64,000 nt of DNA from Clavaria fumosa (Eukaryota; Basidiomycota; Agaricomycetes; Agaricales; Clavariaceae). The notes beneath the pieces were generated by a model that made no database searches, was not told where the DNA came from, and worked only from the letters and a program-made list of their open reading frames with translations. The stretch covers positions 4,588,001 to 4,652,000 of the forward strand of contig OX637794.1 in NCBI GenBank assembly GCA_951802425.1. Reading direction: 5' to 3'. The position numbers and the translations under genes were made by a program. Positions 1-64,000 of the stretch are shown piece after piece (position 1 is the first letter of the stretch; each line of letters starts with the position of its first letter).

Positions 1-3000
1 AAGCCATACTTGGATTCAGACAAAATTGCGACGCCGTAGCCGAACTCGCTCAAATCGGCAAACTGTGCACAGGCTTTAACAACAGGCTCCGAAAAAGCTT
101 CATCACTTACCTTATGGCCGCAAACTTCAAATTTGGCCATGTCCCAGCTCGTATTCTTGTGGGTGGGCCGTTTCACGCAGCCGAATGAGGTCTCGTACGT
201 GCAGTAGTCATTATGAATACTGAGGGGAAGCTCAACTACCGGCAAGTTGTTCAGCGACACACAGCTTGCCCCAACAGCGTGATTCAACTTACATTTCAGA
301 AGTTCGTGCCTCTCATGCCAATCAACCTGAGCATCGAATTTGAACACAAATAGAGAATTGGCTTCTTGAGTCGCTGTAAAATCACATCCCCATCAATACC
401 TTTAGCACCTTTTGTAAGATATAGAGTGATGCTTACCAGGGACAGCGTCTAGTGAGATCTGGTTACGGGACGATGGGCTATCAGAGGTCATTGCAACACC
501 TCGGAGAAAACGTCCGTACAGTCAAGTTGATCAAACTTTTGCCAACCTTCACTTTCGCTTGCACTGACGCTCGCAAAGGGCCAGAAGCCACAACTCGGAT
601 ATCGGAAAATAACAACGGCCGAGCGGTCTCCAAGTGATGCACCTCGACATCTCGATTCGCCCATCAGCATCGCATGCGTCCTACAGAACTGATTCAGAGA
701 GACTCACCCCAAGCATCCCAAAAATTTGGACGGTCTTCAAAGATGACCAAGCCACCCGTCATACCGTCAGCAATGAGCTCGCGGCTGCGGATGAAAGATC
801 GAGAACATGGGTCATTCTCAATAGCACGCCAAACTTCCCTGTAGGAACAAAGGTGAGAGGATTCCACGTACCCCTGGTATAGATCCATCAGACTTGTGAT
901 CCTCCCCTTAGAAACGGTGAGTCGCAAACGGTAATTCCCCAACATAAAATGGTCTGGTCCATCTGTGTACACTAAAAAGAGAGGGGCATGAAGTTCAGCT
1001 TAGGCTCAACAACGTTCCGTTAGGGTTGAACAGAATGGGACAGTACCAATGGGCGATTGTTGTTCTGGTATGAAGACCCCACGAGCCATTGCAATCGGGG
1101 AGTCCGCACTAGCACGCATGAGCAAGAATCCATCTCGTCCCCCAAATTCGTCTTCCTGGAACATGAGTTCTTTGTCTCGTGATGCCTCGGCCAGCGCCCG
1201 TCTCAGGTCGTCGCCGCTGCCCCCCGGTGGGAGCGGGACGCGCACCACCTCCAGGCGGGGGAAGCACGTTGTGTTGAAACCGACGATCTGGCTGAGGGCG
1301 CTGTGAGTAGCGGTCGCATTGGCGGCGTTGTCCGGTCGGAGAAGAGTTTGTGAGGGGAAGGGGAAGAGGACAGCTAGCGCCTCGGCGAGCATGTCCTCGC
1401 ATTCGCTCCGCACCTCCGCGTACAACTTCTCCGCGTCTTCATATACCATACCGCTATTTCCAAAGTTCAAAATATGCGCCGCACAAAGAATACTTTTAGG
1501 AAACGCACATGGCAGACCCTGGTAGGACTAGAAGGGCAAGAGTCGGTCACTCACATGGCAGGATTGCTGCCGTGTAGAACTCACCGTCGTGGACTGTAGC
1601 TAACATAAGCAACAAGGCATTGTTACATGAAAAATGGGAAATTTACATTGGTTCAACAGGACTTTCTCCCAAGCACTATTGATCCTTGCCTTCGGGTAAA
1701 CGTAGTCGCAGATTCTGCACAGCGAGGCAAGTGTGGCGGCCAGCTGGGTAAAATTGTGAGAAAATGCGAAAGCCGTGGGCCACGCGTTGACGTCGCAACC
1801 CACCTCCAAGTCTCTGAGAAGGATCTCGGATTTGCGGTTGCCCATCTTGATGGATCCTGTGGGATAAAATGATTGACACTGGGCCAGAATTTATGGGCGA
1901 AAACAATTCACCATGCGACGTAAATGTCCCGCGATGAAACTGAACCAAAGACGTTAGAAAAAGGTACGCAGGGAAAAGCAACGTCACCACGCGTACTTCG
2001 AGGTACAACTCCCCATGCCTGTGCCGCACAAGGTTGGTCATGATCAGGGTAGGGACACGCGAAAGCAAGTGATTAGATTCACCAGTTAGGCAGCGTCCTA
2101 CCTTGGCGGGTAGACTTCTGCACGTGCTCAAAGAACTGCTCGACGGATCCACCCATGGTCACGACGGGAATTTCTCGATGCTCGATCGCCGTCGCCCGGA
2201 TGCGTCGAAGCTGCAGGTTGGGAAGAGAATAATACGCGTTGGGCCACTGTAAAGCTTACGTTTTCCAACATCGCGGCCAGCGGTCCACCCCCGCCATCGC
2301 CGTTTCCGAACACAAGAAGGGCGGTGTCATTCGACTCCAGATTCTGCGGAGAACATACAAATAGATGAGATGCGGTCTCGCGCAGCGGAAGAATTTGTGC
2401 ACGCATTGCAGACCTTGTGGTTGTTCATGCCCCTCAAAACTTCATCCACTGAAGCTTGCGCCGCATACGTACCTGAAATCAATTTCCCCTATCAGACCAA
2501 GCAAAAAAACCAGAACTGTGCACTGACCAATGGGCGTCATATGGCACAAGACTTGTGTTCCATCGATGCCAACCCAATTGAAGGTGGAATGAGGAAATCG
2601 GTTCCTGGACAGATGGAGAAAGTGATTGATGAACACTGTCGGCGGCCAACAACGAAACAGTCACAGACACACTATTCCTGGCAGGCACAAAGGTTCACAA
2701 TTGTCGATCAGACTATGGTGCAGAAAGCTCACCAGCTCAGCTTTTGCGTGAAGAAATATTTCATCCCAGCACCGCGAAAGAGCTGGGGCAGCGCGCCGGT
2801 CAACCCGAACGAGTCAGGAAGCCACCCCGTCTCGCACCGTTTTCCAAATCGCGATTCAAAGTATTGCTGGCCAAACATCATTTGGCGCACTAGCGCTTCG
2901 CCCGATGGCATGTTGGCATCATGCTCGACCCATGCACCTCCCACAGGATGGAACTGCCCCGAGAGAACTTTCTCTTTGACACGCGCAAAGAGCGCAGGAT

Positions 3001-4428
3001 AGAGCTACGAACAAGAGGAGTCTCTTAGACGTGAGGAATGACGGTATGAAGAAAAGAATGTGGGGGAACGTGTATATTGGCGAACCTCTTCGAGCCATTT
3101 ATACTGTAGGGCTGAGCTGCAGGCAAACCTATGCTCCGGATATCTATCCATGAGGTCCACTTGCGTGGACCAAGACCGCGCCACTTTCTGTTGTGTCGCC
3201 GAGAATGGCCAAAGCCTACATGGATGGAACGCAAGAAGCAACTCAGACTCTCTTCGGAGAGCAACGCCAGCGAGAGATTGAGTGCACTAACCACGCGGTG
3301 TCAATGTGACAATGTCCAATCCCCCACACTCGCGCGTCCAGCGGTCCCTCCTCGTACAAACCAGCCCCTTTCGCCTCCCACCCGCATCCAAACACGGTTT
3401 CCGCAACGCGTCGCGCGGCGGCAATGTATGCCGCGTCTGTGCAGGCACCCTTCTCTGCGAAGACATTCATGATCTCGTTGGCTGCAACGAGAGCGCGATT
3501 CTGCAGTGGCGTGCTGCCTGGCAGGCTGCTGGCGAGCTGCTTTAGCACCGTGAAGTCGTATAGGAGGGCCCACGCTTCGACATTGGGGACGACAAGGTCA
3601 GCGGAGGCGAGCATGAATTTTCGGTTCATCTGAGCAGAGCGGTCTTAGAGAAGGTGTCTTAGTTAAAAGAACGAGAGAACGTTACGTCAGGAGGGCCGAT
3701 GATATTGTCGCCGACGCCAAACATGCCGTTGCAGGTCGATTCAATGACGAAGTGGTGCACCCCCGCCTGACGCGCCGGCTGTGGAATGATATACTCCACC
3801 CTGCGGGTACCATCGTGCCCGCCAGTAATTCCTTGCAGAGGCGTCCCATCGGCGCTGAAGATCATCGCCTCACAGCCTGGGTCAAATTCGACTATAGCAG
3901 AAGGCGGCGCCTGTAAGACGAGTGGTGCGGCGTGTTCAAGAATTGGCAAAACGCACATTGTACTGTGTCATACTGCTCCCAGCTCGCTGGTATGATGATC
4001 GACACTTTCCACCAATGGTTGGTCTATCGATCATCAATGAGGGTATAATAAAGCCTGCTCTCATTGACACACATACCCCTGCCGCAACATGAGATGACAG
4101 AATAAGGTGAAGAAGAAAAGCGTTCCTTACATGAAGGTCCAAATACCTCGCCTTTCTTGGCTGGCCTGAACTGCTGCTTCATAGCTTCCGAAAAGGACGG
4201 TTTCTCTAGACCCGGCGCACTCCATACTTGCAACTGTACGACCTTTGCGTCGTCCAGCCGATGGATGTAGAGCATGGATGAGAGGTTGAAATCGGAGTAC
4301 CGACCCCCATGGAAGTGATTCAGTCTCTCTTGGGTGAGCTGTTTGATCCATTTGGCACCAGAGCTATAGTTCAAGTCAGGGTAAGTAGTCGTCTCGTCTG
4401 GCCGATGGTATCCATGATGAGTTGACAT
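1..4428 (-). CDS. AMS1: GH38 alpha-mannosidase (vacuolar/cytosolic Ams1 type), C-terminus cut by window edge
   Basis: Retaining alpha-mannosidase expected to trim mannose from free oligosaccharides and N-glycans in the vacuole or cytosol. The pieces read in family order on the minus strand: N-terminal [12 protein letters not shown] (exon 1, from ATG 4428), GHCHIDTAW (zinc-binding His/Asp, exon 3629-3292), the [12 protein letters not shown] and GWLPDSFG block (exon 3005-2733; the Asp of WLPD is the family nucleophile), [17 protein letters not shown] (exon 2604-2528), [10 protein letters not shown] (about 2280-2310), FHRGTFTSH (about 1900), then the C-terminal beta domains with [17 protein letters not shown] near 130-175. 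Other exons: 4023-3957, 3891-3686, 3215-3086. A 48-nt intron lies at 63-110. The gene continues left of base 1. Exon 1 to exon 2 keeps frame only with a GTATTT donor at 4146. The better-looking GTAAGG donor at 4130 does not keep frame. Family assignment is very secure; some exon ends are not. Confidence 0.92.
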
Positions 4429-7400
4429 GTCAGATAGACAAAAGGGTCAAAGTGATGGAGTTCAGCGGTAGACTTCAATATTCAAATTCAAAGCCAGATC
4501 TCTAGTATAACAGTCTAGTATCGTCAACGTCATTGACACGAATGTGAAGCACAACTCAAATGCATCTTTGAACCCACTAATCTACCCCGGATTCCAAACA
4601 AGAAATTGAAATGGCATCAGACCCAAGTGAAGTGGTGGCTGCCCAACAGTCCTCTCAAAACATTAGTCCTCTCAAAGCATATTTGACACTTGGTTTGTAA
4701 CGTAAAAGACACTTGGTTTGTAATGTAAAATTCATCTGCCAGGCCCCTGTCTAGCAAATCATTGTGAAGTGGGTATTGCAATTGAGAAGATAACCTTTGA
4801 CGCCGGAAATTGAACGCATATTGAATTGAACCGCCACAACGACGTCACTTCACCACCTTTCCAGCACAGAACTACGCCCGAGAAATGACAGTGAGTCAGA
4901 TGCCCAACTGCAAATGTGAGGTGAGTCACACAAAGAGTTCACCTCGCTCAAACACCTTTGTAAAATGTTCACATTAAAATGATCCTCGCGACGACCAAAA
5001 AGAAAGAAAAAAAAATGAAAATCACCCTTCCCGGTCCGTGACGTGGTACTACACGGGGCCAAGAGACACAAGATTGGCGTTGTGCCCATCTGTCTCTGAT
5101 CGTCGTCTCGAGGACGAGGCCTCGGCGCCATACAGGAACCTGATCGTGGCCCTCGCGTATCCAAGGAAGACCCATGGCTCCGCACTCCCGCCTAGTAACT
5201 AGGCCCTCGGGAGCAATCACACCCCCAAGACCCCATCCATTCCCCCACCTGCATCGAGCGCGCAACCCTCCTTGGCCGATCGCACTGGCGCCTGTTGGCA
5301 GGAACCCTGGGGGCACGCGCAGGAGCCTCGCGGTTCCCAGAAGAGCGATCTCCTCCGTTCACGAGAGGAACAATGAAGGTTGCGTCCTCGGAGAGGGGGG
5401 AAGTGACGTTGGCCTGAACGCCTCCAGCACATGAATTGGGGGGACAACAAAGAGTCAGAGACGACAGGGTCGCGATGAACCCCGCCAGCGATCGTCGAAA
5501 CGCGGCCTCGAGTGTGCCTTCATTCTGCCCTTGGCCGTCGCCTGCGGAACCCAAACTGGAGACCCCCCGAACATGAACTTCTCGCCCTGCAAGGAGAAAC
5601 GTCGTGAAGAGGGAGCAAGAATGAACCCAGGCGGTGAAGTGATGAATCAGCTCGTCCGTCGACGGCACAACAACGCCGTCCATGCTTCGACCAAAGGGGT
5701 ATCTCGTTACCCTAAAAGCAGAAGAGGGCCACCACCGGTCCGAGACAGCGACTGTTGCCTGGCACTGGCCAGGGGCTGCGGGGGGCGCTTGCATGGCCGA
5801 ACCGCAGCCCGGCGGGACGAATGGTGCGTGTGCGGCTGCGGGGCACAGGGGTGATGGCCAGCGCCTAACTCTATTACCATTTTTGTGCCGCCCTGTTGGT
5901 GGGGAAACGACGCCATTGCAACCAGACACCTTCACGGCCAGCGCTCCGATGTGGCAACCCCCTCCACCTTCCCCGCGCAGTAACCAGTACCCCTTCCTTC
6001 CGTGACGTGCCCCCCATGCTTTCCCCCTTTGGCATGTCCGGCGGCCCCCCCCCAAGAGCAATCTCTCACACGTAAATCCCATGACGTTTTTTTTTTTGAC
6101 GCCGCAGCGTGCCGCGGCAACCTCTTCACTTGTGATCCGGTTTTCCCACCCGCGCCGCAGCAACGCGGTTGCACGGCGCATTCACCCGAAGAGACGGAAG
6201 CAAAGTGTGCGACGTCATAAAAGGGAAGTTTACGCTGACGGACAAACACGCGCGTCGCGCCCCGCTTTCGCCTGCGCACCGCAAGGATGGGAAGAAGACA
6301 TGGATTATGGAATCATGGATCAACGGGGGAAAAGGTGAATGTTACGTTCGTGCATACTGATCTGGGGTTGCAAAGGCTTCAAGGGCTTCAAGGGGACACG
6401 GCCTCATGCACGGAAGGGAAGGTGACTGATGCCAGCGTGCTCTGACGTGCTCTGACGAAGTCTTGCTCTCTGGGGTAAGGACGTGTTTCCTTCTTGGCCA
6501 AGGCCACACGCTCTCTCTATCTTCCTCCCTATCTCCCTTCATCCCTTTGCGGCAGGGTCGAGAAGATCGGAGATGAGCATACGCCGCGGCAACACTTCCA
6601 GCACAGCAGAGCTTTAGCGCCCGTTCTTTCATCGCGATCGGCCGATGATAATATTGACGCTCGTCTGTGGAGTCGCTCCTCTGCACCGTGTGATCGACTG
6701 TGAGAGGTCCCTGCACGAATGGAGGAAACTCGAGGAGGGTTGACGAGCGCCCGTTACCCCAGGGTGTAGCCGCGTGCGATAACAGGCGGCCTTCACGGTA
6801 AGGCCTTAATGAGGGTTGACTCTTCCCCTTGGGCGTGGCCTCGCGAGCCGGCTCGCTCCTTGATCATCCCGTCCATTCACGCCCCCAAATCCGACATCCA
6901 AACATTCATCCTGTCTCCGGTGCCTGTTGTGCTTGGCAGACATACGGTTGACGTTCCCGGCGTCTCCACCCCCACCCCACCCCACCCTAGGCCCCATCGC
7001 GCCGCGTTATGTTGCGTGCGGTTCACCCGTCGTGCGCACAAGGCGCGTTTCCTGCCCCCCCGTCGTCGTCTAAAAATATATCCTATTTTTTGCTTCTGGT
7101 CGAGAACATCTTTTTTTGTCCCGCTTGTCCGTGCAAAATCGTCGCAACTTCGGCGGGCGGATTGATTGACTACCCAGGGTAGATGGCGATGGCGGGGTTC
7201 GGGTGTGAGGGGCTACGATATATAATATAATAGATTGATCACGATCTGTAATCTCATCTCATCGGGGAGGCCATGTTTGATGAAAGGGACTACACTGGGC
7301 ACTGGGTGATATAGTAGGCACCCAGCGATGCAGTACAGTACCGCACACAGCCCGGCAGGGGGGCGAACAGCAACAACCAGCGCAGCAGCCACCCACATCA

Positions 7401-7530
7401 CGACGTTTCTGCCCGCGTCGAAGTGTGCCCCCCCCCAGCATGCCAACCGCAGCAGCATCTCTTTTTCGAAAATAGGCTCGTGCTGCGGTTCGCGGAAACG
7501 CGCTACAGCACGAGTATGTGGAGTAACAAA

Positions 7531-7562
7531 AAATCAAATCAAATCAAATCAAATCAAATCAA
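7531..7562. repeat. AAATC microsatellite, about 6 copies
   Basis: Perfect tandem run of the pentamer AAATC, six full units, seen directly. It lies in non-coding DNA. Confidence 0.95.
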
Positions 7563-8822
7563 CAATCGAATCGGATTTCCCTCGCGATGCGCTCTACATG
7601 GGTCGAGGTTCGTTGTTCATGCCCATTGGGTCATGCAGATCAGGTCATCAGTCATCTGGTGCTCGTCAGAAAGCTCGTCCGAGTCAGCAGGGCACCGAGT
7701 CGCAACGATGACTCGCTCGACCCGCCTCATGTGATCCCGTCTCTTGATCTCTCCTCCTCTGATCCGGGAAAGGATAACGCAGAGACGAGACGAGACCCGA
7801 TGCAAATTAGTGATCATGCCAATTGTAATACGCACACTTCCCTTAGAACGTTCCCGTCCAGCTCACGAGACACGAGAGTGCACTGCGGTTACCACGCCGC
7901 CAAATTTTTCATTTCTCAAATCGTTGGGATCGTTGAGATCAGCAGGAGATGGATATGATACATACAGGACCAGAATAGTATACAGTGAATGAAGGCAATA
8001 GCCATCGCTGGCACAATTGATGGATGACTGATTGTGCGACGCTATTGACTGGAAATCCACAAATTGAAGCAATGCTCAGGAGTCGCCGACGGTGGTCGCC
8101 ATGGAGAGCGCACAGTGTCTTTTTCTTTTTCTTTTCTTTCCCCGCACTGCACGGAGCGGATCACGGATCACGGAGCACGGAGCACAAGACTTGAGCTGAC
8201 CCGGTTCGTCGTGGCGTCGCCAGTGCTCGGACCTGAGACAAGTTTGCTATAATCACGGTACTGTACCCTACACCCGCGTTAGGTCTCATTTCTTTTAATG
8301 GAACCCCCACGGGGGAAGAGTGAGTCTTTAGCACTAGCGAAAAATTCCATTCAGCGAATAGGAGCGGAACGGGCGATTTTTCGATGGACTATGCGAAGCT
8401 ATTGCTTCTAGTGCGAGCCTGGGCGGGGATTGCTCCTATGTAGGCAGGTACAGGGTACGCACTGGCCTGGGCTTCTTATTCAGTTGTACGGGCCTGCAGG
8501 CCTGGTGCAAAGGCTTGGGCCCCTCGAGAGCGAGCTTCGATGACTTGTTTCTCCTCCTATATACCCCTATGACCCTAGTCTTGCGCTCAAGCCAAGCTCG
8601 TTCTCACTCGACTCATCAATGAAATTATTAAAGTGAATTGAACAATGGCGGATTATGTTCGACAGAAAAAGAAACGAAAGACAGAGAGCAGCATCGTGCA
8701 TGTCCACGAGGTGACCCAAACTGGCCATTCAATGAATGAAAGAAACGGCGCTGTGTCCTGCAATTACTCCGTCGATGATATCACGAAAAGGCGTAGCCGT
8801 CAAAGGAGGAGATCCCGCGAGT

Positions 8823-8850
8823 CTCCAAGTCTCCAAGTCTCCAAGTCTCC
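8823..8850. repeat. CTCCAAGT tandem repeat, 3.5 units
   Basis: An 8-bp unit CTCCAAGT repeated three and a half times without mismatch, in a non-coding region. Confidence 0.9.
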
Positions 8851-10084
8851 TCATATGACGCACGACCGTGTCGTCGCATGACGTCGATGTCGAGGGACAC
8901 GAGTGCAGTCTCTGAATTTGAACGAAAACGATGCGGTCCTTGTGTTGGGGCAGGTGATGATGTCATCTGGATGGATACGGATACGGATTGTTGCGGTACA
9001 GTGCACCATAAGGTGACGCCAGTGCCGGACCGTGGGGTATCCAGAACGAGCATGTGTTCAAGGAATGGAACATGTGGCAATAAGCCTCTGTGATGTATTG
9101 TGAGCATCTTCAGTCATCTCAAGCGTTTCTATCCCTCTAAAAAGCCAAAGAAAGACGGATAAGGGCTGAGTCACTTGATGAAAAGTGCATAATCCGGATC
9201 GACTCATCATCGGATGAGCCATACACAGATGCCCGAGATGCTGTGCGAACCTCCAAAAAGGCAATCGAAAGAACAAACGGACGAAGAGAGTCAGACAAGG
9301 CCAAGACACCCATATGCGTGCATTGTTCCCGGCCGCAAAACGCGGCGTCGTACTCGGGGAAAAAAATACCCGATTTGGCTATCGATTTTTTGGGCCCGCG
9401 GTTCAGTTTCCCCGTGGGGTAAACAGGGGGCTCGTGCCCGTTGACGGCCGCGTCGCATGCCACACACATGCGCGTTGAAATCTATCGTGCAAATCGTACC
9501 ATCGTGCAAATCTTATACTGTATTTATCAGACACAGCGAATCAATCCCTCATCATTATCAATATCGTGGCCATCATCGATAGGCTTGAAAAAAAAGACGT
9601 CGCTACTGCGTAGGCGCAAATCTTACCGAGCACGGGTTGACAAAAGGGGAAAGATGAAGTTCAGCCGCGCGTCCATGCGGGCCGTTGAAAGGGAAGAAAG
9701 GCAACAGCAACCGCAAGTGAGCGCTAGCATGGAGCCGTTTCCGACTCGGGGTACACGGGGAAACTATGTGGTAGAGTCAGAAACGAGACTGGATCAGTCA
9801 GCAGATGTGGAATTTTGGCTTTGGCTTTGTCAGATGGTTGAGCTGAGTCAAAGGCTGCTGAACGATGGAGGAAGATTGGAGAGATGATAGACGGGTGTGG
9901 GTGTCGATGACTATCGTGGCCTAGGAATGGCCGACGGGTGACAGACGGCGACGTGCACACAGAAACACGTTTGAGCGTGGTTCTGGGTCTCTCTCTTTCT
10001 CTCCCCGTGGTTGATGATGAGGTCGCATGACCGAAAGACAAGAAGAAAAAGGACGCGCGTGTCACCGTGTCTGCGTGTGCGCTG

Positions 10085-10185
10085 TCGTTATTCGGTCGCG
10101 CCGCATGTGTGTGAGTCGTGTGTGTGCGGTGTTCTCGTGTGTGTGCGGTGTTCTCGTGTGTTTTGTGTGGGTGTGGGTGTGGGTT
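10085..10185. repeat. GT-rich imperfect tandem repeat
   Basis: Runs of GTGTGTG alternate with two near-identical units containing GTGCGGTGTTCTCGTGTG, followed by GTGTGGGTGTGGGTGTGG. This is simple-sequence DNA about 400 bp upstream of the next gene. Confidence 0.8.
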
Positions 10186-10479
10186 GATAGAGATGGCTGT
10201 GCTATTAGACGAGCTGGGTCGTTTAAAGTCGGACCGGGGATAGTGAGTGTCCGCATTTTTTACAGAAAGGGAAGTTAGCGCCGATAATGGGAGTGAGTCA
10301 TATTAGTGATGGTGAGAAGTGAGCCGTGAAAGTGAACGTGGTTTTGTTTTTAGATCTGAGATGTAATTATTTATTAATAGATATTACTTATATACTATAT
10401 ATATATATACTATATATAAATTTCTCACGATTCCAACTATAACCCGATATAATCCTTTCAATCGATCACCCCCTTTTAT

Positions 10480-10487
10480 TATAAAAG
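10480..10487 (+). promoter_or_regulatory. TATA box of the 10592 gene
   Basis: TATAAAAG lies 105 bp upstream of the ATG at 10592, followed by a pyrimidine-rich leader, at a distance normal for a fungal core promoter. Confidence 0.6.
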
Positions 10488-10591
10488 ACTCAGTCCCAAA
10501 TCGTTCTCGCTTTCAACCAACCCAGCTAAACCGCTCAGTCCGAACATCCCCCCGCTCTACTCTCCCTCTCCTCCTCCCTTCCATCTGGGCA

Positions 10592-11566
10592 ATGCCCTCT
10601 TATTCCACAACCATCTTAACTGTCCCCAAATACAAATACACTTACAACACCCCAATGCTCCTCTCCCCTTCCTCTTCAGAGTCCACGTCTCCTCCGACTC
10701 CTACTGCCGCGCGCCAACACGACTTGCTCTTTCCGCGCCCACACCATCAACAACGTCCCCGGATATCCACCAGCCCCCACCACCACTACCACCCCCGCAC
10801 GTTTAGCGCCAGCAGCAGCACGAGCGGTACCAGCACCTACCCGCCCTTCTCCCACAGGCCACACACGCCCTCGCCCCCGCCCACCTTCGCCCGCGTCGAC
10901 ACAAGCGGGGCGCTGCACGACCCAGACTACCAGCACTTCCCGCCCCCCGCGTCTGCGCGTCGCCCGCGCCGCTGGGAGGACTTCACTGCGCGCACCACCG
11001 ACGACGACGACGCGTACGACGACGATGATGATGACGACGTCGACGTCGAGTTATCTGATGCCTCTTCGGACGAGGAGGACGAGTGTGGGATCTACGCGTC
11101 TGCCGCGTGTCGGCGGCGCAGACGGCAACGGCGCCAGCGCGGGTCGTCTTCCTCCTCATCCGCGAGGCCCCCGTGGTGGTGGCACTCGCAGGGTCAATTG
11201 CCCAGCAGAAACAACACCAACAGCGCCACCGACATCAAAATGGCCGCGTCTCTCCCCCTCCCTCTGCAAATCGCGTTGAGCCAACATGGGACGTACTCCC
11301 CGCCCGCATCGTTTGACTCGGACGCGGGTGTGCTCCCGGCCTATGATGAGCATGACGATGATGGGCACGAGCACGACGAAGACGGCGTGCATGGCGCAGG
11401 TGCGCCGGACGGCGCGAGTGTCCGCACATGCGAGAGCCGCGAATGGTGGTGTCCGGTCGTGCGCCATGTTGTGCAATGGCGCAGCAGAGATGGCAAGGCG
11501 GACGAGCACGACCACAGAGATAAAGAGAAGTCCGAAGGAGGCGCAGCGCACGCAGAAAACACGTGA
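10592..11566 (+). CDS. Acidic, low-complexity protein of unknown function (3' end unresolved)
   Basis: Open frame of 324 codons from the first ATG after a TATA box. The first 130 residues are rich in Ser, Thr, Pro and His. A strongly acidic run of about 12 Asp follows near residues 138-160, then an Arg-rich cluster and a poly-Ser stretch, then mixed sequence with a WWCPVV patch near residue 288. No domain is recognised; most of it should be disordered. The apparent stop TGA is inside a GTGAGT splice donor (11563), so the true protein probably continues after an intron. The acceptor at 11624-11625 would add only a short basic tail, whereas the better-looking downstream frame (about 11605-11814) does not join in phase. 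The gene is likely real because of the leader and codon structure, but the function is unknown. Confidence 0.55.
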   Translation: MPSYSTTILTVPKYKYTYNTPMLLSPSSSESTSPPTPTAARQHDLLFPRPHHQQRPRISTSPHHHYHPRTFSASSSTSGTSTYPPFSHRPHTPSPPPTFARVDTSGALHDPDYQHFPPPASARRPRRWEDFTARTTDDDDAYDDDDDDDVDVELSDASSDEEDECGIYASAACRRRRRQRRQRGSSSSSSARPPWWWHSQGQLPSRNNTNSATDIKMAASLPLPLQIALSQHGTYSPPASFDSDAGVLPAYDEHDDDGHEHDEDGVHGAGAPDGASVRTCESREWWCPVVRHVVQWRSRDGKADEHDHRDKEKSEGGAAHAENT

Positions 11567-11814
11567 GTTTCCTCTCTTTCCATGTAGTCGCGTAAGGAAA
11601 GCTAATGGAAGCTTGGATGCCCCAGACCAACATGTACGCAGAGCCTGCGAAGACAGTGGCAGAGCCTCTCTCTGAGCGTGCGCTTTGGCATGATCCGCGT
11701 GCGGCGGCGCGTAAGGCGGCGCTTCTCTCGTCGGTAGAACGCGAGCGCCAGCGGATACACATGCACTTGTTTTCCCTCGCCGCTTGTGCGACTCTCACAA
11801 CCGGTCTGGTTTGA

Positions 11815-13932
11815 TCTACTGGATATATCTCCCATCTCTCCTCGGGGACCGCCTGCCGACTCCGATTGGATAGCGGTATTCGGCTGTCTATGCGCCTCCC
11901 CCTTCTGGTCTTCCTTGGTCGCGTTGCACGCAGACGCATGCCTCCATACACGACAGGCACGCACGAATATATAACAAGCACACTCTCCCCACTCTCCCAC
12001 CTTCTGCACATTCTCTCGCCCCTGCAACTCTCGGTCTTCGCCATGCACTTCGCTTTTGTATTTCTATGCCGCTCCCCAGCATCGTCACGCCTTCACGCCT
12101 CTCTGGCCTCCATGTCATGTTCATCGCAAGCAGCAATCATCAACCATCTCTCAACATCCATCTTTTCTTCCTTCGATCTCAGTTGTTTTTTTTCTTTTGT
12201 CTTTTCGTGTTTCTTTTTTTGTGCTCTGAAGGAAGAGGTCTTCCACATGGAACGGAATCCGTTTTTTGGTTAGGTTGGATGGAAGGGTCGCAGATGGATG
12301 ATCCCAGGTCCTTCTCTTTGTCTCATGCTCTGTACCACTATAGGTTTCCTTTTTCTCTCGAGACGGACGTGAAGCGGAATGGCATTTACTGGACGATGTT
12401 GTCGTATGTCTGTTGAAACTATATGATCAAAAAACAATACGCGAAATGTCTTTTCCATTACACCCGCGTCTGAGTCTAAGTCGAGCGTGTGGAAACTTTC
12501 TCCCGCAGCCCGGGGTGTAAGTCTTCCCGTTCACATTTCATTACGAATTGGACCCGGAGCTTAGATTACAGATTACAGCTTGGAGCCTTGGACGCCTGAC
12601 TCGCTGACGACCAGCAGTGGCGCCCGGAGCCTGCCTGGGTGGAACTTCTCCCCGAAGCCCGCGTGATGAACGTGTGTAACCAACCCCCACCTGGGCTGCG
12701 CTGCTGCTGCTCGCATTACTCGCAACTGTATGCGCCGCTGGAACAGTAGCAAGCCCGGATTTGGGTGTGCGTGAATGTGGTGACGAGTAGTTGGCCCGTA
12801 GGAGTGGTGAGATGGGCGCTGAGATGCCAGCGGGCGTCCAGCGTCCAGCGTCCAGCTTTCAGCGCTCAGACGAAGGGCGCTCGATTGGGCGTGCGCTGGT
12901 GCTGTGGTACTGAATGCGTGTGCCGTATACTGTATAGTGTATAGTGTATATTATTATTATATGGTGCGTTTGATGCGGCGATAACCGTTACCGTGGCCCC
13001 AGGCTTGCTGCTGCACCTGCCCTTCGGGTGTGGTACAGCTGCGGCTCTCTGGCGTTGTTGCGTCACTTGGCTGGCCCCTATTGGGGTGGACTGGATGTGG
13101 AGCCTCCTTGTCAGGTTTTGTCGATTACATGTACCGGGTTCTATATTTTGCTGGCTACTGTAGCTGTGCGTCATGGGAGGGTCAAATTTAGCTGTGTCCC
13201 AAAACTGTAACTGTATCGCATCGCAATACTACTACGCAAGTGGCGTTGCCACTGCGGTGTAACGCATCATATTTGGGAAGGATCAAAATCCCAAAACCGC
13301 TTTCTGCTGTACCACAATGATCCACATCTGCTTTGATTGCATCATATCATGCGCGAGCCAGCATTCAGACCCCTGCTGGGTGGCGCGGGTCGTCTCGTTT
13401 GCGTTTTGCGTGAATTGGCGATGCGAACTGTGGAGCTTTTGACATCGCCTGAACTGAATGCGAGTTGATGACGGCGTCGCCGGCCATCCTCTCTGTGCAG
13501 GGGGGGGGTAGGGGGGAAAGATGCAACACAGTATCTGATTAGACGATGGCGGCTGCCCTCTTGCTGTTGGCCATTTTGATTATGATGATGGGAAGACTGT
13601 GATGGCGGTCGTCATCAACGACGGCTCGCTAGTTAAGTAGAAGTGCTTGGCGGTGCCTTCGAACGTTTTCCCCTCCCCTCACGATCAACGACGAGCTACT
13701 GGTTCTTGTCCTTGTCCTTGTTTTTGTTCTTTGACTTTACGCTGCGGAAGTGCCGGTCGGTATGTCTTGGTTCTGCCTTGACCCTTCTGCTGCACCGAGC
13801 TTACGATGATACCCCTTCTCCTTCGCTTGGGCGCGAAAATAATAATAATACTAATAATGGCCAGCCTCCCACTGATCCCACTCCTTGAAATCAACGACAA
13901 ACACTTGCACGGACGAAAGAAACAACACACAC
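11815..13932. other. Intergenic, simple-sequence rich
   Basis: No supported gene. Contents are pyrimidine- and T-rich tracts (12180-12220), a short CGTCCAG triplication (12836-12856), a TGTATAG repeat with ATT runs (12925-12962), a G run at 13501-13508 and an AAT/ATA microsatellite at 13840-13858 just upstream of the secreted repeat protein. A TATATAAC motif near 11968 could be a core promoter, but the only ATG-led frame below it (12042) is short and looks non-coding. Confidence 0.5.
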
Positions 13933-14788
13933 ATGCGCACCTACGTAGCAGCTTCGGTTCTGCTCCTCTGCGCTACGGCGGCCACCGCCGCACCGCTCTG
14001 CCCGTACGTTGGTTTCCCCACCCCCCATGGCTCCTCCCCAAGCCTAATCGAGCCCCGCCTCCGCCAGCGGCGCAGGGTGCGGCCTCCAAGCGCGCAGCGG
14101 CACGGGCAGCACGCACGACCCGCGGGCGCCTGCACCCCTGCCGGTGCCCGATATGCCGATGATGCGCTACCGCGTCGGGCTGGCTGGGGCCAGGCCGCGC
14201 GCGAACGCCGACGACGACGACGACGACGATGACGACGGGCTCGACAGGCGCGACCACCATCTGGACGGCCGGGGGGCGGACAAGCCCGGCGTCGCGCTGT
14301 ACAGACGCGCGGACAGGAAGCCTGTTGCGCTGTATGCCAAGCGCGAGCACTACCTGCACGACCGGGAGGCGGCGGGTGGGAAGCCGGGCGTCGCGCTGTA
14401 CAAGCGTGCCGACAAGACGCCTGTTGCGCTGTATGCGAAGCGCGAGTACCATCTGGACGACCACCATCTGGACGACCGGGGGACGGGTGGGGAGCCGGGC
14501 GTCGTTGCGTTGTATGCGCGCGAGGAGCACTTGGCGGGGCGCGCGGACAAGAAGGGGCCTGTCGCGCTGTATGCTAGGGGCAGCAGCTATTTGCACGGCC
14601 GGGAGGCGGGTGGTGGGAAACCTGGCGTCGCGTTGTACAAGCGTGCCGACAAGAAGCCTGTTGCGCTGTATGCGAAGCGCAGCCGCCTGCACGACCGGGG
14701 TTCGGACGGGCCTGTTGCGTTGTATGAACGCAGCCATCTGGACGACCGGGGTTCGCCCGAGGGGCTAGTGCCCATGCATGCACGGTAG
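13933..14788 (+). CDS. Secreted repeat protein with Kex2-type sites; candidate peptide (KEP/RiPP-like) precursor
   Basis: Two exons, 13933-14003 and 14098-14788, joined by a 94-nt GTACGT..GCAG intron that restores frame, giving 253 codons (an acceptor at 14109 is also in frame). Residues 1-20 form a classic signal peptide (MRTYVAASVLLLCATAATAA) ending in Ala. A Pro-rich leader and a run of nine Asp follow. From about residue 85 to the end there are nine copies of a V-A-L-Y core in two alternating forms, PGVALY followed by KR or RR and PVALYA followed by KR or single Arg. Spacers are rich in His, Asp, Leu, Gly and Arg. KR/RR are the recognition sites of the Golgi protease Kex2, so the product should be cut into short Tyr-containing peptides. 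Known precedents for this layout are fungal KEP proteins, yeast alpha-factor type pheromones and dikaritin RiPP precursors (ustiloxin type). No DUF3328/UstYa partner lies in this window. Function is inferred; it could be structural (repellent-like). Confidence 0.82.
14284..14727 (+). repeat. Coding repeat array, nine V-A-L-Y units
   Basis: Nine in-frame copies of the VALY core (one reads VVALY), with a Tyr in every copy. The higher-order unit is about 33 residues, one PVALYA-KR and one PGVALY-KR with spacer, visible two to three times. The DNA repeats too, so the antisense strand also has a long open frame. Confidence 0.88.
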
Positions 14789-16857
14789 TGTGTCTCCCTG
14801 TCCGTGCGAGCGTGATTCCTGACGTTTTTTTTTTGGCGTTCGTAGCAGCAGCGAGGCAGACTCCATGGATGATGACCTTGACTGAGTGGGTTTTTTTTTT
14901 TTTTTTTTTTTCGTACGATGTTGTTTTTCTTTTTTTGATGTTGTTGGTTACACGTACCCTAAAATCATGGCGTGTTTTTTTCTTTTATATTTTTTACATC
15001 ATGGTGTTGGCTGGACGCGTTACACGATCGCAGACTCGTGTATGGGGAGGTTTCTCCAGATCAATATCCTTGACACAATGCAAATGAATGGACACCTACA
15101 TAACCTCCGAACCGTGTAAGCTTATGCAACGGTGACCCCCCCCGGTAACAAGCCTTTGATCCCCTGCCCTCGAGGTCAGAGGAAACGTCACAGAAGTTGG
15201 GCGAGAGCCGATGTATGCATCAACGGACTGAGTTGTATAGTTGACGTGTTTTCTCGCGGTTGATTTTTGGACACGCGCTTGTTTTTATTTATTTTCCCTT
15301 GGGAGGAGACCGCGGCCCATAACCGGTACACGCGGAACCATGAGGCGCCATGGAACCTTCGTTTGGAAACGGAACTTTCTTATGCGTTGCAGACGGAGTT
15401 CGCGGATACAGCAGTCTTGGATGCTGTACTCTTTCCTTCAGGCCTCAATACGAAAAAAAAAAAGAAGAAAAGAAAGACCAGAAGAAATATCGGAGTTATT
15501 CGTCAAACTGTACATGTAATTATTACAGCATAAACGACATAAACGCTTGGGTAGAACAGAAATCGGACGACTACTATGGTGGTGCGTATCTGCGGTTGCG
15601 GCGAGGACGAAGCATGGAGACACTAAGCCAAGAATGGAGAGAAGACGGCCAAGATGCGGACACGCATGACAAAAATGTACCCCAAAATCATTTCTTTTCA
15701 CTACATCAGGGGGGGGGACCCTGCCTTTATAAACCACGGCGGCGAGCGTAGACCCTTGTGCTTCTTTCAAGATGATGGATACGCGGAGGCTCGAGCGAGG
15801 CACTGCTGACCCGCTGCGAGGACAGATCTCAGTGACAGGCGCAGAGTACAGGCGGAATTCATGTGTTGACAGACAGGGGAAGCGAGAGGCAGACCGAAGT
15901 AGTACCGCATCCTGCGGTGATCAGTAATAATTCTGTCTTGGACTGTAGGCTTTGAATTGAAAGTTGGGCTCGGGGGGCGACGCAGCTCAGATACAATGGT
16001 CTAGTATCGATTAGTGTGCCTAGCAGTACAAACACGGCCTTATTAGAATTGACTCGCGTCACCGCAGGGACAGAAGCGGCGAGCGATACAAGAATTTTGA
16101 AGATGACTCAGGTTGCGTTGCAAAAGAGAGTCGCAGAGAGGCGTAAAAGAGCTCGAGTCAGAAGGCGACCAGATTGGAAAGTCTAGCACCAAGATTGGGG
16201 GGTTAGCTGTCTTGGCGACGACATGTCCCATCAAAAGCGGTCTATTCTGGGTGTGCCAACGTGTGGTGGCGAGAATGAATGCGGTGGATTGCAGGATGTG
16301 GTGCGCTCAACGCCTGAGAACGGTGAGCTCCGTAGTAAGTTTTGTACAGCATCGATCTCCAAGAACAGATCAACTGTGCACGCTGTCGACACCGCTCCGC
16401 GGGGCAGCACCACCAAGAAGAGAAAGACGCCCGTAGAAATGATCAGCGCTGTGAGGCTCTGTACCTTACATGAGGGTCGCGACATGCGATCGATACTGCC
16501 TGAACAGCTTTTCGATATATTTTTTTGTAAACCCTAGCGGAGGTAGATCAAAATCAGTAGCAGCGTGTTGCAGTGCTGCGATTCAGCTTGCGAGTGAGCA
16601 GATATCGGTGATTGCGGTCAAGCGCTCGCCGAGCAACACGCGACGCTGCAGCTGACAGGCCAGTGCACGCCGGCTCAAATAAGGAGTGATTACATAATCA
16701 TTAACGAACCGAGCTAGTTCATTACATCAGCAAGTTACGTAAGCAACCGCGGAGCACGACAGCATCTGCAAACAAGTACGGGAAACGCGCAAGCCGCGAG
16801 AGCGACATTGGCAGTCGACAACTACTTGGGGCGTTTTGCTCTTCGTCGTCTGCAACG
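14789..16857. other. Intergenic between the repeat protein and the transporter gene
   Basis: No supported gene. T runs at 14822-14833 and 14890-14911 follow the stop codon of the repeat protein, fitting a 3' region. A poly-A/AAG patch lies at 15450-15475. Short frames on both strands show no domain. The last 200 bp presumably hold the promoter of the 16858 gene; no clear TATA box is seen. Confidence 0.5.
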
Positions 16858-19512
16858 ATGGCCACTTCTTTCGCCGCGTATGCATCTCAGTTCTTGAAAA
16901 AACAGCAAGCCGCGGACGCCAGTCTCTCCTCGTCGCAACCAATGTTCTTCTCTTTCACCACAGACGACGGCTCTCGCGCGGGCCATAACGTCGAAAGTGA
17001 TCTCGACGACATCGACGATCCTCATCTACGAGACAGCGCAGGCAGGAGTCACGCTGCGTATACGGCTCAGGACGACGACCAAGACCCGTACCTGCGACTG
17101 GACGACGAGGAACAGCGACTATGGTATGACTCACGCCCAGTCCCGCAGGTGTCGTCTCGGCTCCATCCTTCGGGTTCAGGTCGACCAGAATCACCCAAAG
17201 GCTGGCTTGCGCATCAAGCATCACCTCTACGTTCTCCATCGACCTCATCATCATCATCGGATTCAGGTCCTCCACCAGATATGTTTGCCAGTCCTTCCCA
17301 ACCACTACGTCGTCCTTCAATCTCGGTCGCCATGACAGAATCTCTGTTGCCCCGGGATGGTCATGCAAGACCCATCGACGTATTTTCTCTTCCTGATCCA
17401 CGGCTTGTGCCCCGCACTCGACGAAAATATCATGACTCGATTTGGACTGCTATTTGGTGTACTGGACTTACACTCTGTATCTCCTCTTCTATTCTCATCC
17501 TCTTTCTCACGCACAAGCCACCCAAACCTCCACGAGCACTTCCGTATACCACACTCTTGCACACAGTTCCTCTACTGACAATCCTTACATTCTTGAGCGC
17601 ACTTGTTGCCTACACTCACATCTTCTTGCTACGCATTTTTGTGCAACCCGTTATGATAGCGACATCCCTGTTCATACCGGCCACACTTCTTGTCTCTGCC
17701 ATTTGGGCCTTCATTGGCAGCTTCATGTGGGATGCCGACAAGGAGCCGACATGGGGCGAAACTGTAGGGTGAGTTGCTCGAGTTCCATTTACCAGCTGGA
17801 CTGGATTGATGTGATGTGCTCAGGCTCCGGATATTTTCACTCATTCCACTCGTCCTAGCGTTAATTACTGCCCGTCGCCTCGTTGACCTACCACGCAACA
17901 TCCACATGACTTCTGCCGCCCTAAATCTGACCACCCGACTTCTCCTCGCCAATCCCTTCCTACTCGCCTTATCGCCGGTCATCCTGCTTGCCGCCCTCCT
18001 CGCTTCTATCCCCTTCCTTACGCTGATCTTCCGTCTGTTACTAATCGGATATGTCTCTCACCCGGATGGGTCGACTTCGGAATGGCACGTTAAAGCTTGG
18101 GCGAACTGGGCGATTGCTGGAACAGTGTTGGTCTGGCTGTGGAGTTGGGGTGTTGCTAGAGGAGTTCTGAGAGTAACATGTGCCGGGGTCATTGGCGCTT
18201 GGTATTTTGCGGAGTAGGCCGAATTCATACTCATGCCGACTAACAACTAATGGTGTGTTTCACCGCAGCCCGGACCTTGCACCGCCGCCTCCTATTTCCA
18301 CCCATACAATACACGCAGCACTCATCCGAGCCGCTTTCCCTTCGTTAGGGACCGTCGTCCTCTCTTCTCTCATCCTCACTAGTATCCGCTTGCTCGGGCT
18401 TTTCACCGCGTTCTTGCGCATCGCGCCATATTATTTCCCCTTCGCCTTACGCCCATTTCTACAGCCACTCACCATCGGCATGGGCATGGCCGTGGGCATG
18501 TTAGAGGGCGCCACAACGGCGTTGAGCAAGCACGCGCTGGTGTATACCGGCTTGACTGGCGATGCATTCTTTCCGAGTGCGAGGAGGGCACGGGCATTGA
18601 GCGCTGCGGCTGAGGCGTCCGAGGAGGGGAGGTACCAACGGAAGTTCAAGCGCGAACGTGCGAACGTCATCCTTCTCGGATTTCTTTTCCCACTGACATG
18701 TGCGAACTGATACATAGCACCCTTGGCGTTGCTGACGGTGGCGCCGCTGACTCTGACGTTTCCGTTCGCGCTGACGACCTATCTATTTGTCGCGCACACA
18801 CTCGGGGCGCCAGACCAGGCGCTTGGAGCGGCTGTGCTCGCCGGCGGCGTCACAGCTATCGTAGGCCTGTTCTGCGTTGGCCTGGTCAAGGATACGTGAG
18901 TAGTCGGAGGCTCTTCTTTCACCGCGAGGAGCCGTGGGGCTAACCGGAATCTTGGAACGTTCGTAGATTGGACACCCTTTACATGTGCTATTGTATCGAC
19001 AAGGATGTTGGCGAGAGGCGAAGGGAAGAGGTTTTCGATGCCGTGCGTCTAACTACATTCGAAGAAAGGCTTGCGACGCGGGACGCTTACCTTTGTTTTG
19101 GCAGTTCGAGTATGAGAATAAACCCCGAGGCAGATCACAACGTCCTTTACCCTCACCCCTGGACCAGCCCCAGAACCAGCTTCATCGCGCTCCGCCCACC
19201 TCGCAACCTTCGCAACAGCAAGCCAAGCCCAAGTCTCGCCCAGAAGAACCCGCTCTTGTCCCTGTGCCTCTGATGACTCCCCGATCGCCACCAATGCCAC
19301 CAACGACGGCGCCCACGCGGCCGTTGCACGTCCCTGCGCGGCCACTTCCTCCCATGCGCCCACCAGTGCCCGAGCGCGAGGATTCTGACCCGTTTGTGCG
19401 CGACCTGGACGAGGATAGCGTTGCTGAACCGCATGGCAGTGGCGTGGCTGGGTACTCCCTGTCTGTGGAGGAGCAAGACTCGCAGATTTTCCCTGGGTCA
19501 GGGCTTTTTTGA
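16858..19512 (+). CDS. Choline-transporter-like protein (SLC44/CTL, Pns1-related)
   Basis: Six exons can be joined in frame: 16858-17768, 17824-18213, 18269-18657, 18718-18895, 18967-19042, 19105-19512, giving 783 residues. The N-terminal 180 residues are hydrophilic and Ser-rich. A multi-pass membrane domain follows with about ten hydrophobic segments (for example IWTAIWCTGLTLCISS, VMIATSLFIPATLLVSAIWA, LIPLVLALITARR). The family signature DTLYMCYCIDKDVGERRREEVF sits at the end of the membrane domain, next to the conserved LFCVGLVKDT. The C-terminal tail is Pro-rich and disordered. The family is placed in plasma or vacuolar membrane and linked to choline or thiamine transport; the substrate in fungi is uncertain. 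Membership is secure from the C-terminal signature and topology. All five introns are 55-72 nt. Confidence 0.9.
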
Positions 19513-20289
19513 GTTTTTAAGAACTTTGGTTGTAGTTCCTGGGCATGTTCGGCGGAGGGTGGAGTCTAGCAGATGGTTGTCAAATGGCTCATCAACACAG
19601 CGAATCAACCGTAGCGGAGATAATTCTATAGATGCAGGTTAACGTCGTTTATTCTTGTAAGTATATACATCGAGATACGCTTTTGCACTTGCTTGGGTGA
19701 ACTGGTCTTCGTTCAACTTGAGTTTGCAAGAACAAGAGTATTATGCCCAGTATTCGTTGCCTTCCCGTGCTTTTGGAGGTGATACGACTCGCAGCCTACA
19801 TCCAAACCCTTGAAGTCACTTGTCCAGAGTGATATTAAGTTGGGCAGGAGGTTCTCCCAAACAAGGTGCATGAAATCATAAGGAAAGGAAGATGGAAGAG
19901 TCAGGGAGGAAAGATAGCTGAGGATAGGTATGCCTTTGATTTCAAACAATTTAGAGAGTCATTCCAACTCCATCTGCATTGATGCTAGTTGCACCCATGT
20001 CACTAGCATCACCCACATGACCCCCCTCATGACAGTGTGACCTTAACACTCAAATGTGCCACCAATGGTCAGCTGTGTATCTACTTTGAATATGCTCCCT
20101 TCTTTGCCCCCAGTAACCTATAACTACAATATCTATGATCTGAGAATCCCCCTGTAGTTATAGTTACATATATGATTATTTAATTAGGTCACAACCCATG
20201 ACTGGTCATGCTTGCAACCTTACCTATGCCTCCCTAACCCCTCGCAACCTTAGTAGAGCACATGCATAGTTACCTTACAACTAAACATA
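19513..20289. other. Intergenic: transition from host island to mobile-element block
   Basis: No gene seen. Base composition falls to AT-rich and CpG becomes scarce from about 19.65 kb, which marks the edge of the repeat block. Confidence 0.5.
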
Positions 20290-20297
20290 CCCTGCAC

Positions 20298-20590
20298 TAG
20301 TGTTGCTGTGGTCTGGTTTGGTCCGGTTCTTGACCAATATTGTCGAACCCCGAACCGGACTTAAGGTCCGGTTCAGGCAAATTCTCGAACCTTGAACCCG
20401 GTTCTGGTCCAGTTCGAGGTTCACGAACCGGACTATTACCTAATTTGGTAATGGTTCGACCAATTTTGGCCCCCTCGAACCTGAAAAACGGTTCGGTTCG
20501 GCCATCGACTGAACTTTGAACCGGACTTTGGTCCAGTTCGCAAAAGTTCAGGTTCGAACCCTGGTTCAGAACCGAACTGCGGCAACACTA
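20298..20590. mobile_element. Non-autonomous hAT-type MITE, 293 bp
   Basis: The left end TAGTGTTGCTGTGG and right end (reverse complement TAGTGTTGCCGCAG) are terminal inverted repeats. The element is flanked by an exact 8-bp duplication CCCTGCAC (20290-20297 and 20591-20598). An 8-bp duplication with a TAGTGTTGC-type end is diagnostic of the hAT superfamily. The interior carries no gene and consists of repeated GAACCGG / CCGGTTC motifs in both orientations, probably subterminal transposase-binding sites or a foldback structure. Confidence 0.9.
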
Positions 20591-20598
20591 CCCTGCAC

Positions 20599-22127
20599 TA
20601 CTAGTTATGCCCTCAGCACATATGTATATAAGTCTTGCATGTACTTACAGTACTGTAGACTTGATATTGATGCACTTTGGTTTAAGCTTGAGGCTATTAC
20701 ACCCTTTAAGCTTGGAACCACCATGATTGATAGGTCTTGTCTCACTTGGTGACCTTGACAACACCAAGACACACTCTGCTTCTTCCTAAATCATCCTCTG
20801 TGCTCATATAGACTTGTGCACTTAAGTATTTCTCTCCTCTCATCTTGGTGCTAACTTTCTGGAACCCCATAGGTTCATTTCTCAGTTGGCAAAGTCATCG
20901 CCTTCACTGACAACTTCCTTACCATCATTGTGACTACTTGTGACCTACCTTCTCAGCAACATCTCTTTCCCCTCAACTTGTCTTTTTCTGTTTCTACACT
21001 TTGTCAAACATTTTTGCAACCTTCCAGGACTGAGTATTCTTGATTGTACTTGACAGTTGTTTGGTCTTAGCAAGTTTACAGGATCAGTCACCATCAAATT
21101 GACCTTCAGTGTTATTTACAAGATGGGACAGGCCCTACCATATTGTTGTCATAACCTTACAATTAAGTCATGTGAGACCCAGTCTGATACATCAGCAAAT
21201 GGTCAAACTACTGAATCTGACTGAAACCCCTAGTAGTCAGGGGAAGTCAATGAGGTCAGATAGGTGAGGGGGTGAGTGGTAAGGCTATGTGAGAGACTGT
21301 CATCAGGGTGAGTGAGGGTAGAGAAAGGGTATGTGATGAGGAGGGTTGAGGTTAGATTAAGGGTAAGGTTGGGGGTGATTCAAGTGTGAGAGTGAAATTG
21401 GTTGTGAGAGAGCAGGTGAATGAAGTAAGGGTGAATATGAATGAGGGTGGGTAGGTGAAGGGTAAGCAGGGGTTAAGGTGATTGAGGGGAGAGTGGATGA
21501 GGGTGAAGGGGAGTGAGAGTGAGAGTGATTGAGACTGAGGGTGACAGGTGGAGTGGGTGAAGGTGCAGGTAAGAGTAGGGGTGAGGGTGCATGCATTGGT
21601 ACATGTTCTAACATATTCTAACAGCTTTCAACCACTCAACTGAGTTGGCCTCAACCCCTCTGCTTGCTCCTTGCAGCATCTACAAGGGTTTTTGTTGTTC
21701 CTTACTTATTACAGACATGATACCAAAGCCACAGGTGCTACCTGTGACCTGCTTTATTTAGTGGCAACACCATGGGTCCTTATCTAGTAAATTGTTCAGG
21801 GTCAACCAAACCATTTTCAAGCTACAGGATAATCTGGGAAGCAGATATATAAAATGGTTGACTTTGTTCTAGTCATTTGGAAAATTGGCAAATTGACAAC
21901 ACAGTGATATAATAAAAAAGAGGACAGACATAGAATCAGAGTATAACTGTCATCATCCTCCCTTTACTATTTTCTGCTTCCCTTCTTGGTTGTACATCTA
22001 CCTTCCTTACATTTCTGCCTGAGCAGATTGAGATCATGAAACCATCTTAACAATGAAAGGTCATTCCATACATGCAGGTGCTTCTAAGTACTGGGAAGAG
22101 GCAGTGTCCCTGGTAATCACCAGATAC
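20599..22127. other. Gene-free, low-complexity stretch
   Basis: No gene is supported. 21235-21600 is a purine- and GT-rich low-complexity tract built from variants of GTGAGGGTGAG on the plus strand. The rest is CpG-poor unique-looking sequence, probably old mobile-element debris. Confidence 0.5.
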
Positions 22128-24119
22128 TTAAGTTTCCCTTTCTTTCCCTTTATTATTATTAGCAGAACCTGCCTGAGCATCTGCTAATTCATCCAGCAGG
22201 GCTTCACTGATCCAGTCCTGTGATGGACCCAGCTCAGTGGAGAAGAAGGCCAGTTTCAGGCGCAACATAGCATTCTGGTGAGCTTCCAATCCATTCCTCG
22301 GAAAGTCATCAATGATTGTTGATGCACAGATGATTGACTTGTAGACATCATTCATTTCTTGAGGGACAACCGCATACGTCTCGTGTGTGCAGCCCTCAAT
22401 GTGGATTTGGTAATGTCATAGATGGATATTCTCTGTCTGAGTATCACCACCCCTCAGATTCTTCGCAGGGTATGAGGCATGAGGGTAGACTTTTGGTGTC
22501 TCGAGTCCGATGTCGTGCACAAGTGACAGGATCGGATGTCGGTTGACTGGTGCGCCCCCAACATGAGGGTTGAGGAGAACATCCGAGAATGTTGCACAAT
22601 TCTTAATCTGGCCAAAAAGTGGACCACTATTGGCTGGACATATAGGAGCATCAAGGCCCCCATAATGCATTGTTGCAAATAGGTCTGTTGACTTCTGATT
22701 GTCAGCACATTGATAGGCCACTCCTTGAACCAAAGGAATCCACTGAAGGTCTGGATGGATGACTCCATTAGTGATGTACAGGGCCCGGCTTGGCTTGACT
22801 GGGCTCAGGCTTGGATAAATTGTGAGCTGGGCCCTGGTTGAGGGCTTGGGCCAGGCCCGGGCCAGGCTCAGGCTCAGGCCCGGGCTTTGTGGACAAGAAG
22901 TCTACAACAAATTTTGTATGAACATATCATCTTCATTGTGATCAACATAATGTATGGGGAATGCTGCTCTCCCCTGGCCTTGGACACAGCAAGCAGCTCA
23001 AGACTGGTGTAGAGCGACCTCCGGCCCGGGGCTTGTCAGAGAAGAGTCCCAGTCCCATGTCCAAACCTACCTAGGGTTGCGCAGCCCGACTCGGCCCCGT
23101 TCCTCGAGACGCTGCATGCAGAGAGCCTTGAGATGCGCAAAAATGGGGTGCCATGCGGGGGGGCGGTTAGAGGAAGGACGCGCTCATCGCTGGGCACCGC
23201 GTCTTTGGCGCAGCGGGGGCGACGGACACTGTTGAGCAGTTGGGCAGCAGTTGGGCGGGGCTGCGCGCGCCTGGTCCTGCCCGATGTCTGCGAGACCGAC
23301 TCGTGCCGGCGCCCGCTTCAGCGGCGCACTCCCGGGGCACTGGGCGGCGAGAAGGGGGCGACGGGCGACAGCGAGAAGCGCGGGGGCGCGAGAGCGGCAG
23401 GCGTCGCTTGCGCCACGGCCACGTAGAGACCCGCCCGACAGGCGGGCACGCCAGGGTGGTGGACATGACAGGACGCAGGACGCCGGCCATCCGGCTTCTG
23501 CGTGATGTGTTCCGGACTCGTGCTGGTCGGCAAGCCTGAGGTGCAGGGGAGCACAGTTATTGAGTAGGACTTGCTGGGGCAGGCGGGCGGGTGGCGTGGC
23601 TTGAGCACACATCACAAAATGTCACGTGTGACAAAGCTGGGGCTTCAGGCCTTCAGGCCTCAGGGCTCGGCTCAAGGCTTTTTATAACACAAGCCAAGCC
23701 TTGAGCCCGACAAAGCCATCACTAGGGCCCAGCTTGGCTCGGGCTTCAAGGGCTCGGCAGCCCGGGCTTCCGGGCTTTGAGCCGGGCCCTGTACATCAAT
23801 AGACTCCATAGTCACCAGCTCTCACAAATTGAGAGAAATTGAGGTAAACACCCTGGAATGCACACTCCAAGGTCGGGCCATCCGCATCGGCGACAGGCTT
23901 AGCATTAAGGATAGTGTGGTGCCAGTGTGGATTGATCAGCACCTTCAACCAATCCAGAAGGAGTATTGGCTGATGGTACTTTGGATTGCTTTTATTGATC
24001 ATATCTGCTGTGCCATTATTCTGAATGACAAGATCATGACCAATCATCCAGAGAAGGCAGCCAACCATCTCTCCTCGCTCGCCTCGTGCCAGCAGGCCAC
24101 CCTCAAAACAATTTAGTCA
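22128..24119 (-). pseudogene. Unidentified ORF split by a hAT insertion
   Basis: Reading on the minus strand from about 24116, one frame runs to 23802, is interrupted by the 1033-bp element at 22769-23801, and resumes at 22768 to the stop at 22128. Removing the element plus one 8-bp target copy deletes 1041 bases (347 codons), so the frame is kept. The joined frame has about 300 codons. It contains one in-frame TGA at 22416-22418 and another at 24117-24119 at its upstream edge; both would fit CGA. Visible segments are LLDWLKVLINPHWHHTIL, VAYQCADNQKSTDLFATM, and a Glu/Lys-rich C-terminus. I do not recognise the family. It probably belonged to an older mobile element. Confidence 0.6.
22769..23801. 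mobile_element. hAT-type non-autonomous element, 1033 bp, GC-rich
   Basis: Termini TAGTGATGTACAGGGCCCGG and its inverted partner (reading TATTGATGTACAGGGCCCGG) match over about 22 bp with one difference. They are flanked by an exact 8-bp duplication GACTCCAT (22761-22768 and 23802-23809). The subterminal regions are dense in GGCCCGGGC/AGGCTC palindromic motifs. The centre (about 23000-23600) is GC- and CpG-rich, unlike the CpG-poor DNA around it, and encodes no recognisable protein. It may be a young insertion or may carry captured host DNA. Confidence 0.88.
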
Positions 24120-24227
24120 ACATGGTAGGGGCATCGATTTGGATGTTGTGGTGGGCATTGAGAATTTGGGCAGCTGCTTCGGCTATGTGCCGCCTCACTC
24201 ATACAACAATCCAAGCACTGATCCTTT

Positions 24228-25068
24228 TGTCTAGCAATACAAGAAGGCAACAATCTACTTCTCTCAGGACTCTTCAAGTATAGCTGGTGTCATTCCTGCA
24301 ATGGACAAGATTACAAGCAAGCTCAACCTCCACAACAAAGCACCTTACCACCCCGCAATCCAGGCAGCCATGAAGGTTGCCGCAGCGAAGCTTGACAAGT
24401 ACTACGGCTGCACAGATAACTCAGCTCCATATCGAATTGCAATGGGTGAGCCTCCTCATGCATGCCCAAACTCATTCTGACTGCAGCCACTAGTTCTTCA
24501 CCCTGGCCTCAAGTTGGAATACTTCCAAGTGCACAAATGGAAGACAGAATGGATTGAAGTTGCCGAAGACATGGTCCATGATGAGTACAAGAGGAACTAC
24601 AAGGGAGGGGAGGGGCATAGCGATGCAGAGACTACCGAATCGAACGAGGCTGTCGTACGTGGCATCAGCTGCCTGGCTGCTTGCGATAATCACTGATAGC
24701 CTTGGCCAAAAGATAACCTTTGACACTGAGTTCAGCAACTACTGTGTAAACGAGAAACCCGATGCGAACCTCTCACGAATGGCACTGGATTATTTGAGTA
24801 TCCCAGGTCTGAGTATACTGACTTCTGAAGCAAACGGACTAACATTGGGCCTCCAGCCACATCTACAGTGGTCGACCGCATCTTCTCACAGGGCCGCCAG
24901 CTTCTACACTTCACGAGAAATGCTCTATCTGCACTCTCGTTTTGTGCATCTCTCTGCCTTGGCTCATGGTGCCAAAACGATTTGATAGCTATCGAAGATC
25001 TTTTGCCTCTTGTTGGATGTGTGAAGAGGAAGGCATCAATGGATCTTGAGTACTACAACAAGTGTTAG
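24228..25068 (+). pseudogene. hAT transposase, C-terminal half, decayed
   Basis: The plus strand reads QYKKATIYFSQDSSSIAGVI and YYGCTDNSAPYRIAM (about 24230-24445). After an intron-like gap (GTGAGC..TGCAG) comes VLHPGLKLEYFQVHKW (24490-24545), then the C-terminal dimerisation block ERIFSQGR-like RIFSQGRQLLHFTRNALSA to the stop at 25068. This order is that of Ac/hAT transposases. The frame changes at least once (about 24690-24740) and the N-terminal zinc finger and first catalytic part are missing. It could have mobilised the two hAT-type elements nearby, but end similarity was not testable. Confidence 0.8.
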
Positions 25069-25282
25069 CTACTATGCATTATGTACATGCCTGGCATGTG
25101 TCTGCCATTTTATGACATGACACCATGGTTACCTTGTTGTACTGCAGGTATATGAGCACACTGTCCACATATGGATATGGTATCACCTGTAACCTGACAA
25201 GGGTACAGTGGTCATGGTTACAGGTCTGGTGTGCCAAATCTGGACCCACAGTATACCTGTGGAGAGCCCTACTTGAGCGTGC

Positions 25283-25690
25283 TCATAGGTAACAGTCAGG
25301 GCTGGTGTAGGGCTCAGGGGCGTCAGTCTGAACCGAGGCATCGGTGTATCTACTGCTTTGTGTGGAAGGAGGGGACGGCGTCCTTGTTGGGGTGATGACA
25401 TTTTCGATGTCCTCAATTGTCAGACCTTCAACAGTCTGATGGAAGATTTCTTCATTAAGGGTGGTGGTGAGTAGCACAGGAAACTTGGTGGGAGTGTAGT
25501 TTGGAAAGAGCCTTTGCTCACAAATCTCTCTGGAGGACCAAAGTCCTGGCTGTATGAACTGTCTTTCAGAGGTGCAATATACTGTACTCCTCAGAACTCT
25601 TCCATTCGGAGTATGGCAATGAGTAAGTGGGGCAGTCGGTGTGTGACAGTTGATCAGGCACAGTGCTTAGCATCTGTGTTGTTTCTGACA
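25283..25690 (-). pseudogene. Uncharacterised minus-strand reading frame
   Basis: From about 25690 down to the stop at 25283 the minus strand stays open for roughly 135 codons, with natural-looking composition (for example LNEEIFHQTVEGLTIEDIEN and a Ser/Thr/Pro stretch). There is no good start codon and a TAA just upstream. It may be the end of a decayed retroelement protein; the family is not recognised. Confidence 0.3.
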
Positions 25691-25699
25691 TTCGGTAAG

Positions 25700-27822
25700 T
25701 CCAAGAGGCTCAGGTAGGAACTTGTCTCAGAGGTATCAGAAATCCAGTTTGGTGATATAGTGAGGGTCATGGCTCCAGGTACTTTAGGCTAGCCGGGCAG
25801 TGGTAGGTGCTGGTTGTTGATGTTGGAGTGTTGTGGACACTGAGTTGAGACAAGCAGCAGGTGAGCTTTCAATATTATGTTGTGGTCAATCCAAAATCTG
25901 GAGTCTGAAGGTTGCAGTGAGGTTGTGAGAAGGTCACAAGAGTCATGTGTTTAGCAAAGGCTTGGGCTGACTTTGAAGTAGAAAGATGCAGAGTCTGAGA
26001 ATATTGAAAGCTAAGGAAATACATGTCTCTATCATAGGGATATATATACTAAGTCCAAGTCCATGGGAACAGAGCAAGTACAAAGTAACGAAGGAGAGAG
26101 TCCAACAGAAGTGACAGTCAAGATGGAGTGAATGTATCTGAGTAATGATCATGGTGGTGTCATGACATCAGTGGGGTACAAGGAGTTGGTAAGGGGATGG
26201 GAAGCTGTCATGGGGAGAGGATAAGAGTGCCAAGGGAATGGGATAGTGGTAACATGGCAAATCCAGGAGCATAAGGTATGGGTGGGAACAGTTGTTTGAT
26301 GTGGAGGCAACAATTGTCACAACAATGACAGGGTGATGGCATCCTGCTTGATGTGCCATGACACAAATGGGCTGTACTGTCAGTAGTAGTCACATGAGTC
26401 CCGTGACTTACTGGTCATGTGATCACGACCTTGGTGGGTCACATGATGTTGCTGTGACACCAATACAGTTTCAAGATACCATCAACAAATTAATTTTGTC
26501 AAATTTCTTGTAGTGAAACACACCTAAGATTATGGCTAAGATGACCCAAAAACTAACATGAAATTCACCTATTAGATTGGCTTAAAAGGCACCTGTGATA
26601 GAGTGAAATCCACCTATTAGAGATCAGCTTAAAAGACACTTGTATTGTAGTGATATTCACCCAAAGTACAGTGGGTGAATTCAGACATAAAAGTAGTGAA
26701 ATCACCCATTCTTTGTACCCAATAAGCACTTGATTATCAACTAGTCATGGTGATTTTCACTTAGGAAACCATTGATATTCACCACATTTCAGGGTTCTTT
26801 GTGTGGTGATTTTCACCCAACTTTGGGCCTACAGTGTGTGAGTCTAGGAACTTAAAAGAACTCATTGCCAAGCTTGATGGATGTCATGGTTGCCATTGTT
26901 CCCAGTCTTTGGATTGGTCTTTGATTAGTCCTAGGTAAGTTGATTGTTTCTTAATGTGCAAAACTGGATCTCATAATCTGAGAGAACCACTTAAGGCTAA
27001 TCATGACTGACTAGGAGGCAATGACTGTTCCTGTTAGCATTTACAGTGTTTATATACTACCCCTGTAGTTATGTAGTTAAGTATAGTGATGTGACAGTAG
27101 TCACATTACAATGATGTGCACATTTGCTATGTTATAGTTGATGCTTACCTCAGCATTGCTTCATGATAGTACAGGTGGGCCTTTGTAATCCCAATAGGAC
27201 ACATTGATAGGGGGAGTGAAGAGGGAACAGGGTAAGTGGTTACAACTTTGAAGATACATTGATAATAGTTAGATCTGCACAATGACTAGGGCATTGTGAA
27301 AGGAAAGCTTTGTGAGTTGCACACATGAGGATGACACAGGGTCAGGCAGATGATCAGGCCTGGCAAAACAATGGATGGTAGGTTGTGAGAGGAAGGGCAA
27401 ACATTCATGAGCCTATTCCCCTCTGTAGTTGCTCCAGTCTGTCCTCTTCTCTTCAGTGACTCAACTCCAAACAGTTTCCCTTCCCTACCATGTTCCTGCT
27501 TCTAGATAATAGTCTATTTTGGCAGGGGGTTTTGACACCATGGACAGTGAGGTGGGTGGAACAGGGGCAGGCATGTCCGCAGGTGAAATTATTGGACATT
27601 TCAAGGGTGGATCAATATGGGGTGCCATTGGAGAATTGAAATTAAGCTTTGACCCCTACCACAAACTCTGCAGTGGGAATTTGGTCTTACAAATGTAAGG
27701 ACATTAGTTGTTTTCAACAGGGGACTGCTACTGATGTCTCAAGGTACACTCATTACCCTGTGTGCAGGATTGAGCTCAGTCAGTGCCTAAATGATGCAGT
27801 CAACCCTCCAGACTCACCTCAG
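25700..27822. other. Gene-free repeat-derived DNA
   Basis: CpG-poor sequence without a supported gene. 26515-26830 contains diverged units of about 45 bp around the words ATTCACCTATTAGA and TGATTTTCACCC. The rest appears unique within the window. Confidence 0.45.
26515..26830. repeat. Degenerate tandem repeat with TTCACCC words
   Basis: Two neighbouring units read GAAATTCACCTATTAG and GAAATCCACCTATTAG, each followed by GCTTAAAAGRCAC. The word GTGATTTTCACCC or close variants then recurs to 26830. The repeats are diverged, so this is an old array. Confidence 0.55.
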
Positions 27823-28052
27823 TGTTGGTAATCACCCAGGGAGATTATGTAATGATGTGCTCTATTTGGGCACAACCAGAACCCTGCCACAGCTCAGTCT
27901 TACATTTGACTGGGCTGTGAGTAATTTCCTTTTTCACCTCGCACTAGTACTTTTCAGATGCCCTAGGGTAGAACAGACTATCCCTAGGTACTACTGCAAT
28001 ACCTCAGTCTTACATTTGACTGGGTTAATGGACTATCCCTAGTTTTCTAATA
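27823..28052 (+). mobile_element. Copia-type 5' LTR, 230 bp
   Basis: It starts TGTTGGTAATCACCCAGG and ends CTAGTTTTCTAATA. A second copy of identical length (230 bp) lies inverted at 49510-49739. The Copia gag frame begins 32 bp downstream, so this is the 5' LTR of a truncated element. Confidence 0.8.
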
Positions 28053-28083
28053 GATTATGAGATTCATCATGCAAAATGATTTC

Positions 28084-28686
28084 ATGACTGGCAACACCTC
28101 TTCCAATGCTATAGGCATGCCTCAACTCCACAATGACAGAGTGAATTGGGCCGACTATGAGTCGAAAGCCCACATGACCATGGGCACAAAGGGCTTGATC
28201 AGACACCGTGATGCCACTGTGTGAAAACCAGTCGCTTACCCCGAAGAAAATGGGATCCTGATGAAAGCCATGGGAGTCAAAGCCACTGACGAGGACCTAG
28301 AATAAAAAGAATGTAGATTTGATGAGTACAAACAAAAAGAGTACAGCATGCAGCACATACTGCTTACCACAGTATCCCTGCCCCTTGCTATGATCATCAA
28401 ATCTATGACTGCATCTGTCATGTGGAATACCATTTGCAATGACACTATGAAAAAGAGTCAACTACATAAGGTTGACATGTGTTGCAGGCTTCAGTCCATG
28501 CTCTGTGGCGAAGACACAGATGTCAGAGCTCACCTGAATGTGATGTTGAAGATCAGAGAGGAGCTGGAAGGAATTGGTGTCTCAGTCACTGACAAGGATT
28601 TCGCAATGATGATCCTTACCTACCCAGCTACCGAACCCTTCTCCACTCGATAACGCACACAGCAAACATTTCCAGCACAGACATAT
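28084..28686 (+). pseudogene. Copia gag, broken
   Basis: The frame from ATG 28084 reads a Copia-type Gag (retrotran_gag/UBN2-like): LHNDRVNWADYESKAHMTM at the start, then VMWNTICNDTMKKSQLHKVD and LNVMLKIREELEGIGVSVTD. It is interrupted by TGA at 28222-28224 and TAA at 28303-28305. At 28687 the sequence switches to the LTR of gypsy element 3, so the rest of the Copia element is displaced or lost. Confidence 0.8.
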
Positions 28687-29090
28687 TGTCATGCCTGTGC
28701 CGCTCCCTTCGGGTCCGGACCAGAAATACTATCTCTGGTTCCAGATCTCTGATAGTTTGTACCTTGCGCCTCGGTACCTGAGGGTACCTGCCCCTGGCAT
28801 GGGACAAGCACCAAGTCCACTTCTGGGGATAAGTCCCCATGTGGCGATTCCAGATCCTGTTCCGAGACCCCAATCCGTTGTCATGGACTTCTGTAGTTAC
28901 TCATCAGGAACCAGCTAGATGTAGCTTACTACAATCTATTAAGTACCATCTGCGAAGTTGCTTGGTGGCGAAGCCACCAACTTGATAGTAGTAGTCCACG
29001 AATTCTGGATCATGATCCTGATCCTGGTTTCTGCCCTGATGTTCTGTAACCAGTCTCACAATGTATCTCCAAGACAGATTCTGTAGTTAC
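28687..29090 (+). mobile_element. Gypsy element 3: left part of its 5' LTR
   Basis: Begins TGTCATGCC directly after the Copia gag and is cut at 29090 by gypsy element 1. The LTR resumes at 42760 after the element-1 target duplication. Its ends (TGTCA..ATAACA) resemble those of element 1, suggesting related families. Confidence 0.65.
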
Positions 29091-29802
29091 TGTCACGGTC
29101 CTATCAGGTTAGTAGCAAAAGGGGTTAACAGAACAGGGTGGAGATGTTTTATTGGAGTCCTATCAGAGTCCGATATCGGAGAAATGGAGAAGCAAACAGA
29201 GAAGAAGGAGACTTGTGGGACTGCAGCCTCAATGTATGTGTTGTGCCACCACGTATATATGTGTCCCTATTTATCAAACAGAAACAATACCCAAGAGAGA
29301 ATCAGAATGAAAGTCAAACTCTGAAGTTGATCGGAGTCCGTCGGAGTTGCTTGGAGTTGGTTGGATGATGTGGAGAACGTCGAGGATGATGAGGACAAAA
29401 GCTCAGAGATATTTAGGGTTAATATTCAAACTGAGGAGCAGGGAGATACAGGTGGGAACTTATACTGCAAGGACAGAGTATAGGAGTAATGTGAAACAAT
29501 GTACATATCAAATTACTAGGAGAGTTTCACCACAAGTGCCTGTGCAATTTTCATGGAACAAAGAAATAACAACAAAAATAACTCCCATGGGTCAAGGGTA
29601 TCCTCTCAATGGTAAACAGAACGAGGGGATGGAGGGAGAAGGTTCTAGAACAGAGTCCGAAAGGTCCAAAGTACAGCGGAATGGAGTCTGAAGAAGGAGG
29701 ATGCGGAGTTACGGAGAGGCAGATCGGAGATGGCCAGAGTTGGTGCGGAGTCCGGAGTCCAGAGCAGGGATTGTGCTTATGTGATTGGATGGGGTCATAA
29801 CA
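29091..29802 (-). repeat. Gypsy 1 3' LTR
   Basis: The 712-bp direct repeat partner of 42023-42754, ending at the GTTAC target duplication on its left side. Confidence 0.93.
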
Positions 29803-30034
29803 GTATCCCCCTTTTAGGGTCGAACCCCTGAGACCCTGTGGCTAAACTCCATGTGAACACGTGCATTCCGAAACGAGTTAGCACCGGAGTTTCGCAGCAC
29901 TTCGATCGGAGTCCGATTTTTTTTTTGGGGGTTAAAACAATTGTGCGTGGTGCACTCTGCTTTTTTTTCCCTTAACTCATCACCATCATCACTTGCCCCT
30001 AACACAGGCAATTCTTCTTTTTTAAAAACTCATC

Positions 30035-30999
30035 ATGTCCAACACACAATCGACACCTGGAGCCGGGCCCAGCCACCCCTCCCGCCCTCGCCCACAACCT
30101 GTCATCACCATCCCCATTCAACCCCGCATGGAGGACAAGGACCCTGAGATTGCAGCCCTCACAAAAAGGATCAATGCATTGAGGGAGGAAGAGGAGTGAT
30201 GGAGGCAGGAGGAGGAGGAGCAGAAAGTGAAGGAGGTAGCAGATAAGGTGCAGCAGGAGGAGCTGGAGAGGGCGAAGGCAGTGGAGGCGAAGCGGAGGGC
30301 GGCGGAGGTGGCACGGGAGCAAGGGAGGGAGGAAACGGTCTCCAACACTGGAGACGGAGGTGGATCATGCAGAGTGTGTGCGATGCCGGAGGTTGGGGAT
30401 GGCCTGTGTGTGGCCAAGTGGGGGGCAGGGGATGGCCTGCAATGCCTGTGCGGGGCGAAGCAGAAGTGCAGAGGTGGAGAGGCGGAGCAGCCAGAGCGGA
30501 AAAAGGCGAAGGGGACACAGACTCGGAGGAGGATAGGTCAGAGATGTGGGTGCCGCGGGGTCAGTGGCTGGAGGAGGAGGTTTTGAACTTGGTGCAGGCC
30601 ATGCATAGCATGGTCCTGAGGGGAGTGGTTGCAATAGAGGAGTGGAGGAAGGAGGCGGCGGCAGAGTGGAAGGCTGTGGCGGAGGATCGGAGGATCCTCC
30701 ACGCGATTTTGGAGAAGTGGGGGAGGAGGATGGAGGTGGCGGAGAAGGAGGAGGCAGCAGAGGTAGCGGAGGCAGAGAGGAAGAGGAAAGCGGAGGCTCT
30801 GAGGGCAGAGGCAGAGGACATGGTGGTGGGGGTGATGGGGAAGGAGAAGGAAAAGGCGAAGGAGGTAGAGGCAGAGAAGGAGGCGGAGAGATCGGAGAAG
30901 GTGGTGGAGGTGGAGGACAGAGAGGTGGGAGCAGAGTCTGGGCTAGACAAGCTGGAAGGAATTTTGCAGGTGTTGCCCAGCTCGCCCCCCTCCGCCTAA
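30035..30999 (+). pseudogene. Antisense ORF inside gypsy 1: charged coiled-coil protein with Cys cluster
   Basis: Between the chromodomain and the 3' LTR, the strand opposite to gag-pol carries a reading frame starting at ATG 30035. It starts with a Pro-rich segment (QPVITIPIQPRMEDKDPEIA), then a long Glu/Arg/Lys coiled coil. A Cys cluster C-x2-C...C...C-x-C...C (about 30368-30475) resembles a small zinc-binding module and is followed by a basic patch KKAKG. A second coiled coil runs to the stop at 30999. It is broken by TGA at 30197-30199 (CGA fits: REEEERWRQ) and one frameshift near 30510. It may be an accessory gene of the element or an older captured sequence. Function unknown. Confidence 0.6.
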
Positions 31000-31426
31000 A
31001 AAATAAAAAATAATCTACATTATCTATTTATTGTTTTTCATTTTGTTTTTTGTTTTATAAATTTTTTGTTTTTTTCTTTGAACTTGAGTGAAAGTAAGCA
31101 GAGTGAAAGTAAAGTAAAGTAAGGCAAGACAGAGAAAAATGAAGAAAGAGTTTTGGAGTTTTTTTGGAGAAGAAGGTAAGAATTTTTGTTTTCAGAGTTT
31201 TGGAGAAAGCAGAATAAGGAATAGAGAGAAGAGAGGTATTTTTTTTTGGAGTTTCAGAGAAGACGGAGTAAGGGAACAAGGAAAAGGAGACAGAGATGGA
31301 TATATCTAATATATATTTTATTTTATTTTATTTTATTTATTTATTATCAGAGACAGAGTGTATAGAAGAGAAATGTGAGTAGAAAAGAAAAGAAATTTTG
31401 GGGTATCGGAGTAAGCGGAGTAGGGT

Positions 31427-34400
31427 TTAAAGGGAATTGAGAGGTCTGGGCTTGTTCGGATAAGCATGATGGAAGTCCGAAACAGCCTCAGAGGCATGTA
31501 CGAGTTCTGTAGCTGGTAACCAAGACGTTTCCTCCTTGGTTCCTTCGTATCTGGTCCACCGCACCAAGTAAAGGAGTTTGCAGCTGTGGCATTTGTTGAT
31601 CTTGGAGTTGAGCACTTTGGAGATTTCATGCTCAAGGTCTCTGTTGATCTCTACCAGAGGTGGCAGAGGGAGTATACAATTCAGAATTGTGTTCGGAGTT
31701 ACGGGTTCCAGCATGGAAATGTGGAAGACAGGGTGGACTGCTCGCATGGCCTCAGGGAGTCAGAGTATGAAGGCATGCAAGCTGGCCTCTCCGATGATCT
31801 CGAAGGGTCCAAGGAACTTCTTGGCAAGTTTCGGGGAGGGTCTGCACATATGGAAGTACTTCGCCTTGATGTAGACTTGGTTTCCGACCTTAAACTCTGG
31901 TGCCGGAGTCCGACAGTTGTCTGCCGGACCCTGATAGCGACGTTGCACTTTGGCGATTTGGTTACGGAGTTCTTGGTGCAGCTGATCCAAGTCCACAGCG
32001 AGTATTCGGGCACAAACCGAAGTTACTTCGTGTTCCGGGTACACCAATATATTCGGGTGATAGCCCTTGTTTGCAAAGAATGGAGAGATCCCAGTAGTGG
32101 CACTTGGAGCATTGTTGTAGGCAAACTCCACTAGGGGTAGTAGTTCGGACCAGTTGTCCTGCTGGTAATTGCAGTAACAACAGAGGTACTGTTCCAATGT
32201 CTGATTTGTTCACTCTGTCTGTCTGTTGCCCTCCGGATGATATCTGGAGGTGAAGTGCAAAGTCATGTCAAGGACCTTGCCTAATGAGCGGAAAAAACGA
32301 GAGACGAACTCGGAGCCATGGTTGGAAGTGACGTGCAACAGAACTCCATGTTTCGGAAAGACATGGAGTATGAACAGACAAGCCAACTCCATGGAGTTCA
32401 CTTCATTGGTTGTCAGGATGAAAACCCCTTGCTTCATAAACCTATCAACAACCACTAGAATTGTGGTAAAACCGGAGCTCTCAGGGAGTTGCTCAATGAA
32501 ATCCATCGAAATGGAATTCCACGGTTTCTTGGGTATGGGCAGCTGCTTGAGCGTTCCATATGGCTTATGCCAAGGGGCTTTCGCCCTACCACAAGTCGTG
32601 CAAGATTTGCAAAAGTCCGACACAAATCCTTGGAGTTTTGGCCAGGTATAATCCCTGAATACCAAGGCCGTAGTCTTGGTCCGACCGAAATGTCTGGCAA
32701 GTGGGTGATCATGTCTCGCACATAAAACGTGGAGTTGGAGGTCATTGACGTCCAGTACATAAATCCATCTGTGCTCGCAGAGAAGTCCATCGTCATCCAT
32801 GGACCACTTAGGGTCTGCAGAGTTTGAGCAGAGGTCTTCTAGGATCGGGACCATCACAGGATCCAGCAAGAGTCCAGACTGGATATCCTTGCGGAGTTGA
32901 TTATCGTCAATCACAAATGATGCGCAGAGTGTGGGTACATAAAGCAATGAAGCTCAGAGTGATGAGATCAACTGTCTGTTGGTGAACATCAGCCGGAGGT
33001 TTTGCGGATTGAAGCAGGCATAGTCGCTATCCCCCTCTTTGGGGTAGATGTCCCAATGTCTAGTCAACATGTTGGGTTTCATTCTGAGGTGACCGGGGTG
33101 GAATCGAATCATGAAATTGAACTGGGAGAGGAACTCCAACCACCTGGCTTGATGCTGGGTGAGTAGGCAGACTGTGGAGAAGTACTCAAGGTTCTTATGG
33201 TTGGTAACAACATCGACCGGAGTTTCAGAACCTTTGAGATAGTGCCTCCAGGTGGTAAACACCTCAAATATAGTGAGGAGTTCCTTATCGTGGGTGTCAT
33301 AGTTCAGTTCAGAGACACCTAGGGTACGGGAATGAAAGGCGATAGGATGGACATCACCATTGGAGGCGACTGTAGAGAGTATCGCAGCGACAGCGTAGTC
33401 CGAGGTGTCCATTTCAACTATAAGCGGAGCTCCAGGGATGAAGTGTGAGAGGATCGGAGTGGTAGAGAACGCTGTTTTCAAAGAGTCAAAAGCAGACTGG
33501 CAGTCGTCGGACCAAAGCCACAGGATATTCTTTCGTGTGAGGCCAGTCATCGGGGCGACAATGTCGGAGTATCCATGGACAAAGTGGTGATAGAAATTGG
33601 CGAACCCAAGGAAGGACTGTACGTCTTTGACCTTTCACAGAGTAGGCCAATCCTGTATAGCTTTAACTTTGGCCATATCCATAGAAAGTCCGGCTGGAGA
33701 TAAAACAAATCCGAGATACTCCATGGTTTCAGTGCGAAATTCACACTTAGCTGAGTTTAGGAAGAGACAGTTCTTCCAGAGCCTTTGGAGTACCTCTCAG
33801 ACATGCTCAACATGTTGCTTCAAGTCCTCAGAGTAAATGAGGATGTTGTCAAGATAGATGACCATGAACGTGTCAAGGAGGTCAGAGAATATATCATTCA
33901 TGAAGTGCTGGAAAGTGGTGGGTGCATTGGTGAGCCCGAAGGGCATCACACACCATTCAAAGGATCCGTATCGGGTGCAGAATGTGGTCTTCCATTCATC
34001 ACCCTTGGCGATACAGACCAGGTGATACGCATGTTGGAGGTCAAGTTTTGTATAAATTCGGGCTTTTCCTGGAACATCAAGAAGATCTTTAGTCAGCGGA
34101 AGTGGATAACAGTCTTTTTTGGTCACTTTATTGAGACCACAGAAATCGACACAAAGTCGGAGCATTCTGTTCTTTTTTTGTATGAAAAGCACAGGTGCTC
34201 CATGTGGAGAACAGCTCAGATGGATAAATCCGATGCGAAGATGCTTGTCCAGAAACTCGCTGAGTTCGCTGAGTTCGGACTGCGACAGGGAGTAGACCGC
34301 ACCTGGTGGAGGGGATTCGCCCTCCAGCAGGTTGATTTTTAGGTCATATGGACGATGCGGAGCAAGGGTGTCTGCCTTCTTTTTACTGAAGACATCCGGA

Positions 34401-35239
34401 AAGTCCCTGTACTCCTCTGGAATGGAGAGGAGATCCTGGGGGGTGGTGTTGGGGATGTTGAATGAAGCGGAGGCCACATGCGCGGATTCGCTCAACAATG
34501 TCATGCCAAAGACTTGGGACCTGCGAAGTCCACAAGCCATGACGAACACAGCAGCATTCACAAAAGAAACCTTAGGTGCCTCCTGGAGAGACGGAGTAGA
34601 TGGAATGGTCAGAGATGGAGTCAAAGATGGAGACAGAAGCAGAGACTGAGATGGAGTCCGGGCTTGGTTCAGAGTTGCTGCAGATGACATTTGAACCAGA
34701 GTGCATGGAGCGGAGACAGACAGAGGGACAGAATGGAGAGTGCTGGCTGGTGCACCCTCCGGATCAGATTTCGGAGTTTTTTCCTCATTAGTAGATGGTC
34801 TGGGCTTTATCTGGCCAGTGGTCCAGTCAACCAGTGGGTTGTTTTGGAACAGCCAATTCATTCCCAAGATCACATCACTAGAGGGGTCAAGGTTGGTAAC
34901 TACACACAAGACGTCGGTCGGATCCATGGTGGAGAGCCGAATGGAGAGCCAGACCGCTTCAGTAACCCATATGGAGGTGGTCCCATTAATAAAAATGACC
35001 TCCCAGGGGGTCACCAGAGTTTTTGGAAGATGGAGGCAAGAGGCAAATTTGGCATCAATGAAACAAAGTTCAGTGCCAGAGTCTATCATTGCTTTGAATG
35101 GAGAAGGAATAGAAGGAGAGGAGGCAAGAAGAGAGAGAGAGCTATGAAAGGAAAGGGTATCGAGTATAGGTTTAGTACAATCGGAGTCGGAGCAGCCAGA
35201 GAGTCGTACTGTACTCTCTGGGCTGCTTAATCTTTTTTT
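31427..35239 (-). pseudogene. Gypsy 1 pol: protease, RT, RNase H, integrase, chromodomain
   Basis: One frame on the minus strand from the shift site at 35233-35239 to the stop at 31427. Domains in order: retropepsin with IDSGTELCFID (about 35085), RT with VIYLDNILIYSED (about 33850), RNase H (33550-33000), integrase with zinc-binding and core parts (32790-31900), chromodomain with LVRWTRYEGTKEETSW (about 31550). It is interrupted by five in-frame TGA (33797, 33635, 32954, 32210, 31760, lowest base given). Catalytic residues are altered: RT motif YLDD reads YLDN, and integrase SDRG reads SNHG. The copy must be inactive. All these changes fit C-to-T at CpG on one or the other strand. Confidence 0.93.
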
Positions 35240-36371
35240 GGCACAGAGTCATCTCAGTCGGAGGTGATTTGTGCAGAGCTGGCACTGGCCTGCAAGGTCC
35301 GCTTATGACACTCATTGGCCTTGTGTCCTGCTATTCCACAGAAGAGGCACAGATTATTATTGAAGCGCCATTGGTGCTCCTCTGGAGTCAGTTTCCCATC
35401 CTGACCCAGATGAGCCTTCTTAGTATCACTGGAGCCCTCAGCGGCCTTTGGAACAGAGTTCCCAGAAGTCGGACTGGAGTTCGCCAGACGCTTATCCAAT
35501 GGTTTCTCGGACTTGATATTAGCGCCAGAAGGGTTGGGGGACTTGGAACTATCTGAAGTCTCCTTTTTATTGGTGTTGTTAGGTGTCGGAGCCTTTGCAG
35601 AGTCCCTAGAGATCTCCTGCTGCCGAGCCCAATAACGGCCATCAATAGTGCTGGCTTGCTTGCAGAGTCCGCAGAGCGTGTCCGCGCGGTTAATGTGGGC
35701 CAGTTCATCCTTGATGCAGCTGGCAAGTCCCTTGTAGAACTGCCGTTGCAATGCGTACTCATCCCAATGAACAATGGACGCAAATCTGTTGAACAAAATG
35801 GTATATTTCGTCAACTTCTGGTCCTCACGCATCCGGAGGCGTTCGAGTTCGAACTCCGCCCTGCAGATTGCGTCGTACGGACCAAAGTTCTCTGTAAGTT
35901 GGGAAACAAACATCTTATAGTTCGAAAGAACCGGATGGCCTTCGCCATCCAGGATCATTGGTTCGAACCATTCCAGGGCAAAGCCCTGGAGAAAGGAAAG
36001 GACATAGCATACCTTGTGGGAGTCGGACTTGAATGCTCTTGGGCGATCAAGGAAATTTAACTGGCATTGGACCAAGAAGCTTTTCAACTTCTTAGCGTCT
36101 GAGCCATCAAAGGTATTGGGGTCACGTGGTTTAACCATCTCTGGGCACTTGTTGGCATTAATAATCTTCTGAAGAAGATGCGCCGGAGTTAGTTTGCACT
36201 CGGCTCGAGGTGTCGGAGGTTTATTTAGCTCATCATTGTCGTCAGTGACCGAGGGGTCTGACTCTTTGTCATGGTCCAGGGGTCCAGACACACTTGGAGT
36301 CAGAGTATTGTCAGCCAGTTCTGGGACATCAATGTCATCGGCAACAGGAGGTGGAAGTCGAGCACCAGATC
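35227..36371 (-). pseudogene. Gypsy 1 gag with CCHC knuckle and -1 shift site
   Basis: Retrotransposon Gag: a capsid-like part around KLKSFLVQCQLNFLDRPRAF and FALEWFEPMI, then a basic Lys/Ser linker and the zinc knuckle CLFCGIAGHKANEC. One TGA (35254-35256) lies five codons upstream of the A-run; the frame then reaches TAA at 35227-35229. Just before that TAA the heptamer A-AAA-AAA (35233-35239 on the plus strand as T7) sits in the correct phase for -1 slippage into pol. The native start is lost: the first residues are now read from the LTR of element 2 inserted at 36372. Confidence 0.88.
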
Positions 36372-36661
36372 TATCAGACTGGGTCTCACACAACTTAAGC
36401 GTAAGGTCATGACGACAATACTAAGATAAGGGGAAAAGAGTACAAAAAAGGAAAAGCGAAAGTACTTATAGCGAACGCTTCGGCACTTGCCGGCGTTCCC
36501 ACGCTCGGACCCTCGGATCACGTGATGCGCCCAGGCCCAGGTCATGTGATCTTACATGATAACATAATCCGACCCAGCCACAGGTCATGTGACCTTCCAA
36601 CAACCCTCCCCAGTTTCTCCACAACTGCACTTTGGGATGGCTTACATAAGCGATCCTAACA
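36372..36661 (-). repeat. Gypsy 2 3' LTR
   Basis: 290-bp repeat beginning TATCAGACTGGG and ending CGATCCTAACA on the plus strand, same length as its partner. Confidence 0.95.
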
Positions 36662-36672
36662 TCACCCCCCTC

Positions 36673-39600
36673 TTAAGGCTGGGCGTCCCGACCAGCTAGC
36701 TTGGCCTTGTCAGGGTGAGCAAGGAAGAAGTCCCAGAGAAGCAGTGCCACATTGGTGAGGTTCCGTCGTGGCTCCCAAGTGTTCTCCTCTACAGGGTATC
36801 CCAACCACTTCACCAGGTATCTCACTCCACGCCCCACCTTCTTAACATCAAGGATCGCCTCCACATCATACTCCAGGTGGTCATCATCAATCGTAGGGGG
36901 CAGAGGGGGAGGCAGGTTCTGGGAAGGGAAGGAAGGGGGGTGGTATGGTGTCAACAGCAACTCATTGAAGACCCGATGGATGCGCCAGGCCCGAGGGAGC
37001 TTGAGGCGATACCCAGCAGGTCCCACCTTCTCCTCAACTGCAAAGGGGCCTGCTCTCTTGTTGTCAAGCTTTTTACAGGGCCGGTCCATCTTCAAGTTTC
37101 TAGTATCCAGCCAGACCAGATCTCCCTCAGAGTACTCCCGACTTGGGCGTTTCCCCTTATCGTAGCTCTTCTTCATCGCTGCCACTGCTTTCTCCATTGC
37201 CTCCTTGGCTGCTCTTCGGGACTCCGTGAGCTTAGCCATCCACTCGTCCGCCGCCAGGTTCACCTCAGAAAGTGGCCGGAGCCCCCCATTCCATGGGTGT
37301 CATCCATAATCGAGGAAGAAAGGTGTCTGTCCTGTTGCTGAGTGCTCACGATTATTAAGAGCAAACTCCGCAGTGGACAACCATTCAGCCCAGTCATCCT
37401 GGAGATGGTCCACGTAAGCCCAGAGATAGATCTCCATCTCCTGGTTCGCCCGTTCCGTCTGTCCATCAGTCTGCGGATGAAAGGCAGTACTTGGATTTGC
37501 CTTTACCCAGATCATGGAGTAGAACTCCTTCATGAAGCGGGACACGAACTGGGACCCCCGGTCACTCACAACCTTGTGAGGGACTCCATGGTCACGAAAC
37601 ACTCGATCCTGGAGGAGACGCGCCGCTCCAAGTCCTGTGAGGTCGAGCCCGATCGCTTCGAGCAGTGTCCGTTTCGTGAATTTGTCGACAATAACAAGGA
37701 TGGCATTATGTCCACGGGAGAGGGGGAGGGGACCGACTATGTCCCATGAGATCACCGACCAGGGACCATCGGGCACCAGATGGGGGTGCAGTGGGGCAGC
37801 ACGCTTGGTACGGTCGGGCTTCGTCCGCTGGCATGTCTCACACCCCTGGGCATACCGATCCGCATCTTTTACCATGTCCGGCCACCAATAACCCTTCACT
37901 AGTGCTGCTCTCAACTTCCGGGGCCCAGGGTGTCCAGCAGCGGGGAGGTCATGCTCAAACTCGAGAACGGCCTCACGAGCTCCTAGGGGGACCCAGGTGA
38001 CTATCCCCTTTCGCCAGAGTCCAGCACGATCTCGTGTCCACTCATCATCAAGCTCCTCCGGCTTCTGTATGTGTACCGCGCTATTTTTCTGGAGTAGTGT
38101 CTCCATTTCCGATGTGAATGACACACGGACTTCCGTTTCCGGGAAAACCTGCACTGGTGCATCCTCCTCCACCATCTCTCCATAGTCTGGTCTCCGGGAG
38201 AGTGCATCTGCCTTTGTGTTCGACTTGCCAGTGCGATACTTTATCTCAAAGTCAAAGCACTGGAGCTCTCCAACCCAACGAACCTGCCTCGGCTTCAACT
38301 TCTGGGGCTTCCGGAAGTACTGGAGGTTTGCATGGTCCGTCCAGATCTCGATCATCTCCTCTGCTCCAATGAGGTATGCTCGCCACTCGCGAAGTGCCCG
38401 AATCACAGCCAAGAACTCCTTGTCGTACACATCGTAGTTCTTCTCAGCTGCAGTGAGGGCCTTGGAGATATAGTCAACAACTCTCCAGGTTCCATCCGTC
38501 TGCTGCTGCGAGAGCACTCCACCAGTTGCCAGGTTGCTTGCATCTGTCTCTACCTTCCATCTCCCTTTGTCCTGAGGCAGAGCCAAGACCGGGGCTGATA
38601 CGAGTGCCTGGCGGAGATCTCGGAAGGCTGCTTCCTCCTCCTCCTCCCATTTCCACAGAACATTCCCAGTCAGCTGGAAGAGTGGCTTTGCCTGGGCAGA
38701 AAGATTTGGGATGTGCTGGCGGAGGTAGTTCAGCATCCCATTGAACCTCTGGACATCCTTCACATTCTTAGGATGTGGCCAATCTCGGACTGCCACACCC
38801 TTGGCCGGATCATGCTCTAGTCTGTTGTGGGAGATCTTCATCCCCAGGAAGATGATCTCACTCTTCTCAAACTCGCATTTACTGAGTTTGAGACACAACC
38901 CATTCTCTCCAAACTTCCTCAAGACCCGATCCATCCAGTACCGGTGTGTAGCCAAGTCCTCTGCAAACACAATGACATCATCCACATAGGCCCTCACATG
39001 TCCTCCTGCAATCTCCTCCCTCAACACATGGTTCATGAAGCGTTGGAAGGTGGCAGGGGCATTCTGCAGTCCAAACCACATGACAGCTGGTTCGAAGAGT
39101 CCACGGGGTGTCAGGAAGGCGCAATGGTGCTGGTGCTCGGGCCAGACCTGCATAGATGGGAAACCTCCCTTTGCATCAATCTTAGAGTAGATCGACGCTC
39201 CTTTAAGCACATCCACTGTGTCTCGGATGCGGGGGAGGGGGTACTTGTCCTTGATCAGGTGTGCATTCAGCCTCGAGTAGTCGATGATTGGCCGCAGTTT
39301 GTCCTTCTCATGTTTGAAGAAGAAGGGGCTGGCATACGGGGATTTCGAGGGCCGCATTCGTCCAGAAGCAAGCTGCTCATCCACCCAACGGTTCATCTCC
39401 ACCATCTCCTGCCGTGTCAAAGAATACAGCTTGGAGGAGAGGTGCTCAGGGTCCTTTTTGAACTCGATCTTAATATCGAAGTCTGGTCGGGAGTGGGGAA
39501 GTTCATCCCACTTTGCTTCACTAAACACCAAAGGGTAGCGGCTGGGCCAATCGGGGGTAGGGCCAGAGTTGGGAAAACGGGTGTCCAGAATACTCGTGGA

Positions 39601-41103
39601 TGCGAGGGTACTCGTTTTCAGGGGTGCAGGGGCTCGAGGGGATGGGGAACACTGTGGGGGGCAGCGGGTAAGGCTCAGCTCTGCCTTCTGCCAGTTGATA
39701 TCCGGGTTATGCCGCTTGAGCCAGTCATGCCCAAGGATGACCTTGTGGGACTGGGTCTTTCCCAGCAGAAAGTGGATCCGCTCCTGGTGGTCACCAACTC
39801 TCACCAGCACCTCTATCCCATATCGGACCTTTCCATCCCTGTCCTGTGTCCCATCCACATTATACATGGTGATTGGGTTCAGCAGGAGAGATGGCTCCAG
39901 TCCCACTCCTTTCGCCCACTCCAAATCCATGAAGCAGTTGGTGCACCCTGAGTCGACAAGGGCCTTCATTGTGGTCCCTTTGCCAGTGCTGAAAGCCTCC
40001 AAGTGCACCTGGATGGCTAGCTCTCGTGGCACATGTTTCCGCACTTCTGGCCGCACTCTGGTTAGGCGCTCTGCCAGTCTCACTTCCTCCTTCACCTCAG
40101 CCCCAATTCGGGTATGTCTCTGCTGCAAGATAGTATATCGGGGTATACTTGCAGCAGGCACAGGGACGGAAAGGGGGCTGGCACACTTCTTCTCCCCAGT
40201 GGGAGTCCTCCTCTCTCTCTCACACAGCTCTATGCAGGCTCGGAGCTGTGCAATCTCTTTCTCATATCCCTCTGCCATTTGGGGGGCACATGGTGCTGCC
40301 CGGTTTTGGGCCCTTGGGACCTGCAGACGCGTATCAGGCAGGGGGCAGAAACGGACAGCATGGCCAGTCTGGTGGCATCGGAAACAACATCTCTCATCAG
40401 CAGGGGCCCATCCTCGGGCCATGGCCACATCTGGAGTACACAGCAGAGGGGTCACAAGAGGTCGCGAAACGGTCACGGCAGGTCACGGTAGGGTTGCGGT
40501 GGGTCGCGGTGTCCGTTCCGTGAGTATCCCATCCAGTTGCCTTTGCTGGGCATCAAGCCTCTCAGCCAGCACCTTCCATTCTCCATATGTCTCTGGCATC
40601 GGGGAGACACCATAGATTCTCTCCACCAACCTCCTACTCAGGTTCAACTCCAGCCAATGGACTAGGATTCCTGAGTCCTTCTCTGCACTCAACTTCGCCC
40701 GTCGGGACAGCGTCTCGAATTTCGCGAAGAACTCTGGTGCTGTCATGGCACCCTGTTTCAGCCCTGCAATATCGGCAAGGGCAGTCGCATGGTCATTCGG
40801 GTCATCGAATGCGCGCTTCATCTCCTCCACAAACTCTGCCCAGGTTCTGGCCTTGCCACTACCCAGGATCTCTTCTGCCTTCATATTCGCCCACTCTGCA
40901 GCGAATCCTTCTCCAGTAATTTTGCTCAGAGCAAAAAGGACCTTCACCAGGTCCACAGCATAGACAGTCGGGTTCGCCATAAACAGGAGGCGAAGGGATC
41001 GGAGGAACATACGGAAGTTCCTTTTCTGCCCATCAAAGGGGGCAACAGATAGGTCAAGCCTCATAGGTTGGGCTACAGGCGGGGCGACATGGTCTGCCAT
41101 CAC
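36673..41103 (-). pseudogene. Gypsy 2 gag-pol polyprotein, open except for two TGA codons
   Basis: A single frame of 1477 codons from ATG 41103. It contains Gag (to about 40480), CCHC knuckle CCFRCHQTGHAVRFC, protease LVDSGCTNCFM, RT with YVDDVIVFAED, RNase H with VETDASNLATGG, and integrase with intact SDRGSQF and DGQTERANQE. It ends with a chromodomain (RYLVKWLGYPVEENTWEP). The only stops are TGA at 40483-40485 (LPxPAV) and 37300-37302 (DYGxHPWNG); CGA (Arg) fits both places. All catalytic motifs seen are intact. Gag and pol share one frame here, unlike element 1, which uses a shift. Readthrough or a less mutated sister copy elsewhere could supply function. Confidence 0.95.
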
Positions 41104-41674
41104 AGGCCCTGGATGCTGTAAATAAAGTTCCAGGCCTTGGGCACTCAGGATTTCTTCGATCTCTTAACAGTCCTGTCCTCTTAGGCTGCTCTTCTGTGTA
41201 CTTATGTACCTATAGAACTCTTATTCTATGAAACTTTTGTTAACGTGGGGCCCAAATGGTGTCCCAGGTGGTCACTCCACAACTCCTAATGAGTTGCCCG
41301 TGCGCCCTTCTGACAATGGTCACAGAGCAAGGGCCCTGTCCACTGGACCAGGAAACTACAGAAAGACTATGTAGGGGCCTTTCCTTGCCCTGTACACTAC
41401 ACGATTCACTGGTACGTAGCTGTAAAACAAAGTTCCGGGCCTTGGGCACTCGGTATCACTTGGGGAGGGTCACAGTTGACTTCCTCTGGGTCTGGTCACA
41501 TGTATCTACACACAGTAAAAATTTCGCGCGGTTCTGTTACACACCGCAGGCAGGGTAAAGGAGAAGAGGATGATAGGGGCTGAGCTGTGACAACGTGTCA
41601 CAGTTTGAAATTAAGGGTCCAGGCTAGCCGGGTTAGGACACGGGGCTAGGGCGGACAGGCGGATCTTAGTATTA
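41104..41674 (-). other. Gypsy 2 5' leader
   Basis: 570 bp between the 5' LTR and the gag ATG without a coding frame. Two diverged copies of a roughly 40-bp word (AAAGTTCCRGGCCTTGGGCA) occur at about 41125 and 41425. The primer-binding site next to the LTR was not recognised. Confidence 0.6.
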
Positions 41675-41964
41675 TATCAGACTGGGTCTCACACAACTTA
41701 AGCGTAAGGTCATGACGACAATACTAAGATAAGGGGAAAAGAGTACAAAAAAGGAAAAGCGAAAGTACTTATAGCAAACGCTTCGGCACTTGCCGGCGTT
41801 CCCACGCTCGGACCCTCGGATCACGTGATGCGCCCAGGCCCAGGTCATGTGATCTTACATGATTACATAATCCGACCCAGCCACAGGTCATGTGACCTTC
41901 CAACAACCCTCCCCAGTTTCTCCACAACTGCACTTTGGGATGGCTTACATAAGCGATCCTAACA
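41675..41964 (-). repeat. Gypsy 2 5' LTR
   Basis: 290-bp partner of 36372-36661 with two substitutions. Confidence 0.95.
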
Positions 41965-42022
41965 AGATCATGTCATAGGCATTGTTATGTTTGTATATAC
42001 GAGGTTTGAAGTTCAAATATAC

Positions 42023-42754
42023 TGTCACAGTCCTATCAGGTTAGTAGCAAAAGGGGTTAATGGAATGGGGCAGAGATGTTTTATCAGAGTCCTATCAGAG
42101 TCTGATATCAGAGAAATGGAGAAGCAAACAGAGAAGAAGGAGACTTGTGGGACTGCAGCCTCAACATATGTGTTGTGCCACCATGTATATATGTGTCCCT
42201 ATTTATCAAACAGAAACAATACCCAAGAGAGAATCAGAATGAAAGTCAAACTCCAAAGTTGATCGGAGTCTGTCGGAGTTGCTCAGAGTTGGTCAGATGA
42301 CATGGAGAATGTCGAGGACGATGAGGATGAAAGCTCAGAGATATTTAGGATCAAGAGACATTAATATTCGAACTGAGGGGCAGGGAGATACAGGTGGGAA
42401 CTTATACTGCAAGGACAGAGTATAGGAGTAATGTGAAACAATGTACATATCAAATTACTAGGAGAGTTTCACCACAAGTGCCTGTGCAATTTTCATGGAA
42501 CAAAGAAATAACAACAAAAATAACTCCCATGGGTCAAGGGTATCCTCTCAATGGTAAACAGAACGAGGGGATGGAGGGAGAAGGTTCTAGAACAGAGTCC
42601 AAAAGGTCCAAAGTACGGTGGAACGGAGTCCGAAGAAGGCATGGAGCAGAGGATGCAGAGTTATGAAGGGGCAGATCGGAGATGGCCAGAGTTGGTGTGG
42701 AGTCTGGAGTCTGGAGTGGGGATTGTGCTTATGTGATCGGATGGGGTCATAACA
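42023..42754 (-). repeat. Gypsy 1 5' LTR
   Basis: 732-bp partner of 29091-29802, followed by the GTTAC duplication. It carries more TG/CA where the other copy has CG. Confidence 0.93.
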
Positions 42755-43098
42755 GTTACTATCTTTGATCCCGGCAGCTAGTTATGCCCAGGACTCGTAG
42801 TATATAAGCCCTGTACTTTCATAGTTCATCCAGCAGTCCGGATACTTCATTTACACCCTCGTCTGTAATTTACCTGTTATCTCTTCTCATTGTCTGGACA
42901 CAAGTCCAACCTGATCATCTCCATCTGGAAACTATTTTCTGACATTCCATAACTCTGAAAACCGGGACACTCAGACTATGTAGGGGTGTCATTTCAATAC
43001 ATTCACCAAGTCCCACCCGAACCCCGAAGTCCAAATTCTGGCAGGCCCAGAATCCCGACTTTGCTCTGCCCTCTGACCCTCCAAGCACAATCATAACA
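42755..43098 (+). mobile_element. Gypsy element 3: right part of its 5' LTR
   Basis: Continues the LTR broken at 29090. A TATA motif GTATATAAGCC lies near 42800 and the LTR ends in ATCATAACA at 43098, followed by GTGTATCC. With the left part the LTR is about 740 bp. No 3' LTR of this element is visible. Confidence 0.65.
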
Positions 43099-43137
43099 GT
43101 GTATCCAGACTGACACCTTTGTAGTCCTCCAATCAAT

Positions 43138-44261
43138 ATGTCCTCAGAACAACCCTGTCATAGCACCTGCCTAAACCCAGTCTGTAGTCGACCCCTGTCC
43201 CCCAGGGAACCGGAGGCCGATGCCCCACTCGCCATAACTCTGAGTGAAGTCTCGTCTCCCGATGTCACTACCCCAACCAGCCGAGACCCCGCAGCAGCCC
43301 CGCCCAATCTTGCTGAAGCCATCCAAGCCCTCGCAGAGTCCACTAAGAACAAAGGCTCGTCACAGTCGAGAGTTAGGGACCCCGAACCCTTTGACAGGTC
43401 CGACCCCCACAAACTCCATAGTTTTCTGGTCCAATGCAAATTAAATTTCCAGGACTGGCTGAACAACTTCCAGAGGGACTCGGTAAAGGTCAATTTCGCC
43501 ATCTCCTTCCTCCAAAGTACAGCCCTTGAATGGTTTGAACTGGCCCTCCTCAGAGAAGCTCCAGAAGAAGATTGGCTTGAAGACTGGGGCCTGTTCCTTC
43601 AGGAACTCAAACACAATTTTGGCCCCTTTGACTCGACTGGAGACGTGGAAGCAGAGATTGACCATCTCCACATGAAGGACTCGCACCGTGTCACCAAGTA
43701 CAATGTCGAGTTCAACTGCATTTCCGCACGCCTTCACTAGGACGAAGCCGCACTCCGCCACAACTATTACCATGGCCTCCCAAACCGGATCAAGGATGAA
43801 ATTGCCTGGATCGGGAAACTGACCTCGCTTCCGGAACTCCGGAAGCTCACCAACGACATCGACCGATGTTACTGGGAACGTCGTGGGGAGCTTACACACG
43901 AGGCTCTGAAGGGGGATAACTCCTCAAAATCCGAGAAAAAGCCCCAGAATCAGAATCAGAACCACTCCAGACAGTCCGGGGCAAATAAGTCCAGAAAATC
44001 GAATTCCGGTAATTCGCTGAGTTCTTCCAACCAGGCGAAGAAGTCTGATCCCCTCAAAGGAAAGATCAGTGAAGAAGGGAAGTTAACCCCGGAAGAGCGC
44101 CAGTGGTGCTTTGATAATAATTTGTGCCTAGTTTGCGGAGGCACTGGACATGTCACGAAGGACTGTCCGAAGACCACCTGCAATCAGAAGGGTAAGGCAC
44201 GCATGGCTGCAACTTCCAAACTGCAGTCCGAAGCCAAACCTAAGGCAGCAAAAAACTCATA
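43138..44261 (+). pseudogene. Gypsy element 3 gag
   Basis: The frame from ATG 43138 encodes a Gag close in layout to that of element 1: FDRSDPHKLHSFLVQCKLNF, ALEWFELALL, and a CCHC knuckle CLVCGGTGHVTKDC near 44125. It has one in-frame TAG at 43738-43740 where Trp (TGG) is usual. It reads to TAA at about 44260. Confidence 0.85.
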
Positions 44262-44419
44262 AGCAGCCCTTTGAACTCCGCATAGCTGGAGGGTTGCTCC
44301 GAAGCAGCCTGTGTGACTTATGAGTTTCGCCTCGGTGCATCCGCCATTTCTGACCCTGCTGACTCTCTGTACATTAATTTGACTGCACCAAATTTATCTG
44401 GTTCCCATACATCTGCACC

Positions 44420-44831
44420 CTGATTGACTTGGGGTCTTCACATTCATTTATAAATCCGAAATTTGTCCAGGAACACCAACTCTGCACATTCCCAATCCTG
44501 CCCCGAAAACTCCTCTTGTTCGATGGATCATCAACATCCATTGTATCAACCCAAGTGACTCTCCCGATCTGTTTCCTGACCAGAGAAACCTTTAAGGTGA
44601 AACTCCTGGTTGCCCTGATGATGGATTGCTCCACTGTCCTCAGATACAACTGGCTCACCCACTACAACCCATCGATTGACTGGGCCAAGAGCACTATCAG
44701 TTTCCGAACACTGGGGAGGTTGATGGTGGGTAATGGATGGTTGTCTCAGAGGTGGATGAGTAGAAGGTTCATAGCATATGTCCCATGCCACCTGTTCTCA
44801 GAGCTGCTGTGCAAGCTCAAACTTTTTTCAT
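44420..44831 (+). pseudogene. Gypsy element 3 protease/pol fragment
   Basis: A retropepsin-like segment, DLGSSHSFINPKFVQEH, has the catalytic DSG changed to DLG, and CSTVLRYNWLTHYNPSIDWA follows. The frame ends soon after and no RT is found, so the element is truncated here. Confidence 0.75.
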
Positions 44832-45499
44832 AGTTGGCTGTGCTACAACTACAACTGTTTAGAAAACCTTGCCATTTTGTGACTCTGACATGAAATGAAT
44901 CCAATAAATCAATAAAATACCCTCATCATTAAATTGTGCTGTGCCTTCACTCCTCCAGCTCTCTTATGATCCTTAATCACACCAGGAATGTGAAAACATG
45001 AGAAAAGCATGTCATCTTGATATCAGTTGTGTGAGATGAAGGGCATTCACCCATTTGTACTGTACAAATTGAAATGGGTGAATGCCCTTTGTCTCAAAAA
45101 TTGTACTTTGCTGTGTTATTAAACAGTATTGTAGTTTTTGTCTCATTTGGGTAAGGTTAGCAAGGTATCATGTAAGCTTGATTTTCACAATTGTTCCACA
45201 AACAGCCATGAAGCAACATTGTGGACAGACATCAGAAACAACAGGTCATTCCACTCCTTTGGCACCTTCATTGACCTTCCTAGGATGCCTCAAAGACTCT
45301 ATTTGGGCCTGGTTGAAAGATATTTTGTGCAGGCATTGTTCCAATACAATGGAGAACCTGAAGAAGAAACTGTCATCTTTTAATCTAACCTCAATTTTAT
45401 CCTCCCAGGCTCAAAGTTTGGGCCAAACTTTTGAGGAGCTGAAGACAGCTTTAGACTTGAGTGACCACACCCCTCTTGGAGAAGCAGACTTTCAAAGGA
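44832..45499. other. Mobile-element debris with a palindrome
   Basis: No intact gene. Weak plus-strand reading (about 45345-45500) may be the N-terminal part of the TET/JBP relic that follows. A near-perfect inverted repeat lies at 45033-45095. Confidence 0.45.
45033..45095. repeat. Near-perfect palindrome with 25-bp arms
   Basis: The left arm contains GGGCATTCACCCATTT and the right arm AAATGGGTGAATGCCC. Arms are about 25 bp each with two mismatches around a 13-bp centre containing TGTACA. It would form a stable hairpin; it could be a tiny MITE or an element end. Confidence 0.85.
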
Positions 45500-46192
45500 T
45501 AGCACTTACATTATATTCCCAGTTCAGACAGATTGGGGTGTCAAAAGATTTATCAGCAACATCAAGGAGCTCAATATGGCAGGAGATTATGAGTCCAGAA
45601 TAGATAATGATTTGGCTCATCTGAAGAAGAAATTCAGAATCCCAGATGGCTCAGGATACATTGATGAGCCAGCAATTGTAGTGGACAAGTTCAACTGCAT
45701 CATCTTATGGCATCTGCCTGGTATCATTTCAACATCACAAATTGTGAGTAGAGCTCATGTTTAATCAATCTTTGCTTATATGGAAATATTTAGGCCAACT
45801 ACAACAGAGCTATAGCCCTGATCAAAAGTCATCTTGTGACCAAGACATCAGGCTGAGATAAACCTTAGAGGTTGCAGGGTTTAAACTCTCTGGCTAACAC
45901 TGTCTTTGGCACTGGCATTTTGGCATTCTCTGCTGGTTGGTTTATGATGTGCATCAAATGAGACATCCAATGACACAAACTGACAATCTCTAATAGCAAC
46001 ATCATGAGAAGCTCAGAGCATCTATGAGTTTGCAGGCATTGCATGACCAGTCATTCATGACTGCAATTGCCAATGTAGAGCTCCTCTGCAACTGTGTCAC
46101 AGCACTAATTACCCCAGAATTATATGACTATGGGCTCATGGCCATAAGCAAGATCAAAGAGGGTCTTATAAGACTTGCCACTACAAATAATA
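45500..46192 (+). pseudogene. TET/JBP-like dioxygenase relic
   Basis: Translated segments match the intact homologue at 61.0-62.2 kb in order: VQTDWGVKRFISNIKELN (there VQTEWDIDRFADSVKHIN), IILWHLPGII (there ILLWALPGIL), NYNRAIALIKSHL, FGTGILAFSAGWFM (there FGAGIKSFSPGWFM), and MTAIANVELLCN..ITPELYDYG (there IRGIAHAEKLCN..VAPEQYDFG). The reading shifts frame and contains stops. The catalytic core with the iron ligands is not recovered before the sequence turns AT-rich. Confidence 0.75.
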
Positions 46193-46733
46193 ATACCTAA
46201 TTAAACCTTATTAATTTATTAGTCAGAGCTTTTAGGTCCAATAAGCTGTTATTAGAAGTTATTAGCCTAACCACAAACTTATTAGCCCCTAATTATTCTT
46301 ATAAGCTCGGGAGGTTTTTCCTGATGTGTTAAGAAGTGCTTGTGGAGTGTCTTGAGGAGATGGTGTCCGTCGTGGCGCGCACTCAATTCTTTTCGGACGT
46401 CTGTCATAGTGCAACTCGAGTATATTGTCAAACTCTTTGTGACACGCGCCCGGCCGTTGGCTATGCGCGACGACGGCAAGCCTAACCAGAATGTTGCCTG
46501 TCAACGGAGTAAGAGGGTCGCACTTGGCATCTTGTCTACTTAAGCAAGCCTGGCGTGTACCACGAGCGGAGTTCTTCATTTGTCGATGCATGCAAATTAC
46601 AAAAAGTCTTCGTTTAAACAAAAGCGATACAGAGTAATATTGGTTTTGCGCTTCTGCTCGGTCATTTGTTTTAAGGAATGAAAATGCGAGAGTATCCTTC
46701 AACGCTGTGAAAGGGTGTTACTTCAGTCAATAA
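46193..46733. other. Junction between element relic and host gene
   Basis: Starts with an AT-rich stretch dominated by TTATTAG/CTTATAAG words (46195-46310), then CpG-normal DNA that should be the 3' region of the RING gene. No gene seen. Confidence 0.45.
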
Positions 46734-49212
46734 CTAAGTTGGGAGTACGCACTGGCGGCGACAGCATGGACATCTGTGCTTGGACGCAGCGGATCGCGAG
46801 GCCAAGTTTCCTCTACAATCATCGCAAAGCGCGAGGCACCTAGCAGATCAACTGTCATCAGTGATTGCCCAATGAGATAAGACAGAAAATATAAACTCAC
46901 CGACATGGCCAGCAAATGACTTGCCTCGGTTCCGCCGTACACACGACGCAATTTCGTCGGCTGTCCACCACGGTTTCCTCCTCCTGTTGACTTCGCACAA
47001 GCAAAGGACTATCACGACCACTACCACTTACAATTTGCGCCCCACCACCCACAACGATATTATCCTCCGGAGGTCGCAACACATTCCCATTATCAATGCC
47101 AGGTCCTCGCCTCTCTTTCAGCGTTTGTTGTGCGCCACCACCTCTCTCCGAGTCTTCGATGAGGCGCCGGTACCGTCCCCGCGTCAGTGGCACACCCTCC
47201 GTGCCTGTGATGTGCGTCAGAATCACGGGCGCCGAAGTAGATGCCCCCGACGCCACAGAAGACATATCGGCGTACGGCCCAGGGGCTCCTTCTTCGTCTT
47301 CGTCAACTTCATCACCTTCACCTTCCTCACTGCGGCTGCAATTGTCGCGATTGTCAACATCGTCGTTGAGCCCAGTGGACACAGGAGGTGGCAGCGTGTC
47401 ATCGCTGGTAGCAGATGAGAGCGACGTACGGCGCGAGCCGCTCGGAAGCTGGAAGTCGTCGTCTTCCTCCTCATCGCTGATGTCGACGCCGTGAAGGAAC
47501 CGATGGTACGCATCGGCATCGGAGGCTTCCCCCCCTTCGCTCGAGCGCGTAGTCGAGGCACTCGACGCTCCTGTTTGCGGCTGGGTGTGGTCTGGTCTGC
47601 CAGCGGCAGCTCCTCCTCCTCTTCCCTCTCGATTGCGTTTTCGTCTCCAGGGCAGAGCCCGCAGAAAGAGACGCCACAGTCCACGTGCGCAATTAATACA
47701 CGCGACTCCGAGCGTCATGAGTTCGCGATACCACGAGGTGTCGAACCATGCCTCTGCTTCGCCTGACACCGCCTTGATATGCTGGATTTCATTCGCGAAC
47801 CCCGCCTTTGCGCGACGGCGCTTGCCCGTCACCTCCACGGCCGCGGAGATCGAACTGACGCCGTATCGGCTCACTTCGATCTTGCCATATTCCGTGTACG
47901 TCTGGCTCATCGACGGTTCGGCCGCAGCGGAGACAGCGACTCCCCCGACTTCGTTCCCTAAGCCCGCTACACTCGTCGCTTCTAAGCTGGCGGTGCCTAG
48001 TCGGAGAAGCACTATGGCGAAGTCGTCTTCCCATTTGGGAGAGAACATGGACGAGTGACAAAGGAGAGGGCGTGTAATGGCGCCCTCGAGGAGAATTTGG
48101 GTCAGACCGTTGAGAGTAATGGTCAACAAAATAACTGAGGCAAGTAGAGACTCGAAGAGACAAGGCATGTAATTCAGAAGCGGATAGGATGACGGCGAAA
48201 ACCAGAGAACAGTATGGAAGTGAATGAGTCCCAGAACGCATGAGAGAGCGGTGGGCACCAGACGGTAATTTGACCATTTTTTCTTAACGCCTAAAACATG
48301 TAATATGGTGAGCTGCGAATGGGTAAGTGTACGACGCAGCGCGAGGATCTGATAATTGCGAACCTGGAGAAGAGGCAATACGATAGTGACCACGACGTGC
48401 TTGTCTGGCCGAGCTGGCAGCGTCCTCCCTCTGGTGACGTGCGTCATAGGCGTGGAGTAAATTTGCAATAGAAACGAGTAACCAAACTGAGAAGCTTGAG
48501 TTTAGTTGATCGTAGCGGACGTGACTTCCACGTACCATGTTGAAAGGGGCCGCATTGGATGGAGGACTAGCTCCCTCGAGCCCGCGTGTAAGCGCCCCAA
48601 TGCAAAGGGCAAAACAAACTGCGACGAAAGTTGACCAGCACACGTCTGCGGTTTCGTGTTTGGTGACCCAATTGACGAGACTATCCGTGATCCAACCCCA
48701 AGCTGGACATAGATTGGAAATTTGCAGGAGGATCACAGTCCACAAAAACAATGCCCTGCACATCAAGTAGATGGATATGATGCGGGAGATAAGACGAGGT
48801 GTGGTCGAGGAGAAATCTAATGGGAGGATAGAATAATATATCGAGCGTAGAAAAGAATGGCGATTCGTGGTGGTGCGAGGAAGACGATAGGTGAATAGAT
48901 GTCGAGGAGGAACTACAATATTTTGAATTCGATTCATGATGATGGCCTGCGCGGATCAGAGCCAACATGATAATATAAGTGCTGTAGAAAGCTGACCACG
49001 GCAAGTAATCCAACTCCATAACCTGAGGTGACAAAGCCCCACGGTCCAGGTAACGGAGGAAGCAGTGGTTGCGGTGTGCCAATATACACGGCCGGCGAGT
49101 TTGGATCGTCGTTGTTGGACAGGGAAGGGGGGGCGTCAAACATGATACCAGCATGAATTGCGCGTAACTGTGGTACCACACTAGACCAGAATGACTGCAG
49201 TTGTGATGACAT
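46734..49212 (-). CDS. Multi-pass membrane RING-type E3 ubiquitin ligase (Asi1/Asi3-like)
   Basis: Four exons join in frame: 49212-49000, 48946-48536, 48486-46901, 46839-46734, giving 771 residues with introns of 49-61 nt. The N-terminal half has about six to seven hydrophobic helices (for example YLMCRALFLWTVILLQIS, WSTFVAVCFALCIGAL, LFESLLASVILLTITL). The middle is acidic and disordered with poly-Asp/Glu/Ser (about residues 480-650). The extreme C-terminus is a RING finger: CVVC, then CWPCRCLALCDDC across the last intron, then CPCC close to the stop. Membrane domain plus terminal RING of this type occurs in yeast inner-nuclear-membrane ligases Asi1/Asi3, which remove mislocalised membrane proteins. 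The RING assignment is strong; the Asi relationship is an inference from layout and motif. The gene sits alone between mobile-element blocks. Confidence 0.85.
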
Positions 49213-49509
49213 TGTGAGCGGCAGGAGTGACCAGAGGACAACTGTGCAACTTTGCCGTGAGACGTCGCGCTGGCGCGGAGTCTGTCACGTGAAATCTTTA
49301 CAGCTTTTAACTTACGTAACTGCCTTATTCGGTTTCATGTAGTTGTCTATGTGTTTGATGTGTGGAGAGCAGGCCTGACTTCTGCTTCAAATGGCACCAG
49401 TGAAAAGCATCAATATCATATGCATGACATTCCTATTTTCACATCTCTCCTGGACACACAAGTCCCAAGTGTGAACATCTAGAGATTTCAGTGGATGCAG
49501 CAAGCTGAG
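49213..49509. other. Upstream region of the RING gene
   Basis: The first 110 bp are CpG-normal and presumably hold the promoter; no TATA box is obvious. From about 49330 the sequence is CpG-poor repeat-like DNA. Confidence 0.4.
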
Positions 49510-49739
49510 TATTAGAAAACTAGGGATAGTCCATTAGCCCAGTCAAATGTAAGACTGAGGCATTGCAGTAGTACCTAGGGATAGTCTGTTCTACCCTAGG
49601 GCATCAGAAAAGTACTAGTGCAAGGTGAAAAAGGAAATTACTCACAGCCCAGTCAAATGTAAGACTGAGCTGTGGCAGGGTTCTGGTCATGCCCAAATAG
49701 ATTGCATCATTATGTAATCTGCCTGGGTGATTACCAACA
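49510..49739 (-). mobile_element. Solo Copia LTR
   Basis: Inverted copy of the LTR at 27823-28052, same 230-bp length, with few differences. No Copia gene is attached on either side, so it is a solo LTR. A clear 5-bp target duplication was not found. Confidence 0.85.
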
Positions 49740-49799
49740 CTCCCTCTCAAATGGGCAGGAGCACAAGTTCCCTAATGAAGATCAGGCAATCCTGTAGCT

Positions 49800-50095
49800 T
49801 TGATATATCATATGCACCAAATTGATGCATTTGAGTGATGAACAATTAGCATCAATTGGTGCATGCACCTGATGTATCACTTTGGAGCATCTGATGCATT
49901 ACCTCCTCATTGGGTGTGGATGGTACATCTGATATATCATGATGCCAGATGATGCATCTGCCATAGCCATAGACAGTGAATGTATCATGCATACATAATG
50001 TTGATGTATCAGCATGTCAGCATCTGATGTATTGTTGAAGCTGTTCTGGAAATTTGGCACATCTGATATAACATGGACATTCAATACATCACTAC
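49800..50095. repeat. Array of degenerate TGATGTAT / GATGCATC words
   Basis: About 300 bp in which variants of CATCTGATGTATC, GATGCATCTG and TGATATATCATG recur more than fifteen times in both orientations, without strict period. It does not encode protein and differs sharply from flanking sequence. Confidence 0.75.
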
Positions 50096-51069
50096 CAATG
50101 CTTATCCAAAAATGAATAAAAAAGCGAATTTATCATCATCAAACTTAAACTTATTACTGTATTACAGTAATGACTAATATTAAATCTATTTCTATTTAAA
50201 TTCTATTTATTCACACTCTATCACAAGTCCCAAAGTTGGGAGAAAGTGGGGGGGGAAGCAGGGCAAGTTGCTGTATTTATATGCCGCACTTTGTGGCTGT
50301 GCAAAGTCGTGACATGGTAACGTTGATTAGAGCAAACAAAGTGGAGCGAGCACTGCGACGATGAGTGGGAAGAAAGAAGATACGGATGAATGCACCCCCT
50401 TCAGCACACCCACCCCCTATCCAAAAGGCCTAGCCAATTTTGACTGATGCCCTTTTTATGGGCCCAGCTGATCGTCAGCCGAGATATAGCTTTATAGGCT
50501 TGGCCAATCAACTTGATATACCAAAATCCTGCCAGGCATACAGGGATCCCATGGTAATGATGATACCCTTTCAAAAGGGCTGGCCAACACCCATTTTAGG
50601 AACCAGTGTAGAGGGTCTGAAGCACCCTATTCAAACATTTCTCTCACTTACATGACAAATTAGATCAAAAAAGCTGGGGATAAAGCATATGCACAAGATT
50701 AGGAAGCAAAGATCAGATGTGCTATTTGATAGACATGTAAATTACAAGGTCACCTGCATCATTTGAGACTCCTTATCACCCGAGACTCCTCCATGACAAC
50801 TTAACATAGCTGGGTGAGATGAAAACAAATATGCCTTCCAATAGGTCTTCAAAGGGTAGAAGCAAATGTACCAATCAAATATGCAATGGAGCCATTATAA
50901 ACTAGAGTGAAATGTGGGTGTCAACTGATTCAGGATATTCTTTGGAAAAGGATGGGCCTTAATATCCTTTCTGAAGAGTATTCAAATCCACTTTGAATAC
51001 ATGTTCTAAAGGAGAATGTATTGTTATTGTTCAAATATTCTTGCAATGTAGAAGTTGTGCATGTGAGTC

Positions 51070-51215
51070 TGTTATCACACCTTGTGATTATATCATTCTG
51101 TGGCTGTGCCCAGGATCCCAGGTGTGACAGTCACACTGTGACCAACTCTGCATAAGAGTATTCAAATCCACTTTGAATATGTGTTCTAAAGAAGAGGAGA
51201 ATGTATTAGAATTGT
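51070..51215. repeat. Dispersed repeat, copy 1
   Basis: Contains CTGTGGCTGTGCCCAGGATC, then the palindromic GTGTGACAGTCACAC, TGTGACCA, CTTTGAATATGTGTTCT and GGAGAATGTATT. Shared with copies near 53880 and 54110. Confidence 0.75.
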
Positions 51216-51700
51216 TCAGGATGAGCCTTTGTACATAAAAATGATCCATTGTGGTCTAGAATTAAATTGAGGAAGTGATGCAAGGCAGTATATAATCTGA
51301 TATTCCTTATAAAGAGACAAACCATTATAAACGGACCCACATATGTGGTTCAATGGGGCACACTCCACCTTCAACAATCCAGTGGGAATAATGAAGGAGG
51401 ATATTATTATCAGATATTGCTTATAAAGGTATGAATCTTCTGAACAACATGATGCATCTAATAACAAGACTCAAATATGCTTTCTGATAGGCACAGGTTC
51501 TTCAATGATCTAATGCAAAGCTGACTGATTCAGGAAGTGGATCATTATCTGAAATTCCTTAGAAAGGGCCAAACTATAGGCACCACAAAAGGACAGATTG
51601 CAAAGAATTATTAGGACCTAGTGAGACATCATGCAGATTGATATGCACTACAAATGACTGTCACCAGTGTCAAGGATGATTTTCAGTGCTTCACCCTTGG

Positions 51701-53852
51701 TCACAGTACCCGCTTCTTGGCATCCATGGAAGCCCTCTCTCTAGCCCTGGTCCTATATTGCTTAGACCTCTCCTCCTCCTCTTCATCATGGTATACCCTT
51801 TTCCTCTTGGGCAGGCTGGGCCCTGCCTCCTTGTGGATCTGAACTGCCATATGAGCAACAAGGCCATGAACATCTCTATGCACACCCACATCATCCCACA
51901 TCCCTTGTTCTCCTGTCCAAAATTCCATTATCTGTATTGTATTTATGCTGGACTGGAAAATTCTCACCTGGATGTTGCCTGTCATGGTCACCTTCTAACC
52001 CATTCCCCTCAATACCATCACCCCTTCACATATCCACCTGCTTGCTCAGACAGGATTCTTCTGCATCACTATCAGGGGGAACAGAAGCCTCAACCCTATC
52101 ATCATTATCCCCATCATAGATGCACCCCGAATCACTGTCTGACTCATCTGAGCCAATGTCCTCACTATGTGCATTTCAAATGTGCATTGATGATGATGAT
52201 GATGATGATAATGATGATATGAGAACACTCACTCAGTACTGATATGGACAGGCTGGACCTCTCGTTCTTTCCCCTTCTTGAGGGAGAGCCTCTTCACCTC
52301 TTTGTCAGATGACAATGATGGCTCTTGTTCAGGTTGCTGGTGATAGTTGACTAGATGCCTTGATGGCTTCCCTCTCTGGTGCTGTGGGAGAACATATTGA
52401 AACTGTAATATTTTCTGGCCCAAAGTCTGTCGGTGATGCAGGAAATCACAGAGCCTTCTGACATCAACATATTGCATTTTTGAAGGCTCACAAATTTGCA
52501 TTCCCTCAGAAGGTATTCATGAGGAATAAACTTGTGTGGAGCATCAGCTATCAGTTGCCAAGGGACAGCAACCTTCTTGTTTTTTGTTGTATTGCCTACA
52601 TGTTGGAAGTAACTTGTCAGACTTGGACTATTGAGCAAGACAGACTCATGATAAGTGATAGTAAAAAATGACCACAAAATTTCTTTGAGTTGTGCAAGTG
52701 GTAGGTTGAGTTCCAAAGGAAGAATGGGCCATCCCTCATGATCTGTTAGCAAATCCCATGGCACACTAATATCTCTTCCTTTCCTTGATAGCATCTCCTC
52801 TTCATCAACAAAAGGCTTCCTTTGTAACTCATCTGAAATCCTGTCAGTACTTCCCCAACCTTGGCTTCACATCATTTTCTCACCATTCCATGTCTCAGCC
52901 AAATATTTATCCCACTCCTCCCACACCTCACAACCAACTTTGTGAAATTGTACCTTGAACCCACTAGTCACAGGTCCAGGGGTCTGAATCCTGGAGCATG
53001 TATACAGAGAATTAATCTGATGGACCAGTGGGCATGCAATTGAGACTCACTTTGCCTTCTTTATATTCCCTTTCTCATCTTGCCAGCCAGTAAACATAAA
53101 TAATTCAACACCCATCTGCTCCTTTGCAAAACGGGCAAACTTCAGGGCCTCATGCATAAATTTGCAAGAAGCCAATCTCCAAGCAACATTTCAGCCATTC
53201 TACTGGTTGAGAAAGGTAAATTAAAATACTCACTCTCTCTGCACAGGAACTGGGACAGGCTCCCTATTCCATTTCTCCACCAACCCCATGTATTTCTGAT
53301 GCTCCTCTTGTGTTAGCTCTTGACAAATCTCAGTCCTAGCACGATGATATGAGCTGAGGAACTGGACTGATCCCCTCTCAGCATTTGACAACTCCTGGGC
53401 CCTGGCATTGATGATCCCCTTCTTGCACTGCTCCACAACATGCTGGAGGGTCCACCTCTGTCGTTTGCTGAACTGAAGGCCTTGGTTGCCATCATCTTCT
53501 GAACCAGAAGACTCCTCCCCTCCACTGACAGCCCTGCGGTTATTGTGGAGCCAATTGCAAATTTTCTATGAACAGACAAACATCAAATCAACTCAGGAGA
53601 CACATAAAATGCATAGGTTACAGTGCTAAGATCCTCTGGGACACATTTGTTGTCCTGCTCAGCTGAATCCTTGATTTTCGCTTTGATTTGCTTGACAATT
53701 TCAAGGCGGTCTTTTGAGTTTGCCTGTCTGTAGGCTACAAGACTTTCTGTGAGTATTTTGGTATACTCTGGGGTCATCCACCGTGTCATTTTCTTTGCTA
53801 GCCTAACTGATAAAGCAGTGGTGTTGTTGGGAAGCAAGAAGTGGTGTATCAT
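51701..53852 (-). CDS. Multi-exon protein of an uncharacterised family (probably Agaricomycete-specific); 3' end uncertain
   Basis: Segments on the minus strand join through plausible introns. Exon from 53852 carries MTRWMTPEYTKILTESLVAY and VPEDLST. After GTAACC..ATAG comes KICNWLHNNRRAV, an acidic linker and QRWTLQHVVEQCKKGIINAR, then a Glu/Arg-rich helix to VPVPVQRE (53230). Next is ALKFARFAKEQMGVELFMFT (about 53130), then ISVPWDLLTDHEGWPILPLE (52780-52650), VAVPWQLIADAPHKFIPHEY, and a basic tail with KRLSLKKGKERE (to about 52229). An acidic C-terminal part may continue to 51701. I associate this layout from memory with a large Agaricomycete family of unknown function, often near repeats. 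It lies between copies of a dispersed repeat. One TGA-like break in the last part cannot be separated from an intron. Confidence 0.55.
52188..52219. repeat. TGA/ATG microsatellite
   Basis: About ten GAT triplets with one interruption, in the acidic C-terminal region or intron of the 51701-53852 gene. Confidence 0.9.
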
Positions 53853-53864
53853 GTGAGAAAATAA

Positions 53865-54256
53865 CTTGGCTCATGTGAGTCACTTGTCATGCGTTGTGAC
53901 TGTGACTTTCTGAGGCTGTGCCCGGGACCCCAGGTGTGACAGTCACACTGTGACCATAACTCTCCATAACAATATGCAAAATGTCCTTTGAATATGTGAG
54001 CCTTGTGTATTTTTTTAATGTATGAAATTCCACAGCAGTCACATCTTACAGCCAGAGTGAAGCAATGGCACATTTTGATGCAAAATAACATAGCTTTGCT
54101 CATGTGAATTGTGTGTTGGGAGATGTGACTGTGACTTGTTGTGGCTATGCCTGGGATTACAGGTGTGACTCACACTGTGACCATAGCTTGGCATCAGAAT
54201 ATCCAAATGCTCTTTGAATATGTGTGTTCTGGGTAAGAGGAGAATGTATTGCTATT
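53865..54256. repeat. Dispersed repeat, copies 2 and 3 in tandem
   Basis: Two units about 225 bp apart. Each has an AAAATAAC..GCTCATGTGA start, a TGTGACTGTGACTT word, the GGTGTGAC..TCACACTGTGACC core and a TTTGAATATGTG end. They belong to the same family as 51070-51215; a weaker fourth resemblance lies near 55335-55385. The pogo derivative is inserted right after copy 3. Confidence 0.7.
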
Positions 54257-54257
54257 A

Positions 54258-55106
54258 CAGTCGACTAGGTAATAATGCATAGAGTTGGGAAGGGAAAATT
54301 GGTATGCATTATCATATCCTATGCAGTACATGCTCTGTGACACCGTGACATTTGACATGTGGAGCTGTGACAAGTGTGACGGGCCGCGCGACTCACCTGC
54401 TGAAGAATCCATCCAACGTCATCTGTTTCACAGTTGCGAGCTCATGTCTCTGTAGATGGCCTCGGAAACGGCGCAGCTATCGTTTTTACCTTCCATCTGT
54501 TTGACCCACAACACCAGAGCTCTTTCAACATCCAGCCTAGTCACAATTCGTGGCTGTTTCGAGGACAGTGCATTTGCGTACTCTAGACTTCGCTTCTCCA
54601 AGGTATTTCTGTTCTTCATTTTGTGTGAGAGTGTCGACTGGTTAAAAACCAGGGCTCCATCAGTGAGCCCACTAAAATGCTTGACAACATCTATCTGCGG
54701 CATGTCCTGATGCTGATCAATGAAGGCAAACATGGTCATCCAGTCGTGCAATGTGAGGTTTTCTCATTTTTGCCTTTCATGTTGTCCTGTGCTGGTGGCT
54801 GGCACACCCTTCTTGTGGTCCCCTCTCGGTTTTTGAGGTTTAACTAGTGCAGGCTGGGTGTGGGGCTTCCGCTTGGGCTCCATGGGTATTGTCATAGCAT
54901 TGAAAAAGTTGCTCGGTCTCCAGCTAAAGTTTGTAGCACTACTGTACTCATACATGTGGTAATGCATAACTGCACGACAGAGGTATGCATTAGGCATTAT
55001 GCATTACATAGGCCATTTGCCTGCGTACCAACCTGGGAAAGCCCCAAACCCTATGCAATACCGAAAATATGCATTTCCACCTCTTGCATTATCACCTAGT
55101 CGACTG
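54258..55106 (-). mobile_element. Pogo/Tc1-type element, 849 bp, TA-flanked
   Basis: Inverted ends CAGTCGACTAGGT[A/G]ATAATGCA (22 bp, one mismatch) are each bordered outside by TA, the target of the Tc1/mariner/pogo superfamily. It encodes only the DNA-binding part of a transposase on the minus strand, so it is a deleted, non-autonomous copy. Confidence 0.9.
54428..54886 (-). pseudogene. Pogo transposase N-terminal (CENP-B-type HTH) fragment
   Basis: The minus strand from ATG near 54884 reads MEPKRKPHTQPALVKPQKPR, has a TGA at about 54770, then continues DQHQDMPQIDVVKHFSG and NQSTLSHKMKNR, and ALVLWVKQMEGKN. These are the two helix-turn-helix parts of CENP-B/pogo proteins. The DDE catalytic domain is missing. 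Confidence 0.8.
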
Positions 55107-55108
55107 TA

Positions 55109-55406
55109 TTGTAGAAACTAGGAAAAGCTGACTAACGTCAGCAGAACCTTTGCTTGAATATCTTTGAATAAATTTGTGATACAACTATGGCTCACAATTG
55201 TGGTACCAGACAATGTCAGATAGTCATGCTGGTCCACAGGCTGCACCAAGCACTCAGATGCAGTAGGATGGCAGATGCATAGGTTGTGAACAACACTGTA
55301 TTTTCCAAAAGATTACCCACTCATAAAGTTAGTGTGGCTGTGCTGATGCTGTGATAACAGATGTCACATAGTGTGACTGTTGCATACACTTTTGTCAATA
55401 TCCACC
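55109..55406. other. Upstream region of the KDZ module
   Basis: CpG-poor DNA with no gene. It may contain the left end of the KDZ transposon, but no terminal inverted repeat partner was identified by eye. Confidence 0.4.
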
Positions 55407-57149
55407 ATGTCTGCCCCAATCATCCTTCCTTGTGCTGCTGTCCATGTGGGTGGAAACACCAGCAACCCCAAATCCTTGGTTGCCTCGTTTCAAGTCCAGG
55501 GTGCCATGTAAGTACTTTTGTTCTTGTCCATTCAATCTTGTGAAAGGGCCGCAATGACTTTGACAGGCATGGGGTTTCCCCAAGTACAAGTTCACTTAGA
55601 AAGGGATTCATCAGCTTGTAAAGTGAGTCTCCCCAAACTGCAGGATAGGCGTTACTAATGACATTAGATGAGTCACCCTGATAAGAAAGGGCATCATGTG
55701 GTCATGGTCCTCCATGTCAATCTGGTTCGACCTTTGAAACCCCAATTAGCACAGTTCTGGGGCAAGACTAAAGGTATGTACTTTTGAAAGCTTTCTCCAT
55801 GTCTGTCTGAGAGGATCTAGGATGGGTACTGTTTCCAAAACTATTTCTCCTTTTTGACCAAGAATCAAGTCTCTGGAGTCAACAAACATACAAAGTGTTT
55901 GTTCAATCTGTCAAGCCTAACTTTCTGGGAGACACATGGCAATATCTTAGGTATGTGGCTTGTTTTGAAAGCTAAATTTCAACATTAATGATTGGCAATA
56001 TCATAAGACCTGAGGAATCCGAAGCTGCATGGGTATCTGGTGGGACAACATCAGGGTAGATCAATAACCTCATGTAATCAATATATTTGACATATTTTTC
56101 TCATTGTAGTGTTGGGAGCACACATATGCTTCTAGGTCCAGTTCAATTGAAAGATATTGAACTTGACCAACTCAAGGCTGGTCAATGGATAGGAGGAGAT
56201 ATTGTCAACTTTGCACTTCAGTATGTCAACCAATGTTCAATTGTTAACAATGCTCAAGGTGGACAGAGAGACATACAAAGAATTGGAAACAAGGGCATCT
56301 GGAATATGGCTCGCAAATACATATTTCCTTCCAGTACTGAGGTAATTTCACCCCTTAATGATGTGGGTGAAAGCTGATCATTTATTAGAAGAAAGGATGG
56401 CACCAGAGATATTATTGCATGGCTTCCAGAATCTGCACACAAATGCAGATACTGGATTACTCCTGGGTTCAGTGAGGAACTGTACATGGCTGATATCTTG
56501 TTGGAATTTATGGGGATGCTATACCTATTACAGGAAGCATTGGTTTACCATAATTGTGGCAAACCCAGGCCATTGCTTTCTAGTCAATCAGCCAGATGGT
56601 AACTGGGGATGGTGAGTGTACCATTTCTTGCAATATTTTTGGTACTAACATCTTTACAGTACCATTGTCATACTTGACAGCTTTTTTCATGACAGGGTGC
56701 ATTCCAAAGATGCAAAGGCAATCCAAGACCTCTTCCGAGAGCTTGGGCATCAACAGGGCCTAAAGTACACCAAGGACCCAAAGGTTATCCAACCAAAGGT
56801 TTGTGGCAAATTGTGCAAAAAATGGGTGCTTCATATATTTTCATATGTTCTTGCTTTAGGTTCCGAAACAGAAAAACGGAGATGATTGTGGCATATATGC
56901 GATCCATTTTGCAAGGCTGTGGTTGCATGAAGGTGACAGATTAATGGATGTGGTGCTGGTAATTGGATATTTCTTTTCTTCTTCTAATGTCATTTCAACA
57001 TCCCTTAGAACCCCTTGATGTCTCAACAAGACATTGAATGAGCATGGAAGTGCTGGAGGATTGGTGGGCTTCAGACAAGGCTACAAGAAGAGATCCTCAC
57101 CATTGCAGAGAAGAGTTGGTTTGAGCATGAAAAACAAAGGATAGTCTGA
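55407..57149 (+). pseudogene. Ulp1-like cysteine protease of the KDZ element
   Basis: Probable start MSAPIILPCAAVHVGG at 55407 with several introns. The recognisable domain is a C48/Ulp1 (SUMO-protease type) fold. LDQLKAGQWIGGDIVNFALQY (56160-56225) leads in. HWFTIIVANPG follows (catalytic His 56538-56540), then ILDSFFHDR (Asp 56676-56678), then QKNGDDCGIYAIHFARLW (Gln and Cys; Cys codon 56887-56889). The catalytic set is intact. One in-frame TGA at 57039-57041, near the C-terminus, would fit CGA. Ulp1 domains are known companions of KDZ transposases in fungi. Exons before 56100 are tentative. It could be a separate gene or the 5' partner of the transposase 140 bp downstream. Confidence 0.75.
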
Positions 57150-57291
57150 TTGCCATTTACAGGCCTTTCTTCTTGTAATTCTACTGCCACTGGAATTTTA
57201 TTGTATCTTGTATTTGTATTACTCTAACACTTTGCAACATAGAGTTGCATATGTGAGTTTTTCAGTCAGCCCAATCACATGACACAACACT

Positions 57292-60200
57292 TTGTCCACT
57301 GCAACCTCCACCATGCCAATCACTAAACAAAAAGAACATGCCCAGGAGGTTGAATTTGTTTCAATTTACAATAAACAACTGCGGAAATCCTTTTTGAAGT
57401 CTCAAAATGTCTACAAACAACCTGCTCAACCATACAACGTTCTACATAGCAAGCTTTGGTCTGGGACCTGCTCCAATGATTCCCTACTCCCCCAAACACC
57501 CCATAGCGAGGCCAAACAGACTCTGCCCTTTACATTCAATGCAGATGGTGACCCTGAGTGCATACTGGATTCTGATGCCCAACAGATTTCACATAAGAAA
57601 AAGCAAGGAAAGGTGAGGACTCCAAGTTGTTCTCTGTATGCTGAAGTATCTGAAAATGTACACATTCAGACTCAGAATGAATTCCTTGAGGATTGGCTTC
57701 CTTTAAGAACAGCTTACCTGAGGGAAATCTTGGAATTAGAAGCTCCACCCCCTTCCAAAATTTGTCAGGTCTGCAATCAGAACAACTTCAAGTTTCAATG
57801 CCGCGATTGTTTCTATCAGCCTGCAACTTGCTCCTCATGCTGCGCCAAATCTCACATCAATATCCTATTCCATTCCATTGACGTTTGGAATGGAGTTTGT
57901 TTCCTGCCATCTGATCTCCTACATGTTGGACTGGCGATTCACTTTGGGCATCAAAGCTCACCATGTCCAGAATTCAAAGAGGAAGGGTACAGGGAGAAGG
58001 ATCAATGGGAGCAAGATACCAGAAATGAACCTAATTTGGATAGGCCAGGTGCAAGTCTGCTTCTAGTTGTACACTCAAATGGAGTGTGCTGACAGAGCAT
58101 CTATTACTGCCAATGCTCAAATGCTCCTTCCCACCATATACAGCTGCTTCAACACCATCTGTTTCCTGCCAGCTATATGAAACCTCAAACAGTGTTCACA
58201 TTTGAAGTCCTTGGTCACTTCTATATTGAGGCTATGGAGTGTAAAACCTCAGCAGGTGCCTTTTACTCCAAACTAAAGAGATTTACCTCTAATGCTTTCC
58301 CAGACACTGTACCAGTTAGTATCCTCCTCTCCTTTTCCCTCCATTTGTATTGACAAGCTGCTGACATTAGGATCAATACCGTGAACTAATGAGAGTATCT
58401 CGTCAATGGCAAGACTTGACAAATAGAAAACAATTTGGTTTTGGGCATGACTTGGATAGGAAAACAGGAAATGGGGACCTAGCACTGTTTTGTCCTGCTT
58501 GCCCTCAACCTGGCATTAATCTTCCTAACAACTGGCAAAGTCAACCAGATCAGTAAGTCTTGTTTTCATTGAATGCATGCGAACCCTGATAAAGAAATGC
58601 CAGATGGCTTTTCCGCAGATCCCTGGTTGTTGATGGAAATTTCTCAGCAGACCACTTGAAAATGCGAAGAGCAGAGAAAGATGTTAGGTTAGCAAATGGA
58701 GAGGCATATATTGTAGAGGAGGTGAATTATCAACATCACCTCTCTGAGGGCTTAGAGATTCGAGATGTAGGTGTCTAACTTGGACTGGTCACCTGAGATT
58801 CACTCCTACAACAGAAATCAAAATGCTCAAATCACAGGGCTATAAGCCAGTCAAATGCTCACTCAAGTCACCTGGAAGCCACGGGAATAGGCATGTGCCT
58901 GCTCACAGCATGGGTGTTTCGTGCCACATTCTGTGGTTGATTTCCAGAAGGGTGAGTGGTGAGCTGAAAATGTCTGTATATTTGAATTTGGTTGCAAATA
59001 CTTGTTGCTTTTTCTTCCAGTCACATCAACATTGACTATGCAATTTGCCAAGCTATCAAATATAGGACAGAAGGGATGACAGAGACTTTAGTCATCTATG
59101 ATATCTGTTGTCAGTGGATTCGCAATTTTGACAAGAGGGTCCAGGGGAGCCAGTATCTGTCTGTGCACCCTTCAACAACAATCATACCTGCAGTGGGTAA
59201 ATTTCACTTGGGGGCACACATTCGTTCCTGTTTCCCACTGTTCTCCTTGAACTTTGTTCATGGTGCTGGCCAACAAGATGGAGAGATTTTGGAGACTCTG
59301 TGGTCAAACCTGAACAAGGTCTCCAGCAGCATACAGGCCATGAGCAAGGCACATCAGCACGAAATATTAGATGACTACATGTGAGATTCAAACTGGAAGA
59401 AAACAGTGGGTATTGGTGGGTATCAAAATTTTCTAAGCAAATTTGGGATAACTGAATATGCAATCTAGTGAAGGCCCTCCTGGCGAAGTACAATGCTGCA
59501 ACAGAAGGTCTTTGACAAACCAAGATTGCATTCAATGATTTGAATGAAGGGATTGGATCAGAAGCAAGAGAAGAATGGATGAATTTAGAGCAGATTGCTT
59601 TGCAAAATCGAGGGGAAGCCCTCAAAATATACGATATACAACTGGAAAAGAGTGAGTTGATATTCCTCACTTCATCACTAGAGACAGAAATCTGAAAATT
59701 TCAATATGAAGCACCAACTCTTGCAGATATCAGGCTAACTCTCTCAGCTAGGGAAAAAGAAACTGGATTACCTTTGGGGATTACATCATTCCTGACTCAA
59801 GGCATGGATCTGGAACATATTCAGTAAGTGACATCCAAGATGCTAAGCCTACACACATGCCAATGAGCCTCCAGATGTTCAATTGACCTAACCCTGAAGA
59901 GGAGACTCACAGCAGCTCAGAAGCAAAGCATTATTGATAAACAGAATGCACTTCAATCCAAAATTGAAAATTTCAACCAATGAGTCTATACTGTTCTGGG
60001 AGATTTCAAGTGGGATGACCAACACCAGGAGACCATGCCAGAAGACACTGGACCTAGAGAAGAAACACAGGATGATCCTCAGGATGGTGACGTGGAAGAC
60101 CTGGACATGGACGAGCAGAATCTCATACAGAACAGGCTTTGGATGCCTTCTACGTTTGGCCACGACTTCTGCTTGAAAAATGGGTGGGAAAATTTTGTGG

Positions 60201-60911
60201 ATCAAGAAATACAGCTGCAGGTGGTACAAGCAGAGGAGTCACTTGAAGGGCTCAGACTGGCAATCAGACACAAGTCGTTGCTTTACAAGATACAAATTCG
60301 AAAATCCAAAACCCAGGCAAGCAAGACCAGGAGCTGCTCAGAACTCCTCCAAGTGAATGACAAGATCAAGGAGTATACTGGGAGGTACAAGTGTGCTAGG
60401 TCTGCCTTGATAAGCCTGGGAGCACCTGCACATGTACTTGAAAAGTTTCAAGTTCTCCAAGACACGGACTTGAAAGTTAACACAGATGTGGCAGAGGAAA
60501 ACCGGATTGGGCAGCGAAATGATGCATTACCCTGGTTCTGGAGGATTGGGACTGGGGGGAATGCTGGGAACCCTTTGATGAATGAAAGTGAGTTCTTCGA
60601 TATGTTAGCTTTCTCATATGTTTCTATGCTGACTGAAATAAGTATTGAGGGTGAACTGGCTGAGAGCAAAGGCTCAATATGACAGGTGGGAAGAAGAGAT
60701 GTTATTGGTGAGACACAAAATGACATGGGCATTGGCATGGTATTCACACCAACAAAGGGAATGGGAGAGGAGGAGAGTCTGGGCAGAAACACAGTGCTTG
60801 CATGGTCACAGAAGCTATGCTGAGAAGCAGGCTATGGTATGGAAGTGGATGAAGGAGGCTGCATCTACTGCCTGGGGTGATATTTTGAGTCTACCACAAG
60901 TCAAATCTTAG
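57292..60911 (+). pseudogene. KDZ (Kyakuja-Dileera-Zisupton) transposase with CxC cluster, broken
   Basis: Order of parts: N-terminus from ATG 57292; CxC2-type cysteine cluster CQVCNQNNFKFQCRDCFYQP..CSSCC with FHSIDVWNGVCFLPSDLL (57757-57930); the KDZ core with QYRELMRVSRQWQDL, GDLALFCPACPQPGINLP (58400-58540), VVDGNFSADHLKMRR; the RNase H-like catalytic part VIYDICCQW, VGKFHLGAH, GAGQQDGEILETLWSNLN (59090-59330); and a long helical C-terminus with VNWLRAKAQYDRWEEE, ending at TAG 60911. Introns are visible, for example 58938-59020 and about 59416-59467. Breaks are four in-frame TGA (58090, 59382, 59513, 59981) and one frameshift near 58900. Length and domain order are those of a full transposase. 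Confidence 0.88.
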
Positions 60912-61022
60912 CTAGCCACATCAATTGTGGGGATACAAAGCACTGCAATTTCACCCAGACAGAAGCTCTTTTCCTGGAATTCAGCAACAGTGATGAAGTG
61001 ACCAGTTTCTATATAAATGTAC

Positions 61023-62198
61023 CTAGGTCAACAATTGCATGTACCTATTTTGAGTTGGGTAAGTTGGTTGTGGTATCTGTAGATGGTCATGAACAGAATC
61101 TTTCATGAAATGGGCAATGCACAATCGTTCACCACCCTCCCAATCCATCACTTCATGCAGAAAAACTTTACCCACAAATACAAGGACAGTTCCAGGATTG
61201 TAGGAAAATTGACCACCAAGTTCCTGGAGTGTCATGTATGCCTGCTTGTGAGTTCCAGCACTAACCAAAAGATCGTAGTGAGCCAGGCAGCCTCCCTTGT
61301 CGCAATGTGCAGGAGTCTTCCTGTTCACAATGACTTCCATTGCCATAAAAATTGAGGGCCAAAGCTGCACATTCTTGTATGTTTTTGCCATTGCCACCCC
61401 AGCTTGCACTTGGTCAATGGCTGAGCTCCCAAAGTCATATTGTTCTGGTGCAACCAAGGCCATAATTGAATTGCACAGCTTCTCTGCATGTGCGATTCCT
61501 CGAATGAAGGAGGAACCATATGCAGTCTGCAAGCTGGTCGAAGCATGCAGTTTATCACTGAGCTGTTGACATTGAGACAGTAAAACAAGGTAGTTATGTG
61601 ACAGCATTACCTGTTGCTGGCCTTGCATAAACCAGCCAGGAGAGAAGGACTTGATTCCGGCACCAAAACAACCTCCGCCTTCAGGTTCGACAAATCCCGT
61701 AGTATGCCCAGCATTACTTGGCAAGTCTCTGTCCAGATGCTTGCTAATGTGCTCACACCCTCTGTTGTACTGCTCCTGTAAATTGGTTAGAAAATATGGT
61801 TCAAAATTGATTGCCTTATCTCACCACTCTATCACTAGAAAGAATTCCAGGCAGAGCCCACAGCAAGATATGGCCATGCTTATCAATTATTGTGCAGGGT
61901 TCCTCTTGAACACCGAGGTCTTGAGGCTGCTTGAAATACTTGCTGAATTTCACCAAGGCTGCATCAAAATTATTGCTGCGTTTGGCTATGAGATTGATAT
62001 GTTTCACACTGTCTGCAAACCGATCTATGTCCCATTCTGTTTGAACTGAATGGTCAAAGTGTTCAGCTGATTGTTGCAAGTCATTTAAGCTAACGCACTT
62101 GGGTTGAAGAGGGCATATGCCACAGTTAGAACTACACATTGTAGTTCTTCTTGAGTCACAGGTTGGTCGTCAGCATTACTCTTGTTGCTGGAATCCAT
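61023..62198 (-). CDS. TET/JBP-type 2-oxoglutarate/Fe(II) dioxygenase linked to the KDZ element
   Basis: Convergent with the transposase, stop codons about 110 bp apart. It runs from ATG 62198 (MDSSNKSNADDQPVTQEELQ). An exon covers VQTEWDIDRFADSVKHIN to LLWALPGIL. After a GTGAGA..TACAG intron (about 61777-61822) comes EQYNRGCEHISKHL to the stop at 61023. The catalytic features are present: AHCDKGG (the HxD iron ligands), YNPGTVLVF, a distal His in KVFLHEV and an Arg in GERLCIAHF for 2-oxoglutarate. In fungi this family is associated with KDZ transposons and predicted to oxidise 5-methylcytosine in DNA. The 233 codons of the catalytic part are open. Near 62095 the N-terminal frame appears to shift by one base (or an intron is hidden), so activity is not certain. 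Confidence 0.85.
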
Positions 62199-62585
62199 GG
62201 CAACTCTCAATTCCTCAAGTTTGCCCCAAATTTTCAACCTTCCTTCAGTTTTAGATGGCTTAACAGGATTAAAAATTGATGACTTGCCTTGTCTTGAGTG
62301 GCTTTTGCATTTTATGAGTTATGTGCTTGCGTATCATAGTGCGTAAGAGGCTCCACATGGTGCCTTTCAAAGTACATGGCCTTGGGTGGGCATTAGACAT
62401 CAACTCAGCTCAGTTAGACGATACATACGCATCACAAGGAGCATAATTGGTCCTCCTGTTTGAGCCAGATAAGTCAGTCTTTTGATGCTTCCTTTTGGCC
62501 ATTGGATGAGCTGAATTCACAAATCTATGTTAGGGGGTTTGACAGTCAACAAGGTCACATGACTCCTTTTTTTTCTATTCTTCTT

Positions 62586-62738
62586 TTGAATCAGCATTTA
62601 TATACTGCAACATTGGCAAAGACAAAGACGCGGTTGTACATATGGTACATATTTATGAGATAAAGGATGAATTGGGGATGGAGGTATGTGGCATGGGTTT
62701 GTAGGTTATATTGCCATCATTTAGTGTGGGTCAGGCGG
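62586..62738. repeat. 153-bp direct repeat, copy A
   Basis: Begins TTGAATCAGCATTTATATAC and ends GTGTGGGTCAGGCGG. The partner at 63392-63544 has equal length and about ten differences. Confidence 0.9.
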
Positions 62739-63391
62739 GTTTGTTGGGTATGATGCAGTATCGAAGAGGTTAAGGCCGGGTAGTTCTGGTGGGATAGGGG
62801 GTTTGAGCGGCTCTCCGGTTGAGGTGAATACTCCGGAGATTCGTAAGAATTTCGCAATGGCGAGTAGTCCTTTGGTACTGCTGAGCGGGATCGGCAGAGA
62901 GTGGTTGCAATGCACTTCCGATAGTATGTGTCAGTGTTCGTCGTATGCTCAGCAATTATGGAATATATGGTCTATGTATCTCGTCACTGGAGTTGTTGGG
63001 ATCGTGTCTCCGCAGAGGCATTTGGGCTCATGAGGTATTTTCATATATTGTGATGCTATCTTATGACAGGCACACAGTACAGCATTGATGGCAGAGGATA
63101 GTCATTTAGAGAAGTTCAATCAGAGTAGCTGGTAACAAGGCAATGTGAGAGCCAGTGTCATCTAGGCCTTTATGTTGGCCCTGATATATGCCTCATTAAT
63201 TGATGAATGGGCCATTGAGCAATGTATTAGCCACAGTTATGTAGGCCTATATGTTCATTACTACAAATTTACAATTCGGCCAACATGCAGTCTTCGCAGG
63301 TAATACATTTTTCAGGCTGGGCCTACACATTTGCCCAATGATGTCTCTTGATCGGCCCTCACGTATGCCTCATTAATTGATGATTGGGCCA

Positions 63392-63544
63392 TTGAATCAG
63401 CATTTATATACTGCAACATTGGCAAAGACAAAGACATGGTTGTATGTATGGTACATATTTATGAGATAAAGGATGAATTGGGAACAGAGGTATGTGGCAT
63501 GGGTTTGTAGGTTATATTGCCATCATTTAGTGTGGGTCAGGCGG
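63392..63544. repeat. 153-bp direct repeat, copy B
   Basis: Partner of 62586-62738, same orientation, 806 bp apart. Confidence 0.9.
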
Positions 63545-63595
63545 TTAGGTCAGATATCCATGTTCCTTCATACGTGAAGGAACAGATGCTTTACA

Positions 63596-64000
63596 CTACT
63601 GTTGATTTATAATTAGCCAGCGCCCTCCAAAAATTTTGCCTCCCAGCCATACTTTCTCCTCAGGTGTATTGAAGATAAGTTTGTTGGTGCACCGCAGATT
63701 TTGACAAGCAAATATTCTTGCCCCAGCATTACCAGTAGATGAGACCCAGGAGCAGATGCAGCCACACGCCTTGCACTGCACTGGGAGCTGATTTCCCCAA
63801 GGGCGAAGCTCAGGGTGAACCCACATATAACAAGCACCACGTATTTGTCCCTCTCTTGCCTGGAGATGGATGATGTCGGTGTGGCGACAAATTGCTGATG
63901 TCGCAGGTAGGAGCCTCTGGAGACAGTCCTCCAGAGGGAATCCCTCCACCAGAACTTGCTGGGCGTAGCCAACTACAAACCCTGCCATAAGGCAAGGTTG
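63596..64000 (-). CDS. C-terminal fragment with a putative zinc ribbon; start outside the window
   Basis: The minus-strand frame enters from the right edge and ends at 63596. It contains YMWVHPELRPWGNQLPVQC and CKACGCICSW, then CQNLRCTNKLIF, a C-x2-C ... C-x4-C arrangement suggestive of a zinc ribbon, then GGKIFGGRWLIINQQ. Codon composition and an uninterrupted frame of at least 130 codons suggest a real gene, possibly of another mobile-element-linked family. Function unknown. Confidence 0.5.
   Translation of the reverse strand, partial: QPCLMAGFVVGYAQQVLVEGFPLEDCLQRLLPATSAICRHTDIIHLQAREGQIRGACYMWVHPELRPWGNQLPVQCKACGCICSWVSSTGNAGARIFACQNLRCTNKLIFNTPEEKVWLGGKIFGGRWLIINQQ

Follow-up and report, generated by a model that had tools for sequence, protein, structure and literature searches.

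It seems quite likely that the gene at positions 13933-14788 (plus strand) of the window, by which we mean the whole stretch of 64,000 nucleotides analysed here (C1:4588001-4652000), is present in a single copy in its agaricomycete host and encodes a KEX2-processed repeat protein (KEP), from which two related types of linear peptide would be released. Judging from the sequence, the product is probably a secretory protein: a signal peptide would bring the precursor into the secretory pathway, kexin would cut after KR and RR (and perhaps after some single arginines), and a Kex1-type carboxypeptidase would then trim the basic residues. In this way, several copies would be released of pieces whose terminal KPGVALY bears a free tyrosine, and of ADKxPVALYA, which ends in alanine. 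Most likely, the products would have an extracellular role, either as signals or toward other organisms, which is the least certain step of the scheme.

The gene consists of two exons, with its ATG at 13933, its stop at 14786-14788 and a predicted product of 263 aa:

13933..14003, plus strand: exon 1, with the start codon and a signal-peptide-like stretch, 23 codons (MRTYVAASVLLLCATAATAAPLC), and two bases of a split codon
14004..14067, plus strand: most likely intron, 64 nt (GTACGT ... CTAAT at 14044-14048 ... CCGCCAG)
14068..14788, plus strand: exon 2, with a Pro/Asp-rich leader, the core array and the stop codon TAG

The N-terminus, MRTYVAASVLLLCATAATAAP, contains a hydrophobic segment (Kyte-Doolittle values reach 2.38 over 11 residues) that is closed by an Ala-x-Ala-like end, which by hydropathy and reading is compatible with a secretion signal (the KEP papers used SignalP). 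Both the signal peptide and the Pro- and Asp-rich leader described in an earlier note on this DNA are thus recovered, the former as a signal-peptide-like stretch and the latter in exon 2.

Without splicing, the frame of exon 1 hits a stop at 14230-14232, upstream of the cores, and an intron is therefore required. In this respect the phase-restoring intron of the earlier note stands, as does its donor (14004), whereas its end at 14097 is probably wrong. For donor 14004 there are four frame-keeping AG acceptors (14052, 14067, 14097 and 14109), while donor 14012 with 14075 or 14090 is also in frame, and GC donors likewise. The only CTRAY motif within 13990-14130 is the CTAAT at 14044-14048, whose branch A lies 20 nt from acceptor 14067 versus 50 nt from acceptor 14097; the latter would moreover skip four other AGs after the branch, whereas 14067 skips one (14052, 5 nt from the branch A). 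Because of this difference in distance and in intervening AGs, 14004-14067 is most likely the intron rather than 14004-14097, and acceptor 14097 was judged unlikely. The branch distance is a guide rather than proof, because among the predicted introns of the neighbouring PNS1-like gene (55, 55, 60, 71 and 62 nt, the first four inside the stretch aligned in full to relatives and the fifth outside it) four out of five have a branch-like motif at 14-25 nt from the acceptor, and the only such motif of the remaining one is 52 nt off. Acceptor 14067 leads to 263 aa and acceptor 14097 to 253 aa, with identical cores either way.

The array in exon 2 contains nine VALY cores, the number that had been counted before, which are arranged as follows:

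14282..14344, plus strand: core pair 1, KPGVALY-RR-ADRKPVALYA-KR (repeat family D2)
14381..14443, plus strand: core pair 2, KPGVALY-KR-ADKTPVALYA-KR (repeat family D2)
14492..14578, plus strand: degenerate core pair 3, EPGVVALYA-R-EEHLAGR-ADKKGPVALYA-R, in which one lone Arg follows either core (the coordinates span the codons of the residues named)
14618..14680, plus strand: core pair 4, KPGVALY-KR-ADKKPVALYA-KR (repeat family D2)
14708..14731, plus strand: last single core, GPVALYER (sequence reading)
14762..14785, plus strand: possible decayed tenth core, GLVPMHAR (of the five PVALY copies, two agree with it at 15 of 24 bases)

A lysine or arginine is found at most two residues downstream of all nine cores, and a dibasic site at most three residues after six of them, the other three being without such a site. 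The alternation of PGVALY-KR and PVALYA-KR that had been reported is real in the three clean pairs; the fourth pair (number 3 above) is degenerate and the last core stands single. The clean two-core units are 63 nt each (starts at 14282, 14381 and 14618), with the pattern KPGVALY-(K/R)R-ADxxPVALYA-KR, and form a family that is defined by DNA similarity. No other of the 133 in-frame 24-mers that lie outside the VALY copies in exon 2 reaches 15 of 24 bases, and GLVPMHAR may be a decayed tenth core. With respect to codon use, the A cores have GTC...TAC in three out of three copies, and the B cores have GTT in four out of five and TAT in all five. These differences suggest that the two core types split before the unit multiplied.

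With KR and RR taken as cut sites, and both the secretion signal and the repeats assessed independently of the authors' programs, the predicted protein would count as a KEP under the published working definition (section 13 of PMC7329392 and the methods of PMC9769878). This definition asks for a minimum of three similar pieces, each 8 aa or longer, between KR/RR sites; here these are ADRKPVALYA, ADKTPVALYA and ADKKPVALYA; three further KR/RR-bounded pieces (17, 19 and 65 aa) end in KPGVALY. If KR, KK, RK and RR are all used as sites, as in the scoring of PMC7329392 (section 13), two of the three ten-residue pieces shrink to PVALYA, and KPGVALY still forms the end of three pieces, which differ in length. 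The definition also asks for a kexin in the host, and P_proprotein and Peptidase_S8 matches indeed lie side by side at C1:3429732-3431129, read through stops that are probably introns. The Kex2-processed repeat precursor of the earlier note is therefore supported by the anatomy of the array as well as by kexin-type matches in the genome. Alternatively, the gene could encode a repeat-rich protein, secreted or at the cell surface, that is cut only partly or never, with free peptides as a by-product. The low-complexity Asp/Pro leader would fit such a protein, as would the 65-residue piece (bounded by KR sites, with no KR inside), but the basic residue after each of the nine cores and the complete lack of Pfam families in the protein (0 at E 0.01) argue against it, and we consider it rather unlikely.

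The variation among the repeats provides a further line of evidence. When copies are picked by motif, the nine VALY copies show 56 synonymous to 0 non-synonymous pairwise differences (the zero being built in), and pN/pS amounts to 0.07 for KPGVALYKR and 0.24 for RADxxPVALYAKR, compared to 0.88 for the seven spacers. Selecting VALY and spacer copies by motif favours this contrast between core and spacer, and the DNA-defined 63-nt family is the fairer sample: the pairwise differences of its three units number 2, 6 and 13 at codon positions 1, 2 and 3, in just 10 variable columns (1, 3 and 6 by codon position, p 0.077). When spacer is included, as in the best repeat pair of 124 nt, the differences are 5, 6 and 7 by codon position, i.e. 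the third-position excess is absent. Selection on the cores is suggested by these patterns. It could even be that the gene makes a two-peptide, lineage-restricted mushroom signal, in which type A (KPGVALY) and type B (ADKxPVALYA) were kept distinct through the multiplication of the unit, as if both were needed together (e.g. because each is a ligand of its own, or because one is an agonist and the other a modulator of the same receptor), a speculation to which we give a small chance.

It might also be argued that the stretch is not a gene, but a decayed or chance G+C-rich repeat stretch. The opposite (minus) strand is open too, for 263 codons, and open frames alone are therefore weak evidence at this locus; the lack of a relative in the protein database (see below) and the retrotransposon pieces elsewhere in the window and its flanks would fit as well. 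However, the signal-peptide-like start, the splice signals and the array all lie in one frame, and VALY occurs nine times in the protein, versus a maximum of four for any 4-mer when the sequence from residue 21 onward is shuffled 10,000 times. Together with the third-position-rich differences in the core pairs, which weigh weakly in the same direction, this makes a non-genic stretch very improbable.

No relative of the presumed KEP was found in a database of 5.8 billion proteins, either with the 253-aa model or with residues 83-263 of the corrected model without its poly-Asp run (E up to 10). None of the 7999 and 7997 candidates scored in these searches passed, and since exact shared five-residue words are required, distant relatives may escape. 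When the same database was queried with the PNS1-like neighbour as a control (residues 180-640), 185 matches were obtained, which shows that mushroom proteins are present in it. Among the 120 matches listed of these 185, identities range from 58 to 76%, and 106 of the 120 carry an organism name (best named, 75%), which are presumably all from mushroom-type (agaricomycete) genera. With no listed relative above 76% identity, close kin of the species may be missing from the database. VALY-type cores were likewise not met among the matches listed in a search of the running text of articles (core lists would sit in supplementary tables and figures).

Within the genome (48.76 Mb in 17 contigs), no second copy of the gene was found by a whole-genome protein search at E 10, which returned two fragments of this same gene and a single weak match (E 0.1, L004); the latter was interpreted as a GCN5-like acetyltransferase region and set aside. 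A degenerate nucleotide pattern that encodes VALY followed by a basic-like codon had 46 matches in the genome, compared to 62 for the reversed control; 8 of the 46 fall in this gene, and the rest do not group into any further array. The gene is apparently single-copy. One identical 17-base match occurs five times on contig C13 (C13:1272134-1532012) and once each on C1 and C7, and is perhaps a mobile element.

Several other genes and elements are present in the window. A GH38 alpha-mannosidase gene occupies 3-3286 (minus strand) and continues into L017:9354-9755 (C1), with the following Pfam domains:

2732-3286, minus strand: Glyco_hydro_38N
1603-1890, minus strand: Alpha-mann_mid, below its cut-off
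3-392, minus strand: 38C, with 38C2 in L017

The PNS1-like choline-transporter gene runs from 16858 to about 19600 on the plus strand (predicted to encode 783 aa, with five introns of 55-71 nt). Ty3/gypsy-type retrotransposon pieces with reverse transcriptase, RNase H, integrase, chromo and gag domains are found at 32213-41163 (minus) and 43114-44830 (plus), belonging to at least two adjoining elements, and an open frame at 61026-61820 (minus) contains a Tet_JBP 2-oxoglutarate oxygenase domain (E 1.1e-16).

The neighbourhood also bears on whether the gene could encode the precursor of a dikaritin-type cyclic RiPP, an alternative raised in the earlier note together with a search for DUF3328 genes, in which the tyrosine of each core would be oxidatively cyclised by UstYa-type (DUF3328) enzymes and the product freed by Kex2. 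Like the dikaritin precursors (of ustiloxin, phomopsin and asperipin-2a), the protein is a Kex2-type repeat precursor with a tyrosine in each core, and a secretory-type precursor with its tyrosines between Kex2 sites is what PMC7329392 describes for ustiloxin. The core does not, however, resemble the EDYXI motif that PMC6339444 gives for the ustiloxins and phomopsins, and a UstYa gene was not detected: PF11807 (UstYa/DUF3328) was unmatched genome-wide at E 0.001 as well as at E 10, which, as the profile matched in no control genome, makes its absence likely rather than proven. The exon-by-exon method behind this negative did detect STE3, S8 and DPPIV in the genome. PF11807 was also absent among the Pfam-scanned frames of the window and its 30-kb flank, as was any other RiPP-tailoring enzyme. 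These comprised all 64 window frames of at least 150 aa, 109 of the 182 window frames of 85-149 aa (first 30.2 kb) and all 102 flank frames of at least 90 aa (short exons can escape), at a cut-off of E 0.00001 in one scan and 0.001 in the others. Of 63 frames that overlap others, one matched (PF18239 HA1, E 0.00072), which is near chance for so many frames. In the survey of PMC7329392, 22% of KEP genes had DUF3328 neighbours. All in all, a dikaritin-type product appears quite improbable.

A similar conclusion can be drawn for an alpha-factor-like mating pheromone, the other alternative of the earlier note, which appears extremely improbable. A secretion signal and Kex2-separated repeats are shared with the alpha-pheromone precursors of ascomycetes, and the residues EA, EA and GA that come next after three single-Arg sites would fit STE13 trimming if the protein is cut there, with which a DPPIV-type gene match on contig C8 is compatible. 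However, the residues after the seven KR/RR sites are DH, AD, EH, AD, EY, AD and SR, none of which is XA or XP, and STE2 (PF02116) was unmatched genome-wide at E 1 (likely absent, not proven so, as this search matched in no control genome). For STE3, in contrast, there were 27 exon matches at a threshold of E 1 (21 of them above the cut-off), which fits a basidiomycete with a-type pheromones; according to PMC9769878, basidiomycete mating pheromones are of the prenylated a-type. Nineteen of the 27 matches lie within C5:601849-616140, a dense cluster that is probably a pheromone/receptor mating-type locus, and further matches are found at C5:635363, C5:763590 and C9:832177. The host is an agaricomycete, because of these STE3 exon matches and the named mushroom relatives of the PNS1-like neighbour.

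The gene is thus best compared with known KEPs, including those of the mushrooms Coprinopsis, Lentinula and Pleurotus (PMC6339444, PMC7329392, PMC9769878), with which it has in common the signal-peptide-like start, the short repeated cores between dibasic sites, the host kexin and an orphan status that is common to many KEPs. In PMC7329392, 7878 fungal KEPs were predicted, of which 2560 are without a homologue, and an orphan KEP is therefore expected rather than surprising. It differs from known KEPs in its VALY/VALYA core, in having two alternating core types per unit, in its several single-Arg sites and in the lack of a detectable sequence relative. According to PMC9769878, mushroom KEPs yield linear, minimally modified peptides, with products that, on expression in Pichia, are apparently cleaved after a single Arg. 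In the same study, six Coprinopsis KEP knockouts are described as being without a visible phenotype, which its authors take as pointing to biotic interactions; following that view, such a role is proposed for the VALY peptides, albeit with low certainty.

KEPs are a widespread and little understood kind of fungal gene. The present gene would leave the picture of this known class unchanged, while adding to it a well-delimited case, apparently present in one copy and with two core types in alternation, which would make both peptide detection and gene removal easy to read.
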